DNA from: Dietzia alimentaria 72
Lineage (GTDB): Bacteria; Actinomycetota; Actinomycetes; Mycobacteriales; Mycobacteriaceae
Assembly: GCF_000226215.1 (NCBI RefSeq)
Contig: NZ_AGFF01000016.1
Coordinates: 1-54,759, forward strand
DNA: 54,759 nt
Direction: 5' to 3'
Notes under the pieces: model-generated
Told to the model about the DNA's origin: nothing
Seen by the model: only the letters and a program-made list of their open reading frames with translations
Databases searched by the model: none
Position numbers and translations under genes: made by a program
Shown: positions 1 to 54,759 of the stretch, piece by piece
Position numbering within the stretch: position 1 is the stretch's first letter
How the letters are laid out: each line of letters opens with the position of its first letter

Positions 1-72
1 GCGGGATGCGCTGGCGGGGTGGACGGAGTGGGCGGGCAGGCAGCGTAAGTCGGGCGGGACGAGTCGGGCTTG

Positions 73-654
73 TCAGCTGGGGACGTCGGGCTGGATCCGC
101 AGGACGTGCAGCGAGGTGGCGAGTCCGTCGTACTGCGCCACCAATTGCACCAGCGCCACCAGCTCAGACTCGTCCAGGTACGAGGCCAACTCAGACCACG
201 CCTCGTCGGAGATGTCCTTGGACTGGACAAGCTCGTCCACGGCGGACAACAGAACCTTGAGCCTGTCTGGCCAACCGGCGGTCGCGGGGTCGGCGAGGGT
301 GCGGATGATGTCGTCGTCGTCGAGACCAACGCTCGCTCCGATCCGCTCGTGATGGGCGCGCTCGTACGCGCTACTCCGCAGGTGCGCGATGCGCAGGATC
401 ACGAGCTCGGTGGTGCGACGATCGAGGACGCCGAAAGGCATCATCATCCCGGAGTACGCGAGCCAGGCAGGGAAGAGGCGACGGGCGTGGCCGAGCGTGG
501 CGAACAGATGGACGTCCCGCTTACCGGTGACACGCGCGCCGATGCGATTGACCGCCCAGCCGACCGGGCCGAGCTCGCGAAACCCGCCGGGGCGGATGCG
601 GGGAATGGAGACGGAGTCGGGTTGGCCTGGATTGCTGGTGGGGGACTGACTCAT
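73..654 (-). CDS. carboxymuconolactone decarboxylase (AhpD-like) family protein
   Basis: 193 residues. The central segment (TTELVILRIAHLRSSAYERAHH) fits the CMD/AhpD fold, an all-helical family that includes peroxidase-reducing and lactone-decarboxylating members. The redox Cys pair of true AhpD proteins is absent: the ExxCxxC region reads SSAYERAHH. Peroxidase activity is therefore unlikely and the substrate is unknown. The ATG at 654 is chosen because the family homology begins soon after it, although the frame stays open upstream. It lies 5 bases after the ramB stop, so cotranscription is likely. TAACGT at 662-667, seven bases before the ATG, could also drive a leaderless transcript. Confidence 0.8.
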   Translation of the reverse strand: MSQSPTSNPGQPDSVSIPRIRPGGFRELGPVGWAVNRIGARVTGKRDVHLFATLGHARRLFPAWLAYSGMMMPFGVLDRRTTELVILRIAHLRSSAYERAHHERIGASVGLDDDDIIRTLADPATAGWPDRLKVLLSAVDELVQSKDISDEAWSELASYLDESELVALVQLVAQYDGLATSLHVLRIQPDVPS

Positions 655-659
655 GGCCG

Positions 660-2114
660 TCACGTTAGGGCAGAGTCGCCGCCGGGGGAGTCGGGTTCGT
701 GGAGTAGATACGGGGACAGCGACGAGCGGTGGGCGTCGACGGACAGGGTCCGGTTGAGCGGCGGGAATGCGCGCTGGGGGCAGGCCGGTCGCTCGCACAT
801 CCGGCAACCGGGGCCGATCTTGGTGGCTGCGTCCGAATCGGCCATGTCCAGGCCCTGCGCGTACACGGTCCGGTGGGCGTGGCGGGCCTCGCAACCCAGC
901 CCGATCGCGAACGTCTTACGCGGTTCCCCGAATCGCATCGGTCGTGTGGTGACCGTGCGTGACACCCACAGATGCAGGTGCCCGTCCGGGGTCTCGGCCA
1001 CCTGCCGATGGATCTTGCCGGGGAAGGAGAACGTCTCGTACACGTTCCACAGCGGACACGTGCCGCCCGACGTGGTGAAATGCACGCCCGACGCCGACTG
1101 ACGCTTGGACATGTTGCCCGCACGGTCCACGCGCACGAAGCTGAACGGCACCCCGGACGCGCCCGGCCTCTGCAGGGTGGACAGCCGGTGGCAGACGGTC
1201 TCGTAGCCCGTGGCGTGGAAGGTCATCAGCCGTTCGATGTCGTAGCGGAAGTCCTCGGCGGTGTCGAGGAACCGCTGGTACGGCATGAGGACTGCGGCCG
1301 CGAAGTAGTTCGCCAGCCCACGAAGCGCCAGAGCCGAAGCGGCCGGCGAACTGAAGGCGCCGACCTCGACGAGTTCGTCGAGCATGTCGCGGTGCTCGAG
1401 GAACGCCAATTCGGAGGCGACCCGGAACGCCTGCTGCCCGGCCGTCATGTGCGCGGACAGTTCCAGGCGCCGGTCCTCGGGGGAGAAGCGGTGCCAGAGG
1501 CCGTCGGGGAGATCGACCCGCCGCGCGATCCTGACCCCGTGCGTCTCCGCCAGGCGCTGCTCCAGAACCGCACGCACGTCGCCGCGGTTCATCTGGATGC
1601 GATTGGTCAGCTCCTCGGCGGCCGTGTCCAGGGAGTCGATGTAGTTCTGGCGCTGGTAGAAGTAGTCGCGCACCTCCTCGTGCGGCATCGTCAGCGCGGA
1701 GTGGTCGATGCCGGCGTCTATCGCGTTGCGACTCTCGGTGAGCGCCGCCAGTAGGTCCGCCGAGTTCCGGTAGCGCTGGTGCAGCACCGCGACGGCCCGG
1801 GCGAGTTCAGGGTGGGCGCGCACGAGGTCGATCACCCCGGAGGTGGGGACCCCGGAGGAGACCTGCGGATCGGAAACCGCCTCGGTGAGCTGGGCGATCA
1901 GTCGGGTGTCGGAGTCGGAGGCGAAGAACGTGGAGTCGACCCCGTATTCCTCCGACAGGCGCGTGAGTACCCGGGAGGTGAGTGGGCGGACGTCCTTCTC
2001 CAGCTGGTTGAGATAGCTGGCGGACAGCCCCAGCGAGTGCGCGAACGCGGCCTGCGTGAGCTCCTGTTCCTCGCGGAGTCGGCGGAGTCTTGCGCCCATG
2101 TGACTGGCGGTCAT
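660..2114 (-). CDS. ramB: RamB-type short-chain fatty acyl regulator (XRE HTH)
   Basis: 484 residues. An N-terminal XRE helix-turn-helix (about residues 6-60, with LTQAAFAHSLGLSASYLNQLE) is followed by the ImmA/IrrE-like and DUF2083 region. Near the C-terminus is a Cys cluster, GCRMCERPACPQRAFPP, conserved in this family. In Corynebacterium glutamicum RamB controls acetate and glyoxylate genes, including aceA and itself. Divergence from aceA, with a RamB-like site between them, supports the same role here. The start at 2114 follows an AGGGAG ribosome site; an internal ATG at 2099 is an alternative. Confidence 0.9.
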   Translation of the reverse strand: MTASHMGARLRRLREEQELTQAAFAHSLGLSASYLNQLEKDVRPLTSRVLTRLSEEYGVDSTFFASDSDTRLIAQLTEAVSDPQVSSGVPTSGVIDLVRAHPELARAVAVLHQRYRNSADLLAALTESRNAIDAGIDHSALTMPHEEVRDYFYQRQNYIDSLDTAAEELTNRIQMNRGDVRAVLEQRLAETHGVRIARRVDLPDGLWHRFSPEDRRLELSAHMTAGQQAFRVASELAFLEHRDMLDELVEVGAFSSPAASALALRGLANYFAAAVLMPYQRFLDTAEDFRYDIERLMTFHATGYETVCHRLSTLQRPGASGVPFSFVRVDRAGNMSKRQSASGVHFTTSGGTCPLWNVYETFSFPGKIHRQVAETPDGHLHLWVSRTVTTRPMRFGEPRKTFAIGLGCEARHAHRTVYAQGLDMADSDAATKIGPGCRMCERPACPQRAFPPLNRTLSVDAHRSSLSPYLLHEPDSPGGDSALT

Positions 2115-2154
2115 GAGGTGCTCCCTGGATCGTGGTGGCGTGCCCCACATTATT

Positions 2155-2169
2155 CGCAAAGTTTGCAAG
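2155..2169. promoter_or_regulatory. RamB-like operator between ramB and aceA
   Basis: GCAAA-G-TTTGC at 2156-2166 is a perfect inverted repeat, and AAAGTTTGCAAG (2158-2169) nearly matches the published RamB core AACTTTGCAAA or its complement. A second CGCAAAG lies at 2173-2179. The site sits about 40 bases before the ramB start and 140 before aceA, so it could serve both. The assignment is inferred from motif plus context. Confidence 0.6.
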
Positions 2170-2308
2170 CAACGCAAAGAAACTCGCCATATTCGCACTC
2201 GTCGCAGGTAGACGCGGTGCAACGCGTATGGCATTCTTAGGAAGTACAGGAGTTCGGACTCGCATCAATGCGAAGTCGAGCCCGCCCCCGATACAGAAAA
2301 GAGTCGCA

Positions 2309-3598
2309 ATGTCGAACGTCGGCAAGGCACGTACCGCTGCAGAGATCCAGCAGGACTGGGACACCAACCCCCGCTGGAAGGGCATCACCCGCAACTACAC
2401 GGCCGATCAGGTCGCAGAGCTGCAGGGCACCGTGGTCGAGGAGCACACCCTCGCCCGTCGTGGCGCGGAGATCCTCTGGGACAAGGTCAACAACAAGGAC
2501 TTCGTCAACTCGCTCGGTGCGCTCACCGGTAACCAGGCCGTGCAGCAGATCCGTGCCGGCCTCGAGGCCGTGTACCTCTCCGGCTGGCAGGTCGCCGGCG
2601 ACGCCAACCTCTCGGGCCACACCTACCCGGACCAGTCGCTGTACCCGGCCAACTCGGTCCCGACCGTCGTGCGCCGCATCAACAACGCCCTGCTGCGCGC
2701 CGACGAGATTTCCCGCGTCGAGGGTGACACCTCGGTCGAGAACTGGCTCGCCCCGATCGTCGCCGACGCCGAAGCCGGCTTCGGTGGCGCGCTCAACGCG
2801 TACGAGCTGCAGAAGGCCATGATCGCCGCCGGCGCCGCCGGTGTGCACTGGGAGGACCAGCTCGCGTCGGAGAAGAAGTGCGGCCACCTCGGTGGCAAGG
2901 TGCTGATCCCGACCAACCAGCACATCCGTACGCTGACCTCGGCCCGCCTGGCGTCCGACGTCGCCAACGTGCCGTCGGTCATCATCGCGCGTACCGACGC
3001 CGAGGCCGCCACTCTCATCACCTCCGATGTGGACGAGCGTGACCGCCCGTTCATCACCGGCGAGCGCACCGCCGAGGGTTTCTACCACGTCAAGAACGGC
3101 ATCGAGCCCTGCATCGAGCGTGCCAAGGCCTACGCCCCGTTCGCCGACATGATCTGGATGGAGACCGGCACGCCGGATCTCGAGTACGCCAAGAAGTTCG
3201 CCGAGGGCGTCAAGTCCGAGTTCCCGGACCAGCTCCTTGCCTACAACTGCTCGCCCTCCTTCAACTGGAAGGCGAACCTGGACGACGACACCATCGCCAA
3301 GTTCCAGAAGGAGCTCGGCGCGATGGGCTTCAAGTTCCAGTTCATCACCCTGGCGGGCTTCCACTCGCTCAACTACGGCATGTTCGACCTGGCCTACGGC
3401 TACGCCCGCAACCAGATGACGTCGTTCGTCGAGCTGCAGGAGCGCGAGTTCAAGGCCGCCGAGGAGCGTGGCTTCACCGCAGTCAAGCACCAGCGTGAGG
3501 TCGGCGCCGGCTACTTCGACCGCATCGCCACCACCGTGGACCCCAACACGTCCACCGCGGCGCTGAAGGGCTCCACCGAAGAGGGTCAGTTCCACTGA
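2309..3598 (+). CDS. aceA: isocitrate lyase
   Basis: 429 residues, the usual length of the short bacterial isocitrate lyases. It cleaves isocitrate to glyoxylate and succinate, the first step of the cytosolic glyoxylate shunt needed for growth on acetate or fatty acids. The signature KKCGHLGG carries the catalytic Cys at residue 191, and the metal/substrate region [13 protein letters not shown] is intact. The ATG at 2309 is preferred over an upstream in-frame ATG because [14 protein letters not shown] is the normal N-terminus of the family. Upstream lie the divergent ramB gene and a RamB-like site; a long hairpin follows. Confidence 0.97.
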
Positions 3599-3645
3599 TC
3601 CCCGGTCGACCGGAGTTGGTCGACTGACTACGCGACGTAGTGCAT

Positions 3646-3690
3646 CACCGGGGGCCGGTCCGTCTCGACGAGGCGGCCCGGCCCCCGGTG
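3646..3690 (+). terminator. hairpin terminator after aceA
   Basis: CACCGGGGGCCGG (3646-3658) pairs perfectly over 13 bp with CCGGCCCCCGGTG (3678-3690), leaving a 19-base loop. No T-run follows, as is common in high-GC Actinobacteria. It separates aceA from fadB2. Confidence 0.6.
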
Positions 3691-3742
3691 TCGTCTCGTC
3701 ACCCGGATGCCCCACCCATCCCCGCCTCGAAGGACCCAGCAG

Positions 3743-4663
3743 ATGAGCAGCCCCCGCCATGCGACCACGGAGCCGGAACGGATTACTCGTGTCGGCGTGG
3801 TGGGCGCCGGACAGATGGGCGCGGGGATCGCCGAGGTCTGTGCACGAGCTTACGTGGATGTGCTGGTGTGGGAATCCACCAGAGAACTGACCACCGCCGG
3901 GCGGGACCGCATCCTCGATTCCCTCGACCGCGGGGTGTCCTCCGGCAAGATCACCGGACGCGAACGCGACCAGGCCGCACTGCGCCTGCGCTTCACCACC
4001 GATCTCACGGACTTCGCGGACCGCCAACTGGTGATCGAGGCGATTGTCGAGGACGAGGCGGCCAAGACCGCAGTGTTCCGCCAGCTCGACGAGGTCGTCA
4101 CCGATCCCGCCGCGGTCCTGGCGTCCAACACGTCTTCCATCCCCGTGATGAAGCTCGGTACCTGCACCGCCCGCCCCGAGCGCGTGATCGGAATGCACTT
4201 CTTCAACCCGGTACCTGTGTTACCGCTGGTGGAGGTGGTGAGCACTCTCGAGACCGGTGCCGAAACCAGGGCGCGCGCCGAAGGGTTCGCCGAGCAGGTG
4301 CTGGGTAAGCAGGTCGTCCACTCGGTCGACCGCTCCGGGGCCGTGGTCAACGCCCTGCTCATACCGTTTCTGCTGTCCGCGATCCGGATGGCGGAGTCGG
4401 GATTCGCCACCCCGGAAGACATCGACAGGGCCATGGTGCTCGGATGCGCCCACCCGACGGGACCGCTCGCGCTGGCCGACCTGGTGGGTCTGGACACCGT
4501 CACGGCAATCGCCGACTCGATGTACGCGGAATTCAAGGAGCCCCTGTACGCCCCGCCGCCGCTGCTCCTGCGGATGGTGGAAGCCGGCCGGCTGGGAAAG
4601 AAGACCGGCCGGGGTTTCTACCGCTACGACGCCCCGCGGGCTGTTGCACGCGCGGTGCGCTGA
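3743..4663 (+). CDS. fadB2: 3-hydroxybutyryl-CoA dehydrogenase
   Basis: 306 residues. The N-terminal Rossmann fold has VGVVGAGQMGAGIAEVC (the GxGxxG motif), and the family segments SNTSSIPVMKLG and HFFNPVPVLPLVEVV are present. The C-terminal helical domain ends GRLGKKTGRGFYRY. It oxidises short-chain L-3-hydroxyacyl-CoA with NAD(P), linking fatty acid or butyrate breakdown to the adjacent glyoxylate shunt; the same aceA-fadB2 order occurs in mycobacteria. AAGGA at 3730-3734 supports the ATG at 3743 over one at 3707. Confidence 0.92.
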   Translation: MSSPRHATTEPERITRVGVVGAGQMGAGIAEVCARAYVDVLVWESTRELTTAGRDRILDSLDRGVSSGKITGRERDQAALRLRFTTDLTDFADRQLVIEAIVEDEAAKTAVFRQLDEVVTDPAAVLASNTSSIPVMKLGTCTARPERVIGMHFFNPVPVLPLVEVVSTLETGAETRARAEGFAEQVLGKQVVHSVDRSGAVVNALLIPFLLSAIRMAESGFATPEDIDRAMVLGCAHPTGPLALADLVGLDTVTAIADSMYAEFKEPLYAPPPLLLRMVEAGRLGKKTGRGFYRYDAPRAVARAVR

Positions 4664-4748
4664 GGCCGCGTTGTCGTCGTCGTGTTCGCACGTCGGCGCC
4701 GCGGTGGACCGACGAATCCACCGGGCGGTTACCCGGGGTTCCTGAGGT

Positions 4749-4797
4749 TCTAATAGGATTGATGCAATCAAGTCCCGAATCATGCGATCCGGGATAG
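4749..4797 (+). promoter_or_regulatory. candidate leaderless promoter and 11-codon upstream ORF
   Basis: TCTAAT (4749-4754) lies seven bases before ATG 4762. That ATG opens an 11-codon frame (MQSSPESCDPG, stop 4795-4797) ending 25 bases before the next gene. The spacing equals the leaderless arrangement seen at many genes in this window, so a translated leader peptide is possible. This rests on sequence pattern only. Confidence 0.35.
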
Positions 4798-4822
4798 GTA
4801 GTTAACGAAAGAGGACGACATC

Positions 4823-5131
4823 ATGGCAGGTCAGACCCTCGAGCACACCGGTCCAGCTATCGTCGAGGAGTACTACCCGGAGTACGCGACCACCGTCGCC
4901 CGGACCTACTCGTTGTACTCCACCGAGATCTACCTCGGCTCCGCGCTGATCCTGCTGAGCATGTGCATGCTCGGGCTGCCCCTCACCGCGTTCGGCTACT
5001 ACACCGACGACAAGGGGGTCGGCCTCGGGCTGGTCATCCTTGCCGTGGTGGCTACAGCGGCCCTGTTCTTGGTGGGTCTCGTCACCTGCATGATCGGCTT
5101 CCGTAAGTACGGTCGCGAGGTCGCACACTGA
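4823..5131 (+). CDS. small membrane protein of unknown function
   Basis: 102 residues with two predicted membrane helices (about 35-58 and 68-92) and a Tyr-rich N-terminal segment (EEYYPEYATTVARTYSLY) that is probably cytoplasmic. I do not recognise the family. GAGG about ten bases before the ATG acts as ribosome site. A hexamer and short open frame precede it. The following DUF445 gene probably starts across or just after its stop codon, so the two are likely translated together; this hints at a shared envelope role but proves nothing. Confidence 0.8.
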   Translation: MAGQTLEHTGPAIVEEYYPEYATTVARTYSLYSTEIYLGSALILLSMCMLGLPLTAFGYYTDDKGVGLGLVILAVVATAALFLVGLVTCMIGFRKYGREVAH

Positions 5132-5220
5132 CGCTCGACCCGGTCGAGGCCGCAGGCGCTTCCGCTTTCAAGGCGGGGGACCCGGCCGACGACGCCGAGA
5201 AGAGGGCCGGTCTCCGGCGG

Positions 5221-6429
5221 ATGAAGACGGTCGCGACGGGTTTTCTCGTCGTGGCCGGGATCGTCTACCTGGCGACCGAGTACGCCCTGCACAACGGTGC
5301 GGGGGAATGGCTGCGGTATGTGCGTGCCGCCGCCGAGGCCGGGATGGTGGGCGGCTTGGCGGACTGGTTTGCTGTGACCGCGCTGTTCCGGCATCCGTTA
5401 GGGATCCCCATCCCGCATACCGCCCTCATCCGTAAGAAGAAGGACCAGCTGGGCGAATCGCTCGGCGGGTTTGTGGGCGACAATTTTCTCGACCCGCAGA
5501 TGGTGAGCGAGAAGGTCCGCAGCGCCCACATCCCCGAGCGTGCCGGCGAGTGGCTGCAGGACCCTGAGCACCGTGCCCTGGCCTCGGACCAGGCCGCCAA
5601 AGCGATCCGCTCCGTCCTGGCGGTACTGCGTGACGACGACGCGGTGGCCATCATCGAACGCACCATCGTGGCCCGCATCGCCGAACCCGAATGGGGTCCG
5701 CCGGCGGGCCGCATCCTGGCCGAACTCCTCGACGAGGGCCGCCATCTCCCCCTTCTAGATCTCATGGCCGACCGCGCGCACGGCTGGGTGGAGGCCAACC
5801 CGGAGACCATCGACCGCTGGGTTCGCGAGAAGGCCCCCACCTGGGCCCCGCAGTTCGTCAACGAACTCCTGTCCGATCGTGCCTTCCGCGAGATGCGGGA
5901 GTGGACCTGGCAGATCAAGGTGGACAAGCAGCACGCCGTGCGGCTGGCATTGATCGGCTTCGTGGAGGACTTCGCCCGCGACCTCCAGCACGATCCGGCC
6001 ACCATGGCCAAGCTCGAGACGTTCAAGCACGAGGTCATGAACCGGGACGAGGTCCGCCGTGCGGCGGGTTCGGCCTGGGCCGCGGCCAAACGGATGATCG
6101 TGGAGGCCACCGAGGATTCCTCCTCGACCCTGCGCGTGAAGATTGATGACCTGTTGAGGCGTCTGGCGGAGATGCTCGTCGACGACGGCAGGGTTCGCGA
6201 CCGTCTCGATGACTACATGACCCGCACCGCGCGCTACGTCGCCGAGAACTACGCCGGCGAGGTCACGTCGATCATCTCCGAGACTGTCGAGCGTTGGGAT
6301 GCCGACGAGGCTTCCGACAAGATCGAACTCCTCGCCGGCAAGGACCTGCAGTTCATCCGCATCAACGGCACCGTCGTGGGGGCCTTGGCGGGCCTGGCCA
6401 TTCACACCGCCACCCAGTTGATCTTCTGA
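5221..6429 (+). CDS. DUF445 domain-containing membrane-associated protein
   Basis: 402 residues from the first in-frame ATG. An N-terminal membrane helix (about 6-22) is followed by the DUF445 signature GMVGGLADWFAVTALFRHPL, a long helical region, and a C-terminal hydrophobic helix (VVGALAGLAIHTATQLIF). The function of the family is unknown. Codons upstream of 5221 still read like the family N-terminus (DDAEKRAGLRR precedes the Met) but contain no ATG or GTG. The true start may be CTG 5128, which overlaps the preceding stop, adding about 31 residues. Confidence 0.85.
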   Translation: MKTVATGFLVVAGIVYLATEYALHNGAGEWLRYVRAAAEAGMVGGLADWFAVTALFRHPLGIPIPHTALIRKKKDQLGESLGGFVGDNFLDPQMVSEKVRSAHIPERAGEWLQDPEHRALASDQAAKAIRSVLAVLRDDDAVAIIERTIVARIAEPEWGPPAGRILAELLDEGRHLPLLDLMADRAHGWVEANPETIDRWVREKAPTWAPQFVNELLSDRAFREMREWTWQIKVDKQHAVRLALIGFVEDFARDLQHDPATMAKLETFKHEVMNRDEVRRAAGSAWAAAKRMIVEATEDSSSTLRVKIDDLLRRLAEMLVDDGRVRDRLDDYMTRTARYVAENYAGEVTSIISETVERWDADEASDKIELLAGKDLQFIRINGTVVGALAGLAIHTATQLIF

Positions 6430-6561
6430 CTCCGTAAGCGGCGCAGCTAGCACGGCGTTCGCGGCCACGGCGCAGTTGTTAGGGAGGCTTCAGGCCCCTG
6501 ATCAGGCAACACGGGGAAAGCTGGTGTGATTAAACGCACCGCGACGAACGCTGCCTAGCGC

Positions 6562-6590
6562 TTGCTGCAGTTAGCACCCGTTGCTAGCAT
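6562..6590 (+). promoter_or_regulatory. sigma-70-type promoter for the Rv0474-like gene
   Basis: TTGCTG (6562-6567) and TAGCAT (6585-6590) are separated by 17 bases, a good housekeeping promoter layout. Transcription would begin near 6597, giving a leader of about 38 bases that contains the GGGAGG ribosome site. Confidence 0.5.
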
Positions 6591-6634
6591 GGGTTGTAGT
6601 CGATGACCAAAGAGTAGCGAGGGAGGTGGTTTCC

Positions 6635-7156
6635 ATGGCCGCACAGCGTGGACGTAAGCGCGTCGGTTCCGCGGACACCGCCACCGTGCAGGCGGCCGAG
6701 CCGGCTGCCGGAACCCTCGCGCGCAGGGCAAAACCTACCGGTGATGTCCCGCGTCAGATCGACGACGCCCGTAAGGGTGACGACGACAAGCGTTCGTCGG
6801 ATTCGCAGGACATCGGGTCGTTCATCCGCACCCAGCGGGAGGCGGCGGAGGTGTCCATCCGGCAGCTCGCGGAGCGTGCCGGCGTGTCCAACCCGTATCT
6901 GAGTCAGATCGAACGCGGATTGCGCAAGCCGTCCGCCGAGGTGCTGGGACAGATCGCCCGAGGTCTGAGACTGTCCGCGGAGGTGCTGTACGCCCGCGCC
7001 GGGATCCTCGAACTCAAGCAGGGGAGCCCGGTCCGGGACGCGATTCTCACAGCTCCGGACCTCACGGAGCGGCAGAGGGAGGTGCTCGTTGAGATCTACG
7101 AGTCGTTCCGAGTGAACAATGCGACCGCCGCTGAACAGGTCGTCGGCGTCCCCTAG
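6635..7156 (+). CDS. XRE-family transcriptional regulator (Rv0474-like)
   Basis: 173 residues. A basic, low-complexity N-terminus (about 60 residues) precedes an XRE helix-turn-helix (about 62-118), with IRQLAERAGVSNPYLSQIE as recognition region and RKPSAEVLGQIARGL after it. The C-terminal part is short and helical with no effector domain that I can name. The order regulator-hbhA-DUF2516 matches Rv0474-Rv0475-Rv0476, so it is an Rv0474 orthologue by context. GGGAGG upstream supports the ATG at 6635; an earlier in-frame ATG at 6581 overlaps the -10 element. Confidence 0.88.
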   Translation: MAAQRGRKRVGSADTATVQAAEPAAGTLARRAKPTGDVPRQIDDARKGDDDKRSSDSQDIGSFIRTQREAAEVSIRQLAERAGVSNPYLSQIERGLRKPSAEVLGQIARGLRLSAEVLYARAGILELKQGSPVRDAILTAPDLTERQREVLVEIYESFRVNNATAAEQVVGVP

Positions 7157-7231
7157 GGTGCCGCGCGACGGCTTTCGGGCCACGAGATACCGCATGCCAG
7201 ATAAATCCGCAACGACAATCAAGGAGTCGAT

Positions 7232-8335
7232 ATGAGCGACAAGAAGCCCGCTGCCAAGAAGGCCCCGACCAAGACCGAGTCCGCCAAGAAGGTCTCGAAC
7301 TCGGGCAAGACCGCCCCGGCCAAGTCCGTGGACAAGGATCCCGCGTTCGACGGCCCGCTCGGTCAGGCTTTCGCTGCCGTGCGCACCCCGGTTTACGCCT
7401 ACGTCGGTGTCAACGACCTCGCTGTCCAGGCCGTCTCGGGCCTCGTCAAGGACCTGCGTCGTCGCGCCGAGGAGGCCGTGAACGATGCGCAGAGCCGCGT
7501 CACCGAGCGCGTGGTCGAGGTCCAGAACCGCGTCGCCGAGGTCCAGAACCGGGTCAACGAGGTGCCGGAGCGCGTCCAGGCCCTGCCTGCCGAGATGGAG
7601 GAGCTCGTTAACCGCTTCCGTCCGGAGGAGCTGCGCAAGGTCGCCGACGCCTATGTCGAGGTCGCCGCTGGCATCTACGGTGGACTCGCCGCCCGCGGTG
7701 AGGACGTCGTGACCCGTCTCCGTGAGGAGAACCCGCAGCTCGAGGCCGGTCTCGCTCGTGTCAACGAGCAGGTCGCCCGAGCCGCTGGTGCTGTCGAGGA
7801 GCAGGTCGAACTGGGCGAAGACGCGCTGGGTACGGTCGCCCGTCAGACCCGGTCGATCGGCGTGAAGGCTGCCGGCCGAGTCTCGAAGGGCGCGCGTAAG
7901 GCCGCCGAGGCCACCGGCGACGCGGCCGGTGCGGCTGCGGATCGCGTGGACGAGGCCGCTGACCGGGTCGACACGGCCGCAGTCGCGGCCGCCGTCCGAG
8001 TAGACGATGCTGCTGACAAGGCCGCCGACAAGGTGGACGATGCTGCCCACGCCGTCTCCGACGAGGTCCAGAGCGGTGCTGCCAAGGTTGAGGCCAGCGC
8101 GGCCCAGGCCAAGAAGGCGACCGCTAAGAAGGCCCCGGCGAAGAAGGCACCCGCCAAGAACGCCGCCAAGCCGACGGCCACCACCAAGGCGTCGACGTCT
8201 GCCAACAAGCCGGCCGCCGCGAAGAGCACCACGGCCAAGTCGGACACCCCGTCGCCGATGGACCTCGCGGACAGCGATCCCGAGCTGACCACCGCCGACA
8301 CCCCGCTGCCCCCCGCGGGCACCGACCGCAACTGA
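7232..8335 (+). CDS. hbhA: HbhA-like heparin-binding haemagglutinin, long form
   Basis: 367 residues, against about 200 in M. tuberculosis HbhA. Order: Lys/Ala-rich N-terminus (1-30); an HbhA-type coiled coil (about 35-200) with VVEVQNRVAEVQNRV heptads; a second repeat region of AADRVDEAADRVD type (about 230-285); and a Lys/Ala/Pro tail (KKATAKKAPAKKAPAK). Mycobacterial HbhA is a surface adhesin whose Lys-rich tail binds heparan sulfate, and it has also been linked to lipid inclusions. An AAGGAG site precedes the ATG. The basic N-terminus and extra repeat block are unusual; no signal peptide is visible. Confidence 0.85.
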   Translation: MSDKKPAAKKAPTKTESAKKVSNSGKTAPAKSVDKDPAFDGPLGQAFAAVRTPVYAYVGVNDLAVQAVSGLVKDLRRRAEEAVNDAQSRVTERVVEVQNRVAEVQNRVNEVPERVQALPAEMEELVNRFRPEELRKVADAYVEVAAGIYGGLAARGEDVVTRLREENPQLEAGLARVNEQVARAAGAVEEQVELGEDALGTVARQTRSIGVKAAGRVSKGARKAAEATGDAAGAAADRVDEAADRVDTAAVAAAVRVDDAADKAADKVDDAAHAVSDEVQSGAAKVEASAAQAKKATAKKAPAKKAPAKNAAKPTATTKASTSANKPAAAKSTTAKSDTPSPMDLADSDPELTTADTPLPPAGTDRN

Positions 8336-8350
8336 CGCTGCGGTTCCCGA

Positions 8351-8383
8351 CGCCCCGGTTCTCCCTCTGGGAGGGCCGGGGCG
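8351..8383 (+). terminator. hairpin terminator after hbhA
   Basis: CGCCCCGG (8351-8358) pairs with CCGGGGCG (8376-8383), and CTCCC/GGGAG (8361-8365 and 8369-8373) stacks inside around a TCT loop. No T-run follows. Its position 16 bases after the stop fits termination. Confidence 0.6.
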
Positions 8384-8485
8384 CCGTGCATTTCAGGGTG
8401 CCGGGCCCGGCAGGAGCGGCCCGTCAGTGATGTCGATATCTGGACGCTGTGAACATCCCCATAGTGCGGTTTGGTAGGCGACGAT

Positions 8486-8491
8486 TACACT
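8486..8491 (+). promoter_or_regulatory. -10 hexamer for a leaderless DUF2516 mRNA
   Basis: TACACT is seven bases before GTG 8499, and no ribosome-binding sequence lies between. Confidence 0.5.
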
Positions 8492-8498
8492 GGACGAT

Positions 8499-8780
8499 GT
8501 GATTGACGCGATTTCCGGAACCTGGGGCATGGTCCAGCTCGCGATCGGGGGTGCCCTGGTCGTGTGGGCACTCGTCGGGGTGGTCTTTGCCGCCATGGCG
8601 CCCGCATCGGCTTACTCGATCGAGGGTAAGTGGCCCAAGCAAGCCTGGGTCGGTATCTGCGCCGTCGCGGTGGTGTTGTTCGCGCTCATGCCGTTCAGCT
8701 TCCTGGGAATCCTCGCGATGGTCGCGGTGGGCGTGTTCTTTGCCGATGTCCGGCCGGCCGTGGGTGGACGACGGCGATGA
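8499..8780 (+). CDS. DUF2516 family membrane protein (Rv0476-like)
   Basis: 93 residues. Two or three hydrophobic segments (about 9-33, 48-65 and 66-82) with the linker APASAYSIEGKWPKQAW between the first two. This matches the small actinobacterial DUF2516 family, which includes Rv0476 directly after hbhA in mycobacteria; its function is unknown. The GTG start lacks a Shine-Dalgarno sequence but has a -10-like TACACT seven bases away, so the mRNA is probably leaderless. The stop overlaps the ATG of the MerR gene (ATGA). Confidence 0.85.
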   Translation: MIDAISGTWGMVQLAIGGALVVWALVGVVFAAMAPASAYSIEGKWPKQAWVGICAVAVVLFALMPFSFLGILAMVAVGVFFADVRPAVGGRRR

Positions 8781-9484
8781 GCCAGTCGGGGTCCGGGCCG
8801 TTGCAGCGCATTGACGAGCTGGCCGAGGACGCCGGCACCAGCGTGCGCAACATCCGGGTCTACCAGGAGCGCGGACTGCTTCAGCCACCGGTTCGTCGTG
8901 GCCGCACCGCGTACTACGGCCCGGAACACAAGCAGCGGCTCGCAGTGATAATGCGGCTACTCGACCGTGGCTACACGTTCGCCACCATCGAGGAATTGCT
9001 CATCGCGGAGCGACACGGGTTCACTCTCACCGAACTACTCGCGGTGGAGAGCATCAGAAGCGAGCGACGCCCCAGCGGCCGTCGCCGATCCTCCCGGGGC
9101 GTATCCGACCCGGTTGCCGCCTTCGAGATGCCTGAGGACCTGCGCGACATGGGGTCTGCTCTCGGCCTGAACAGTGACCAGGGGTCGGCGGATCACTTCT
9201 TCTCCGACGCCTACATGTACGAATTGTTCCGCGAGCTCATCGTGCTGGGCGTGGATGAGGGCGGCGTCGACCGCATCGGCGGCCTATTCATGGAGGGCCA
9301 GGGGATGGCCGCCGAGGCGATCGAGATCCTGGTCACGACCATGCGGGACGCGGGGATGGACCAGGCACGCATCGAAAAGCGTGTCAACGCGATGCTGCCG
9401 CGCGCGGGGGCGGCTGCGCGGCTGATCTTCCTGTCTGCCGCGCAGACCTTGCTGACCGAGCGCCACGGCTTCTCCAAGAACTGA
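8777..9484 (+). CDS. MerR-family transcriptional regulator
   Basis: 235 residues. An N-terminal MerR winged helix (about 10-80) contains RIDELAEDAGTSVRNIRVYQ, PPVRRGRTAYYGPEH and LLDRGYTFATIEELL. The C-terminal helical region (about 110-235) has no metal-binding Cys, so a hydrophobic ligand or no ligand is more likely than a metal. Its ATG overlaps the DUF2516 stop, implying translational coupling. A 16-base tandem duplication covers its stop codon. The target genes are not evident from the sequence. Confidence 0.88.
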   Translation: MSQSGSGPLQRIDELAEDAGTSVRNIRVYQERGLLQPPVRRGRTAYYGPEHKQRLAVIMRLLDRGYTFATIEELLIAERHGFTLTELLAVESIRSERRPSGRRRSSRGVSDPVAAFEMPEDLRDMGSALGLNSDQGSADHFFSDAYMYELFRELIVLGVDEGGVDRIGGLFMEGQGMAAEAIEILVTTMRDAGMDQARIEKRVNAMLPRAGAAARLIFLSAAQTLLTERHGFSKN

Positions 9485-9541
9485 GCCCGGCAAGAACTGA
9501 GCCCGACCCCGGGCCGCAGAGGTGGGCGATGGCGACGCCGC

Positions 9542-10408
9542 TCAGGTGAAGACCACGGTGCGACCGCCGTGCACCAGCACCCTGTCCTCCAGATGCCAAC
9601 GCAGACCGCGCGCCAGCACGAGCTTCTCGGCATCGCGGCCCTCACGCACCATGCCCTTCACGGTGGCGGTGTGGTCGACGCGGATGACGTCCTGCTCGAT
9701 GATCGGCCCCTCGTCGAGGTCGGCGGTCACGTAGTGGCAGGTCGCCCCGATCAGCTTCACCCCGCGCACGTGTGCCTGGTGGTACGGGCGCGCGCCCACG
9801 AAGCTGGGCAGGAAGCTGTGATGGATGTTCAGTGCCCGCCCCGACCACCGGGTGCACAGCTCATTGGGCAAGACCTGCATGAAGCGGGCCAGGACGATCG
9901 CGTGCGGGTCGATGTCGTCGACAAGTCGGGCGACCTCGTCGAACGACGGGCCACGCTCGGCCGGATCGGTCGGAAACTCCACGTGGTGGAACGGGACACC
10001 GTGCGCCTCGGCCATCCCGCGCAGGTTGTCGTGATTGCCGATCACCGCACGGATTCGGGCAGGGTAGTCGCCGCTCTCGACCCGTCCGAGCAGGTCGTGG
10101 AGGCAGTGCCCCTCCTTGGAGACGAGGACAACGACGTCCTTGGGCTCGGCGGAATCGGCGATATTCCAGTCCGTCTCCGGACCCAGCTCGGCGGCCACGC
10201 GCTCGAAGCGGCGTCGAAGCTCGTCGAGTTCCATGCCGATCGACTCGGCGTCCACGGACTGCCGGGTGAAGAACCAGCGGGAGTCCTCATCCGCGTGGTA
10301 GGCAGCCTCCACGATGGTGCCACCGAGCTCGGCGAGGAAGGTGGCGATGCGGGCGACGATACCGATGCGGTCCGGGCAACCCAGCGTGAGGACGAAGCGA
10401 CGTGACAT
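9542..10408 (-). CDS. purU: formyltetrahydrofolate deformylase
   Basis: 288 residues. An N-terminal ACT domain (about 1-80, [21 protein letters not shown]) is followed by a formyltransferase-fold catalytic domain with [40 protein letters not shown] and [17 protein letters not shown]. The Asn, His and Asp of the hydrolase active site are present. The enzyme hydrolyses 10-formyl-THF to formate and THF, balancing one-carbon pools and feeding formate to purine synthesis. It is convergent with the MerR gene and divergent from deoC. CACAAT ends eight bases upstream of the ATG. Confidence 0.95.
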
Positions 10409-10449
10409 GAGAGGTCATTGTGCCAGCAAGCCATGTCCGACCCTCCCGC

Positions 10450-10455
10450 TAGGCT
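10450..10455 (+). promoter_or_regulatory. -10 hexamer for leaderless deoC
   Basis: TAGGCT is seven bases before the deoC ATG (10463), and there is no ribosome-binding sequence. Confidence 0.55.
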
Positions 10456-10462
10456 GGCCCGC

Positions 10463-11161
10463 ATGAACGCCACCCCGCAGAATCACCTGACCAGGGCCCG
10501 GGTCGCCGCGATGATCGACCACACACTTCTCTCGCCCGACGCCTCACGGGAGGACGTGCAGGCGTGTGTCGCCGAGGCTCGCGAACTGGGGGTCAAAGCC
10601 GTGTGCGTGAGTCCGGGCATGCTGCCGGTGCGGGGCGGTGATCTGACGGTCGCCACGGTTGCGGGCTTCCCCTCGGGCAAGCATCACTCGCTGGTCAAGG
10701 CCATGGAGGGGCGCCTGGCCGTCGATCAGGGTGCCCACGAGGTGGACATGGTGATCGATGTGGGGGCCGCCATTGCCGGGCTGGTCGACGAGGTGATGGC
10801 GGACGTGTTGGCGATGCGCGACGCCGTCCCACCGCCGGTGAAGATCAAGGTGATCCTCGAGACCGCCGCCATCCACAAGGCACTCGGCGACGAGGCGGGG
10901 GACGAGCGGATCGAGGCGGTGTGTCATGCCGTCGCCCGTGCCGGGGCCGACTTCGTCAAGACCTCGACCGGTTTCCATCCCGCGGGTGGTGCGAGCGTGC
11001 GGGCGATCGAGGCCATGCACCGGGCCGTGGGCGGTCAGCTCGGCATCAAGGCCTCAGGCGGGATCCGTGACGCCGAGACCGCTCGCGCCATGATTGCGGC
11101 GGGGGCCACCCGACTGGGACTGAGCGGCAGCCGTGCCGTCCTCGAGGGTTTCGACGACTAG
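10463..11161 (+). CDS. deoC: deoxyribose-phosphate aldolase
   Basis: 232 residues. A class I aldolase TIM barrel with [10 protein letters not shown] at the start, EVDMVIDVG in the middle, the Schiff-base Lys166 in FVKTSTGF, and the second Lys in IKASGGIRD. It converts 2-deoxyribose 5-phosphate to acetaldehyde and glyceraldehyde 3-phosphate in deoxynucleoside salvage. The ATG at 10463 is supported by the leaderless TAGGCT-N7 promoter and by family alignment; an earlier in-frame ATG at 10418 would run through that promoter. It ends ten bases from the convergent DUF2993 gene. Confidence 0.95.
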
Positions 11162-11171
11162 CGGAGTTGGT

Positions 11172-12020
11172 CTAGCGGTTCGACTCCAACACCACGTCCG
11201 TGCCGGCGAGGTCGACGGTCATGCCGCCGTCGACAACGCGCACGCCCGTGATCTCAACACCCTCGGGCAGGTCGGCCAGGGCGGAGTCCATCATCGACAT
11301 GGTGCCGCCGAGCAGGGAGGACGGCAGTGCGAAGCCGAACACGGTGGCGCCCTCGGGCTCGAGCTCCAGGTTTCCGCCGTTCAGGTGCGGGGTCACCACC
11401 GCCTCCGCGAGTCCGCTGATGGACACGCGCAAGGTGCCTGACGCGGGGTCCGAGACAACGTCCTGGACCTGGATCAGCCCGCCGAGCACGCCATTGCCGG
11501 GGGCCTCGGACTGCGCGGCGGTGGCCATGGTCTGGTCGGAGACGAAAGCCGTCCCGGACAACGAGTCAACGTGGGTGAGCTCCCCGTTCTCACGCACACC
11601 CTCAGCGGTGATGTCGATGGCGGGGGCGGGGCCGGTGGCACCCTCGGCCGGCGTGCCGTCAGTGGTGATGTGCACCGAGCCGAGGGTTTTGTTGAATACC
11701 GACAGGAGTACCGGACCCGCACCGAGTTCGACCTGCGCCGGCGACCCGAGGGCCGTTGTGACCTCCTGGGTAAGCCGATCACTCACCGACTTGCGCATGC
11801 CCAGTTCCACGCCGATCGCGCCCACCACCAGCAGGACCAACACCACAACGGCGCCGAGAACAACGAGGAGACCGGTGCGCCGGCCGCGATTGCGCTCGAG
11901 GGGCGCATCAGCCGCCGGACGGATACCGCCCGGTGCGGCGGGGAACTGCTCCGTGGGGGCGTACTGGGTCTCGGGCCGCTCGTGGGCGGGGAAACGCTGG
12001 GTCTCATTGGGCGGCTGCAT
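11172..12020 (-). CDS. DUF2993 (LmeA-like) membrane-anchored protein
   Basis: 282 residues. A Pro/Glu-rich cytoplasmic N-terminus (1-46) leads to one membrane helix (about 49-72) and an extracytoplasmic DUF2993 domain (about 75-282), in which GVELGMRKSVSDRL and the repeating beta-strands are characteristic. The mycobacterial member LmeA supports lipomannan elongation in the periplasm; whether this protein does so is inference. GATAAT at 12028-12033 lies seven bases before the ATG, so the mRNA is likely leaderless. Confidence 0.82.
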   Translation of the reverse strand: MQPPNETQRFPAHERPETQYAPTEQFPAAPGGIRPAADAPLERNRGRRTGLLVVLGAVVVLVLLVVGAIGVELGMRKSVSDRLTQEVTTALGSPAQVELGAGPVLLSVFNKTLGSVHITTDGTPAEGATGPAPAIDITAEGVRENGELTHVDSLSGTAFVSDQTMATAAQSEAPGNGVLGGLIQVQDVVSDPASGTLRVSISGLAEAVVTPHLNGGNLELEPEGATVFGFALPSSLLGGTMSMMDSALADLPEGVEITGVRVVDGGMTVDLAGTDVVLESNR

Positions 12021-12027
12021 TGGATCG

Positions 12028-12033
12028 ATTATC
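12028..12033 (-). promoter_or_regulatory. -10 hexamer for leaderless DUF2993 gene
   Basis: On the minus strand GATAAT ends seven bases before ATG 12020; the spacer CGATCCA is not a ribosome site. Confidence 0.5.
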
Positions 12034-12114
12034 TCCGATCTATCAACGGAGCGCAGAACGCGGCTTCAGCGGGCGCACAGGGGACGAGGTGAGGAGATGC
12101 TCGAAAAACGCTGT

Positions 12115-12615
12115 TCAGCGGGCGTCGAGCCAACCGTTCAGGTGCGCGTACTCCGCCGTGAACAACCCGGTGATGTGCTGCACGACCATTTTCTCCAGCT
12201 TGCCGCCCAGCAGCGGAATGGACACCTTGACCTGGCCGGATACGGAATCCACCGCCGCGTCACCGTGGGCAACCGACTCGATCTCGCCGGTGATCACTCC
12301 GATTCCCCCGGCGGCCTCGGCGCGCGAGGTGCCGGACATCGTTTCGCCGTCGAACCCGCTGTACTGCACGGTCCGCTGCAGTCGGAGGTCACCCGAGAGC
12401 ACCTTGCGGGCAAGCTCGGGGATGTCAGATTCGGAGATGTACTGCGTGACCGTGACGTTGATCGAATCGCCGCTCACGTCCAGGGCGTCGAGCGAATCCT
12501 TGGCCGTGCCCACCGAGCGGAGACGGTCAGCCCAGTAGGCCTCGTCTGCGTAGGCGGCATGGACGGCCTCGAGAGGCCCGCCGAGGTGGACGGAGTGTGA
12601 GAAGCGGGTCGCCAT
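12115..12615 (-). CDS. DUF2505 family protein (Rv0481c-like)
   Basis: 166 residues. The protein looks like a START/SRPBCC-type ligand-binding fold, with FSHSVHLGGPLEAVHAAYADEAYW at the N-terminus, repeated amphipathic strands and a long C-terminal helix (LGGKLEKMVVQHITGLF). This is the DUF2505 pattern of Mycobacteriales. The ligand is unknown and there is no signal peptide. It is divergent from murB, as Rv0481c is from Rv0482. The ATG is seven bases after TAGGGT, which argues for a leaderless transcript. Confidence 0.82.
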   Translation of the reverse strand: MATRFSHSVHLGGPLEAVHAAYADEAYWADRLRSVGTAKDSLDALDVSGDSINVTVTQYISESDIPELARKVLSGDLRLQRTVQYSGFDGETMSGTSRAEAAGGIGVITGEIESVAHGDAAVDSVSGQVKVSIPLLGGKLEKMVVQHITGLFTAEYAHLNGWLDAR

Positions 12616-12622
12616 GCGGGAA

Positions 12623-12646
12623 ACCCTACAAGTAGGCCGCTAGTCT
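12623..12646. promoter_or_regulatory. divergent leaderless promoters of DUF2505 gene and murB
   Basis: Minus strand: TAGGGT (12623-12628) then seven bases to ATG 12615. Plus strand: TAGTCT (12641-12646) then seven bases to GTG 12654. The two start codons are only 38 bases apart. Confidence 0.6.
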
Positions 12647-12653
12647 CGTTCAC

Positions 12654-13793
12654 GTGAACTCGCCCGCCTCAGGATCGTCCGACCCCGCCGCGGTACTCGA
12701 TCGCCTCGTCGACGTGCCCGATGTGACCGCGGTGTCCGATGTCTCGCTCGCCGAGTTGACCACGCTGCGCATCGGCGGGATGCCTCGAGCACTGTTCGAG
12801 TGCGGGACCGCGGACGCCGTGGTGACCGTGATGCGGACTTTGGATGAGGCCGGAGTGCCCGTGTTGGTGCTGGGCGGCGGCTCGAACCTGGTGGTGGCCG
12901 GCGGCGATCTGGACCTGGTGGTGATGGCCGTGCGCAATCGCGAGGTCGCCTACCTGGACGGGGAGGATGCGGTGATCGTCCGCGCCGGGGCGGGTCTGCC
13001 CTGGGATGACCTCGTGGCCGACACCGTTGGCCGCGGGTACGGCGGCCTCGAGTGCCTGTCCGGCATCCCGGGCTCGGTCGGGGCGACGCCGGTGCAGAAT
13101 GTGGGCGCGTACGGCGTCGAGGTGGCGCAGGTCCTGCACCGCGTGCGCTGGTACGACCGCGTGACCGGCGTCGACGAGTGGGTGTGCCCCGAGGCTCTGG
13201 GCCTCGCCTACCGCACGTCCGTGCTCAAGAACACCGACCGCGCCGTGGTGCTGGAGGTGGAGTTCCGACTAGACCGCGCAGGCCGCAGCGAACCCGTCCG
13301 CTACGCCGAACTCGCCGGCCGCCTGGGGGTGGAGCCGGGCGACCGGACGGACCCCGACCTCGTGCGGCGCACGGTCCTGGAGCTTCGCCGCGGCAAGGGA
13401 ATGGTGTTGGACGACGACGACGAGGACACCTGGAGCGCCGGATCCTTCTTCACCAACCCGGTGATTCGCGAGGACGAACTCCCCACGGTGCGATCCCGGG
13501 TGGCGGGCAGGCTCGGATCCGCGGAGGCCGAGCAGATGCCGGCTTTTCCGGCGCCGAACGGGGTCAAACTATCTGCGGGGTGGCTGATCGAGCGGGCCGG
13601 TTTCCGTAAGGGGCACCCGTCGTCGTCGTCACCGGCACGTCTTTCCACCAAACACACCCTGGCCCTCACCAACCGGGGCCCGGCCACCGCTGACGACGTG
13701 ATCGCTCTCGCGCGGGAGGTCCGCGACGGGGTGGACGCGGCGTTCGGTGTGCGGCTGCAACCCGAGCCCGTGTGGGTGAGCTGCGCGATCTGA
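12654..13793 (+). CDS. murB: UDP-N-acetylenolpyruvoylglucosamine reductase
   Basis: 379 residues. FAD-binding motifs VLGGGSNLV and SGIPGSVGATPVQNVGAYG are intact, followed by YRTSVLKN and the catalytic-domain elements KGMVLDD, WSAGSFFTNPV (active-site Ser) and KLSAGWLIERAGFRKG. It reduces UDP-GlcNAc-enolpyruvate to UDP-MurNAc with NADPH, a cytoplasmic step of peptidoglycan synthesis. The GTG at 12654 is placed by TAGTCT-N7 spacing. The gap after it (13794-13967) holds only two GC-rich 20-base direct repeats at 13820 and 13851 and the yidC ribosome site. Confidence 0.95.
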   Translation: MNSPASGSSDPAAVLDRLVDVPDVTAVSDVSLAELTTLRIGGMPRALFECGTADAVVTVMRTLDEAGVPVLVLGGGSNLVVAGGDLDLVVMAVRNREVAYLDGEDAVIVRAGAGLPWDDLVADTVGRGYGGLECLSGIPGSVGATPVQNVGAYGVEVAQVLHRVRWYDRVTGVDEWVCPEALGLAYRTSVLKNTDRAVVLEVEFRLDRAGRSEPVRYAELAGRLGVEPGDRTDPDLVRRTVLELRRGKGMVLDDDDEDTWSAGSFFTNPVIREDELPTVRSRVAGRLGSAEAEQMPAFPAPNGVKLSAGWLIERAGFRKGHPSSSSPARLSTKHTLALTNRGPATADDVIALAREVRDGVDAAFGVRLQPEPVWVSCAI

Positions 13794-13967
13794 TGCCACG
13801 CCGGCGTCGCCACCCCTCGGCGGCTGACCCCGCCGCCCGCGAGCCCCTCCGCGGCTGACCCCGCCGCCCGCTGACCCCGCCGACCCTGGCACGCTGGAGC
13901 GCGACCTCCCGGTCATGACCCGCCCCGCGCCCGCCCAGGCGGCGCCGCACGTCTTGGAGAATCGCTC

Positions 13968-15164
13968 GTGGACCTGTTCTCGTATCCGGTGTCGCTCGTC
14001 ATGAAGTTCTGGCACTGGGCGCTGAGCTTTGTGGTGGATCCCGACTCGGGCGTCGCGTGGGTCGGTTCCGTGCTGCTGCTGGTGGTGACCGTGCGACTGC
14101 TGCTCATGCGGTCCATGTGGCGGCAGCAGTACTCGATGCGCAAGATGGCGCAGCTCGCTCCCAAGATGAAGGAGATGCAGCTCAAGTACAAAAACCGCAA
14201 GTCTCCCGAGGATCGCCAAGAGCAGGCCAAGGAGATGCAGGCCCTGTACGCGGACGCCGGGGTCAACCCCGCGGCCGGCTGTCTGCCGCTCTTCGTGCAG
14301 ATCCCTGTGTTCATCGGCCTGTACCACGTGCTGCTCAACTTTTCGCCGCGCGATGTGTCCATCGAGCAGGCGCAGACCATGACGAACGGCGCGTTCCAGC
14401 CGGAGCAGGTGGCGTCGTTCCTCAACGCCGAGATCTTCGGGGTGCCGCTGGCGTCCTATATCCGGATGCCGCAGGACGTCATGGAGTCCCTGCACCCGGG
14501 GCTCGAGCGCGGAGACATCCTCGTGCTGGCCGTGCCGCTGTTCGTCCTGGCCGGCATCGCGACCTTCATCAATATGTGGAATTCGTTCCGTCGCCAGAAG
14601 GCGGCCAAGGCTGCCGAGCAGGCCGCAGTCGCGCAGGTCGAGGCGGAAGATCGCGCAGGCGGCCCGTTTGTCGACGGCGAGGTGGTGGAGATCGACGGCG
14701 AGGCCGTGGGCGGGGAGAAGCCGGAGACGGTGGTCGACGGCCGGGTCGATGTCGGTGATTCAGGCCTGCGCGGCGACTCAGACCTGCCCGGCGACTCAGA
14801 CCTGCCCGGCGATTCGGACCTGCCCGGCGACTCAGACCTCGAGGGGCGCGACGGTCGCGATGGGCTGAGCGGCACTCCGGCAAGGGCCGGGGTCGCGGGC
14901 GCCGACGAGAAGCCGCAGGACATTCAGTCGATGACCGAAGCCATGACCGAGTCGATGAACCGATCGATGAAGATCATGATGTACTTCTTCCCGTTCTTCC
15001 CGATCGTGGGCGCGTACTTCTTCAACTTCCCCATCGCGATCGGCCTGTACTGGCTGACGAACAACATCTGGACCGCGGTGCAGTCGCACTTCTTCATGGA
15101 GCGCCTCGAAAAGGAGTTGCCCATGAGCAGCAACGAGGGGCTCCCGCCCAGCGCGTTCATGTAG
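13968..15164 (+). CDS. YidC/Oxa1-type membrane insertase with repeat-bearing loop
   Basis: 398 residues. The N-terminal helix and the 60I/YidC core (LAPKMKEMQLKYKN, GVNPAAGCLPLFVQIPVFIGL) are present. Helices near 190-210 and a final pair (MMYFFPFFPIVGAYFFNFPI, GLYWLTNNIW) surround a long acidic loop (about 220-320) holding GDSDLP repeats. The fold inserts or folds membrane proteins. Its place after murB differs from the usual rpmH-rnpA-yidC-jag cluster at oriC, so it may be a second paralogue; that is inference. GTG start with GGAGA ten bases upstream. Confidence 0.87.
   Translation: MDLFSYPVSLVMKFWHWALSFVVDPDSGVAWVGSVLLLVVTVRLLLMRSMWRQQYSMRKMAQLAPKMKEMQLKYKNRKSPEDRQEQAKEMQALYADAGVNPAAGCLPLFVQIPVFIGLYHVLLNFSPRDVSIEQAQTMTNGAFQPEQVASFLNAEIFGVPLASYIRMPQDVMESLHPGLERGDILVLAVPLFVLAGIATFINMWNSFRRQKAAKAAEQAAVAQVEAEDRAGGPFVDGEVVEIDGEAVGGEKPETVVDGRVDVGDSGLRGDSDLPGDSDLPGDSDLPGDSDLEGRDGRDGLSGTPARAGVAGADEKPQDIQSMTEAMTESMNRSMKIMMYFFPFFPIVGAYFFNFPIAIGLYWLTNNIWTAVQSHFFMERLEKELPMSSNEGLPPSAFM
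14754..14843 (+). repeat. 18-bp tandem repeats in yidC (GDSDLP)
   Basis: Five in-frame 18-base units (14754, 14772, 14790, 14808, 14826) encode GDSGLR, GDSDLP three times, and GDSDLE. Near-identity at DNA level suggests recent expansion. They fall in the acidic loop between membrane helices. Confidence 0.9.
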
Positions 15165-15665
15165 CCGCGGGGTAGCCCTCGTCGTCGCCCCGCGTCGCCC
15201 CGCGTCACCCCTCGTCGTCGCCCGCTCGTCGACTGGACTGTCGAGACCGGTGACGCAGCGGCACGGCCACCCCAGCAGCCCCGACAGTCACCGTGGGCCC
15301 CGTGGGCCCCGGCCCGCGCGGCTTCGCCGAGTTTGGTCGTTATCAGTGCGAAAAATCGGCCGAAGTGTCGCTGTGGTCACGACAAAAATAGCCAGCGGCG
15401 ACGGTCGGAGCAACCGGGTAGACCCGCTGTCCGGCTCGAGTCGCCGTCCGGCGGTCCCGAACGCACCAGCCACCGGTTCGCACCCCTTGCCGCCGTTGCA
15501 GGCACGGCGTAACGTGCCCACCACGTCGGCATGCGCACGGCGCGACCGCAGGGACACCTGAGGCCGTGAGGGGCGCGGAGCCGAGAAGATCGAGATGAGG
15601 AGGACGAAGGACAGTGCTGAACTACAGGTGAGTCCCGGCCATCCGCCATCTCTCCTGGAGCACGC
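15165..15665 (+). promoter_or_regulatory. 500-base leader region of the ABC-F gene with a five-codon ORF
   Basis: No normal gene is visible. An AT-rich stretch (15351-15391) may mark a promoter. At 15614-15631 is a minimal ORF, GTG CTG AAC TAC AGG TGA (MLNYR), preceded by AGGAGG (15598-15603) and ending 34 bases before the ABC-F start. GAGATG (15592-15597) can pair with CATCTC (15647-15652) around it. This resembles translation-attenuation leaders of antibiotic-resistance ABC-F genes; the function is inferred. Confidence 0.4.
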
Positions 15666-17246
15666 ATGTCTTCCCTCGTCCTGTCGGACGTCGCGTACGC
15701 GTTCCCCGACAACACTCAACTTTTCAACGGGCTCGATGTCACTGTTGGTCCCGGCCTGACCGCCCTCGTCGGCCGCAACGGCGCCGGCAAGAGCACCCTG
15801 CTCCGCCTCATCGCAGGCGAACGCCGTCCGACGCGCGGGTCGATCAGTGTCGACGGCGATCCAGCAGGCCCGCCCACCGTGGGTTATCTGCCACAACTTC
15901 TCGCCGACGCCCCGGCGCGACGCACGCTCGCCGATGAGCTCGGCGTGGGCGGACGACTGGAAGCGTTGACGCGCATCGAGGCGGGGGAGGGCGATGACGA
16001 CGACTTCGTGCTCGTCGGCGATGACTGGGCCGTGGCCGAGCGCAAGATCGCGCTGCTCGACGACTTGGGCCTGCCGACCGAGTTGGACCGGCCCGTGGTG
16101 GCCCTGTCCGGCGGGGAGCGCACCCTCGCCGCGGTAGCGGGTCGGCTGCTCGGGCGACCACAGGTCCTTCTGCTGGACGAGCCCAGCAATAATCTCGACG
16201 GGCGGGCACGGGAGCGACTGTTCGCTGCTATCGACGGGTTTGTGGGCGGCGGCGATCGCGTGGTGCTGGTGGTGAGCCACGATCTCGAACTGCTGGACCG
16301 TGCCGGCAGGACGGTCGAGCTGCGGGCCGGCCGGTGCCGGGTGTTCGGCGGGTCGTACGCGCATTACCGCGAGGTGGTCGAGGCCGAGCAGGGCGCAGCG
16401 TTGCAGTCGCTGACCGGGGCGCGGAACGATCTGCGTGCCGAGAAGCGGGGCAGGGTCGAGCGGGTCGAGAAGGCGAACCGCCGGGCCGCTCAGGGGCGGC
16501 GGGTGCAGGCAGCGGGCGGAATGCCCAAGATCTTTTTGAACGCCCGTCGCGCGTCGGCGCAGGAAGCGGCCGGCAGGCTGCGGGCGGTCCACGAACAGGG
16601 GGTCGAGCAGGCGAGGGAGCACATGCGCGAGGTTGACGCCGCGGTCCGGCGCGAGGAACGTCTGCGGGTCGAACTGCCCGACCCGGGATTGCCAGCCGGC
16701 CGGGTGGTGCTGGACGTCGATGACCGCGTCGCGGGACGTGTCCATATCGCTGGGCCCGCGCGCGTGCGACTGGCCGGGCCGAACGGTAGCGGCAAAACGA
16801 CGCTGCTTCGGCGCCTCCTGAGCGACGTCGCCCGGGTCGACGACGAGGTGGTCCACGTCCCGTGGGCCCTGCTGCCGCAAGATCTGCGCGTCGAGCATCC
16901 GGAGTGGTCGGTCATCGACGCGCTGCTGGCCGTCCGCCCCAGCGTGTCGACGGAGGAGGCCCACGCACACGCGGCGCGGATGCTCTTCACCGGCGGCGCC
17001 GGGTTCCGCAGACTCGCGGACCTCTCCGGTGGGGAGCGGCTCCGTGCCGCGTTGGCGGCGCGGTTGTTCGCGCGCCCTGTCCCGCAACTGCTGGTCATGG
17101 ACGAGCCGACCAACAATCTCGACCTCGACGGCGTGCAGGTGCTCGCCGACGCGCTTGCGCAGTGGCGCGGTGCGCTGCTGTTGGTCAGTCACGACGACGC
17201 CTTCTGCGACCGGGTGGGGGTGGACGACGTGATCACCCTCGGCTGA
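15666..17246 (+). CDS. ABC-F family ATPase (ribosome-associated type)
   Basis: 526 residues with two ABC domains and no membrane segments. Domain 1: Walker A GRNGAGKS (36-43), signature LSGGERT, Walker B LLLDEPSNNLD. A charged linker (about 230-345) follows. Domain 2: Walker A GPNGSGKTT (about 371-379), LSGGERLR, LVMDEPTNNLD and SHDDAF. ABC-F proteins act on the ribosome E site; some protect against macrolides, lincosamides or pleuromutilins, others are housekeeping. The long leader with a mini-ORF favours a drug-inducible resistance role, but this is inference. GGAG lies five bases before the ATG. Confidence 0.88.
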   Translation: MSSLVLSDVAYAFPDNTQLFNGLDVTVGPGLTALVGRNGAGKSTLLRLIAGERRPTRGSISVDGDPAGPPTVGYLPQLLADAPARRTLADELGVGGRLEALTRIEAGEGDDDDFVLVGDDWAVAERKIALLDDLGLPTELDRPVVALSGGERTLAAVAGRLLGRPQVLLLDEPSNNLDGRARERLFAAIDGFVGGGDRVVLVVSHDLELLDRAGRTVELRAGRCRVFGGSYAHYREVVEAEQGAALQSLTGARNDLRAEKRGRVERVEKANRRAAQGRRVQAAGGMPKIFLNARRASAQEAAGRLRAVHEQGVEQAREHMREVDAAVRREERLRVELPDPGLPAGRVVLDVDDRVAGRVHIAGPARVRLAGPNGSGKTTLLRRLLSDVARVDDEVVHVPWALLPQDLRVEHPEWSVIDALLAVRPSVSTEEAHAHAARMLFTGGAGFRRLADLSGGERLRAALAARLFARPVPQLLVMDEPTNNLDLDGVQVLADALAQWRGALLLVSHDDAFCDRVGVDDVITLG

Positions 17247-17301
17247 CCCCGCTCTGGCGGGGTGGACGCAGGCGAACACCCATCCCCAGAAAGGACCCAC
17301 C

Positions 17302-17907
17302 ATGCGCAAGCTCATTTACTACGTGGCTGTGAGCGTCGACGGTTTCATCGCCGACCCCAGCGGCGGCTTCGATGATTTTCTCGTCGAGGGCGACCACATG
17401 CCGTGGATCATCGAGCACTACCCGGAGACGATCCCCGGCCACCTCCGAGGGCCCGTCGGGCTGGCGCAAACCCCGCACCGGGTGTTCGACACGGTGATCA
17501 TGGGTCGCACCACCCATCAGGTGGCCGTGGACGGGGGCCTGGCCAGCGGGTACCCGCACCTGCGCCAGTACGTCGTGACCCACCGGCCGGGCGACCTGCC
17601 CGCCGAGGAGGGGCTGACGGCGTCTGACGAGGACCCGGTGACGCTGGTTCGCCGGCTCAAGTCGGAGGACTCACCGCTGCATATCTGGCTGTGCGGGGGT
17701 GGCACGCTGGCCGGGCAGGTAGTCGACGAGATCGACGAGTTTCAACTCAAGGTGAACCCGGTCATGCTCGGCGCGGGCATCCCGCTGGTGGCGCGCGCGA
17801 CGGGCGAGTCGGGCGGGTCGGGCGTGGCGCTCCCACGGGCGCTGACCCGTCGGACGCGTCGAGACTTCGAGAGCGGGGTGAGCTACGTGGAGTACGGCCG
17901 CAACTGA
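17302..17907 (+). CDS. dihydrofolate reductase-like (RibD C-terminal) protein
   Basis: 201 residues. It opens with MRKLIYYVAVSVDGFIADPSGGF, the usual start of RibD_C/DHFR-like reductases. It also has the VIMGRTTHQ segment, a GGG nucleotide motif (IWLCGGGTLAGQVV) and LKVNPVMLGAGIPL. These are NADPH-dependent reductases whose substrate is generally unknown; the folate or deazaflavin-like substrate cannot be told from sequence. An AGAAAGGA ribosome site precedes the ATG. It follows ABC-F by 55 bases, with only a short hairpin (17247-17262) between, so cotranscription is possible. Confidence 0.85.
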   Translation: MRKLIYYVAVSVDGFIADPSGGFDDFLVEGDHMPWIIEHYPETIPGHLRGPVGLAQTPHRVFDTVIMGRTTHQVAVDGGLASGYPHLRQYVVTHRPGDLPAEEGLTASDEDPVTLVRRLKSEDSPLHIWLCGGGTLAGQVVDEIDEFQLKVNPVMLGAGIPLVARATGESGGSGVALPRALTRRTRRDFESGVSYVEYGRN

Positions 17908-17927
17908 GCACGCCCGCCCGCCCATCA

Positions 17928-17995
17928 ACCCGGCTGGCGGACAGAACGTGTGTCCAGGGGTGTCCGGAACGCGACTTCTGTCCGCCAACCGGGGT
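17928..17995. terminator. bidirectional hairpin between convergent DHFR-like and ferritin genes
   Basis: The arm at 17928-17946 (ending TGGCGGACAGAA) pairs with 17976-17995 (starting TTCTGTCCGCCA) over about 18 bp with one mismatch, around a 29-base loop. It lies just beyond both stop codons. Confidence 0.6.
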
Positions 17996-17999
17996 GGTG

Positions 18000-18536
18000 T
18001 TAGACGGCGCCGCCGGCCACGGAGGGCGGGGTGCCGGTGTTGGTGGAGGCATCGTTCTCGCGGGCGAGGTACTCCTCGATGCGGAACCAGTCTCCGGCAG
18101 CGCGCTCGGCGATGGTCACCAGGGTGCTCATGTTGGCGACCTCCTCGACCTGCTCGCGCAGGAACCACAGCATGAACTGCTCGCCCAGCGGGTCGGACTC
18201 GGCGCGGGCGGCTTGGAACATCGCCTCGATCTGCGCGGTGACCTGCTTCTCCTGCTCCAGCGCGGAGCGCAGGGCGTCTGCGGGTCCGCCGTACGCGGCC
18301 TGGGGCGCCGGGACGGCGGGGATCGTCACGGGGATGTCGCGGTCGAGCATGTACTGGACCATCATCATCGCGTGGTTCCGCTCGCCGAGGCTGTGCTGGT
18401 AGAAGCGCGACGCGAGCTGCGGCAGATCCTGGGCGTCCGCCCACACGGCGATCGCGATGTACTGCTGGCTGGCAGCGAACTCATGACCGACCTGCGCGGA
18501 GAGGAGTTCGACGAACGAGTTCTTGTTCCTGGCCAT
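18000..18536 (-). CDS. ferritin
   Basis: 178 residues, a four-helix ferritin. The ferroxidase ligands are visible: Glu in VGHEFAASQQY, ExxH in SLGERNHAMMM, Glu in RSALEQEKQVTAQ, and FLREQVEEVA. It oxidises and stores iron as a 24-mer in the cytoplasm. The C-terminal tail (TNTGTPPSVAGGAV) is longer than the core needs. GAAAGGGG precedes the ATG. A DtxR/IdeR-like box 57-75 bases upstream suggests iron-dependent control, as known for ferritin genes of related genera. Confidence 0.93.
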   Translation of the reverse strand: MARNKNSFVELLSAQVGHEFAASQQYIAIAVWADAQDLPQLASRFYQHSLGERNHAMMMVQYMLDRDIPVTIPAVPAPQAAYGGPADALRSALEQEKQVTAQIEAMFQAARAESDPLGEQFMLWFLREQVEEVANMSTLVTIAERAAGDWFRIEEYLARENDASTNTGTPPSVAGGAV

Positions 18537-18592
18537 TAACGGGCCCCTTTCGATAGGGGGCCAGCGTATGCGCGCCGCGCACGTTGTGCCAG

Positions 18593-18611
18593 GTCAGTAA
18601 GCCTAACCTGG
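18593..18611 (-). promoter_or_regulatory. DtxR/IdeR-like iron box upstream of ferritin
   Basis: On the minus strand the 19 bases read CCAGGTTAGGCTTACTGAC, matching 13 of 19 positions of the iron-box consensus TTAGGTTAGSCTAACCTAA, with a contiguous AGGTTAGGCT. In mycobacteria and corynebacteria IdeR/DtxR activates ferritin through such sites. Binding here is inferred. Confidence 0.5.
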
Positions 18612-18650
18612 GTCCGGGATGGCCAGCCTCACCTTCCTCGAATGCCTGCG

Positions 18651-19430
18651 TCAGCCCCGGTGTGAGCGCATAGCGGAGTGCTGGTCGCGCGGCTTCACCA
18701 CGATCTGGTCCAGATTGACGTGCGAGGGCCTGCTGGCCACAAAGCCGACGATCTCCGCGATGTCCTGCGCCACCATCGGCGTGAGCCCACGGTAGACGGC
18801 GGCGGCCTTGTCGTCGTCACCATCGAACCGCACCTTCGAGAACTCCGTATCCACCATGCCCGGCGCGATCTCGGTGAACCGGACCGGCTCGCCCAGGTGC
18901 TCCCCGCGCAGGGTGCGGTGCAAGACGGCCTGTGCGTGCTTGGCGGAGGTGTAGCCCGAGCCGTTGTCATATGATTCGAGCGCGGCGATCGAGGTAATGG
19001 TGATGACCAACCCGTCGCCCGTCGCGACCAACACCGGCATCAGGCCCTTCACGATCCGCAGCGTGCCCACGACGTTGGTCTCCCACATCCAGCGCCACTG
19101 ATCCTCGTCGGCGTCCATCACGCTGGTTGTGCCCTTGGCGCCGCCGGCATTGTTGACCAGCACGTTCAGACACGGGATCGCAGCGCAGAAGGCTGTGCAC
19201 GACTCGGCGTCGGTCACGTCTAATGGTAGGGCGGTGCCGCCGATCTGGGTGGCGAGCGCCTCGAGGCGGTCGACGCGCCGTGCGCCCACCACCACGTGGA
19301 ATCCCTGAGCGGCGAGCTCGCGTGCGGACGCCTCACCGATCCCCGACGACGCCCCCGTCACCACCGCGACGCGGGTCTCGGCGGGCAGGGCGGCGAGCCG
19401 CTCACGGGCGGCTGGGTGGTGGGTGCTCAT
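18651..19430 (-). CDS. short-chain dehydrogenase/reductase (Rv0484c-like)
   Basis: 259 residues. Classical SDR motifs: TGASSGIG (cofactor loop), NNAGGAKG, the catalytic Ser in ITSIAAL, and YTSAK (Tyr-x-x-x-Lys). The C-terminal part (GMVDTEFSKVRFDGDDDKA) resembles the YdfG branch that oxidises 3-hydroxy acids or serine; the substrate is unproven. An SDR sits at the same place (Rv0484c) between murB and mshA in M. tuberculosis. TACCCT lies seven bases before the ATG, so the mRNA is probably leaderless. The N-terminus is extended by about 18 residues. Confidence 0.88.
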   Translation of the reverse strand: MSTHHPAARERLAALPAETRVAVVTGASSGIGEASARELAAQGFHVVVGARRVDRLEALATQIGGTALPLDVTDAESCTAFCAAIPCLNVLVNNAGGAKGTTSVMDADEDQWRWMWETNVVGTLRIVKGLMPVLVATGDGLVITITSIAALESYDNGSGYTSAKHAQAVLHRTLRGEHLGEPVRFTEIAPGMVDTEFSKVRFDGDDDKAAAVYRGLTPMVAQDIAEIVGFVASRPSHVNLDQIVVKPRDQHSAMRSHRG

Positions 19431-19437
19431 GCTCTAG

Positions 19438-19443
19438 AGGGTA
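19438..19443 (-). promoter_or_regulatory. -10 hexamer for leaderless SDR gene
   Basis: Minus-strand TACCCT, seven bases before ATG 19430; the spacer CTAGAGC is not a ribosome site. Confidence 0.45.
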
Positions 19444-19468
19444 GGTGGTGGGTACGACGACGACGAGG

Positions 19469-19918
19469 TCAGCGGCCGCGACCGGTGACCATCCCGACGA
19501 ACCCGCGTACCGCGCCCCTGGCCATGTTGGCCTTGGAGAAATAATCCTGCCAACCGCATATCAGCCCGTCCCGGACCTCGAGTCGCCCGCACACCCAGAA
19601 ATCGGCGCGGAATGGCCCCACGCCGAGGTAGTCGGTGCGCTCGGTGAGCACGATGGTCGGTGCGCTGGGATCGGTCGGGTCGGCGGGCGCACCCACGGCG
19701 AGGTGATGCATGTCCACGTCGAAGTAGAGAGAGCGGTGCATGGAGGCGATCGCCTTGACCACGGCGCGCTTGCCCCGGAACGTCGGGAGGCCGATGTTGC
19801 CCCACCAGATGTCGTCGGCCAGCAGGCCCGCCGCGGTGCTGGTGGATCCGTTGACGAGTGCGTCGAAGAAGGTGCGGACCACGACGTCGGCGTCGGTCTG
19901 GGTGGTGGTTGCTGCCAT
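19469..19918 (-). CDS. NTF2-like/SnoaL or limonene-epoxide hydrolase-type protein
   Basis: 149 residues. A cone-shaped NTF2-like fold is suggested by VVRTFFDALVNGSTSTAAGLLADDIWW, LPTFRGKRAVVKAI, and strands ending VCGRLEVRDGLICGWQDYF. The DxW/D pattern (LADDIWW, GWQDYF) is like the limonene-1,2-epoxide hydrolase family, so epoxide hydrolysis is possible but not shown. No signal peptide. The ATG at 19918 lies six bases after TACCGT. It is divergent from the hydrolase at 19988. Confidence 0.8.
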   Translation of the reverse strand: MAATTTQTDADVVVRTFFDALVNGSTSTAAGLLADDIWWGNIGLPTFRGKRAVVKAIASMHRSLYFDVDMHHLAVGAPADPTDPSAPTIVLTERTDYLGVGPFRADFWVCGRLEVRDGLICGWQDYFSKANMARGAVRGFVGMVTGRGR

Positions 19919-19924
19919 TGGCCC

Positions 19925-19930
19925 ACGGTA
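19925..19930 (-). promoter_or_regulatory. -10 hexamer for leaderless NTF2-like gene
   Basis: Minus-strand TACCGT, six bases before ATG 19918. Confidence 0.4.
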
Positions 19931-19987
19931 GCCGCCGCGGGGCCTGTCCGGGGGACGGTTTCGGGCGACGCTGGCACGATGAGGCCC

Positions 19988-20830
19988 ATGACCAACGCAA
20001 CCGTGCCCTCCATCGCCTCGGCCGTGTCCTCCGACGGCACCGTCATCGCCTACCGACTCCTCGGCGATCCCGCAGCACGACCGCTGGTGCTGGTGCACGG
20101 CTGGGCCCAGTCGAGCGCGTCCTGGGGGACGGAGTTGTTGGACGATCTGGCGCGGCGTTTCCACGTGGTGGCGATCGATCTGAGGGGCCACGGGCACTCC
20201 GGCGTCCCGGAGGCAGGGTACGACTCGCCGCAGCAGTGGGCCGACGACATCGATGCGGTCCTCGACGCGGCCGGGGTCGGCGTGAACGGGGGAGCCATTC
20301 TCCTGGGCTGGTCGTACGGCGGCGTCGTGGTCTCGGACTACCTGGCCGCTCGCGGTGAGGGCCGGGTCGCCGGGGTCGTCCTCTGTGGCGCGGTCACCTC
20401 GCTGTCCCGCTCGGCCGGTGGTGCGATCGGCCCGGCGATGAAGGAGGTCACGTCCGGGGGCGCGTTCGACGAGAATCCCGCGGTGGCGCTGGCTGCGTTC
20501 ACGAGCTTCGGCAAGGCCATGATGCGCTCGGGCTCGGGGCCTGACGGACAGCGGATTCTGGGGCTGTCGCTGTCCACGCCGCCGTCGGTCCGACAGAAGC
20601 TGCTCACCCGCCGCGTCGACAACGACGCCACCCTGCAGGCCGTGGGTGTTCCCGCACTGGTGATTCACGGCGCGCATGACGGGGTGGTCCTGCCGTCGGC
20701 CGGGCAGGCCAACGCTCAAATGATTCCGCACGGCCGCTACGTGGAGTTCGCCGAGTCCGCCCACGCGCCGTTTTTGGAGGAGACGACCCGTTTCCTCGCC
20801 GAGATCGACGCCTTTGCCGCCGGGCTCTAG
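19988..20830 (+). CDS. alpha/beta-fold hydrolase
   Basis: 280 residues. Features: oxyanion region [21 protein letters not shown], nucleophile Ser109 in GWSYGG, acidic residue in IHGAHDGVV, and the catalytic His in ESAHAPF. The closest general class is the haloperoxidase/esterase type, cytosolic; the substrate is unknown. ATG 19988 is chosen because CACGAT ends seven bases before it; the in-frame ATG at 19979 would lie within that hexamer. It is divergent from the NTF2-like gene and 59 bases upstream of mshA. Confidence 0.88.
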
Positions 20831-20876
20831 GGGTCCCCGGGGTACGCGGTGGTGTGCACGGTCCCGCCAGCAGGGG

Positions 20877-20882
20877 CACAAT
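20877..20882 (+). promoter_or_regulatory. -10 hexamer for leaderless mshA
   Basis: CACAAT, seven bases before GTG 20890, with no ribosome site. Confidence 0.5.
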
Positions 20883-20889
20883 CGGACGG

Positions 20890-22200
20890 GTGACCGTATC
20901 AGACCTCCACCCCGGCTCCGACGCGCCGCTTCCGAAGCGCATCGCGGTGCTGTCCTTCCACACCTCGCCGCTGGCACAGCCCGGCACCGGCGACGCGGGC
21001 GGACTGAACGTGTACGTGCTGCAGACGGCGCGCCGTCTGGCCCTCCGGGGCGTCGAGGTGGAGATCTTCACCCGCGCCACCCATTCGTCGCAGCCGCCGG
21101 TCCAGGAGGCCGGGGACGGCGTGCTGGTGCGCAATATCGTGGCCGGGCCCTTTGAGGGACTGCGTAAGGAGGACCTGTCCACGCAGCTGTGCCCGTTTGT
21201 CGCCGGGGTCATGCGCGCTGAGGCGGGTCAGGCTCCCGGCCACTACGACCTCATCCATTCGCATTACTGGTTGTCGGGTCAGGCGGGGCTGGTGGCAGCC
21301 GAGCACTGGGGCGTGCCGCTGGTGCACACCGCGCACACCCTCGCCGCGGTGAAGAACGCGGTCCTGACCAACGGCGACACCCCCGAGCCGGAGTCGCGGC
21401 GCATCGGCGAGCAGCAGATCGTGGACGCCGCGCATCGTCTCGTGGTCAATACGACCGGCGAGCGCGACGAACTCGTGACCTATTACGACGCCGATCTCGC
21501 CGATATCGACGTGGTCCCTCCGGGCGCCGACCTCGAGCAGTACACCCCCGGCACCGAGCGCGGCACCGAACAGGCCCGCCGTGCGCTCGGCTTGGCACAG
21601 CGTTCCGAGGTCATCGCGTTCATCGGTCGCATCCAGCCGCTCAAGGCCCCTGATGTGATCGTTCGAGCCCTCGCCGAGATCGTGCGCACCCAGCCGCACC
21701 GCGACGTGCGACTGATGGTCGTGGGCGGACCCAGCGGATCCGGAATGGATCGGCCGAGTTCGTTGATGGACCTGGCAGAGGAGCTGGGCGTGGCCGATCG
21801 TGTCTGTTTCCTCGCGCCGCGGCCGCCGTCGGAGCTGGTGGACGTCTACCGCGCCGCGGACATCGTGGCGGTGCCGTCGTACTCCGAGTCGTTCGGCCTG
21901 GTCGCACTAGAGGCCCAGGCCTGCGGGACGCCGGTCGTCGCCGCGGCCGTGGGCGGGCTGCCGACCGCCGTGGCCGACGGCCGGACCGGGCTCACCGTGG
22001 ACGGGCACGATCCGCGTGAGTGGGCGCGCACGTTGGTGTCGTTGCTCGACGACGACGAGCTGCGCCTCTCGATGTCGCGGGCCGCCCCGGTTCACGCTTC
22101 CGGGTTCAGCTGGGACTCCACCGCTGACGGGTTGCTCGCCTCGTATGCCGGCACCAAGGCCGCCCACCGGACCCGGCGCGCCGAGGCCACCGCGTCCTGA
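20890..22200 (+). CDS. mshA: D-inositol-3-phosphate glycosyltransferase
   Basis: 436 residues, GT4 family. N-terminal motifs [18 protein letters not shown] and [11 protein letters not shown] are those of MshA. The C-terminal half has [34 protein letters not shown] (EX7E) and [10 protein letters not shown]. It joins GlcNAc to inositol 3-phosphate, the first step of mycothiol synthesis in the cytoplasm, and so marks the host as a mycothiol-making actinobacterium. GTG 20890 is chosen from the CACAAT-N7 spacing and the family N-terminus. The order mshA, YbjN-like, gpmA, senX3-regX3 is conserved in mycobacteria. Confidence 0.95.
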
Positions 22201-22228
22201 CCGCGAACAACCTTTCTGAGGAGTCACG

Positions 22229-22810
22229 ATGACCGAGCCAGCCGACGACCGCAGCCTGTTCGACCACGACGATGTGGAACGTGGCCCACTCGACCCCGCC
22301 GATGGCGAGGCCCACGCGCCCACCGTCGATCTGATCCGCAACTTCCTGGTGACCCGCGAGATCGAGTCCACGCTCGCGGGCGGCCGAACCTTCGTGGTGC
22401 AGTTACCGGGGGAGAAGCGGCTCAAGACCGCCTGCCATCTCACCGTGAACCGCGAGAGCGTGCGCATCGAGGCGTTCGTGTGCCGCCGGCCCGACGAGGA
22501 CTTCGAGAAGGTCTACAAGTACCTGCTGCGTCGCAATCGGCGGATGTATCAGGTGGCGTACACGCTCGACAACAACGGCGACATCTACCTCGTCGGCCGG
22601 ATGCCGCTGGTCGCCGTGACCGACGAGGAACTTGACCGCGTTCTGGGCCAGGTCCTCGAGGCCGCCGACCACGACTTCAACGTGCTGCTCGAGACCGGCT
22701 TCCACACGTCGATCCGCCGCGAATGGGAATGGCGCGTGTCCCGGGGTGAGCCGCTGCGCAACCTCGACGCATTCCGCCACCTCACCACGGACCTGCCCCA
22801 GCCGGACTAG
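22229..22810 (+). CDS. YbjN domain-containing protein (Rv0487-like)
   Basis: 193 residues. Segments TFVVQLPGEKRLKTACHL, YKYLLRRNRRMYQVAYTLD and GDIYLVGRMPL define the YbjN/type III chaperone-like fold. The family is of uncertain function and no signal peptide is present. It follows mshA by 28 bases with its own GAGGAG ribosome site eight bases before the ATG, so it probably shares the mshA transcript. A repeated stem-loop element lies after its stop. Confidence 0.88.
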   Translation: MTEPADDRSLFDHDDVERGPLDPADGEAHAPTVDLIRNFLVTREIESTLAGGRTFVVQLPGEKRLKTACHLTVNRESVRIEAFVCRRPDEDFEKVYKYLLRRNRRMYQVAYTLDNNGDIYLVGRMPLVAVTDEELDRVLGQVLEAADHDFNVLLETGFHTSIRREWEWRVSRGEPLRNLDAFRHLTTDLPQPD

Positions 22811-22881
22811 GCACTAGGCCCTGAACTCCCCCGCCCGGCACAACCTCGCGCCCGCCGCGCCGCCCCCGCCTTTCGCCGAGC

Positions 22882-22929
22882 AGAGGATTTCGTGCAGATC
22901 CACTCGGCTGATGCAGGCGTTTTCCTCTT
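22882..22929. repeat. 48-base palindromic intergenic repeat, copy A
   Basis: Imperfect hairpin: AGAGGA and TCCTCT at the ends, inner TGCA/TGCA, and a loop containing CCACTCGG. It is identical to copy B (35457-35504) at 39 of 48 positions. It lies between convergent ybjN-like and fadD genes and is followed by GC-rich microrepeats up to the fadD stop. Terminator or dispersed repeat are both possible. Confidence 0.7.
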
Positions 22930-23008
22930 GGCGGCGGCGCGGCGGCGGGGCGGCGGCGGGGCGGCGCGGCGGCGGGGAGCCCGTGGCAGCGCGGCGAGGA
23001 AAGGCGGG

Positions 23009-24718
23009 TCAGGGGTTGATGGTCTCCGCCACCTTCTTGCGCAGCACCTTGCCCATCGGATTGGTGGGCAGCTCGTCCAGTTCCACGAACTCGCGCGGCA
23101 CCTTGTAGCCAGCCAACGAGGCCTTGCAGTGCGCGCGGACCGCCTCGACGTCGAGCGTGGCGCCGGACTCGAGGACGACCGCGGCCACCACCTGCTCACC
23201 GCCCTCGGGGTGCGGGCGGCCGACCACTGCGCAGTCAGCGATGCCGGGCGCAGTGCGGAGGACGTCCTCGACCTCGGACGGGTAGACGTTGAACCCGCCG
23301 GTGACGATCATTTCCTTGATGCGGTCGACCACGCGCAGGAAGCCGTCGGGGTCCTGGACCACCACGTCACCGGTGCGCAGCCAGCCGTCGACGAACGCCC
23401 CCTCGGTGGCCTCCGTGTTGCCCCAATAGCCGGGGAAGACCTGCGGGCCCTTGACCAGGAGTTCACCGGGCTCGCCGCCGAGGACGTCGACGGAGGGGTT
23501 GTCCTTGTCCGCGATCCTGACATCGGTGTCCGGGAACGGGATGCCGATGTAGCCGGCCCGCCTCGCCGTCGACATCGGGTTGCCCACGGTGATGGGTGAG
23601 GTCTCAGTCATGCCGTACCCCTCCACCAACAGACCGCCTGTAGCGGCCTCCCACTTCTCGATGAGGTCGGTGGGCAGGCTCATGGCGCCGGACAGGGAGA
23701 ACTTCACACCCTGCAGCGAGATCTTGCGCTCGGCGGCTTCCTCGAGGATGCGCTTGTAGATCGGTGGGACAGCAGGGATGAAGGTGGGCAGATCCTTCGC
23801 GAAGATCGGCATGATCAGATCCATGTCCGGGGTGGGCACGAGCTGCAGTCGGGCACCCTGCGCGATTCCGAACACCACGCACATCGTGACCCCGTAGGCG
23901 TGGAACATCGGCAGGGAAGCCAGGAACCTCTCGCGGCCGGGCTCGAGTTCGGGCACCCACGCGCGACCCTGCATGGAGTTGGCCACGAGGTTGGCGTGCG
24001 TCAGCGTGGCGCCCTTGGGTGGCCCGGTGGTGCCGGAGGTGTAGAGAATCAGCGCGGGGTCGCCCGCCTCGGGGCGCGGGTGCGAGAAGTCCAGCTCGGG
24101 CCCGGTCTCCAGATCGTCCCAGTCGAGGGTGCCCGGGGCGGGCCGGGAGAGCTTGTTGCGCGAGGAGCGCAGTGCGGGCACGGGCAGGTGCCGCACGGCG
24201 AGACGTTTGACGGTGGGGAAGGCCTCGAGCAGGTCGACGGCGAGGATGTGCTCGATCTCCGAACCCGGTCTATCGGCGAGGTCGCGAACGACATCGGCCA
24301 CGACGTTCCAGGTCACCACCACTTTCGCCTGGTGATCGGAGAAGGGACCCTCGAGCTCGTCGGTGGTGTAGAGCGGATTGTGCTCCACCACGATCGCCCC
24401 TATGCGCAGGGCCGCGTAGAAGACAACGATGCCCTGGGGGCAGTTGGGCAGGAGCACGGCCACGCGGTCGCCGCGCTGCACGCCCAGGCGGCGTAGGCCC
24501 TCGGCGGCGCGACGGACCCGGCGTCCGAGTTCGGAGTAGCTGGTCAGCCGGCCGAAGAACTCGGTGGCGGGCCGGTCGGCGTGTGCGGATACGGCGGCAT
24601 CGAACTGGTCGATGAGGGTGGTGGTGCCGTAGTCGAGGTTCTGGGTGGTGCCGGGCGTGTAGTGGATGGTCCACGGCCGGTCGGGGGAATCGGGGGTGGC
24701 TCCGGCGTGTGCGGTCAT
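23009..24718 (-). CDS. fadD: long-chain acyl-CoA ligase (FadD type)
   Basis: 569 residues. AMP-binding motif [29 protein letters not shown], the FACS signature [29 protein letters not shown], and the C-terminal catalytic Lys in [10 protein letters not shown]. It activates fatty acids to acyl-CoA through acyl-adenylates in the cytoplasm, possibly at the membrane. The ATG at 24718 is six bases after TACGGT; the GGAG in the spacer is too close to serve as ribosome site. It is divergent from gpmA. Which numbered FadD it matches cannot be told here. Confidence 0.92.
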
Positions 24719-24724
24719 GTCTCC

Positions 24725-24753
24725 ACCGTAGTCGTGGTGGCGGAGGTCATAAT
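24725..24753. promoter_or_regulatory. divergent leaderless promoters of fadD and gpmA
   Basis: Minus: TACGGT (24725-24730), six bases to ATG 24718. Plus: CATAAT (24748-24753), six bases to ATG 24760. Start codons are 41 bases apart. Confidence 0.5.
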
Positions 24754-24759
24754 GGGTTC

Positions 24760-25509
24760 ATGGCTTATGGAACCCTCATCCTTCTGCGTCACGGGCAATC
24801 CCAGTGGAACGCATCCAATCAGTTCACCGGTTGGGTCGACGTCGACCTGACCGATCTAGGGCGGGAAGAGGCGGTGCGCGGCGGCGAACTCCTCAAGGAG
24901 GAGGGGATCCTCCCGGACGTCCTGTACACCTCGCTGCTGCGTCGCGCCATCACCACCGCCAACATCTCGCTGGACGCCTGCGATCGCCACTGGATTCCCG
25001 TGGTCCGCCACTGGAAGCTCAACGAGCGTCACTACGGCCGGCTGCAGGGCCTGAACAAGGCACAGACCCAGGACGAGTTCGGCGAGGAGCAGTTCATGCT
25101 GTGGCGTCGTAGCTACGACACGCCGCCGCCGCCCATCGACGCGGACAACGAGTACTCGCAGTCGTCCGACGTCCGCTACTCGGATGTGCCGGAGGTGCCG
25201 CTGACCGAGTGCCTCAAGGACGTGGTGGACCGGTTCATCCCGTACTACGCCGCCGAGATCGCCCCGCAGCTCGCCGCCGGCAAGACGGTCATGGTGGCGG
25301 CGCACGGCAACTCGCTGCGCGCGCTGGTCAAGCACCTCGACGGCATCTCCGACGAGGACATTGCCGGACTGAACATCCCCACCGGCATTCCGCTGATCTA
25401 CCGCTTCAACGACGACGGGCTGGTCGCCAACCCGGGCGGAACGTACCTCGACCCGGAGGCTGCGGCCGCAGGTGCCGCCGCAGTGGCCAACCAGGGCGGC
25501 CAGAAGTAG
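24760..25509 (+). CDS. gpmA: 2,3-bisphosphoglycerate-dependent phosphoglycerate mutase
   Basis: 249 residues. [10 protein letters not shown] carries the phosphorylated His, and the [16 protein letters not shown] and [13 protein letters not shown] motifs complete the active site. It interconverts 3- and 2-phosphoglycerate in glycolysis and gluconeogenesis. It corresponds to gpm1 upstream of senX3-regX3 in mycobacteria. ATG 24760 is placed by [12 protein letters not shown] and by CATAAT-N6. The Ala-rich tail after residue 230 is unremarkable. A strong hairpin follows, separating it from senX3. Confidence 0.96.
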
Positions 25510-25551
25510 CAGGTCACGAGTTGTGAGACGAAGGGCCGGTGAACGGCCCAT

Positions 25552-25596
25552 GAACCCCTGCCCACCTGCGGATTTTTCGCGAGTGGACAGGGGTTC
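25552..25596 (+). terminator. hairpin terminator after gpmA
   Basis: GAACCCCTGCCCAC (25552-25565) pairs with GTGGACAGGGGTTC (25583-25596), 13 of 14 pairs, with TTTTT in the 17-base loop. Confidence 0.65.
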
Positions 25597-25625
25597 GCGG
25601 TTTCGGTGGTCGGGTGTGCGCACCG

Positions 25626-25631
25626 TAGTAT
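25626..25631 (+). promoter_or_regulatory. -10 hexamer for leaderless senX3-regX3
   Basis: TAGTAT, seven bases before GTG 25639; the spacer CGGGGAC is not an obvious ribosome site. Confidence 0.5.
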
Positions 25632-25638
25632 CGGGGAC

Positions 25639-26835
25639 GTGCAGGTCAGTCTGGGGATCTTCCTCGCGATCGTTGCCGGGGTCATCGGCTTCATCGTGGG
25701 CGGTTTCGTTGTTCCGCTGCTCAACCGACGTGCTGATCGGCGCCGCGCAGAGCAGGCTGGACCGAGCCGTCTCGAAGTGCTGAGGTCGGTGTATCAGCAG
25801 GCTCCGTATGCGCTGGCGGTGGTGGATCGGCACCAGGACGTCGTTCTCTACAACCGTCGCGCCGGTGAGCTGGCGATCGTCGACGGGCGCCTCCTGGTGG
25901 AGCCGGTGTGGCTCGCCGCGCACGCCACGTTCACGACGGGGCAGCCCTCGCCGTTCGACCTGCCCGCAAAGGCGGCGGCGGGTCGTCGTCGTATCCCGTC
26001 GGTGAGCGGGCGCAGCGAGATCCTCAACGGCCACGGTGAGCAGTTTGTGGTGGTGTTTGCCGACGACGACTCCGAGCAACGCCGGATGGAGGCGGCTCGC
26101 CGGGACTTCGTGGCCAACGTCTCGCACGAGCTCAAGACGCCGGTGGGGGCCATGGCGGTGCTGGCGGAGGCGATGTTGGAGGCGAAGGACGACCCGGAAT
26201 CGGTGGAGTACTTCGGCGGCCGGGTGGTGAGCGAGGCCCAGCGTCTGGGGAAAATGGTCTCCGAACTCATCGCGCTCTCGCGGCTGCAAGGGGCCGAGCG
26301 GATCCGCGACCCGGAGCCGGTGGACGTTGACGACGTCGTGGATGAGGCGGTGCGCCGGTCGTCGGCGGCGGCTGAGGCGGCCGGGATCGAACTGATCACC
26401 GACTCGCCGTCCGGGCTGGAGGTCGAGGGCGACTGGACGCTTCTCGTCACGGCCATGACCAATCTCATCTCCAATGCCGTCAACTACTCGCATGAGCGAA
26501 CGCCCGTCTCCGTAACCAGGGCTCGCGTCGGCGACTCGATCATGCTGCGGGTCACCGACCGCGGCATCGGCATCGCCCCTGAACACCAGGCCCGGGTTTT
26601 CGAGCGGTTCTTCCGCGTGGACAAGGCCCGGTCGCGGGCGACGGGCGGGACCGGACTTGGTTTGGCGATCGTCAAGCACGTCGCCCAGAACCACAACGGC
26701 GCCGTCAGCATCTGGAGCCGACCCGGCACGGGATCCACTTTCACACTCGAACTACCGGCGCATCTCGAGCCGGGTGACGATGGCGGGGAAGCCGCCGCCG
26801 AGCACGTCAAACAAGGAGAGGACCAGGTGCCGTGA
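25639..26835 (+). CDS. senX3: sensor histidine kinase SenX3
   Basis: 398 residues. One N-terminal membrane helix (about 4-28), a PAS-like domain (about 45-145), HisKA with the phospho-acceptor His163 in FVANVSHELKTPVGAM, and a HATPase domain with TNLISNAVNYS (N box), DRGIGI and GTGLGLAI. With RegX3 it senses phosphate limitation via the Pst/PhoU system in mycobacteria. GTG 25639 follows TAGTAT-N7. Its stop overlaps the regX3 GTG, so the pair is translationally coupled, without the intergenic MIRU repeats of M. tuberculosis. Confidence 0.95.
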   Translation: MQVSLGIFLAIVAGVIGFIVGGFVVPLLNRRADRRRAEQAGPSRLEVLRSVYQQAPYALAVVDRHQDVVLYNRRAGELAIVDGRLLVEPVWLAAHATFTTGQPSPFDLPAKAAAGRRRIPSVSGRSEILNGHGEQFVVVFADDDSEQRRMEAARRDFVANVSHELKTPVGAMAVLAEAMLEAKDDPESVEYFGGRVVSEAQRLGKMVSELIALSRLQGAERIRDPEPVDVDDVVDEAVRRSSAAAEAAGIELITDSPSGLEVEGDWTLLVTAMTNLISNAVNYSHERTPVSVTRARVGDSIMLRVTDRGIGIAPEHQARVFERFFRVDKARSRATGGTGLGLAIVKHVAQNHNGAVSIWSRPGTGSTFTLELPAHLEPGDDGGEAAAEHVKQGEDQVP

Positions 26836-27521
26836 CCAGGGTGCTGATCGTGGAGGACGAGGACTCGTTGGCGGATCCGCTCGCGTTCCTCCTCCGCAAA
26901 GAGGGCTTTGAAGTAACCGTAGCCGGCGACGGCCCGGCTGCACTGGAGCGCTTTGAGGCCGAGGGCGCGGACATCGTCCTGCTGGACCTCATGCTTCCGG
27001 GCATGTCAGGCACCGATGTGTGCCGTCGCCTGCGCCTGACCTCCAGTGTTCCGGTGATCATGGTGACCGCGCGCGACAGTGAGATCGACAAGGTCGTGGG
27101 GTTGGAACTCGGCGCCGACGACTACGTGACCAAGCCCTACTCGGCCCGCGAACTCATCGCCCGCATCCGCGCGGTTCTTCGGCGTGGGGCCGAGATGGAG
27201 TCGGACCAAGCCGATGAGGTCGGCGTCCTGGAGTCCGGCCCTGTCCGCATGGACATCGAACGGCACACGGTCACGGTCCGCGGTGCGCTGGTGACGCTGC
27301 CACTCAAAGAGTTTGAGCTTCTCGAGTACCTGCTGCGCAACTCGGGCCGGGTGCTCACGCGGGGGCAGCTCATCGACCGCGTGTGGGGCTCGGACTACGT
27401 GGGCGACACCAAGACGCTCGATGTGCACGTCAAGCGACTGCGCTCCAAGATCGAGCAGGATCCGGGCAAGCCGGTGAACCTGGTGACGGTCCGCGGGCTG
27501 GGCTACAAGTTCGAGGCCTGA
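26832..27521 (+). CDS. regX3: two-component response regulator RegX3
   Basis: 229 residues. Receiver domain with DED near residue 9, phospho-acceptor Asp52 in LLDLMLPGMSG, and Lys in DYVTKPYSARELIARI; then an OmpR-type winged helix (about 130-229) with LPLKEFELLEYLLRN and the recognition part TKTLDVHVKRLRSKIE. It activates phosphate-starvation genes as partner of SenX3. The GTG start overlaps the senX3 stop (GTGA). Downstream, a duplicated 60-base segment rather than a clear terminator separates it from the convergent gene. Confidence 0.96.
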   Translation: MTRVLIVEDEDSLADPLAFLLRKEGFEVTVAGDGPAALERFEAEGADIVLLDLMLPGMSGTDVCRRLRLTSSVPVIMVTARDSEIDKVVGLELGADDYVTKPYSARELIARIRAVLRRGAEMESDQADEVGVLESGPVRMDIERHTVTVRGALVTLPLKEFELLEYLLRNSGRVLTRGQLIDRVWGSDYVGDTKTLDVHVKRLRSKIEQDPGKPVNLVTVRGLGYKFEA

Positions 27522-27617
27522 CCCGCCCCCCGCCCCACCCCACCCCACCCAGGCATCTGCTCCCGCGCCTGTACACCTAAAACGCAGCCGCTACCCGCGA
27601 TGCACTCCGGCACCCGC

Positions 27618-27740
27618 GGCGGCGGTGGCGGGAGTTCATGGACGGACGCGCCTGTGGCTAGGACGTGACTGTGGCTCGGAGGCGGCGGTGGCGGGAGTTC
27701 ATGGACGGACGCGCCTGTGGCTAGGACGTGACTGTGGCTC
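27618..27740. repeat. perfect 60-base direct duplication
   Basis: 27618-27677 and 27681-27740 are identical by eye (start GGCGGCGGTGGCGGG, end GACTGTGGCTC), with GGA between and a period of 63. The second copy touches the stop codon of the convergent gene. No gene is apparent in the rest of 27522-27738. Confidence 0.9.
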
Positions 27741-28575
27741 AGCCGCAGGCGCGTTCGGTTGCCGGGTGAACGGCCACGATCCCCAGTTGACGTCGCCGGC
27801 CACACGCCGCCGCCAGCACTTCGTAGCACCGGGCGCCGAGGAGTTCGACCAGCTCATCACGCAGCGACAGATAGACGGGCTCGGTGCCGACGTGGGACTC
27901 GGGCGATCCGGTGCAGTACCAGTCCAGGTCCAGCCCGCCCGGGCCCCAGCCGCGGCGGTCGTATTCGCCGACACGGGTGTGCAGGATCTGGACCTCGTCG
28001 GGCCGGTCCTCCCACTCGTGCGTCACCCGGAGTGGCAGCTGCCAGCACACGTCCGGCTTCGACTCCGGCAGACTCCGCCCGGTCCGCCCCGCCATGTGGT
28101 GGAGGGCGCAGCCCGATCCGGCCGGCCAGCCGGGATCGTTGAAGAAGACACAGCGCCCGTTGTGCTTCCGAGTTCGTAGCGCAGGCTCCATCTCGCCGTC
28201 GTCCCCGGTCAGTTCATCCATCTCGAGCCATGCTTCGGTGTCGGAGTTCTCGGCGGCGGCGAAGGCGGCGTCGCGGTGTTGCCATTCACCGGGCTCGAGG
28301 CGCGAGACGTTCACTTTGAGCCGGTCGCGGTCCTCGTCGTCGCTGAGAAACGCGCCGTGGGTGCAACAGCCCGAGTCGGGTTGGGAACTGTCGATGCCGT
28401 GACACGCCGGCGTTCCGAACACGCAGGTCCACGAGGACAGCAGCCAGGTCATGTCGACGGAGACCAGGTGTTCGTCATTGTCGGGGTCAGGGAACGTGTA
28501 CCACTCGCGCGGGAAGTCCATGGGGACCTCGGGCAGAGGGGTACCCGGGGTGGTGGGGGGTTCGGTGGCGGTCAC
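27739..28575 (-). CDS. conserved Cys-rich protein, Rv0495c-like
   Basis: 278 residues. Cys/His-rich motifs include FGTPACHGI, SGCCTHGAFLSD, GRCVFFND, GSGCALHHMA, KPDVCWQLPL and DWYCTGSPE, suggesting metal or cluster binding. The layout and position between regX3 and ppx match Rv0495c, which I know only as a conserved hypothetical. There is no signal peptide or membrane helix. The GTG start has no ribosome site, but TACGGT lies eight bases before it, slightly outside the leaderless spacing seen elsewhere. Confidence 0.82.
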   Translation of the reverse strand: MTATEPPTTPGTPLPEVPMDFPREWYTFPDPDNDEHLVSVDMTWLLSSWTCVFGTPACHGIDSSQPDSGCCTHGAFLSDDEDRDRLKVNVSRLEPGEWQHRDAAFAAAENSDTEAWLEMDELTGDDGEMEPALRTRKHNGRCVFFNDPGWPAGSGCALHHMAGRTGRSLPESKPDVCWQLPLRVTHEWEDRPDEVQILHTRVGEYDRRGWGPGGLDLDWYCTGSPESHVGTEPVYLSLRDELVELLGARCYEVLAAACGRRRQLGIVAVHPATERACG

Positions 28576-28596
28576 AACCTGCGACCGTAGACCGTT

Positions 28597-28602
28597 TAGG
28601 GT
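28597..28602 (+). promoter_or_regulatory. -10 hexamer for leaderless ppx
   Basis: TAGGGT, six bases before GTG 28609. Confidence 0.5.
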
Positions 28603-28608
28603 GGTCGT

Positions 28609-29556
28609 GTGAGATTAGGTGTCCTGGACGTGGGAAGTAACACGGTCCACTTCGTGGTGGTCGACGCCCACCGGGGTGGCCATCCGACGCCCATGAACGA
28701 TTCCAAGACCCGTCTGCGGCTGATCGAGTATCTGGACGACGACAACAAGATCACCAAATCCGGCATCTCCCGACTGGTGGACGCGGTCAATGAGGCGGTC
28801 GATCTGGCCAAGGCCACCAAGTGTGGCGAGGTGATGGCGCTGGCCACGTCGGCCGTGCGCGATGCCGCCAACTCCGAGGAAGTGCTGGAGAAGGTTCGCA
28901 AGGAGACCGGCCTCGAACTGCGGGTCCTCTCGGGCGAGGACGAGGCGCGGATGACCTTCCTGGCTGCTCGCCGGTGGTACGGCTGGAGCGCCGGACGGAT
29001 CATCAACCTCGACATCGGTGGAGGGTCGCTCGAGATGACCAGTGGTGAGGACGAACTGCCCGAGCAAGCGTTCAGCCTGCCGCTGGGCGCGGGGCGTCTG
29101 ACTTACGACTGGTTCAAGACGGACCCGCCGGAGCGCAAACGGCTCAACCAGTTGCGCGATTTCATCGACGCCGAGCTCGAGGGGCCCGCCAGGGAACTGC
29201 GCGCGGCGGGTGAACCCGATCTCGCGTGTGCGACCTCCAAAACCTTCCGTACGCTGGCACGATTGACCGGAGCTGCGCCGTCGTCGGAGGGGCCTCGTGT
29301 GGAACGGGTGCTCACGGCGTCGGGTTTGCGGCAGGTGATCGCGTTTATCTCCCGCATGACGGCCGCGGACAGGGCAGAGTTGGAGGGCATCAGCTCTGAT
29401 CGATCGCATCAGGTGGTGGCGGGAGCGTTGGTTGCGGAGGCGTCCATGCGTGCACTCGGTTTGGAAAGTGTGAAAATCTGTCCGTGGGCCCTGCGAGAGG
29501 GGCTCATCCTGCAGCGTCTCGACCGGGACGTGGGCGGCGACGGGAAGGGGAGCTGA
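28609..29556 (+). CDS. ppx: exopolyphosphatase (Ppx/GppA family)
   Basis: 315 residues, the short actinobacterial form. LGVLDVGSNTVHFVVVD (phosphate-binding loop 1), VMALATSAVRDAANS, INLDIGGGSLEMT (loop 2) and the sugar kinase/actin-like fold are present; there is no HD domain. It removes terminal phosphate from polyphosphate and/or pppGpp. Location directly downstream of senX3-regX3 fits phosphate physiology. The following gene starts two bases after its stop, so they form an operon. Confidence 0.92.
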   Translation: MRLGVLDVGSNTVHFVVVDAHRGGHPTPMNDSKTRLRLIEYLDDDNKITKSGISRLVDAVNEAVDLAKATKCGEVMALATSAVRDAANSEEVLEKVRKETGLELRVLSGEDEARMTFLAARRWYGWSAGRIINLDIGGGSLEMTSGEDELPEQAFSLPLGAGRLTYDWFKTDPPERKRLNQLRDFIDAELEGPARELRAAGEPDLACATSKTFRTLARLTGAAPSSEGPRVERVLTASGLRQVIAFISRMTAADRAELEGISSDRSHQVVAGALVAEASMRALGLESVKICPWALREGLILQRLDRDVGGDGKGS

Positions 29557-29558
29557 CG

Positions 29559-31133
29559 ATGGCTGAGGATTCTGACGGTCAGCAGATCACCGTGGCGGAG
29601 CTGCTCAAGCGCATGGGCGCGGATCAGCAGTCGGCCGCGCCTGAGGGGCGTAGACGCCGCAGGGCTGACGAGGGTGGTCTGAGCGTCACCGAGCTGACGG
29701 GGGAGATCCCCCGGATCACTGACGAGACGGTGCTCAGCAGTCGTGCTGAGCGTCGCCGCGCGCGTGAGGCCGAGGAGGCCGCCGCAGGGGGCGAGACTGA
29801 GGGCGGGTCGGGCACGAAGACCGGTCCGACGACGACGACGAGCCCGTCCTCCGGCAAGGCCCCGCAGTCTCCTGCTGCGGCGGAGCAGTCCGGGCCGGGC
29901 GGCAAGCCGGGAGCGTCTGCGGCCTCCGGAGCTGCTGGCGCTGCGGCTGCCGGTGGGGCGGTGGCCGGGCAGAAGCCCGCGACCTCGGCTGCCCAGCAGG
30001 CGCCGACTGCTGCCACGCCGACGCGGCCGACCTCGCCGGTTCCGACACCGCCGGTTCCGACAACGCCGACGTCGACCTCAGCCACTCCGACTAGCGCTGC
30101 TCCGGCCGCGCCGGCCCCGGGTTCGTACCCGACGCCGCCGGCCACCGACTCCCATGACGCACCTGCGCAGGGCAAGAAGGGCGGCCTGCGAGGGCTGTTC
30201 GGCCGCAAGCCCAAGGCTCAGGAGCGCTCGCCGTACGAGGTCCCTGCGCACCGTCCGACTCCAGCCGGTGCCGCGGCGGCTGCTGCGTCGTCGACTGCCG
30301 CCCCCACGGCGTCGGCCGCACAGACGGATACTTCGACACCCCCGGTCAGGCCCGAGACTGCGGGGGAGGGCACGACGCCGGCCAAGCCCGCGTCGACCAC
30401 CGCGACCCCGCCTGTCACAAAGGCTGCGGCGGCCAAGACTGACGCCGCGAAGGCCGACTCGGCCAAGCCCAGCACGACGCCGCCCGTCGACAAGGCTGAG
30501 GCCGCGAAGCCCAGCACAGCCAAGCCCACCGGTGCTGCCGCGGCGGCCGCGTCCACGGATGCGCCGGCGTGGGGTGTGCCATCGGGTAGTGGCTCGACCG
30601 CCCACCGCGCGCCCGAGGCGTCCGCCGAGGATGCCGACGAGACCGGTTCGCCGGCCGATCAGGGTGGGGGCGTGGGCACCGCGACCAAGGCTGCCGCTGC
30701 CGGTGGGGCCGGTATCGCGGGCATGACCGCTGCCGCCGTGGGTGCGGTGGCGCGAGATGACGAGCCGACCTCCGGACCACTCGGCTCGGACCACACCGAC
30801 ACCGACACCGACACCGCTTACGCAGACACCGATCCCGCCGATGCCGACTCCGGCTATCCCGACACCGAGCGTTCGCCGGCGTCGCAGTGGCTGATCCTCA
30901 TCGCGCAGGTGCTCGCCTCGGCGGTCGCCGGCGCGGCACTGTTCATCGGCTTCCAGTTGCTCTGGCGTGACCTGCGCTGGGTGGCGTTCGCGCTGGCCGT
31001 TGTGGTGATCGTGGGCCTGGTGGCCATGGTCCGCGTGCTGCGCAGGTCCAACGACACGGTCAGCATCGCTCTGGCGGTGATCGTAGGCCTGGGCGTGACC
31101 TGCGGGCCACTCCTGCTGATGGCGATCACCTAG
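29559..31133 (+). CDS. Ala/Pro/Thr-rich membrane protein, Rv0497-like
   Basis: 524 residues, about 200 more than I recall for Rv0497. The N-terminus (ITVAELLKRMGAD, GLSVTELTGEIPRITDETV) and the C-terminal membrane helices (about 445-520, LILIAQVLASAVAGAALFIG) are the conserved parts. Between them lies a very long disordered region of Ala, Pro, Thr and Lys with an Asp/Thr dipeptide run (TDTDTDTAYADTDPAD). The role is unknown; a regulatory or envelope function is a guess. GAAGGGGAG precedes the ATG, two bases after ppx. Confidence 0.85.
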   Translation: MAEDSDGQQITVAELLKRMGADQQSAAPEGRRRRRADEGGLSVTELTGEIPRITDETVLSSRAERRRAREAEEAAAGGETEGGSGTKTGPTTTTSPSSGKAPQSPAAAEQSGPGGKPGASAASGAAGAAAAGGAVAGQKPATSAAQQAPTAATPTRPTSPVPTPPVPTTPTSTSATPTSAAPAAPAPGSYPTPPATDSHDAPAQGKKGGLRGLFGRKPKAQERSPYEVPAHRPTPAGAAAAAASSTAAPTASAAQTDTSTPPVRPETAGEGTTPAKPASTTATPPVTKAAAAKTDAAKADSAKPSTTPPVDKAEAAKPSTAKPTGAAAAAASTDAPAWGVPSGSGSTAHRAPEASAEDADETGSPADQGGGVGTATKAAAAGGAGIAGMTAAAVGAVARDDEPTSGPLGSDHTDTDTDTAYADTDPADADSGYPDTERSPASQWLILIAQVLASAVAGAALFIGFQLLWRDLRWVAFALAVVVIVGLVAMVRVLRRSNDTVSIALAVIVGLGVTCGPLLLMAIT

Positions 31134-31159
31134 CCCGGCCGCACCTGGCCCGAACACGC

Positions 31160-31192
31160 CTCCGCCCGCATCTGCACCAGATGCGGGCGGAG
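31160..31192 (+). terminator. perfect 15-bp hairpin terminator
   Basis: CTCCGCCCGCATCTG (31160-31174) and CAGATGCGGGCGGAG (31178-31192) pair completely around a CAC loop, 26 bases after the Rv0497-like stop. Confidence 0.75.
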
Positions 31193-31260
31193 CTGATTTC
31201 GGGACCCGGGGCCCGCCCGAGCCGGAGGCTGGCTGATGCCCGTGTGGCACTGTAATGGGC

Positions 31261-32097
31261 ATGACGAGAATCGCAGTTGTCGGTGGCGGACGCATCGGAG
31301 AGGCCCTCATCGCGGGCCTGCGTGAGGCCGGGACCGAGCCGTCGAACATCGTGGTGGTCGACGCCGTGGAGGCCCGCGCGAACCAGTTGGCCCGGAAGTA
31401 CTCCATCCTGGCCACCAGTCTCGACATCGGCTGTGAGGGCGCGGACGTGATCGTGGTGGCCGTCAAGCCGAAGGACGTGCCTGCCGTGGTGGGACGGATC
31501 GGTGACGCCGTCTCGGACAGCGTCAACGAATCGATCGTGGTCTCACTCGCCGCGGGGGTGCCCACGCAGGTGCTGGAGAACAAGCTCTCCGCCGGCTCGC
31601 CCGTCGTGCGCGTGATGCCCAACACCGCCATGTTGGTGGGGCAGGGCGTCTCGGCGGTCTGCAAGGGCCGCTTCGCGCGCGACGAGCACCTTCAGCAGGT
31701 CGTGACGATCATGAAGAGTGTGGGCGCCGTCGTCGTCGTCACAGAGCCCCAGATGGACGCGGTGACCGCGGTCTCCGGCTCCGGACCCGCCTACTTCTTC
31801 CTCCTCACGGAGGCGATGATCGACGCGGGCGTGGAGCACGGACTGCCGCGCGACGTGGCGGTGACGCTCGCGACGGGCACGGCGCTGGGTGCGGGCGCGA
31901 TGCTCACCGGCGGCGGCGAGGGGCCCGCTGAGTTGCGGTACAACGTCAGTTCGCCCGGCGGCACCACCGCGGCGGCGATCCGCAGACTCGAGGCCGGCGG
32001 TCTGCGTGCGGCGGTCGCGGATGCCGTGGATGCGGCCGCGTCTCGGTCGCTGGAACTCGCGGTGGCCGCCACAGCCGACGACGACGAGGACGACTGA
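31261..32097 (+). CDS. proC: pyrroline-5-carboxylate reductase
   Basis: 278 residues. Rossmann motif IAVVGGGRIGEALIAGL, VAVKPKDV, RVMPNTAMLVGQG, and the dimerisation/active-site block AVSGSGPAYFFLLTEAMIDAG with SSPGGTTAAAI. It makes proline from pyrroline-5-carboxylate with NAD(P)H. Of ATG 31255 and 31261, the second is preferred because the family starts with TRIAVVGGG and CACTGT ends seven bases before it. The acidic tail (ADDDEDD) is unremarkable. A strong T-tailed terminator follows. Confidence 0.94.
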   Translation: MTRIAVVGGGRIGEALIAGLREAGTEPSNIVVVDAVEARANQLARKYSILATSLDIGCEGADVIVVAVKPKDVPAVVGRIGDAVSDSVNESIVVSLAAGVPTQVLENKLSAGSPVVRVMPNTAMLVGQGVSAVCKGRFARDEHLQQVVTIMKSVGAVVVVTEPQMDAVTAVSGSGPAYFFLLTEAMIDAGVEHGLPRDVAVTLATGTALGAGAMLTGGGEGPAELRYNVSSPGGTTAAAIRRLEAGGLRAAVADAVDAAASRSLELAVAATADDDEDD

Positions 32098-32163
32098 CCG
32101 CACACAACGCCCCGCGAAGCATCGGTGGGGCGGAACAGGCGACGTGGACAGTCGCCCTGATAA

Positions 32164-32207
32164 GGCCCGCCGGGTGAGAGAAAAGCCACCCGGCGGGCCG
32201 CTCCTTT
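32164..32207 (+). terminator. intrinsic terminator after proC
   Basis: GGCCCGCCGGGTG (32164-32176) pairs perfectly with CACCCGGCGGGCC (32187-32199); GCTCCTTTT follows. It is the most classical terminator in the window. Confidence 0.85.
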
Positions 32208-32387
32208 TAACACAAGGCCAGCTCAGGGGCGGTGAGGCAGGGGAGGGGCGGCGTGTCTTAGAAGCAATTCGCCCACTCCCGTCGCATTGATCACACCCTT
32301 CACGCTAGGCTCATACCCAGCACGTGCGTGTCCGTACCGCAGGAGGGGAAGCCTGCGGCACGACGCGTGCCACGAAGGGTTGTGACA

Positions 32388-32609
32388 ATGGCGACTACCG
32401 ACAAGACTGAAGGCGGCTCGCAGGCGGCGGGGGGTTCCCAATTCCTGACCGTTGCCGAGGTCGCCGCGCTGATGCGCGTGTCCAAGATGACGGTTTACAG
32501 GCTCGTCCACTCAGGCGAGTTGCCCGCGGTTCGCGTGGGTCGGTCGTTCCGTGTGCACTCCAAGGCTGTCCACGAGTACCTGGACACCTCGTACTTCTCC
32601 GCTGGCTGA
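32388..32609 (+). CDS. excisionase-family DNA-binding protein, Rv0500A-like
   Basis: 73 residues. LTVAEVAALMRVSKMTVYRLVHSGELPAVRVGRSFRVHSKAV is a MerR/excisionase-type winged helix-turn-helix covering most of the protein. Nearly the same core is present in Rv0500A, directly after proC in mycobacteria, so this is a chromosomal regulator and not a phage excisionase. The GAAGGG upstream and the family alignment support ATG 32388. TAGGCT at 32306-32311 could be its -10 element, giving a leader of about 70 bases. Confidence 0.9.
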   Translation: MATTDKTEGGSQAAGGSQFLTVAEVAALMRVSKMTVYRLVHSGELPAVRVGRSFRVHSKAVHEYLDTSYFSAG

Positions 32610-32778
32610 CCAGCCACGCGGTTCCGCCCCGTCAAAGGGACGGCTCCCGGCCCGTTTTCCGTCGCGGCACTACCTGCGGGTAGTCTGGAATGGTTCCGTA
32701 CCGGCTTGAAGAGCCCGTTTTGTAGCCGGAGCGCAGTAAGGCCCACGACCAGTAGTCGACAGGTAGGTGACACCCGAT

Positions 32779-32880
32779 ATGGGTTCTGTGATCAAGAAGC
32801 GCCGCAAGCGTATGTCCAAGAAGAAGCACCGCAAGATGCTTCGCCGGACCCGCGTGCAGCGTCGTAAACTCGGTAAGTGA
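32779..32880 (+). CDS. small basic AURKAIP1/COX24-domain (ribosomal-type) protein, Rv0500B-like
   Basis: 33 residues: [19 protein letters not shown], then a Lys/Arg-rich end with VQRRKLGK. The [25 protein letters not shown] pattern marks the AURKAIP1/COX24 domain; the actinobacterial member is a small-subunit ribosomal protein in mycobacteria (bS22 type). It is too short for most gene finders. AGGT ten bases before the ATG is a weak ribosome site. TAGTCT at 32681-32686 may be its -10. It keeps the Rv0500A-Rv0500B-galE order. Confidence 0.9.
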
Positions 32881-32923
32881 GTCATTGGGCGCTCAAACCG
32901 CGCCCGGACTCACGCCTGTAGCG

Positions 32924-32954
32924 GATGCCCGTCACCATCGAGGTGGCGGGCATC
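32924..32954 (+). terminator. hairpin terminator after the small ribosomal-type gene
   Basis: GATGCCCGTCACC (32924-32936) pairs with GGTGGCGGGCATC (32942-32954), 13 bp with one G-T pair and a five-base loop; GGTGTATTTC follows. Confidence 0.7.
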
Positions 32955-33012
32955 GGTGTATTTCGGCCCATCGGCTGTGAGGACCACGCACATGAGCCGG
33001 GGGGTCCACGGC

Positions 33013-33018
33013 TAGACT
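33013..33018 (+). promoter_or_regulatory. -10 hexamer for leaderless epimerase gene
   Basis: TAGACT, seven bases before GTG 33026; there is no ribosome site. Confidence 0.55.
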
Positions 33019-33025
33019 CGGTCCG

Positions 33026-34282
33026 GTGAACACCCAAGCTCCCCCCCATAGCCCGGCGCGCGCCGTGGCCGTCGTGGGCGGTAGCCGCTACCTCGGGGCA
33101 CACCTGGTGGGCAAGCTGCTCCGCACCGGCTCCGTGGAGCGCGTACTGGCCATCGATTCGATCAAGCCCTCGCCCCAGCACCGCCGACGCATGCGGGACG
33201 CCGAGTTCGTGCGTCTGGACCCGCAGTCCCCGCGACTGCAGGGCATCCTGCGTGAGGCCGGGATCGACACCGTGGTCCACGCGGGCCTGCACCATACCGA
33301 CTTCGCCCCGGGCGGCCGTGACGCCGTCAAGGAGGCGAACATCATGGGCTCGATGCACGTGATCGCGGCCTGCGGTCGCGCGGCGACCGTCAAGCGATTC
33401 GTGCTGATCTCCTCGTCCACCGTGTACGGCTCCTCCGGTGTGGACCCCGCGATGTTCACCGAGGACATGGCCGCCCGGCGCCAGCCCAGTGGCGGCATCC
33501 CGCTCGATCACCTGTCCGTGGAGGGCTACGTCCGGGGAATGTCCCGCAAGCGACCGGACATCGACGTGTCCATCCTGCGGATCCCCGCCGTCCTGGGGCT
33601 CCCCGAGCCCACGGTGGTGGGCGAACTGCTGTTGCCGTCGATCGCGCCCGTCCTGGCCGGCTACGACCCGCGCATCCAGCTGCTGCACCCGCAGGACGCG
33701 CTCGACGCCCTCTTGCGCGCCACCGTCGGCGCCCCACCGGGCACCTACAACATCGCCGCCGACGGCGTGATGACGCTCTCGCAGGCCATCCGCAGGGCCG
33801 GTCACATCCCGCTGCCCGTCATGCCCGCCACGTTCAAGATCGCGGCGCGGCTGCTGTCCTCGCAGGGGCTGCGCGATATCGGGCCGTCGCAGTTGCGGTA
33901 CCTCCGCTTTGGTCGCGCCGTGGACACCACACGCATGCGCACCGAGTTCGGGTTCGAGCCCAGGTACACCACCGAAGAGGCACTGCAGGCCTACCTCGTC
34001 GACTCAGGCGCCGAGCCCCTGGTCACGCGCGCCTCGCTCGAGCGGTCCGCCGGCAAGGTGGCCCGCATCCTGCCCGCCGGCCTGGCCGACAAGCTGCGCG
34101 CCGGCGTGGACACCACGCTCGACGAGCTGGCGGCCATCGGGGCACTGCCCGACCAGCCCGGTGGCATACCCGTGCAGCCCCGCGCCGGCTCGGCACAAGC
34201 CCGCACCGGTGCAGCACAGGTCCGCGCCGGCTCGGCACAGGTCCGCGCCGCGGCCGCCCAGACCAAGGAGGAGGCGCCGTGA
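33026..34282 (+). CDS. NAD-dependent epimerase/dehydratase (Rv0501-like)
   Basis: 418 residues. Extended SDR fold with VAVVGGSRYLGAHLVGKLL (cofactor loop), SSSTVYGSSGVDP, and LDHLSVEGYVRGM in place of a canonical YxxxK, so catalysis as a true UDP-glucose epimerase is doubtful even though the M. tuberculosis homologue is named galE2. After about residue 370 is an Ala/Gln/Arg repeat tail (AQARTGAAQVRAGSAQVRA). Its stop overlaps the acyltransferase GTG (GTGA), so the two are coupled, as Rv0501-Rv0502. Confidence 0.85.
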   Translation: MNTQAPPHSPARAVAVVGGSRYLGAHLVGKLLRTGSVERVLAIDSIKPSPQHRRRMRDAEFVRLDPQSPRLQGILREAGIDTVVHAGLHHTDFAPGGRDAVKEANIMGSMHVIAACGRAATVKRFVLISSSTVYGSSGVDPAMFTEDMAARRQPSGGIPLDHLSVEGYVRGMSRKRPDIDVSILRIPAVLGLPEPTVVGELLLPSIAPVLAGYDPRIQLLHPQDALDALLRATVGAPPGTYNIAADGVMTLSQAIRRAGHIPLPVMPATFKIAARLLSSQGLRDIGPSQLRYLRFGRAVDTTRMRTEFGFEPRYTTEEALQAYLVDSGAEPLVTRASLERSAGKVARILPAGLADKLRAGVDTTLDELAAIGALPDQPGGIPVQPRAGSAQARTGAAQVRAGSAQVRAAAAQTKEEAP

Positions 34283-35412
34283 AGGGCCCCGAGTTCGACC
34301 TGAGCCAACCCCTCGGCGGGCCCCGCTGGGGCGAGGGGCGCCGCGACGCCCGCAGCGACCGCGCGGTGGGCGAGGGCTTCTCCGGAGCCACCACCGGCAG
34401 CGACGCCGCAGCCACGGAGATAGGCCGGATCGTCGACCGCTTCCTGACCTCCATGCGCTCCTCGATCGGCCAGGTCGTGGATGCACTGCCCGTCGACGCC
34501 GAAACCCTCGCACCCGTCCGCGATCTGGCCCGCGGTGTGGACGTGATGCTCGCGACCGGCGACGTCTCCGCACTCACCGGTCTGGCGGACACCATCAGCG
34601 CCGCCGGCGAGATGCTGGCCACCCGTATCACCGGCGGCTATGAGGTCGACGAGTTCGGCTTCGACGAGCACTTCCACACCAACGTGTGGCTGCCCCTGTG
34701 GCGACCGCTGTTCGAGCACTGGTTCCGCGTTGAGGTGATCGGCGCCGAGAACATCCCCGCCGAGGGTGCCGGACTGATCGTGTCCAACCATGCGGGCGTC
34801 CTGCCGATCGACGGACTCATGACCACCGTCGCCGTTCACGACCACGCCGGCCGTGCCCTACGCCTCCTCGCCGCCGATCTCGCCATGACCCTGCCAATCT
34901 CGGCACCGTTGGCTCGCCGGGCCGGGGCGACCCTGGCCTGCAACGCCGATGCCGAACGGCTCCTCGAAAGCGGTCAGGTGGTAGCGGTGTGGCCCGAGGG
35001 TTTCAAGGGGCTCGGAAAGCCGTTCGCCGACCGTTACCGCCTGCAGCGCTTCGGCCGCGGCGGGTTCGTGGCCACCGCCCTCGCGGCGGGCGCCCCGATC
35101 ATCCCGTGTTCGGTCGTCGGCTCAGAGGAGATCTACCCGAAGATCGGCGAGATCCCGGCGCTCGCACGTCTGCTGGGGGTGCCGTACATGCCCATCACGC
35201 CCACCTTCCCGCTGCTCGGCGGGTTCGGCGGGGTGCCGCTGCCCACAAAGTGGACGATGGAGTTCGGCGAGCCCATCGAGACCTCACATCTCGGACCCGA
35301 GGCCGCCGAGGACCCCATGGTGGTCTTTGAGATCACCGACCAGGTACGCGAGACCATCCAGAACACGCTGTTCCGGAACCTCGCGCGTCGCGGCAGCGTC
35401 TTCTTCGGCTGA
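34279..35412 (+). CDS. PlsC-type acyltransferase (Rv0502-like)
   Basis: 377 residues. An N-terminal region without a known domain (1-150) precedes a PlsC-type domain: IVSNHAGVLPIDGLM (the HX6D variant of the HX4D catalytic motif), VWPEGFKGLGKPF (the EG motif), and IIPCSVVGSEEIYPKIG. It likely acylates a glycerophospholipid or glycolipid at the inner membrane; the acceptor is unknown. Coupled by a four-base overlap to the epimerase gene. Followed by intergenic repeat copy B. Confidence 0.87.
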   Translation: MKGPEFDLSQPLGGPRWGEGRRDARSDRAVGEGFSGATTGSDAAATEIGRIVDRFLTSMRSSIGQVVDALPVDAETLAPVRDLARGVDVMLATGDVSALTGLADTISAAGEMLATRITGGYEVDEFGFDEHFHTNVWLPLWRPLFEHWFRVEVIGAENIPAEGAGLIVSNHAGVLPIDGLMTTVAVHDHAGRALRLLAADLAMTLPISAPLARRAGATLACNADAERLLESGQVVAVWPEGFKGLGKPFADRYRLQRFGRGGFVATALAAGAPIIPCSVVGSEEIYPKIGEIPALARLLGVPYMPITPTFPLLGGFGGVPLPTKWTMEFGEPIETSHLGPEAAEDPMVVFEITDQVRETIQNTLFRNLARRGSVFFG

Positions 35413-35455
35413 TTCCGGCGCCGGCTGCGTCGGCTGCGCCGGCTGCGTCGCCGCC

Positions 35456-35504
35456 AAGAGGAAATCGTGCAAACCCACTCGGGCGATGCAGGCGAAATCC
35501 TCTT
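35456..35504. repeat. 48-base palindromic intergenic repeat, copy B
   Basis: Matches copy A (22882-22929) at 39 of 48 positions: end arms AAGAGGA/TCCTCTT, inner TGCA/TGCA and CCACTCGG in the loop. Again between convergent genes. Three perfect 14-base units (GGGGCGAGCAGCGC, 35521-35562) follow, reaching within five bases of the next stop codon. Confidence 0.7.
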
Positions 35505-35567
35505 CGCGGCGTGGCGTGGCGGGGCGAGCAGCGCGGGGCGAGCAGCGCGGGGCGAGCAGCGCGGCGG

Positions 35568-36644
35568 TCAGAACATGCGGCGCAATGAGCCGATCGTCCG
35601 CACACCGTAGGGCGACTTGGCAGCCGCACGCGCGCCTGCCAGTCCGCCCACCGCGATGACGCCCGGCACGGCCTTTTTAGCGGCCTTGCGGACGGTTCGG
35701 AAATCCTTGATGCCCCACCCGTTCTCCGAGGCGTACTTACGCAGCTTCGAATCCGGGTTGATGGCCACCGGGTGGCCGACCAGCGTCAGCATGGGCATGT
35801 CGTTGAAGCTGTCCGAGTAGGCGTAGCAGCGGGATAGGTCAAAGCCCTCCGCCTCTGCCAGCCGGCTGATGGCGTGCGCCTTGCCGGGCCCGTGCAGGAT
35901 GTCGCCCACGAGGCGGCCCGTGTAGACGCCGTCCTTTTCCTCAGCGACGGTCCCGAGAGCTCCGGACAGTCCGAGTCGCGTCGCGATGACCCGCGCCAGC
36001 ATCACAGGCGTGGCCGTGACCAGCCAGACCTGCTCCCCGGCATCCAGGTGCATCTGCACGAGAGACCGGGTGCCCGGCCAGACGCGGTCAAGCATGGAGG
36101 TGTCCACGACCTCCTCGCTAAGCGCGACGAGCTCGGCGACGGTGCGACCCTCGACGAAGCTGAGTGCCTTCTCGCGACCGGCGGCCACGTCGTCGGCGTT
36201 CTCCTGCCCGGAGATCCGGAATTTGGCCTGCGACCACGCCAGACCCGCGAGATCCCTGGCGTTGAAGAACTTGTGTTTGGCCAGTCCGCGCGCGAGCAGA
36301 ATGATGGACGCGCCCTGGATGAGGGTGTTGTCTACGTCGAAGAACGCCGCGACCTTCGGATCCGCAACTTTTGGCTCCGCGGGATGTTCCTCGGGCTCGG
36401 GGACCTCCGGCTCGGGGGCGGCGTCGGCCAGCGGCGACTCGGGCTCCGCGCCGGAGTCGAGCTTGATCGCGTGCTCGGCCGAGGCCTCACCGGCCATGCG
36501 CTGCACCCGCGCGTCACGACGACGCCACACCAGCCGACCGAACGCGGTGATGATGTCCGCCCGGCCGAGAAGTCGCCGGCCGCGGCGGGAGTCGGCGGGG
36601 TCGGTGGGGGTGGTGTCGTCGGCGGCGTCGTTGTGGTCGTTCAC
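35568..36644 (-). CDS. serB1: HAD-IB family phosphatase, SerB1-like
   Basis: 358 residues. About 95 N-terminal residues are acidic and Pro/Glu-rich ([20 protein letters not shown]). Then a HAD domain: [11 protein letters not shown] (DxDxT nucleophile), [18 protein letters not shown], and [11 protein letters not shown]. The C-terminus is basic with a hydrophobic helix ([14 protein letters not shown]). It resembles Rv0505c, called phosphoserine phosphatase but probably with wider substrates. GTG 36644 has GAGGAGG upstream, which decides the start among open upstream codons. The mmpS2/mmpL2 pair found next to it in M. tuberculosis is absent. Confidence 0.87.
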
Positions 36645-36781
36645 CGGGCGGGACCTCCTCAGGGCGCTGGATGCCCATCCTAGGTCAGCCCTCTGACACA
36701 CGACGCGGTTGCGGCACCAGCGCACGACTGCACAACCTCCCGCCCGCCCGGATGGTCGCGGGGCTCGGGCATCATCGGGGC

Positions 36782-37051
36782 ATGCTGCACACGGTGACCC
36801 TGTTGACCCGCGAGGGCTGCGGAAGCTGCGTCCGCGTCTACGACCAGTTGGTGCCCCTCTGCGACGCCGCGGGCGCACGCCTGGACACGACGGACGTCGA
36901 CCGCGCCGCCGACCGCGAACTCGCCCTGGAATACGGCGACCGCCTACCTGTCGTCCTGGTGGACGGTGCGGAGCATTCGTGTTGGGAGGTCGACGACGAC
37001 GAGATGGCCGCCACGCTCGCCGAGCCCGACCCCTTTGCCGGTTGGGACTAG
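36782..37051 (+). CDS. glutaredoxin-like protein (Rv0508-like)
   Basis: 89 residues. A thioredoxin-fold DUF836-type protein: [12 protein letters not shown] carries the CGSC redox pair, [12 protein letters not shown] the cis-Pro, and [12 protein letters not shown] the last helix. It is likely a small cytoplasmic thiol-disulfide protein. It has the Rv0508 position just before hemA, though here an HNH gene intervenes. CATCAT ends six bases before ATG 36782, so the mRNA may be leaderless. A 28-base tandem duplication covers its last codons and stop. Confidence 0.87.
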
Positions 37052-37080
37052 ACCCGACCCCTTTGCCGGTTGGGACTAGA
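37025..37080. repeat. 28-base perfect tandem duplication across two stop codons
   Basis: 37025-37052 and 37053-37080 are identical (start CCCGACCCCTTTGCC, end GGGACTAGA). Copy 1 holds the glutaredoxin stop (TAG 37049-37051); copy 2 holds the HNH gene stop on the other strand (37076-37078). Confidence 0.92.
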
Positions 37081-37456
37081 ACGGAGCAGGCGGTGAGCGC
37101 AGGGCCCGCAGGACGGTGGCGTGGCGCAGGAGGAACGCGCCTTCGTCGAGCTTCTTGCGCCGCAACCAGCCGGTGACCTCGCTGTTGTGCTTGCTCGCGT
37201 TACAGGACGCGCACGCGGGCACCACGTTCTCCAGGGTGTAGCGGCCACCGCGCGAAATGGGCTGGACGCAGTCGCGCTGCAGCGCCGGGGCGGTGGCCTG
37301 GCAGTAGGCGCAGCCGCCCCACGCGTCGAGGATCCGGAGCCACTGGTCGTCGGTGAGGTCGTTGTCGACCCGGGACAGACGACGCTGCCGTCGCTTGGCG
37401 TAGCGGGCGCGGGTCGCCGCGGACATCGTGGAGGAGTTTCTACGACGAGGGGGCAC
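37076..37456 (-). CDS. HNH-type endonuclease domain protein
   Basis: 126 residues. A basic N-terminus (about 1-30) leads to the zinc-ribbon HNH core: CAYC near residue 50, [21 protein letters not shown], and [10 protein letters not shown]. The first His of the HNH motif is replaced (DCVQP where DHVxP is usual), so activity is uncertain, but the Asn and the four zinc Cys are kept. The gene is short and chromosomal, with no phage neighbours. TAGTAT ends six bases before GTG 37456, pointing to a leaderless mRNA. The role is unknown. Confidence 0.8.
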
Positions 37457-37462
37457 GAGCCG

Positions 37463-37468
37463 ATACTA
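37463..37468 (-). promoter_or_regulatory. -10 hexamer for leaderless HNH gene
   Basis: Minus-strand TAGTAT, six bases before GTG 37456. Confidence 0.45.
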
Positions 37469-37596
37469 CGGGTGGCCCGGTAGGCGGTCCGTGCTGTTCA
37501 CGGGCACCGCCAAGGGCCCGCCGCATATAGCATCCTGCCCGGCGACGGTTTTGTCCCGGGGTGCCATGCGGGTTACGGTGGAGCGCGATCCGGGTC

Positions 37597-37665
37597 GTAC
37601 GCAGCCTTAAGGCCACGGCCGGCCCGGCAGGGGTTTTCCGTACGGAAATCGCCCTGTACGCAGCC
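37597..37665 (+). promoter_or_regulatory. hemA upstream control region with perfect palindrome
   Basis: In the gene-free stretch 37457-37847, TTTCCGTACGGAAA (37635-37648) is a perfect 14-base palindrome flanked by two copies of GTACGCAGCC (37597-37606 and 37656-37665). TTGACG occurs at about 37784. I read this as an operator region for the haem operon; the regulator is unknown. I see no coding gene in the interval. Confidence 0.4.
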
Positions 37666-37847
37666 GTGCACACCGACAGGAGACGACCGACTGTGGAGCA
37701 GCGTTCCGCGTGTGTGTCCAACGGTCACCTGTACGTCCTTGACGTTCAGGCGGTCCCGGGTGGAAGAGCCGGCCGATACACCCGAGTTGACGAGTTAGCA
37801 CCCATCATGGCATGGGACACATGCGCGCTCTCGTCCGGGGGTCGGGA

Positions 37848-39233
37848 GTGAGCATTCTCCTCGTGGGACTGTCCCATCACAGTGCACCGGTCTCGCTGCT
37901 CGAGGCCGTGGCCGTCTCGGAGTCAGATCGTGACGCCCTCACCGAGGAGCTCATCAAGGGCGAGAACGTCGACGAGGCGATGATCGTCACCACCTGTAAT
38001 CGCGTGGAGGTCTACTCGGCCGCCAAGGCTTTCCACCCCGCGCTCGACGACGTGGTGGCGCTGCTGGCCGAGCATTCCGGCCTCTCGGCGGACGAGCTCA
38101 GCCGGCACCTGTACGTGCGTTACTCCGAGTCGGCGGCCGAGCACCTGTTCTCCGTGGCCTCCGGCCTGGACTCGATGGTCGTGGGCGAGCAGCAGATCAT
38201 CGGGCAGATCCGCACCGCCTACCAGTCGGCCTCCGACATCGGGGCGGCCGGAACCACGCTGCACCGCCTCGCCCAGCAGGCCCTGCACGTGGGCAAACGG
38301 GTCCACACGGAGACCGGCATCGACTCCGCCGGCGCCTCCGTGGTGTCCGTGGCGCTGGACCGGGCCGCCGAGATTCTCAACGCCGCCGGCCCCGCCGCAG
38401 TGTCGACCAAAGACGCCGGCCCCAGCAGCCCCGCCCCGTCTGCAGCTCCCGGGCCCGCACCGTCCCGCAACCTCGACGGCCGCAGCGCCGTGGTCGTGGG
38501 CGCCGGCGCGATGGGCGGCCTGGCGGTGGCTCACCTCGGCCGCGGCGGAATCTCCCGCATCGAGGTCACCAACCGCACTCCCGAGCGCGCCGCGCGGCTG
38601 TCCGAGATCGCCCGCGACTCCGGCACCCCTGCGGCGGCGTTCGCGCTGGATGATCTCGCCGACGCCGTGGCCCGCGCTGACATCCTCTTCACGTGCACCG
38701 GCGCCGTCGGCACGGTCGTCACCCTCGGCGACGTGCACACCGCACTGGCCCGCCGGGGCGAGCGAGGCCCGCTGGTCATCTGCGACCTGGGCATGCCGCG
38801 CGACGTGGACCCCGCCGTGGCCGGCCTGCCCGGCGTGACCGTGCTGGGCATCGAGGCGCTCCAGTTCGATCCCGCCACCTCCGGCGCGGCCGCCGACGCC
38901 GACGCCGCCCGCACCATCGTTGACGCCGAACTCACCGCGTACACACAGGCCGAACGCATGGCCGGCGTGGGCCCGCTGATCGGTCAACTTCGCGGACGCG
39001 GCGGACAGGTCGTGGCCGCGGAGATGCGCCGGCTCGAGTCGCGACTGCCCGGCATGGACGAGAAGATCCGCGACGAAGTGTCCAACACAGTCCGCCGGGT
39101 CGTGGACAAACTTCTGCACCCGCCCACGGTGCGATTCAAGGAACTCGCCGCCCAGCCGGATGGCGAGAGTTACGCAGCGGTCGTACGGACACTGTTCGAC
39201 CTGGACAGCACCGTCGACGAGGAGGCGTCATGA
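37848..39233 (+). CDS. hemA: glutamyl-tRNA reductase
   Basis: 461 residues. The N-terminal catalytic domain has [13 protein letters not shown] and the nucleophile Cys in [12 protein letters not shown]; then [17 protein letters not shown] and a Rossmann domain [16 protein letters not shown] with ITNRTPERA-like [12 protein letters not shown], and a C-terminal dimerisation helix. An Ala/Pro/Ser insertion (about 184-206) separates the domains. It reduces glutamyl-tRNA to glutamate-1-semialdehyde, the committed step of C5 haem synthesis. GTG 37848 is favoured because the family begins [13 protein letters not shown]; an upstream in-frame ATG at 37821 is an alternative. Confidence 0.95.
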
Positions 39234-40291
39234 GCAGAACATTCAAGGTCGGCACCCGTGGCAGCACCCTGGCCACCACGCAGGCCGGGCATGTGCGTGA
39301 TGCGCTCATCGCCGCCGGCCACCCCGCGGAGCTGGTCATCGTGCAGACCAAGGGCGACGTGGTGATGGCTCCGGTGGAGCGGATCGGCGTCGGGGTATTC
39401 ACCCTCGAACTCCGGGCCGCCCTCGAGCGCGGCGACTGCGACATCGCCGTCCACTCGTACAAGGACCTGCCCACCGCCCGCGACGACCGGTTCGCCCCGA
39501 TCGCCGTGCCGCCCCGCGTCGACCCGTCCGATGTGCTGATCGCCCGCGACGGCCTGACGATGGAGACGCTGCCCGAGGGCGCCCGCGTGGGCACCTCCGC
39601 GCCGCGTCGGCGTTCCCAGCTCGCCGCCCTGCGGCCCGACCTGCAGCTTCGCCCGCTGCGCGGCAACATCGACACGCGCATGGGCTACGTCACCAGCGGC
39701 GACCTCGATGCGGTGGTCCTGGCCGCGGCCGGACTCGACCGCACCCAGGCCGGCGACCGCGCCACCCATCGGTTCGACATCGATGAGATGCTGCCGGCTC
39801 CGGCCCAGGGCGCCCTCGCCGTCGAGGCCAGAGCGGACGACGCGGAGGCGATCGCGGCCCTTGCCGTCGTCGACCACCTCCCGACCCGGGTGCGCATCGC
39901 CGCCGAACGCCGCCTGCTCGCCGACCTCGAGGCCGGGTGTACCGCACCCGTCGGCGCCCGCGCCGAACTGACCGGCACCGGCCCCGCGAGCTCAGCGTTC
40001 GCCGGCACCAACCCCGGCGCGGACATCCCCGCCGCCGACGCCGAGCTCAGACTGCACGCGGTCGTGGCAGCACACGACGGCTCCACCGTCCTGCGCACCG
40101 AGGGGACGACAGTGCCCGGTGGACACCCGGACGGGCCGATCGCCGCAGCCGAGGAACTCGGACGAAAACTCGCGGCCGAACTCCTCGACCGAGGTGCGCG
40201 TGACCTGATGTCCGCCGAATCCCCCGATCAAGGCGATCCACTCGTACCCACGACGTCGACGACGGCGCCACCAACCGTCACCGATTCCTGA
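39230..40291 (+). CDS. hemC: porphobilinogen deaminase
   Basis: 353 residues. [16 protein letters not shown] at the N-terminus, [23 protein letters not shown], and the dipyrromethane-bearing Cys in [11 protein letters not shown]. It polymerises four porphobilinogen units to hydroxymethylbilane. About 40 residues at the C-terminus ([16 protein letters not shown]) go beyond the domain. The ATG overlaps the hemA stop (ATGA) and has a GGAGG site, so the two genes are coupled. Confidence 0.96.
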
Positions 40292-40360
40292 ATGGCCCCC
40301 CACGAACTCCCATCTCGCGCGCAGCCAGCGCGCGGCACCCACATCACGGAGAGACGAACA

Positions 40361-42004
40361 ATGACTCGAGCACGCACCACCCGCCCCGGCACCGTCCGAT
40401 TTGTCGGCGGGGGTCCAGGTAACGCGGGGATGCTCACCTGCCGGGCACAGGAAGTCCTGTCCGGCAATCCGCTGGTCTTCGCGGACGCCGACGTCTCCGC
40501 CGAGGTGCTGGCCCTGGTCGCCACCGAGGTGCCCGTCCCGCAGGAGCTCCTCGACGCCCGGCAGGCCGAGATGGACGCTGCCGTCGCCGACGAGAACAAG
40601 GCCGAGATCAAGCGACTCAAGGCCCTGCCCGCACCCACGGCCGCCGATGTCCGCCCGGTGCTCGGTGAGCCCGCTGCCGTGGCCAAGCAGCTCGTCGCCG
40701 AGGCCAAGAAGGGCCGTGACGTAGTCCGCCTCGTCACCGGCGACCCCATGACCACCGACGCCACCGTCACCGAGATCGCCGCCGTCGGCCGCACTGTCGT
40801 GCCGTTCGAGGTCGTCCCCGGTGTCGCCGAGGCCACCGCCGTGCCCGCCTTCGCCGGTATCGCGCTCGGCTCCGGCTACGTCTTTGCCGACGGCCGCGGG
40901 AAGGTCGACTGGGCCGCCCTCGTCGGCTCGCCCGGCCCGATCGTCCTGCGCACCACCGGCCGCCACCTCGCCGAGGCCGCGTCGAACCTGGCCGAGCAGG
41001 GGCTCGCTGCCGGAACCCCGGTGACCGTGACCTGTTCCGGCTCCCTGTGCGCGCAGAAGTCGGCCGACGGCACCCTGGCCACCATGGCCGAGGTCGGTCG
41101 CGACATGGACGGCGACCTGGTGGTGACCGTCGGCAAGTCCGCCGGCGAGCGCCACCGTCACCAGTGGTGGGAGTCGCGCGCCATGTTCGGCTGGAACGTC
41201 CTGGTGCCCCGCACCAAGGCGCAGTCCGCCGAGATGAGCAACCGGATCGCCGAGCACGGTGCCGTGCCCGCCGAGGTGCCCACCATCGCGGTGGAGCCGC
41301 CCCGTAGCCCCGCCCAGATGGAACGCGCCGTCAAGGGACTCGTCGACGGCCGCTACCAGTGGGTCGTGTTCACCTCCTCCAACGCGGTCCGCGCCGTGTG
41401 GGAGAAGTTCGTCGAGTTTGGCCTCGACGCCCGCGCCTTCTCCGGCGTCAAGATCGCCTGCGTGGGCGAGGGCACGGCGGCGAGCGTCCGCGAGCTCGGT
41501 ATCCAGCCAGAACTGCTGCCGTCCGGCGAGCAGTCCAGCCTGGGCCTGCTCGAGGTGTTCCCGCCCTACGACGACGTGCTGGACCCCGTCAACCGCGTCC
41601 TCCTGCCGCGCGCCGACATCGCCACCGAGACCCTCGCCGAGGGCCTGACCAACCGTGGCTGGGAGATCGAGGACGTCACCGCATACCGCACGGTTCGCGC
41701 CGCACCGCCGGCCGCGGAGATCCGCGAGATGATCAAGACCGGCGGGTTCGACGCCGTCTGCTTCACCAGCTCCTCGACCGTTCGCAACCTCGTCGGGATC
41801 GCCGGGAAGCCGCACGCCCGGACGCTCATCGCGTGCATCGGCCCGCGGACCGCCGAGACCGCGGCCGAGTTCGGATTGCGGGTGGACGTCCAGCCCGAGA
41901 ACGCCTCCGTGCTCGAACTGGTCGACGCGCTCGCCGCACACGCGGATCACCTGCGTGCCGCCGGGGAACTGCCGCCGCCGCGTCGTCGCGCACGGCGCCG
42001 CTGA
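40361..42004 (+). CDS. hemD: fused uroporphyrinogen-III methyltransferase-like/uroporphyrinogen-III synthase
   Basis: 547 residues. N-terminal SUMT-like domain (about 8-250) with VRFVGGGPGNAGMLT and TGDPMTTDA, but the usual GGDPxxFGRG and VLYDxLV motifs are degenerate, so methyl transfer may be lost or altered. The C-terminal HemD domain (about 275-530) includes VFTSSNAVRAVWEKF, ACVGEGTAASVRELG and CFTSSSTVRNLVG. The HemD part cyclises hydroxymethylbilane to uroporphyrinogen III. The fusion is usual in Mycobacteriales (Rv0511). CACGGAGAGA precedes ATG 40361, 69 bases after hemC. Confidence 0.92.
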   Translation: MTRARTTRPGTVRFVGGGPGNAGMLTCRAQEVLSGNPLVFADADVSAEVLALVATEVPVPQELLDARQAEMDAAVADENKAEIKRLKALPAPTAADVRPVLGEPAAVAKQLVAEAKKGRDVVRLVTGDPMTTDATVTEIAAVGRTVVPFEVVPGVAEATAVPAFAGIALGSGYVFADGRGKVDWAALVGSPGPIVLRTTGRHLAEAASNLAEQGLAAGTPVTVTCSGSLCAQKSADGTLATMAEVGRDMDGDLVVTVGKSAGERHRHQWWESRAMFGWNVLVPRTKAQSAEMSNRIAEHGAVPAEVPTIAVEPPRSPAQMERAVKGLVDGRYQWVVFTSSNAVRAVWEKFVEFGLDARAFSGVKIACVGEGTAASVRELGIQPELLPSGEQSSLGLLEVFPPYDDVLDPVNRVLLPRADIATETLAEGLTNRGWEIEDVTAYRTVRAAPPAAEIREMIKTGGFDAVCFTSSSTVRNLVGIAGKPHARTLIACIGPRTAETAAEFGLRVDVQPENASVLELVDALAAHADHLRAAGELPPPRRRARRR

Positions 42005-42046
42005 CCCCGCGGGGCGGACCCCGGCTCCTCGGGTGGCCGATTTTCG

Positions 42047-42052
42047 TAGAGT
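42047..42052 (+). promoter_or_regulatory. -10 hexamer for leaderless hemB
   Basis: TAGAGT, seven bases before GTG 42060. The spacer GAGGAAC could also act as a weak ribosome site on hemCD read-through mRNA. Confidence 0.5.
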
Positions 42053-42059
42053 GAGGAAC

Positions 42060-43091
42060 GTGACCGAGTTGCCGAAAAATCCCGTCGTGCCAGTCGTCCG
42101 CCCGCGCCGTCTGCGGAATACGCCGGCCATGCGCCGGCTCGTGGCGGAGACGTCTCTCCAGGCCCGGCAGCTCGTGCTGCCGGCCTTCGTGGCCGACGGG
42201 CTCGATGAGCCCAAGCCGATCTCCTCCCTGCCCGGCGTTGTCCAACACACGGTTGACTCCCTGCGCCGGGAAGCGTTTGCCGCGGCCGAGGCGGGGCTGG
42301 GCGGGATCATGCTGTTCGGCGTCCCGCTCGACGCCCACAAGGACGCCACCGGGAGCTGCGGCGCGGACCCCGACGGGATCCTCAACCGTGCCCTCGCGGC
42401 CGTGCGTGCGGAGGTCGGCGACGATCTGGTGATCATGGCCGACACCTGCCTCGACGAGTTCACCGATCACGGCCACTGCGGCGTGCTCGGCACCGACCCG
42501 CGCGGCGAACAGATCGTCGACAACGACGCCACCCTCGCCGCCTACAACGAGCTGGCGCTTGCCCAGGCCGCGGCCGGCGCCCACGTGGTGAGCCCCAGCG
42601 GGATGATGGACGGCCAGATCGCGGCCATCCGGCAGGCCCTGGATTCCGGCGACTACCAGGACGTGGCAGTGCTGGCCTACAGCGCCAAGTACGCCAGCGC
42701 CTTCTTCGGTCCCTTCCGCGAGGCCGTCGGCTCCTCCCTGCGCGGTGATCGTCGGACCTATCAGCAGGATCCCGCCAACCTGCGCGAATCCCTTCGTGAG
42801 GTGCGGCTCGACCTGGACGAGGGCGCCGACATGGTCATGGTCAAGCCCGCCATGTCCTACCTCGACGTCCTCCGGCAGACCGCCGAGATCTCCGACGTGC
42901 CGGTAGCGGCCTATCAGGTCTCCGGTGAGTACGCCATGATCTCCGCCGCCGCCGAACGCGGGTGGATCGACCACGACCCCGCCGTCATGGAGTCCCTCAC
43001 CTCCATCCGCCGCGCCGGCGCCGACATCGTCCTGACCTACTGGGCCCTTCATGCCGCTCGCCTCCTCTCCGACGGGTGGGGCGCACGATGA
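42060..43091 (+). CDS. hemB: delta-aminolevulinic acid dehydratase
   Basis: 343 residues. Schiff-base Lys residues in AYSAKYASAFFGPFREA and MVKPAMSYLD. The metal-site segment reads DTCLDEFTDHGHCG, keeping two of the three Cys of zinc-type enzymes with Asp in place of the middle one. It condenses two ALA to porphobilinogen. GTG 42060 follows both TAGAGT-N7 and a GAGG. Its stop overlaps the next ATG (ATGA), making hemB the first gene of a tail of membrane protein genes. Confidence 0.95.
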   Translation: MTELPKNPVVPVVRPRRLRNTPAMRRLVAETSLQARQLVLPAFVADGLDEPKPISSLPGVVQHTVDSLRREAFAAAEAGLGGIMLFGVPLDAHKDATGSCGADPDGILNRALAAVRAEVGDDLVIMADTCLDEFTDHGHCGVLGTDPRGEQIVDNDATLAAYNELALAQAAAGAHVVSPSGMMDGQIAAIRQALDSGDYQDVAVLAYSAKYASAFFGPFREAVGSSLRGDRRTYQQDPANLRESLREVRLDLDEGADMVMVKPAMSYLDVLRQTAEISDVPVAAYQVSGEYAMISAAAERGWIDHDPAVMESLTSIRRAGADIVLTYWALHAARLLSDGWGAR

Positions 43092-43768
43092 GCCGCCCCG
43101 GCCCTTGGCGCCCGCCGGCGGAGACCGGGACAGACGGCGTGGGAGCGGCGCCTGTGGGAGCCGGGCCCGGGGGACCGCACGGCCCCCAGCCGGTGCCACC
43201 CGGCGGCGGGCACCAGAACGCCCCGCCCCCGCCCAAGAACGAGCCCGCCGCGCCGCCTCCCGAGGAGATCCACACCGCCTGGGTGCTGTGGTTGGCCGCC
43301 GCCGGACTCGCGATGATCGGCATGCTGCTCAACGCGTTCACCGCGAGTTTCGCCGACCTGCCCGTCACCACACGTGACGCGTTCCGCGACGCGGTCGATT
43401 CCGCCGGCAACCCCGCCATCAAGGTCGAAGACATGTTCTCCGTCGCTATGGTGCTCGGAGCGGTGTTCGCGGTGATCGCCGCCGCGGTCACCGTCTGGCT
43501 CGCTTTTCGTCTGCGCGCCGGTAAGGGCTGGGCACGCACGATGCTCGACATCGTGGCGATCTTCCTCGTGGTGGACGGGGTGTCGGTGCTGATCGGCGTC
43601 TTCTCCGGCGTCTCGGTGGCGGGGGAGCGCGGTGATGTCGTCAGCTTTATTGTCTTCTCGCTGCAGATCCTGGCCGGCCTCTGCGCGGCCACGGCCGTTT
43701 GGCGACAGCACACCGCCGAGGCCATGAAATACACGAGCCCGAACGGCGGCGCCCGTGCCGGCGAGTGA
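43088..43768 (+). CDS. membrane protein of the hem operon, function unknown
   Basis: 226 residues. A Pro/Gly-rich cytoplasmic N-terminus (1-58) leads to about four membrane helices (62-84, 118-140, 150-175, 185-205); the loop after the first (SFADLPVTTRDAFRDAVDSAG) is outside. I do not recognise a catalytic motif. Such proteins with a Pro-rich head and a four-helix bundle are common in Actinobacteria without known role. The start overlaps the hemB stop, so it is translated with hemB. Confidence 0.83.
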   Translation: MSRPGPWRPPAETGTDGVGAAPVGAGPGGPHGPQPVPPGGGHQNAPPPPKNEPAAPPPEEIHTAWVLWLAAAGLAMIGMLLNAFTASFADLPVTTRDAFRDAVDSAGNPAIKVEDMFSVAMVLGAVFAVIAAAVTVWLAFRLRAGKGWARTMLDIVAIFLVVDGVSVLIGVFSGVSVAGERGDVVSFIVFSLQILAGLCAATAVWRQHTAEAMKYTSPNGGARAGE

Positions 43769-44294
43769 ACCCGCATCCGCGCTGCCGGGCGTGGAACCGG
43801 AGGGGCCGATCCTGTACTCCGAGGACGGCTGGAGCTGGATCTGGATCCTCGCCGCCCCGGCGCTCTGCGTGGCCGCCGCAGTGTTCGAGCTGGCGACCGG
43901 TGCTCCCGTGCACTGGCTCATGCTGCTCGTCTGCGCGCTGGCCACGGCGCTGTGCCACGGCGTGATGATCGCTGCCACGCGCGTGCACGGACGCGTCCGG
44001 CTCACGCCCACCGTGTACGTGCAGGGCACCGAGGAACTCGAACTCGAGCACATCGAGCAGGTACTGCCGCTGTACACCGACGACGGCAGCGAGGCCTCGT
44101 GGGAGACCGCGCGCACCCTCGGCGAACTGCGGGAGGTGCCCCGCCGTCGAGGCTCCGTGGGCCTGCGACTGGACACCGGTGGCGAGGTGCGGGCCTGGTG
44201 CCGCCGCCCGCGGGTTCTGCACGCCGCACTCGATGACCTAGTTGGCGACGGCGAAGGGCCGGACCGCGACGGCGACGCGGACGATCCCGCGTGA
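43755..44294 (+). CDS. DUF3093-like membrane protein
   Basis: 179 residues. LYSEDGWSWIWILAAPALCV and a second helix (HWLMLLVCALATALCHGVMI) form a hairpin, followed by a soluble domain (RLTPTVYVQGTEELELEHIEQ) and an acidic tail. The pattern resembles the DUF3093 family and the place resembles Rv0513; both assignments are tentative. GTG 43755 overlaps the preceding gene by 14 bases, which is acceptable for this tight operon; no later start keeps the full first helix. Confidence 0.72.
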   Translation: MPASEPASALPGVEPEGPILYSEDGWSWIWILAAPALCVAAAVFELATGAPVHWLMLLVCALATALCHGVMIAATRVHGRVRLTPTVYVQGTEELELEHIEQVLPLYTDDGSEASWETARTLGELREVPRRRGSVGLRLDTGGEVRAWCRRPRVLHAALDDLVGDGEGPDRDGDADDPA

Positions 44295-44533
44295 GTGCCC
44301 GACGGCACGCGATCTTGGCCGCCGTCGCAGCCGTGCTCGCGGTGGTTCTCTGGTGGCTTTCGCGGGATGTGGTGGCCGTCCCCGCACCGCAAGTCGACCC
44401 ACCCGTCGACGGCCTCATCGAGCGGACCGTGACGACGACGTGGTTGCTGCTGTCCGCGACCGTGTTGGCGGGTCTGGCGATGGTCCTGACAACGCTCGCG
44501 ATCCTTAAGCGACGAACCTACGACGACGGCTGA
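44291..44533 (+). CDS. small two-helix membrane protein (Rv0514-like)
   Basis: 80 residues. Helix one (about 7-24, AILAAVAAVLAVVLWWL), a short Pro-rich external loop, helix two (about 48-70), and a charged end (KRRTYDDG). GTG 44291 overlaps the previous stop (GTGA), so it ends a coupled run from hemB. Size and place fit Rv0514. Function unknown. Confidence 0.75.
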   Translation: MSARRHAILAAVAAVLAVVLWWLSRDVVAVPAPQVDPPVDGLIERTVTTTWLLLSATVLAGLAMVLTTLAILKRRTYDDG

Positions 44534-44590
44534 TATATCTACTTCTGCCTGCGCTTTTCTCGATAAGCACCCCGTCTGGGTAACGATCGG

Positions 44591-44662
44591 ATGACGGTTC
44601 GCTGAGTGTGTCCATCTGGATTCCGCGTGGCGCGCGCCACAGGCTACATTTATGACGGTTCG
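44591..44662 (+). promoter_or_regulatory. palindrome flanked by direct repeats upstream of the secreted hydrolase
   Basis: ATGACGGTTCG occurs at 44591-44601 and 44652-44662, bracketing the perfect palindrome GTGGCGCGCGCCAC (44627-44640). The layout suggests regulator binding ahead of the gene at 44696; no known regulator is assigned. Confidence 0.35.
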
Positions 44663-44695
44663 GACGCATGTGGCAACCGTTAAATTCGGGGGTCG

Positions 44696-46615
44696 ATGCG
44701 TCCGCTTCGCCGGAAAGACACCTACATCACATGGAATCGGGGATCGGTGCAGCCGTCTAGCACTTTCGTTGGCACCACCGCGGTCGTGGGAGCGATCGCA
44801 CTTCTGGGAACGGGAGTGGCCGCGGCCGCCCCCGTCGAATGGCAGGATTGCACCGCGATGCTCGGAGTCGAGGCCGAGTACATCCCGGCCGGACTCGAGT
44901 GCGGGACCGTCGAGGTTCCCGTCGACTACGGCGACCCCGACGGCGACAAGACCCAGGTGGCGCTCACCCGCATCAAGGCCTCCAGCGGCAAGTCCCGGTC
45001 GGCCGTGTTCGGCAATCCCGGTGGCCCCGGTAACTACGCCCTGAACTTCTGGACCCCGGCCTTTGAAGGCACCAGCCCACGCGGCCTGTACGAGAACCAT
45101 GATCTGGTGGCTGTGCAGCCACGTGGACTCTTCGGCTCCAACCCCATGGTGTGCAACGTCGACTACGTCGGCCCGAACTCCGAGAACCCGCTGCACGACG
45201 CCTGCTACGGCACCAATGCCGCGTACATGAAGTCCATGACTACCGAGAACGCCGCCCGCGACACGAACGCCGTCCGCGAAGCCCTCGAGCTGGCTGAGAT
45301 CGACTACGTGGGAGTCTCCTACGGCACCGCGATCGGCACCGATTACGCCACCCTGTTCCCCGAGCACACCGGGCGCATGGTGCTGGACTCGAACACCCAC
45401 CCCGACTGGCGCTGGTCGAAGCAGGCGGAGCAGGGGGCCCTGGCCCAGGAGCGTCGGATCAACGACATCTTCGGCTGGATCGCCGACCGTGACGACTACT
45501 ACGGCTTGGGCGACACCCCGCTGAAGGTGTTCCACTCCTGGAAGTGGGTCACCGACCAGGAGGTCGGCGGCCCCGCCAACCTCACCCCGCCGCCGGCTGA
45601 GGCCCGAGACCTGCCCGTCGAACTGCGGGGCACCGCTCTCGAGCAGCCCGCGATCGACGTGGTGAACGGGACCGCCCCCGGACGCGCCCGGGTCGAGGGG
45701 TTTGCCCGCGCCGCAGCTCTGCAGGGGCTGACCAACAACGCCACCACCGGGCTCTACGACACCACCGTCGGCGCCACCTACTCCGAGCAGGCCTGGCCGA
45801 TGCTCGCGCACATGCTGAAGTACTACAACGACGGCGGCGACATCGCCCGCGTGGACTACGAGACCGTGGGCTTGATGCTCGCCGCGCAGGAGAACCGCTC
45901 GCCCGTGTACCGCACGGACATCGAGATGAACGCCATTGTCACCTGCAACGAGACGGCCGACCCGTCCAGCCAGCTCGGCGTGTTGGCCGCGAAGGCCGAC
46001 AAGTACACCGGAGGCAACCGCCTCACCACCCGCGCCGCCGCGGAGGCCGCCGGCGACGACTGCGTGGGCTGGCAGCCCGTCGCCCGCACCATCGGTCCCA
46101 ACGGTGACGCGCTCGCGGAGAAGCCTCTCGTCCTGCACTCCGAGGACGACGCCGTCACCCCCATCGCCGGCGCACACCGCGTGGCCGAGGCCATGGACGG
46201 CGTCCTGGTGACCGTCGGCGGTGGAGACCACGGCACGTTCCGTTCCGGCAACGAGGCCGTCGACGATCTCGTGATGAGTTTCCTTGAGACAGGCGAGGCC
46301 GCGCCGGGTCACGTCCAGGGCAAGCCGTCGCCCGAGCCGCTGCCCCGCTGGGGTCAGGCCGAGCGCATCGCCGCCCAGCAGCAGGGCATGTCCGCCCCGG
46401 TGGCCGGGGCGGACGACTGGTACGGCACCCACCGCGACACCGGAGCCGCACCCGCGCCCGCCGCCAACCCGGCACCGGTCCTGGCGCCACTGCCCACCCC
46501 GCAGGAGCTGCAGCAGCAGGCGGAGAAGGCGTTCCACGACTTCGCCGCACCGATCGACGCAGCAGCCAAGGCGCTGTTCACGCCCCCGGGTGTGGCAGCC
46601 TCGCCGCAGGCCTGA
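44696..46615 (+). CDS. secreted alpha/beta hydrolase, tripeptidyl-aminopeptidase-like
   Basis: 639 residues. A signal peptide (about 1-45, cleavage likely after GVAAAA) precedes a TAP-type hydrolase: FGNPGGPGNYALNFW (oxyanion region), nucleophile Ser208 in GVSYGT, acidic residue in HSEDDAVTPIAG, and His in GGGDHGTF. A Pro/Ala linker and an amphipathic C-terminal helix (QQAEKAFHDFAAPIDAAAKAL) follow. It probably cleaves peptides or esters outside the cell or in the envelope. The gene stands alone between the hem operon and hemL, with its own promoter region. Confidence 0.87.
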   Translation: MRPLRRKDTYITWNRGSVQPSSTFVGTTAVVGAIALLGTGVAAAAPVEWQDCTAMLGVEAEYIPAGLECGTVEVPVDYGDPDGDKTQVALTRIKASSGKSRSAVFGNPGGPGNYALNFWTPAFEGTSPRGLYENHDLVAVQPRGLFGSNPMVCNVDYVGPNSENPLHDACYGTNAAYMKSMTTENAARDTNAVREALELAEIDYVGVSYGTAIGTDYATLFPEHTGRMVLDSNTHPDWRWSKQAEQGALAQERRINDIFGWIADRDDYYGLGDTPLKVFHSWKWVTDQEVGGPANLTPPPAEARDLPVELRGTALEQPAIDVVNGTAPGRARVEGFARAAALQGLTNNATTGLYDTTVGATYSEQAWPMLAHMLKYYNDGGDIARVDYETVGLMLAAQENRSPVYRTDIEMNAIVTCNETADPSSQLGVLAAKADKYTGGNRLTTRAAAEAAGDDCVGWQPVARTIGPNGDALAEKPLVLHSEDDAVTPIAGAHRVAEAMDGVLVTVGGGDHGTFRSGNEAVDDLVMSFLETGEAAPGHVQGKPSPEPLPRWGQAERIAAQQQGMSAPVAGADDWYGTHRDTGAAPAPAANPAPVLAPLPTPQELQQQAEKAFHDFAAPIDAAAKALFTPPGVAASPQA

Positions 46616-46660
46616 CACCGCGAGGGGGTATTCGGGCGCGGTCTTTGAGACACTTGTGGG

Positions 46661-48010
46661 GTGACGTCTTCGAGTGATGCCCTCCAGACCCCGTCCGGCA
46701 TGTCCGGCACCACCCGATCGGCCGAGCTCTTCGCCGAGGCCCGCGAGCTGATCCCCGGCGGAGTCAACTCTCCGGTCCGTGCGTTCAACTCCGTCGGCGG
46801 AACCCCGCGCTTCATGCGTGAAGCGCGGGGTTCGCGCATGACGGACGTCGACGGCAACAGCTACATCGACCTCGTCAGCTCCTGGGGGCCGATGATCCAC
46901 GGGCACGCCCACCCCGAGATCGTGGACGCCGTCCGCAACGCCGCCACCCGCGGCCTCAGCTTCGGAACCCCCACCGAGGGCGAGGTCGACCTGGCTCGCG
47001 AGATCATCGCCCGCACCTCCGTTGAGCAGGTCCGACTGGTGAACTCCGGTACCGAGGCCACCATGAGCGCCGTGCGCCTGGCCCGCGGCTTCACCGGCCG
47101 CGCCAAGGTGGTCAAGTTCTCCGGTTGCTACCACGGCCACGTGGACGCGCTCCTGGCCGATGCTGGCTCCGGGGTTGCGACCTTCTCTCTGCCGGACTCG
47201 CCCGGCGTGACGGGCGCCAGCGCCCACGACACGATCGTGCTGCCGTACAACGACGTCGAGGCCGCGCGACTGGTGTTCGCGAACCACGGCGACGAGATCG
47301 CCTGCGTGATCACCGAGGCCGCCGCCGGCAACATGGGTACGGTCCCGCCGCTGCCCGGCTTCAACGAGGAGCTGCGAAACCTCTGCTCCGACAACGGCGC
47401 GCTGCTGATCATGGACGAGGTCATGACCGGCTTCCGTGCCGGCGACCGCGGCTGGTGGGGCATCGACGGCGTGGCCGGCGACCTGACCACCTTCGGCAAG
47501 GTCATGTCCGGTGGTCTGCCCGCCGCGGCCTTCGGAGGACGCGCCGACGTGATGGCCCACCTCGCGCCCGTGGGCCCCGTCTACCAGGCGGGAACCCTGT
47601 CCGGGAACCCCGTGGCCGTGGCCGCCGGGCTCACGTCCCTGCGACTGGCCGACCACGCCTGCTACTACACCCTGCAGACCAACGCCGACCGGCTCGAGGC
47701 GCTGATCAGCAACGCACTGCAGGCCGCCGGCGTCGCCCACACCATTCAGCGGGCAGGCACCATGCTCAGCACCTTCTTCACCGAAGACCAGGTGGTCGAC
47801 TACGCCGGAGCCAAGGCCGCCGAGTCCTTCCGCTACGCGCCGTTCTTCAACACCCTGCTCGACCGTGGGATCTACGCCCCGCCGAGCGCGTTTGAGACCT
47901 GGTTCGTCTCGACCGCCCTGACCGACGACGATTTCCAGCACATCGCCGATGCCCTTCCGGTGGCAGCCGAAGCCGCAGCCGCAGCGACCAACCCGGAGAC
48001 GGCCCGATGA
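46661..48010 (+). CDS. hemL: glutamate-1-semialdehyde 2,1-aminomutase
   Basis: 449 residues. Class III aminotransferase fold: [67 protein letters not shown] and PLP-Lys280 in [12 protein letters not shown]. It converts glutamate-1-semialdehyde to 5-aminolevulinate, completing the C5 route begun by HemA. GACACT ends six bases before GTG 46661, suggesting a leaderless mRNA. A perfect 15-bp hairpin lies inside the coding region at 46800-46833. The stop overlaps the next ATG. Confidence 0.96.
46800..46833 (+). other. strong intragenic hairpin in hemL
   Basis: GAACCCCGCGCTTCA (46800-46814) and TGAAGCGCGGGGTTC (46819-46833) pair perfectly around a TGCG loop, about 140 bases from the start codon. 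It lies within codons for the conserved [13 protein letters not shown] stretch. Confidence 0.8.
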
Positions 48011-48918
48011 GCAATAACAAGCGCGGACTGCGGGGCAAGCTCGCCGTCCCGTCGACGGGCCCCACCTCACTGCCGATCCCCCTTCGGGGAGAGCATCCCG
48101 CCCCCGCCGACGCCCCGCCGTCGCTGGGCGGGTCCGCGTCCACCGCTGCCCGCGCGGAGGCTCCGGTCCCGCCGCAGCCCGAGGGGTCCGCGGCGTACGG
48201 GGCGGACCCGGGCACGATCGCTGCTCCCGGTGAGCCGGCTTCGTCGTCGTCGGGGACCCCGCGCGATGCCTCGGCTCGCGGCAACGAGACGCAGACGATC
48301 GTGCATCTGGTGCGACACGGCGAAGTGCACAACCCCGAGGGCGTGCTCTACGGCCGACTGCCCGGATTCCGCCTGTCCGAACTGGGCCGCAGCCAGGCCG
48401 AGACCGTGGGCCGTGTCCTGGGGGCCGGCCACGACATCGTGTCGATAGTCGCCTCGCCGCTGCAGCGTGCGCAGGAGACCGCGGCGCCACTCGCCGAGGC
48501 GCTCGGCCTGCCGGTGGGGATCGATGCCGACATCATCGAGGCCGACAACCGCTTCGAGGGACACAAGGTCGGCGGACGCGGCGGCGCACTGCGCGACCCG
48601 CAATACTGGCCGATTCTGCTCAACCCGATGCGACCGTCCTGGGGCGAGCCGTACCTGCAGATCGCCCACCGGATGATCGGCGCCGTGTACTCCACCCTCG
48701 ACACCGCCCGCGGTCACGAAGCCGTGCTGGTAAGTCACCAGCTCCCCGTTTACACCACACGCCGGTTCCTCGAGGGCCGGCGGCTGTGGCACGACCCGCG
48801 TAAGCGTCAGTGCTCGCTGGCCTCCATCACCTCGCTTGTTTTTGAGGGCACTACGCTTCGTGACATCGTCTATTCGGAACCGGCGGGTGCCTCCGACCCG
48901 TCTCAGACTGGAGCCTGA
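48007..48918 (+). CDS. histidine phosphatase family protein (Rv0525-like)
   Basis: 303 residues, about 100 longer than Rv0525. The first 95 residues are a Pro/Ala/Ser-rich disordered extension; the phosphatase domain begins near [14 protein letters not shown] (phospho-His), with [17 protein letters not shown] and the second His in [10 protein letters not shown]. Substrate unknown; it is a phosphoglycerate mutase-like phosphatase by fold. The ATG overlaps the hemL stop. It lies in one run with the thioredoxin-like and ccdA genes, as in mycobacteria. Confidence 0.88.
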
Positions 48919-48921
48919 AGC

Positions 48922-49530
48922 ATGCGCAAGACCAAGGCAGCCATCGGCGCGCTCCTGCTCGCCGGCGCCCTCGCCGCCGGGGGCTGCGCGACCGGTGCGG
49001 ACGCTGTGGTGGTGGGCCCTGAGACGTTCGAGTTCGTCAGCCCCGATGGACAGATCGAGATCCACTACGAGCCCGCCGATCGCAAGCCCGTCGCCACGCT
49101 CAAGGGTCCAGACCTCCTCGACCCCGATACCACCCTCAACGTGCAGGAAGACTTTGCCGGGCAGGTGGTCGTGCTCAACCTGTGGGGACAGTGGTGCGGG
49201 CCGTGCCGCTCCGAGTCCGACGACCTGCAGCGCCTGCAGGAGAAGTTCGAACCGCAGGGCGCGACCGTGTTCGGCATCAACCTGCGCGACCCCAATCGGC
49301 AGAAGCCCGTCGACTTTGTCAAGGACAACGGCATCACGTTCCCCTCGATCTGGGACCCCAGCAACGCCGCCGTGGCCGCACTGCGTGGGTTCCCGACGTC
49401 CGTGGTGCCGGCGACGATCATTCTCGATAAGCAGCACCGGGTCGCCGCCGTGTACCTGGCGGAGATCACCGACGACAAGCTGAGCGACACCGTCTCCGAG
49501 ATCCTCGCCGAGGAGGTCGAACCGGTGTGA
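48922..49530 (+). CDS. thioredoxin-like (TlpA/ResA) lipoprotein, Rv0526-like
   Basis: 202 residues. A lipoprotein signal ends LAAGGC (lipid-modified Cys near residue 22). The redoxin domain has VLNLWGQWCGPCRSE with the WCGPC redox centre and the cis-Pro in VVPATIILD. It should act outside the membrane, reducing apocytochrome c Cys or other thiols, with electrons from CcdA encoded next. A four-base overlap with ccdA implies coupling. In mycobacteria this is the first gene of the Rv0526-Rv0529 cytochrome c maturation set. Confidence 0.92.
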   Translation: MRKTKAAIGALLLAGALAAGGCATGADAVVVGPETFEFVSPDGQIEIHYEPADRKPVATLKGPDLLDPDTTLNVQEDFAGQVVVLNLWGQWCGPCRSESDDLQRLQEKFEPQGATVFGINLRDPNRQKPVDFVKDNGITFPSIWDPSNAAVAALRGFPTSVVPATIILDKQHRVAAVYLAEITDDKLSDTVSEILAEEVEPV

Positions 49531-50387
49531 ACCCCGAGGTGATCCTGCTCGGCCAGGGCATCGGGGAGACCTTCCAGCAGACGGTCTCCAGTGGGCCGAT
49601 CCTGCTGGCACTGGGCGCCTGCGTGCTCGCCGGTCTCGTTTCTTTTGCCTCGCCGTGCGTGATCCCGCTGGTGCCCGGTTACCTGGCGTACCTCGCCAGC
49701 GTCGTGGGAGCCGAGCGGCCTCCGGCCACCGCGGCCGCCGCGGAGAAGCAGCGTGCAGCGAGTGCCACGCTGACCATGGAGGAGCGCCGCACCCGGCGCT
49801 CTTCGCGGGTTCGGGTGGTGGGCGCCTCGCTGCTCTTCGTGGGCGGCTTCACCGTGGTGTTTGTGTTGCTCAGTGCCATGGTGCTGGGAACTGTGCAGTA
49901 CCTGGCCCCTCAGGAGCAGTTGCTGCAGCGGCTCGGCGGCGTGGTGACCATCGTGATGGGGCTGGTCTTTATCGGCCTCGTTCCCACTCTTCAGCGAGAC
50001 ACCCGTATGCAGCCCAAGGCCCTGTCGACCTGGGTGGGCGCGCCACTGCTCGGCGCAGTGTTTGCTCTCGGCTGGACCCCGTGCCTTGGACCGACCCTCG
50101 CGGCGGCCCTGTCGGTGGCCGCCGGCACCGGGGTCGACGCCGCCCGCGGCGTCCTGCTGATCGTGGCCTACTGCCTGGGCCTCGGACTGCCGTTTGTCAT
50201 CGTGGCCTTTGGCTCCACCTGGGCCATGCGCACCGTGGGCTGGCTGCAGAGGAATACGCGTCGCATCCAGATCTTCGGCGGCATCATGCTGATCATCGTG
50301 GGAGTGCTCCTGCTCACCGGGGCCTGGGCTGAGTTTGTGTACTGGCTGCGCGACTTCGCCATCTCGGACACGACGCTCCCCATCTGA
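49527..50387 (+). CDS. ccdA: cytochrome c biogenesis thiol transporter CcdA
   Basis: 286 residues with six membrane helices. The two electron-carrying Cys lie in SFASPCVIPLVPGY (first helix) and GWTPCLGPTLAA (fourth). A basic, Arg-rich loop (about 68-95, MEERRTRRSSR) separates helices two and three. It moves reducing power from cytosolic thioredoxin to the lipoprotein encoded before it. Downstream, resB and ccsA are expected, but a convergent DUF222/HNH gene begins 20 bases later, so the cluster appears split or truncated. Confidence 0.93.
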   Translation: MNPEVILLGQGIGETFQQTVSSGPILLALGACVLAGLVSFASPCVIPLVPGYLAYLASVVGAERPPATAAAAEKQRAASATLTMEERRTRRSSRVRVVGASLLFVGGFTVVFVLLSAMVLGTVQYLAPQEQLLQRLGGVVTIVMGLVFIGLVPTLQRDTRMQPKALSTWVGAPLLGAVFALGWTPCLGPTLAAALSVAAGTGVDAARGVLLIVAYCLGLGLPFVIVAFGSTWAMRTVGWLQRNTRRIQIFGGIMLIIVGVLLLTGAWAEFVYWLRDFAISDTTLPI

Positions 50388-50407
50388 TCGCAGCTCAAAG
50401 TATGTGT

Positions 50408-51757
50408 TCATGCTGTCTGCAGTGCGTGAGTGAGGGCGTGGTCGAGGTCTGTTAGCAGTGCGAAGGGCAGGATCGGTGCTTCCATTGGCGCAGGAGGCGG
50501 TGGCCCGGGTTTAGGTGCTGGTGGTGCGGCGGAGCGGGGCGTGTTCTCGGGCGGGATCCATCTCACGCCTTGGGGTGCGGCCGGATCGGGCATCGTGGTC
50601 CAGCCTGTGGAGTGGATCATGGCGTGGCAGTCGGCGCTGACGAGGGCGAGTTCGTTGATGTTGGTGTTGCCTCCTGCGGCCCAGGGTTTCCCTGCGTGGT
50701 GGGCTTGGCAGTGGCGGGCGTCTTGGTCGCAGTCGGGGTGCGTGCAGCCTCCGTAGGCGGCGAACAGGGCCAGGCGCTGGTAGCGGGATGCGGTTCGGCG
50801 GCTGCGGAAGAGGCGCAGCTGCATTTCCTCGTCGCACAGAGCGAGGAACCAGTGGTTGCCGCGCGCCATTGCCAGGGCTTGCGGGACGGGGACACGCAGG
50901 CCGGTGTCGGTGTGGCCGCAGCCGGCCAGGGTCGCTAACTGGTCGAGATCCATACGGATGACGATCGCCGCTGCGCCGGTCTTGGCGGGGTCGGCTGACA
51001 GGGCCAGAGTGAGGGCGTGGACCATCGCGTCGTGCATGCGTTGGCCGTCGGTCCGGTCGTCGGAGGTGTCGGGGTCGGGCCACAGTCTGCCCGGCTGGCC
51101 CCAGCGGGCGTGAACCTCGCGCATCAGTGCCGCGAGCTGGGGATCCATTGTCATGGACGCGCGGGCCATCAGATCCAGCCCCTGGCCGCCGCAGGTGACT
51201 GAACGACGGCGTGCGCGCTCGTCGGCGCCGCGCTCGGTCCGCCCCGGATCTAACTGATCCAGTAGTCGATGCGCATGCTCCTGCAGGCGGCGGGTCGTGC
51301 ACTGGTCGGCGGCGAGAGCGATTAGCTGCTCCTCCAGGTGGGCGCGAACCTCGTCGTCGTAGTCGTCCGGCAGCGCGGCCAGCGCGGTGCTGATGATGCG
51401 CAGGTGCCCGGCGGATAGGGTGCCGGCGGCGGTGGCGCGCATGCGGGCGGTGTCGGCGATGGACGAGTCGTCGAGTCGGCCGCGCGCATCACTGGGGGAC
51501 AGTCCCAGCCCACCGGTGAGCATCTGACGGTCGTTGATGAACCCCATTTGGCGGGCTGTTCCGGCGGTGCGTGCGGCAGCCACCACGCGGGCCTGGGTGG
51601 CGCGGATGCGGCGCTGGGCCTGCTCGAGCGCGACCAGTTCGGCGTGCAGCTCTGCGGCCGACGCCTCCTCCCACTCGTGCTGTAGGTGCACATCCAAGGC
51701 GGACAGCACGGTGGTCAGCTCCCCGCTGGCTGTGGTCCCGCTTCCGGTGTCGCTCAT
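50408..51757 (-). CDS. DUF222/HNH endonuclease (13E12 repeat family)
   Basis: 449 residues. A DUF222 helical domain (about 20-310, with RRIRATQARVVAAARTAG and TLSAGHLRIISTALAALP) is followed by an HNH nuclease core: CTHPDCDQDARHCQAHHAGKP and NINELALVSADCHAMIH. The end is Pro-rich. These genes are multicopy in Mycobacteriales and often carried in mobile or repeat regions; their role is unsettled. TCTAAT ends seven bases before ATG 51757, favouring that start over one 57 bases upstream. It marks the left edge of the accessory block. Confidence 0.9.
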   Translation of the reverse strand: MSDTGSGTTASGELTTVLSALDVHLQHEWEEASAAELHAELVALEQAQRRIRATQARVVAAARTAGTARQMGFINDRQMLTGGLGLSPSDARGRLDDSSIADTARMRATAAGTLSAGHLRIISTALAALPDDYDDEVRAHLEEQLIALAADQCTTRRLQEHAHRLLDQLDPGRTERGADERARRRSVTCGGQGLDLMARASMTMDPQLAALMREVHARWGQPGRLWPDPDTSDDRTDGQRMHDAMVHALTLALSADPAKTGAAAIVIRMDLDQLATLAGCGHTDTGLRVPVPQALAMARGNHWFLALCDEEMQLRLFRSRRTASRYQRLALFAAYGGCTHPDCDQDARHCQAHHAGKPWAAGGNTNINELALVSADCHAMIHSTGWTTMPDPAAPQGVRWIPPENTPRSAAPPAPKPGPPPPAPMEAPILPFALLTDLDHALTHALQTA

Positions 51758-51764
51758 GCGTTCG

Positions 51765-51770
51765 ATTAGA
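51765..51770 (-). promoter_or_regulatory. -10 hexamer for leaderless DUF222/HNH gene
   Basis: Minus-strand TCTAAT, seven bases before ATG 51757. The 326-base interval 51758-52083 otherwise shows no clear gene; TTGGAC at 52037-52042 may belong to the DUF3558 promoter. Confidence 0.4.
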
Positions 51771-52083
51771 TCATCTGGGTACGACACGAACCGGTCGATG
51801 CAGATCAGCGACACTTCTGGAGCGATGGCGACCGCTTGGCGAAGTTACGTTGCGGCGCCGCGCCCGTCGCGACCAATACGGTTCGAGCTGCGCTGCGCAC
51901 TCTGGCTGGGTCGTGCGGGACGATTTGGTGGCCCACCACTTTGACGCCGCGAGATGTCATCCTTACCCGTGTGGATGCCCCGACCGTATGCCTTGCCGAG
52001 CTCTGAACTGCATGTTCCGTCAGGGCTTGGAAAAGTTTGGACAAAGTGGAACCGCGCGCTGCTGCCGGCACGTCGTACATGAT

Positions 52084-52683
52084 GTGGGGAAAAGTAGAGC
52101 TGTAGGGGCCGCGCTGATCGCGGCTGGGATGGTGCTGACCGGGTGCGCGTCGGGCGGCGGCGTAGAGGGTTCGACGACGACGAGTTCCGCTACCGCCGAG
52201 CCCGTCAATCCGTGGGATCTTCCACTCGAGCAGAGGCCGGCCTTATTCGATCCGTGTACCGAGCTCCCGGTGGAGGCTGTGGAACAGGGTCTCGGTGGGC
52301 CGGTTGAGAAGGTGAATTTGTACGAGCGGAATCGACCCGGCGAATTAATGGCTTGCGGATGGGCTACAGATCAAGCTGAGATCAGCGTCTTGGCTACTTG
52401 GAAACCGCGATATGAATACATTAAAGACCGGTCATTAAAGATATTAGATTTGGAAAATAACGTAGATGGCAGAACGGGTATGCGGCTGGTCGATAACACA
52501 GCTGTGACCGAACGCTCGTGTATACAACTATTTTTCACTGAGCGAGGAACAATCTGGTTGCGACTGGACTTGCTCGACTTCTTTCGAGAGTTCAGGGGAG
52601 AGCGGCCGACTGAGCCGTGCGGGGCCCTAGAACAGGCGATTCCACCGATCATGGCTCACTACCCGCAAGGAGAATTTAAGTGA
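52084..52683 (+). CDS. DUF3558-type lipoprotein
   Basis: 199 residues from GTG 52084. The N-terminus KSRAVGAALIAAGMVLTGC is a lipoprotein signal with lipobox LTGC. A Ser/Thr linker leads to the DUF3558 core: PALFDPCTELPVEAVEQ, ACGW near the middle, and ERSCIQLFF; the paired Cys may form disulfides outside the membrane. Its start is uncertain, since no ribosome site is seen and an in-frame ATG exists 72 bases upstream. GC is low for this genome in 52381-52500 (about 50 of 120 bases by eye) and TTA codons occur, a sign of transfer. Coupled by GTGA to the next gene. Confidence 0.82.
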   Translation: MGKSRAVGAALIAAGMVLTGCASGGGVEGSTTTSSATAEPVNPWDLPLEQRPALFDPCTELPVEAVEQGLGGPVEKVNLYERNRPGELMACGWATDQAEISVLATWKPRYEYIKDRSLKILDLENNVDGRTGMRLVDNTAVTERSCIQLFFTERGTIWLRLDLLDFFREFRGERPTEPCGALEQAIPPIMAHYPQGEFK

Positions 52684-54575
52684 CAGTTGTTCTTGACGCA
52701 GGCGCCGCCGAAAGTTGCTTTGCGGCGAGTATGGAATTTTCCCTAAAACTCCAACAATTAGCTCACAATTACGCAGTATCGGAGCAGGATTATGGCGGGG
52801 GTTCGTTTCGAACTGCTCGCCAACTGGGAGCGGTCTACTCGCTTTTTGTCGGGCATGATCTTCAAACTCTGCTTAATGGGTTTGCAGCTCAAGGCGAAGC
52901 TATGTCGTTCCTCTTCAAGGCGGCCGGCGGCCTAATCGAAGCCCAGGATGAAGCCTTGGCTGCCGCCCTGTCGAAGGCGACCGAGGAGCCGGCGGGGCTG
53001 CAGAGCCTGGGGCTGATCAATGCCGGCGAATCCGACGTCTTCAGCCTTGGCGATCAATGCGTTATGGGCGCCTACGGCCGGGTGGGACCGGAAGATGTTT
53101 CGAACGAGTCGCTCGAATGGATCGCGAGTAGCGCAGAGGGCCTGCAGCCCGGGCAGTATCTGGAAATCCGTCAAAGGGCCGCTGATGTGGCGCGCGACCT
53201 CGCGGAAGCTGCAGTGACACTCAAGAATGAGCTCGGCGGCGTGCTCGGCTCCGCCTGGCAGGGCGAGTTCGTTGTGAGCGCCTTGGACTCAAAGAGCAAG
53301 CTCGTCGAATCGGCGCTCTCACTCTCGACGGAACTGAACCAGGTCGCGGACAAAGCCCAGCGGGCATATGAAGGCCAGGAAACCACCCGCATCCGGGTCA
53401 GTGAGCAAGCGATGGCAGTTGCGGAGCAAAGCGGGTCCGGAACGTCGTTCTCCGGCAATGTCAACGCCTCCGCCATAAACGAGATCAGGAGACGCCAGGA
53501 GGCCGAAGAACAGGCCCGGGCGATCGTCAATCACGAGTACAGCCCAGCCGTGATGGATGCCAACCTCGACGATATGGACTTCACCACCGCTTACCGCGTC
53601 GTTTCGGGGACAGCGCTTGGCGGGCCGAACGGCATCGACATGGGCCGCATCTGGAACAACGACGGTGTCATCCGCCCGGCCACGGCGGGGACGCCGAGTG
53701 CTGCCGCACTTGCAGCGGCGGCCGGCGGTGGTGCGGGTGCTGACGTGGGTGTGGCTGGTGGCGGCGGGACTTCCGGAGGTGCCGGGGCTGGCCCGACGAC
53801 GACGAGCTCGCCCGTTGCCCCGACGAATCCGACTACCGAGCAAGCGTTGCTGGCTTCTCGAGGGGGCGCTGTCGATGGCGCTGGGGCGGTTGCTGCTCCT
53901 GCGGGACAGGGGGCATCGGGCGGCGGCGTGAATGCGTCGACGACCGCTGCCGGTGCGCCATTCGTCCCTTCCACGACGGCTGGTGGCAGACAGTCGGGTG
54001 CCGGAGGAGGCGGAATCCCGGGTATTCGCGGGGCCGGCAGGTCCAACCGTGAGCGTGATCGTGGCTTCGGCAGTGCCGCGGGCCTGGTGGGTGGCGGCGG
54101 GGCCGCGGCGGCGGGTGCTGCGGCATCCCGCCTCGGCGGCGCCGGCACGTTGGCGGGAATCGGTGGGGCAGCCGGCTTGGGCGGGGGGCCAGGAGGCGGA
54201 CCGAGTGGCGGTGGCGCGGGCGCAGGAGCGTTCGGAGCCGGATCCGCGGGAGCTGGGCCTGCGGGATCGGGTGTAGGAGGGACGTCGCCGTCGTCGTCGT
54301 CGGGCGGGGCCCAGGCAGGTCGAGCAGGCGCGATGCCGATGGGCGGCATGGCGGGCGCATCGGGTGCGAATCAGAATTCCGACCGCAAGGGCCACACGCC
54401 CGCCGGCTACCTGACCAATGCGACCAACACCACGGCCATCATCGGCGATCCGCTCAAGGTCTCGCCGGCGGTGCTGGGTCGCAAGCTGATGGAGGGTCCG
54501 GCAGCAGAGGATCAGCCCGAGCCGTTCCGGAGCCGGGTGATCGGACGCGACTACACCGGCCGCGCAGCAAATTAG
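52680..54575 (+). CDS. PPE/WXG100-like Gly-rich protein, candidate type VII secretion substrate
   Basis: 631 residues. Region 1 (1-100) is a helical hairpin with YAVSE. Region 2 (145-285) is a second hairpin with a turn W193-Q-G195 and, 35 residues later, Y230-E-G-Q-E234, the W-x-G plus YxxxD/E layout of type VII (ESX) substrates. Residues 335-570 are Gly/Ala-rich. The last 59 residues (GYLTNATNTTAIIGDP, KVSPAVLG) look conserved. No signal peptide or membrane helix. AAGGAG precedes GTG 52680, which overlaps the lipoprotein stop. ESX export and surface location are inferred. Confidence 0.8.
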   Translation: MTVVLDAGAAESCFAASMEFSLKLQQLAHNYAVSEQDYGGGSFRTARQLGAVYSLFVGHDLQTLLNGFAAQGEAMSFLFKAAGGLIEAQDEALAAALSKATEEPAGLQSLGLINAGESDVFSLGDQCVMGAYGRVGPEDVSNESLEWIASSAEGLQPGQYLEIRQRAADVARDLAEAAVTLKNELGGVLGSAWQGEFVVSALDSKSKLVESALSLSTELNQVADKAQRAYEGQETTRIRVSEQAMAVAEQSGSGTSFSGNVNASAINEIRRRQEAEEQARAIVNHEYSPAVMDANLDDMDFTTAYRVVSGTALGGPNGIDMGRIWNNDGVIRPATAGTPSAAALAAAAGGGAGADVGVAGGGGTSGGAGAGPTTTSSPVAPTNPTTEQALLASRGGAVDGAGAVAAPAGQGASGGGVNASTTAAGAPFVPSTTAGGRQSGAGGGGIPGIRGAGRSNRERDRGFGSAAGLVGGGGAAAAGAAASRLGGAGTLAGIGGAAGLGGGPGGGPSGGGAGAGAFGAGSAGAGPAGSGVGGTSPSSSSGGAQAGRAGAMPMGGMAGASGANQNSDRKGHTPAGYLTNATNTTAIIGDPLKVSPAVLGRKLMEGPAAEDQPEPFRSRVIGRDYTGRAAN

Positions 54576-54623
54576 CAGAAGACGGTTCCAGTCAAACGAT
54601 CATTGTGCCTCGGCAGAATTGTC

Positions 54624-54629
54624 GATACT
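54624..54629 (+). promoter_or_regulatory. -10 hexamer for leaderless lipoprotein gene
   Basis: GATACT, six bases before ATG 54636. Confidence 0.4.
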
Positions 54630-54635
54630 GATCGG

Positions 54636-54759
54636 ATGAACGCGAACTCGGTACGGAGGAGGGCGGTCGGACTTCTCGGAGCCATGGCCGTGGTGATGGC
54701 AGGGTGCGGCGGAACGCAAAACGACGAATCGCCGGACCAGTCAGAGACGACCACCTCGA
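54636..54759 (+). CDS. lipoprotein, partial (runs off the window)
   Basis: Only the first 41 codons are present. They encode a short basic start (MNANSVRRR), a hydrophobic stretch and lipobox VMAGC, then an acidic Ser/Thr linker (ESPDQSETTTS). The arrangement is like the DUF3558 lipoprotein upstream, so it may be a second member of that family, but the domain is beyond the window. Start supported by GATACT six bases upstream. Confidence 0.65.
   Translation, partial: MNANSVRRRAVGLLGAMAVVMAGCGGTQNDESPDQSETTTS

Follow-up and report, generated by a model that had tools for sequence, protein, structure and literature searches.

The LpX-PPEL locus

The window analysed here is the whole of contig C24 (54,759 nt) of the 3.35 Mb genome of Dietzia alimentaria 72. 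Near its end lie two coupled genes, LpX and PPEL, preceded by a hemL-like aminotransferase, a phosphoglycerate-mutase-like gene, a TlpA-like thioredoxin, a CcdA-like gene and a divergent DUF222 gene; in relatives, ResB and CcsB follow PPEL (neighbours were named from Pfam, the mutase-like gene by eye). The features are:

50408..51814, minus strand: divergent DUF222 gene (Pfam DUF222, 87.3 bits)
52084..52683, plus strand: LpX, DUF3558 lipoprotein of 199 aa, GTG start (Pfam PF12079)
52300..52802, plus strand: hypervariable low-GC cassette, LpX codons 73-198 and PPEL codons 1-41
52680..54575, plus strand: PPEL, single-chain PE::PPE protein of 631 aa, GTG start overlapping the LpX stop (GTGA)
52680..53015, plus strand: PE-like hairpin, PPEL residues 1-112 (HMM, alignment, AF2 helices 7-30 and 44-100)
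52935..52949, plus strand: aligned YxxxD/E site, PPEL residues 86-90, here IEAQD (I86 in 20/20 alleles, D90 in 20/20)
53067..53558, plus strand: PPE-like hairpin and following helix, PPEL residues 130-293
53256..53264, plus strand: WxG turn, W193-Q-G195 (W193 and G195 in 20/20 alleles)
53367..53381, plus strand: Y230-xxx-E234 of PPEL, not conserved and judged chance
53697..54374, plus strand: Gly/Ala-rich low-complexity region, about residues 340-565 (sequence and alignment)
54375..54491, plus strand: conserved tail HTPAGYLTNATNTTAIIGDPxKVxPAVLGR, residues 566-604 (weak match to PPE tails)
54636..54759, plus strand: start of another lipoprotein gene (start confirmed), truncated by the contig end

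LpX exceeds the cut-off for DUF3558 (42.3 vs 34.1 bits) and overlaps PPEL by GTGA, which bears out the original prediction of translational coupling to a DUF3558 lipoprotein. The second lipoprotein that it placed downstream has a real start at 54636, the rest of the gene being cut off by the contig end at 54759.

Among the 23 distinct loci in which LpX is in view, 12 have CcdA upstream, and 8 of those 12 also show ResB downstream. The matching cytochrome c maturation genes of M. tuberculosis are contiguous, and the LpX-PPEL module thus looks like an insertion into a cytochrome c maturation operon. The DUF222 gene, which we take to be of the 13E12 type, is near LpX in 17 of the 23 loci with LpX in view, including second copies away from the ccdA site; it was not found near LpX in L036, L042, L043, L068, L069 and L070.

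Additional ORFs adjoin the module in some genomes. Two ORFs between PPEL and ResB in G005:C1 (L047:4425-5144 and L047:5194-5988), look by eye like genes for green fluorescent protein and a neomycin/kanamycin (aminoglycoside) phosphotransferase; this public Dietzia genome is apparently that of a laboratory strain tagged by an insertion next to the module. Directly downstream of PPEL and convergent to it, three Dietzia genomes carry a WXG100-like ORF (L041:7323-8348 at 23.7 bits and L047:7255-8283 at 26 bits, both below the 27.3 cut-off, and L044:12156-13157, recognised by eye); a similar ORF of the window's own genome sits on another contig (G000:C36:24598-24828, 29.4 bits).

Architecture and distribution of PPEL and LpX

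AlphaFold2 predicts two helical hairpins in the 631-residue PPEL, H7-30/H44-100 and H158-192/H196-252 (pTM 0.72, mean pLDDT 75.6), as the original prediction had supposed, and the WxG turn that it had noted at W193 is universal among the alleles. The predicted fold matches EspB, ten of the top fold rows being titled so; a PDB sequence search with PPEL returned no EspB chain at E up to 10. Against Pfam PPE (PF00823), PPEL stays below the cut-off of 26 bits (19.5 and 22.2 bits, the 19.5-bit match covering residues 154-271). The long Gly/Ala region and distinctive C-terminus, also described earlier, recur as in the window in 12 of 16 aligned sequences, the window included; L042 is divergent and the other three end at contig ends.

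An HMM of Dietzia PPEL residues 1-112 finds separate ORFs adjoining PPE genes in another genus of the same family, where 12 of 30 loci form a four-gene unit of PE-like protein, DUF3558, PPE and EspG. By these profile matches, the first hairpin of PPEL is a PE-like partner fused in cis to PPE. The original prediction of a protein without PE/EsxB or EspG partners therefore holds for EspG, which is absent from the window's genome, and fails for PE, which is present within the chain. EspG was found in 1 of 23 Dietzia genomes (G010, 91 bits), several of these assemblies being incomplete, and the positive controls G026, G062 and G194 gave 1, 20 and 2 copies.

With PPEL residues 1-337 as query, matches were obtained in 20 of 61 genomes, all of them Dietzia (20/23 Dietzia, 0/38 others); the three Dietzia genomes with no match are 64, 82 and 78% complete. 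The 14 orthologous loci in named genomes are likewise all from Dietzia. A PPEL profile built from 16 sequences has matches in 9 of 200 genomes of the order, the window's own included, and elsewhere it meets the PPE half only, G062 being the exception with a separate ORF that matches residues 2-99. Four Dietzia genomes have two module matches with different cassettes (L028/L035 in G010, the sole EspG-positive Dietzia; L039/L040 in G015; L045/L046 in G011; L030/L036 in G009), and these second copies are a possible donor store for cassettes.

LpX has a signal peptide and a lipobox, LTG|C, with C21 as its cysteine. In an alignment of 14 sequences, residues 43-72 are conserved and the ectodomain, residues 73-198, is hypervariable. 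The predicted structure is a mixed alpha/beta domain (AF2, pTM 0.74), whose best fold matches are TiME (7.5), Tsi3 (7.3), PsbP, Mog1 and SciW/EagT6, all at background Z; a PsbP/Mog1-like sandwich is only suggested by these matches. Nothing on the LpX-PPEL locus, and no paper assigning DUF3558 a function, was found in the literature searched, part of it in the form of excerpts.

Two further features of PPEL were observed. Its tail (H-x-P-x-x-YL ... IG-x-P-x-V-x-P-x-x-LG) weakly matches the tails of PPE proteins that are encoded close to an EspG gene in two other genomes (L081 and L082; E about 1e-5 and 1e-4), and tails of the form WL...VAPPVLG were seen by eye in T7SS-type proteins of L084; judged from these similarities, such a tail is perhaps a general sorting signal. 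Cysteine occupies position 13 in 19/20 and position 17 in 18/20 alleles (the window itself has Ser at 17). The two positions share one side of the PE helix, four residues from each other, and the gene has TlpA and CcdA as neighbours.

The ESX apparatus and the export signal

We looked for ESX genes, and the core is present in the window's genome: EccB, EccC, EccD and MycP exceed their cut-offs, EccE reaches 57 of 108 bits, and there is a WXG100 pair. With helical hairpins predicted and ESX core genes in the same genome, neither of the two sequence-level objections to a type VII substrate at this locus (a fold lacking hairpins, a genome lacking the core) arises. PPEL is away from the ESX locus, the genome's one EccB match being on contig C20 and PPEL on C24. 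On the strength of neighbouring ORFs that by eye resemble ribosomal proteins, and of background on such genera rather than of a tree, we call this system ESX-4-like. According to an excerpt of PMC11217815, ESX-4 is the sole T7SS to have been found in Actinomycetota other than mycobacteria, Nocardia and Gordonia among them.

The YxxxD/E motif expected at the end of PE helix 2 is not matched in PPEL, which reads I-x-x-x-D in 20/20 alleles. Of 23 PE-like relatives, 7 carry Y at position 86, 9 carry F and 7 another residue, and at position 90 there are 20 with D and 3 with E; the tyrosine is thus not general in PE-like relatives either. The isoleucine counts somewhat against export of PPEL, as far as the alignment can tell, and I-x-x-x-D may be a shifted signal or a lost one.

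The EsxT-like protein of the ESX-4-like locus (L009:18791-19108, L120-L131), compared at 13 Dietzia loci, offers a parallel. F-x-x-x-D is found at 11, the window's genome has L-x-x-x-D, and Y occurs only in the divergent G012. Replacement of Tyr by F or L at 12 of 13 loci points to a possible genus-wide shift of the YxxxD/E signal.

A hypervariable cassette spans the gene junction

From 24 matches we used 20 alleles from 17 genomes, leaving out G012 (divergent, 33%), G004 (first 83 residues only), G022 (starting at residue 42) and a second G009 copy (first 74 residues only); earlier statistics had used 15 alleles (10 for CcdA). LpX residue 73 marks a drop in pairwise protein identity, which is regained at PPEL residue 43. 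A nucleotide scan of five chosen close pairs places the dip at about -420 to +120 around the PPEL start, where identity falls to 0.38-0.65 vs mostly 0.70-0.95 in the flanks, the spacer upstream of LpX being not alignable in two of the five. In codon-aligned DNA, both cassette halves are less identical than both immediate flanks in 190/190 pairs of the 20 alleles. GC is 0.52-0.56 in the cassette and 0.56 in PPEL 42-72, vs 0.68 just 5' and 0.68-0.71 from PPEL 73 on; third-position GC of CcdA is 0.84-0.96 (10 loci).

The divergence extends to silent sites. Across the 18 pairs closest in PPEL 41-112, identity at 4-fold sites is 0.34 in LpX 73-198 and 0.33 in PPEL 1-40, and outside the cassette 0.65 in LpX 22-72, 0.50 in PPEL 41-112 and 0.59 in PPEL 130-280. 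In the pair G015a/G011a, 6/31 such sites are identical in the cassette vs 114/150 in the flanks (P 4.5e-9, Fisher). Seven of eight chosen close pairs gave P <0.001 in these tests, and G017/G013 was not significant (P 0.13). Synonymous sites of the cassette are near saturation in close pairs, and those of the flanks are much less so. Since selection on protein alone would not speed synonymous change, we conclude that cassette alleles are older than their own flanks.

For 12 of 20 alleles, the cassette and the flank give different nearest neighbours. Each of the two data sets, cassette and flank, rejects the tree of the other; for example, G015a, G008 and G011a form a 99% clade in the flank tree, whereas in the cassette tree G015a and G008 group with G002, G003, G016 and G009a (100%), apart from G011a.

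Other sources of this variation were considered and rejected. A diversity-generating retroelement was set aside on spread alone, the variation covering about 500 nt, two genes and synonymous sites too. Relaxed constraint or decay is at odds with reading frames uninterrupted across the LpX part and PPEL codons 1-290 in 20/20 alleles, and with invariant LpX C91, W93, W106, C146 and C179; it was also rejected because it would not saturate synonymous sites only in the cassette. The LpX cassette codons are 0.51 identical on average vs 0.26 with one member shuffled, so the alleles are homologous and not randomly aligned. A mix-up of paralogues was dismissed with the 11 alleles that all have CcdA upstream, which give the same result (55/55 pairs). 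Phage or plasmid origin found no backing in tblastn, with no match for PPEL 1-337 in plasmids nor for LpX in phages; a defence library gave no match for PPEL or LpX and one chance-level match for the DUF222 protein.

Four pairs of loci from the other genus show no dip. In the closest, L089/L090, identity is 0.73 for PE-like, 0.73 for DUF3558, 0.75 for PPE and 0.82 for EspG. The hypervariability may be peculiar to Dietzia.

The two halves of the cassette co-vary

Distances in LpX 73-198 correlate with those in PPEL 1-40 (r 0.46, 0/2000 permutations; 0.44 given PPEL 130-280), and less with those in PPEL 41-112 (0.30, 6/2000) and PPEL 130-280 (0.24, 12/2000). The conserved part of LpX shows no correlation with PPEL 1-40 (0.01, 906/2000). 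Tested on PPEL 1-41 data, the flank tree fails (AU 5e-8) and the tree of variable LpX is only weakly rejected (AU 0.04, SH 0.16); LpX data clearly reject the PPEL 1-41 tree. Co-inheritance of the halves is therefore strong and not complete, as their trees agree imperfectly in topology tests.

Both halves are constrained in form. LpX 73-198 aligns across the 20 alleles without insert columns and with 10 gap cells. Within PPEL 1-41, L5, A10, C13, C17, F20 and an aliphatic residue at 24 are conserved at a spacing of 3-5 residues (20 alleles), and the other positions take up to 12 residue types, again without an insert column. We read this pattern as an amphipathic helix that is itself fixed while its outer face varies.

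Linkage without binding could give the co-variation. On the foremost rival explanation, PPEL is a conventional EspB-like substrate whose junction became diverse by neutral reshuffling of old alleles or by import of low-GC foreign DNA, the halves being tied by linkage only, with no specific contact. The low GC, the adjacency and the imperfect agreement of the half-trees suit this account, which we hold to be unlikely though serious. Constraint with diversification fits better than neutral import, because in every pair it is this segment that is less conserved, its length is fixed, and PPEL positions L5, A10, C13, C17, F20 and 24 are kept.

A model for the module and the remaining alternatives

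The explanation that we prefer, tentatively and at somewhat less than an even chance for all its steps together, is that of a specificity cassette, matched and exchanged, which an exported EspB-like protein shares with its partner lipoprotein. On this reading PPEL is an EspB-like single-chain PE-PPE protein, derived from a PE-like gene that fused to a PPE gene. We infer that it is exported, probably by the genome's one ESX-4-like system and without EspG. LpX, on the outer face of the membrane, would bind PPEL at the turn and the exposed side of the first PE helix (residues 21-41), in an allele-specific contact. By topology, the variable PE turn should point away from the WxG end; we take LpX to be a partner outside the cytoplasm that would hold or read exported PPEL on the PE-turn side, in matched pairs that the cassette keeps together. 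The LpX ectodomain and the PPEL helix, encoded in one contiguous segment, would be swapped as a unit between Dietzia lineages through conserved flanks, and selection from outside, by phage, predator, rival or kin, would maintain the diversity of cassettes.

A stronger form is conceivable but doubtful: a matched-pair recognition locus, in which the LpX receptor domain and the PE helix have co-diversified and pass between species as one cassette under balancing selection. If true, self/non-self or phage-driven recognition would be built on a type VII secretion protein, with its variation across a gene junction.

The place of the module in a cytochrome c/heme operon raises another alternative, a nutrient or heme module of PPE-type envelope protein and lipoprotein. 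In its favour are the CcdA and ResB neighbours counted above and an excerpt of PMC10117145, according to which heme uptake in M. tuberculosis depends on ESX-4, and PPE64 is able to form channels and to bind heme. The same excerpt reports ESX-4 to be without effect on PPE36 or PPE62 localisation, and second copies of the module lie elsewhere (L040, L046); we consider the heme reading improbable. Very improbable, too, is a toxin-immunity pair, with PPEL as an antibacterial T7SS effector and LpX as its envelope immunity lipoprotein: neither Pfam nor NCBIfam gives a toxin domain at E up to 1, and the variable part of PPEL is N-terminal, its C-terminus being conserved across the genus. The original view of the second hairpin as EsxB-type, with Y230-xxx-E234 as export signal, is scarcely credible, for the spacing fits in the window alone, Y230 occurs in 1/20 alleles (the window's) and E234 in 3/20, the hairpin is PPE-like, and the aligned signal site is on the PE-like half.

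Returning to the preferred reading of an exchanged specificity cassette, the cassette is a genetic sign that the DUF3558 lipoprotein and the PE-PPE tip work as a pair. Should balancing selection act on that pair, this surface is being read by something outside the cell, and the role of non-mycobacterial ESX-4 becomes directly testable.

Comparison with known systems

CdiA-CT/CdiI and polymorphic toxin tips are exchangeable pairs with adjacent, matched variable parts on conserved flanks, an arrangement shared by the Dietzia module. In contrast to CdiA-CT/CdiI, the variable parts here are the N-terminal helix of PPEL and the C-terminal part of the upstream lipoprotein, and no toxin domain was found. 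The PE25-PPE41, PE5-PPE4 and PE8-PPE15 heterodimers come with EspG, whereas PPEL is one chain, in a genus with EspG in 1/23 genomes and in a genome with none. The PE-like-DUF3558-PPE-EspG unit of the other genus has homologous parts; in Dietzia, PE-like and PPE are fused, EspG is missing, DUF3558 stands ahead of the PE part and the junction is hypervariable.

EspB, another of the nearest known systems, has a long low-complexity C-terminal part. PPEL shares with it the single-chain PE-PPE four-helix bundle, the WxG turn, the low-complexity part that follows and the lack of EspG use. In an excerpt of PMC9811218, EspB (ESX-1, Mycobacterium) does not use EspG, and has WxG and YxxxD at one end of the bundle and a chaperone-bound helical tip at the other. 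PPEL differs in the Ile at the Tyr of YxxxD, an ESX-4-like rather than ESX-1 system, the coupled DUF3558 lipoprotein, the hypervariable PE helix and the conserved C-terminal tail. It thus represents an EspB-like single-chain PE-PPE protein outside mycobacteria, with one ESX-4-like system and no EspG, and shows how fusion can capture a PE partner.
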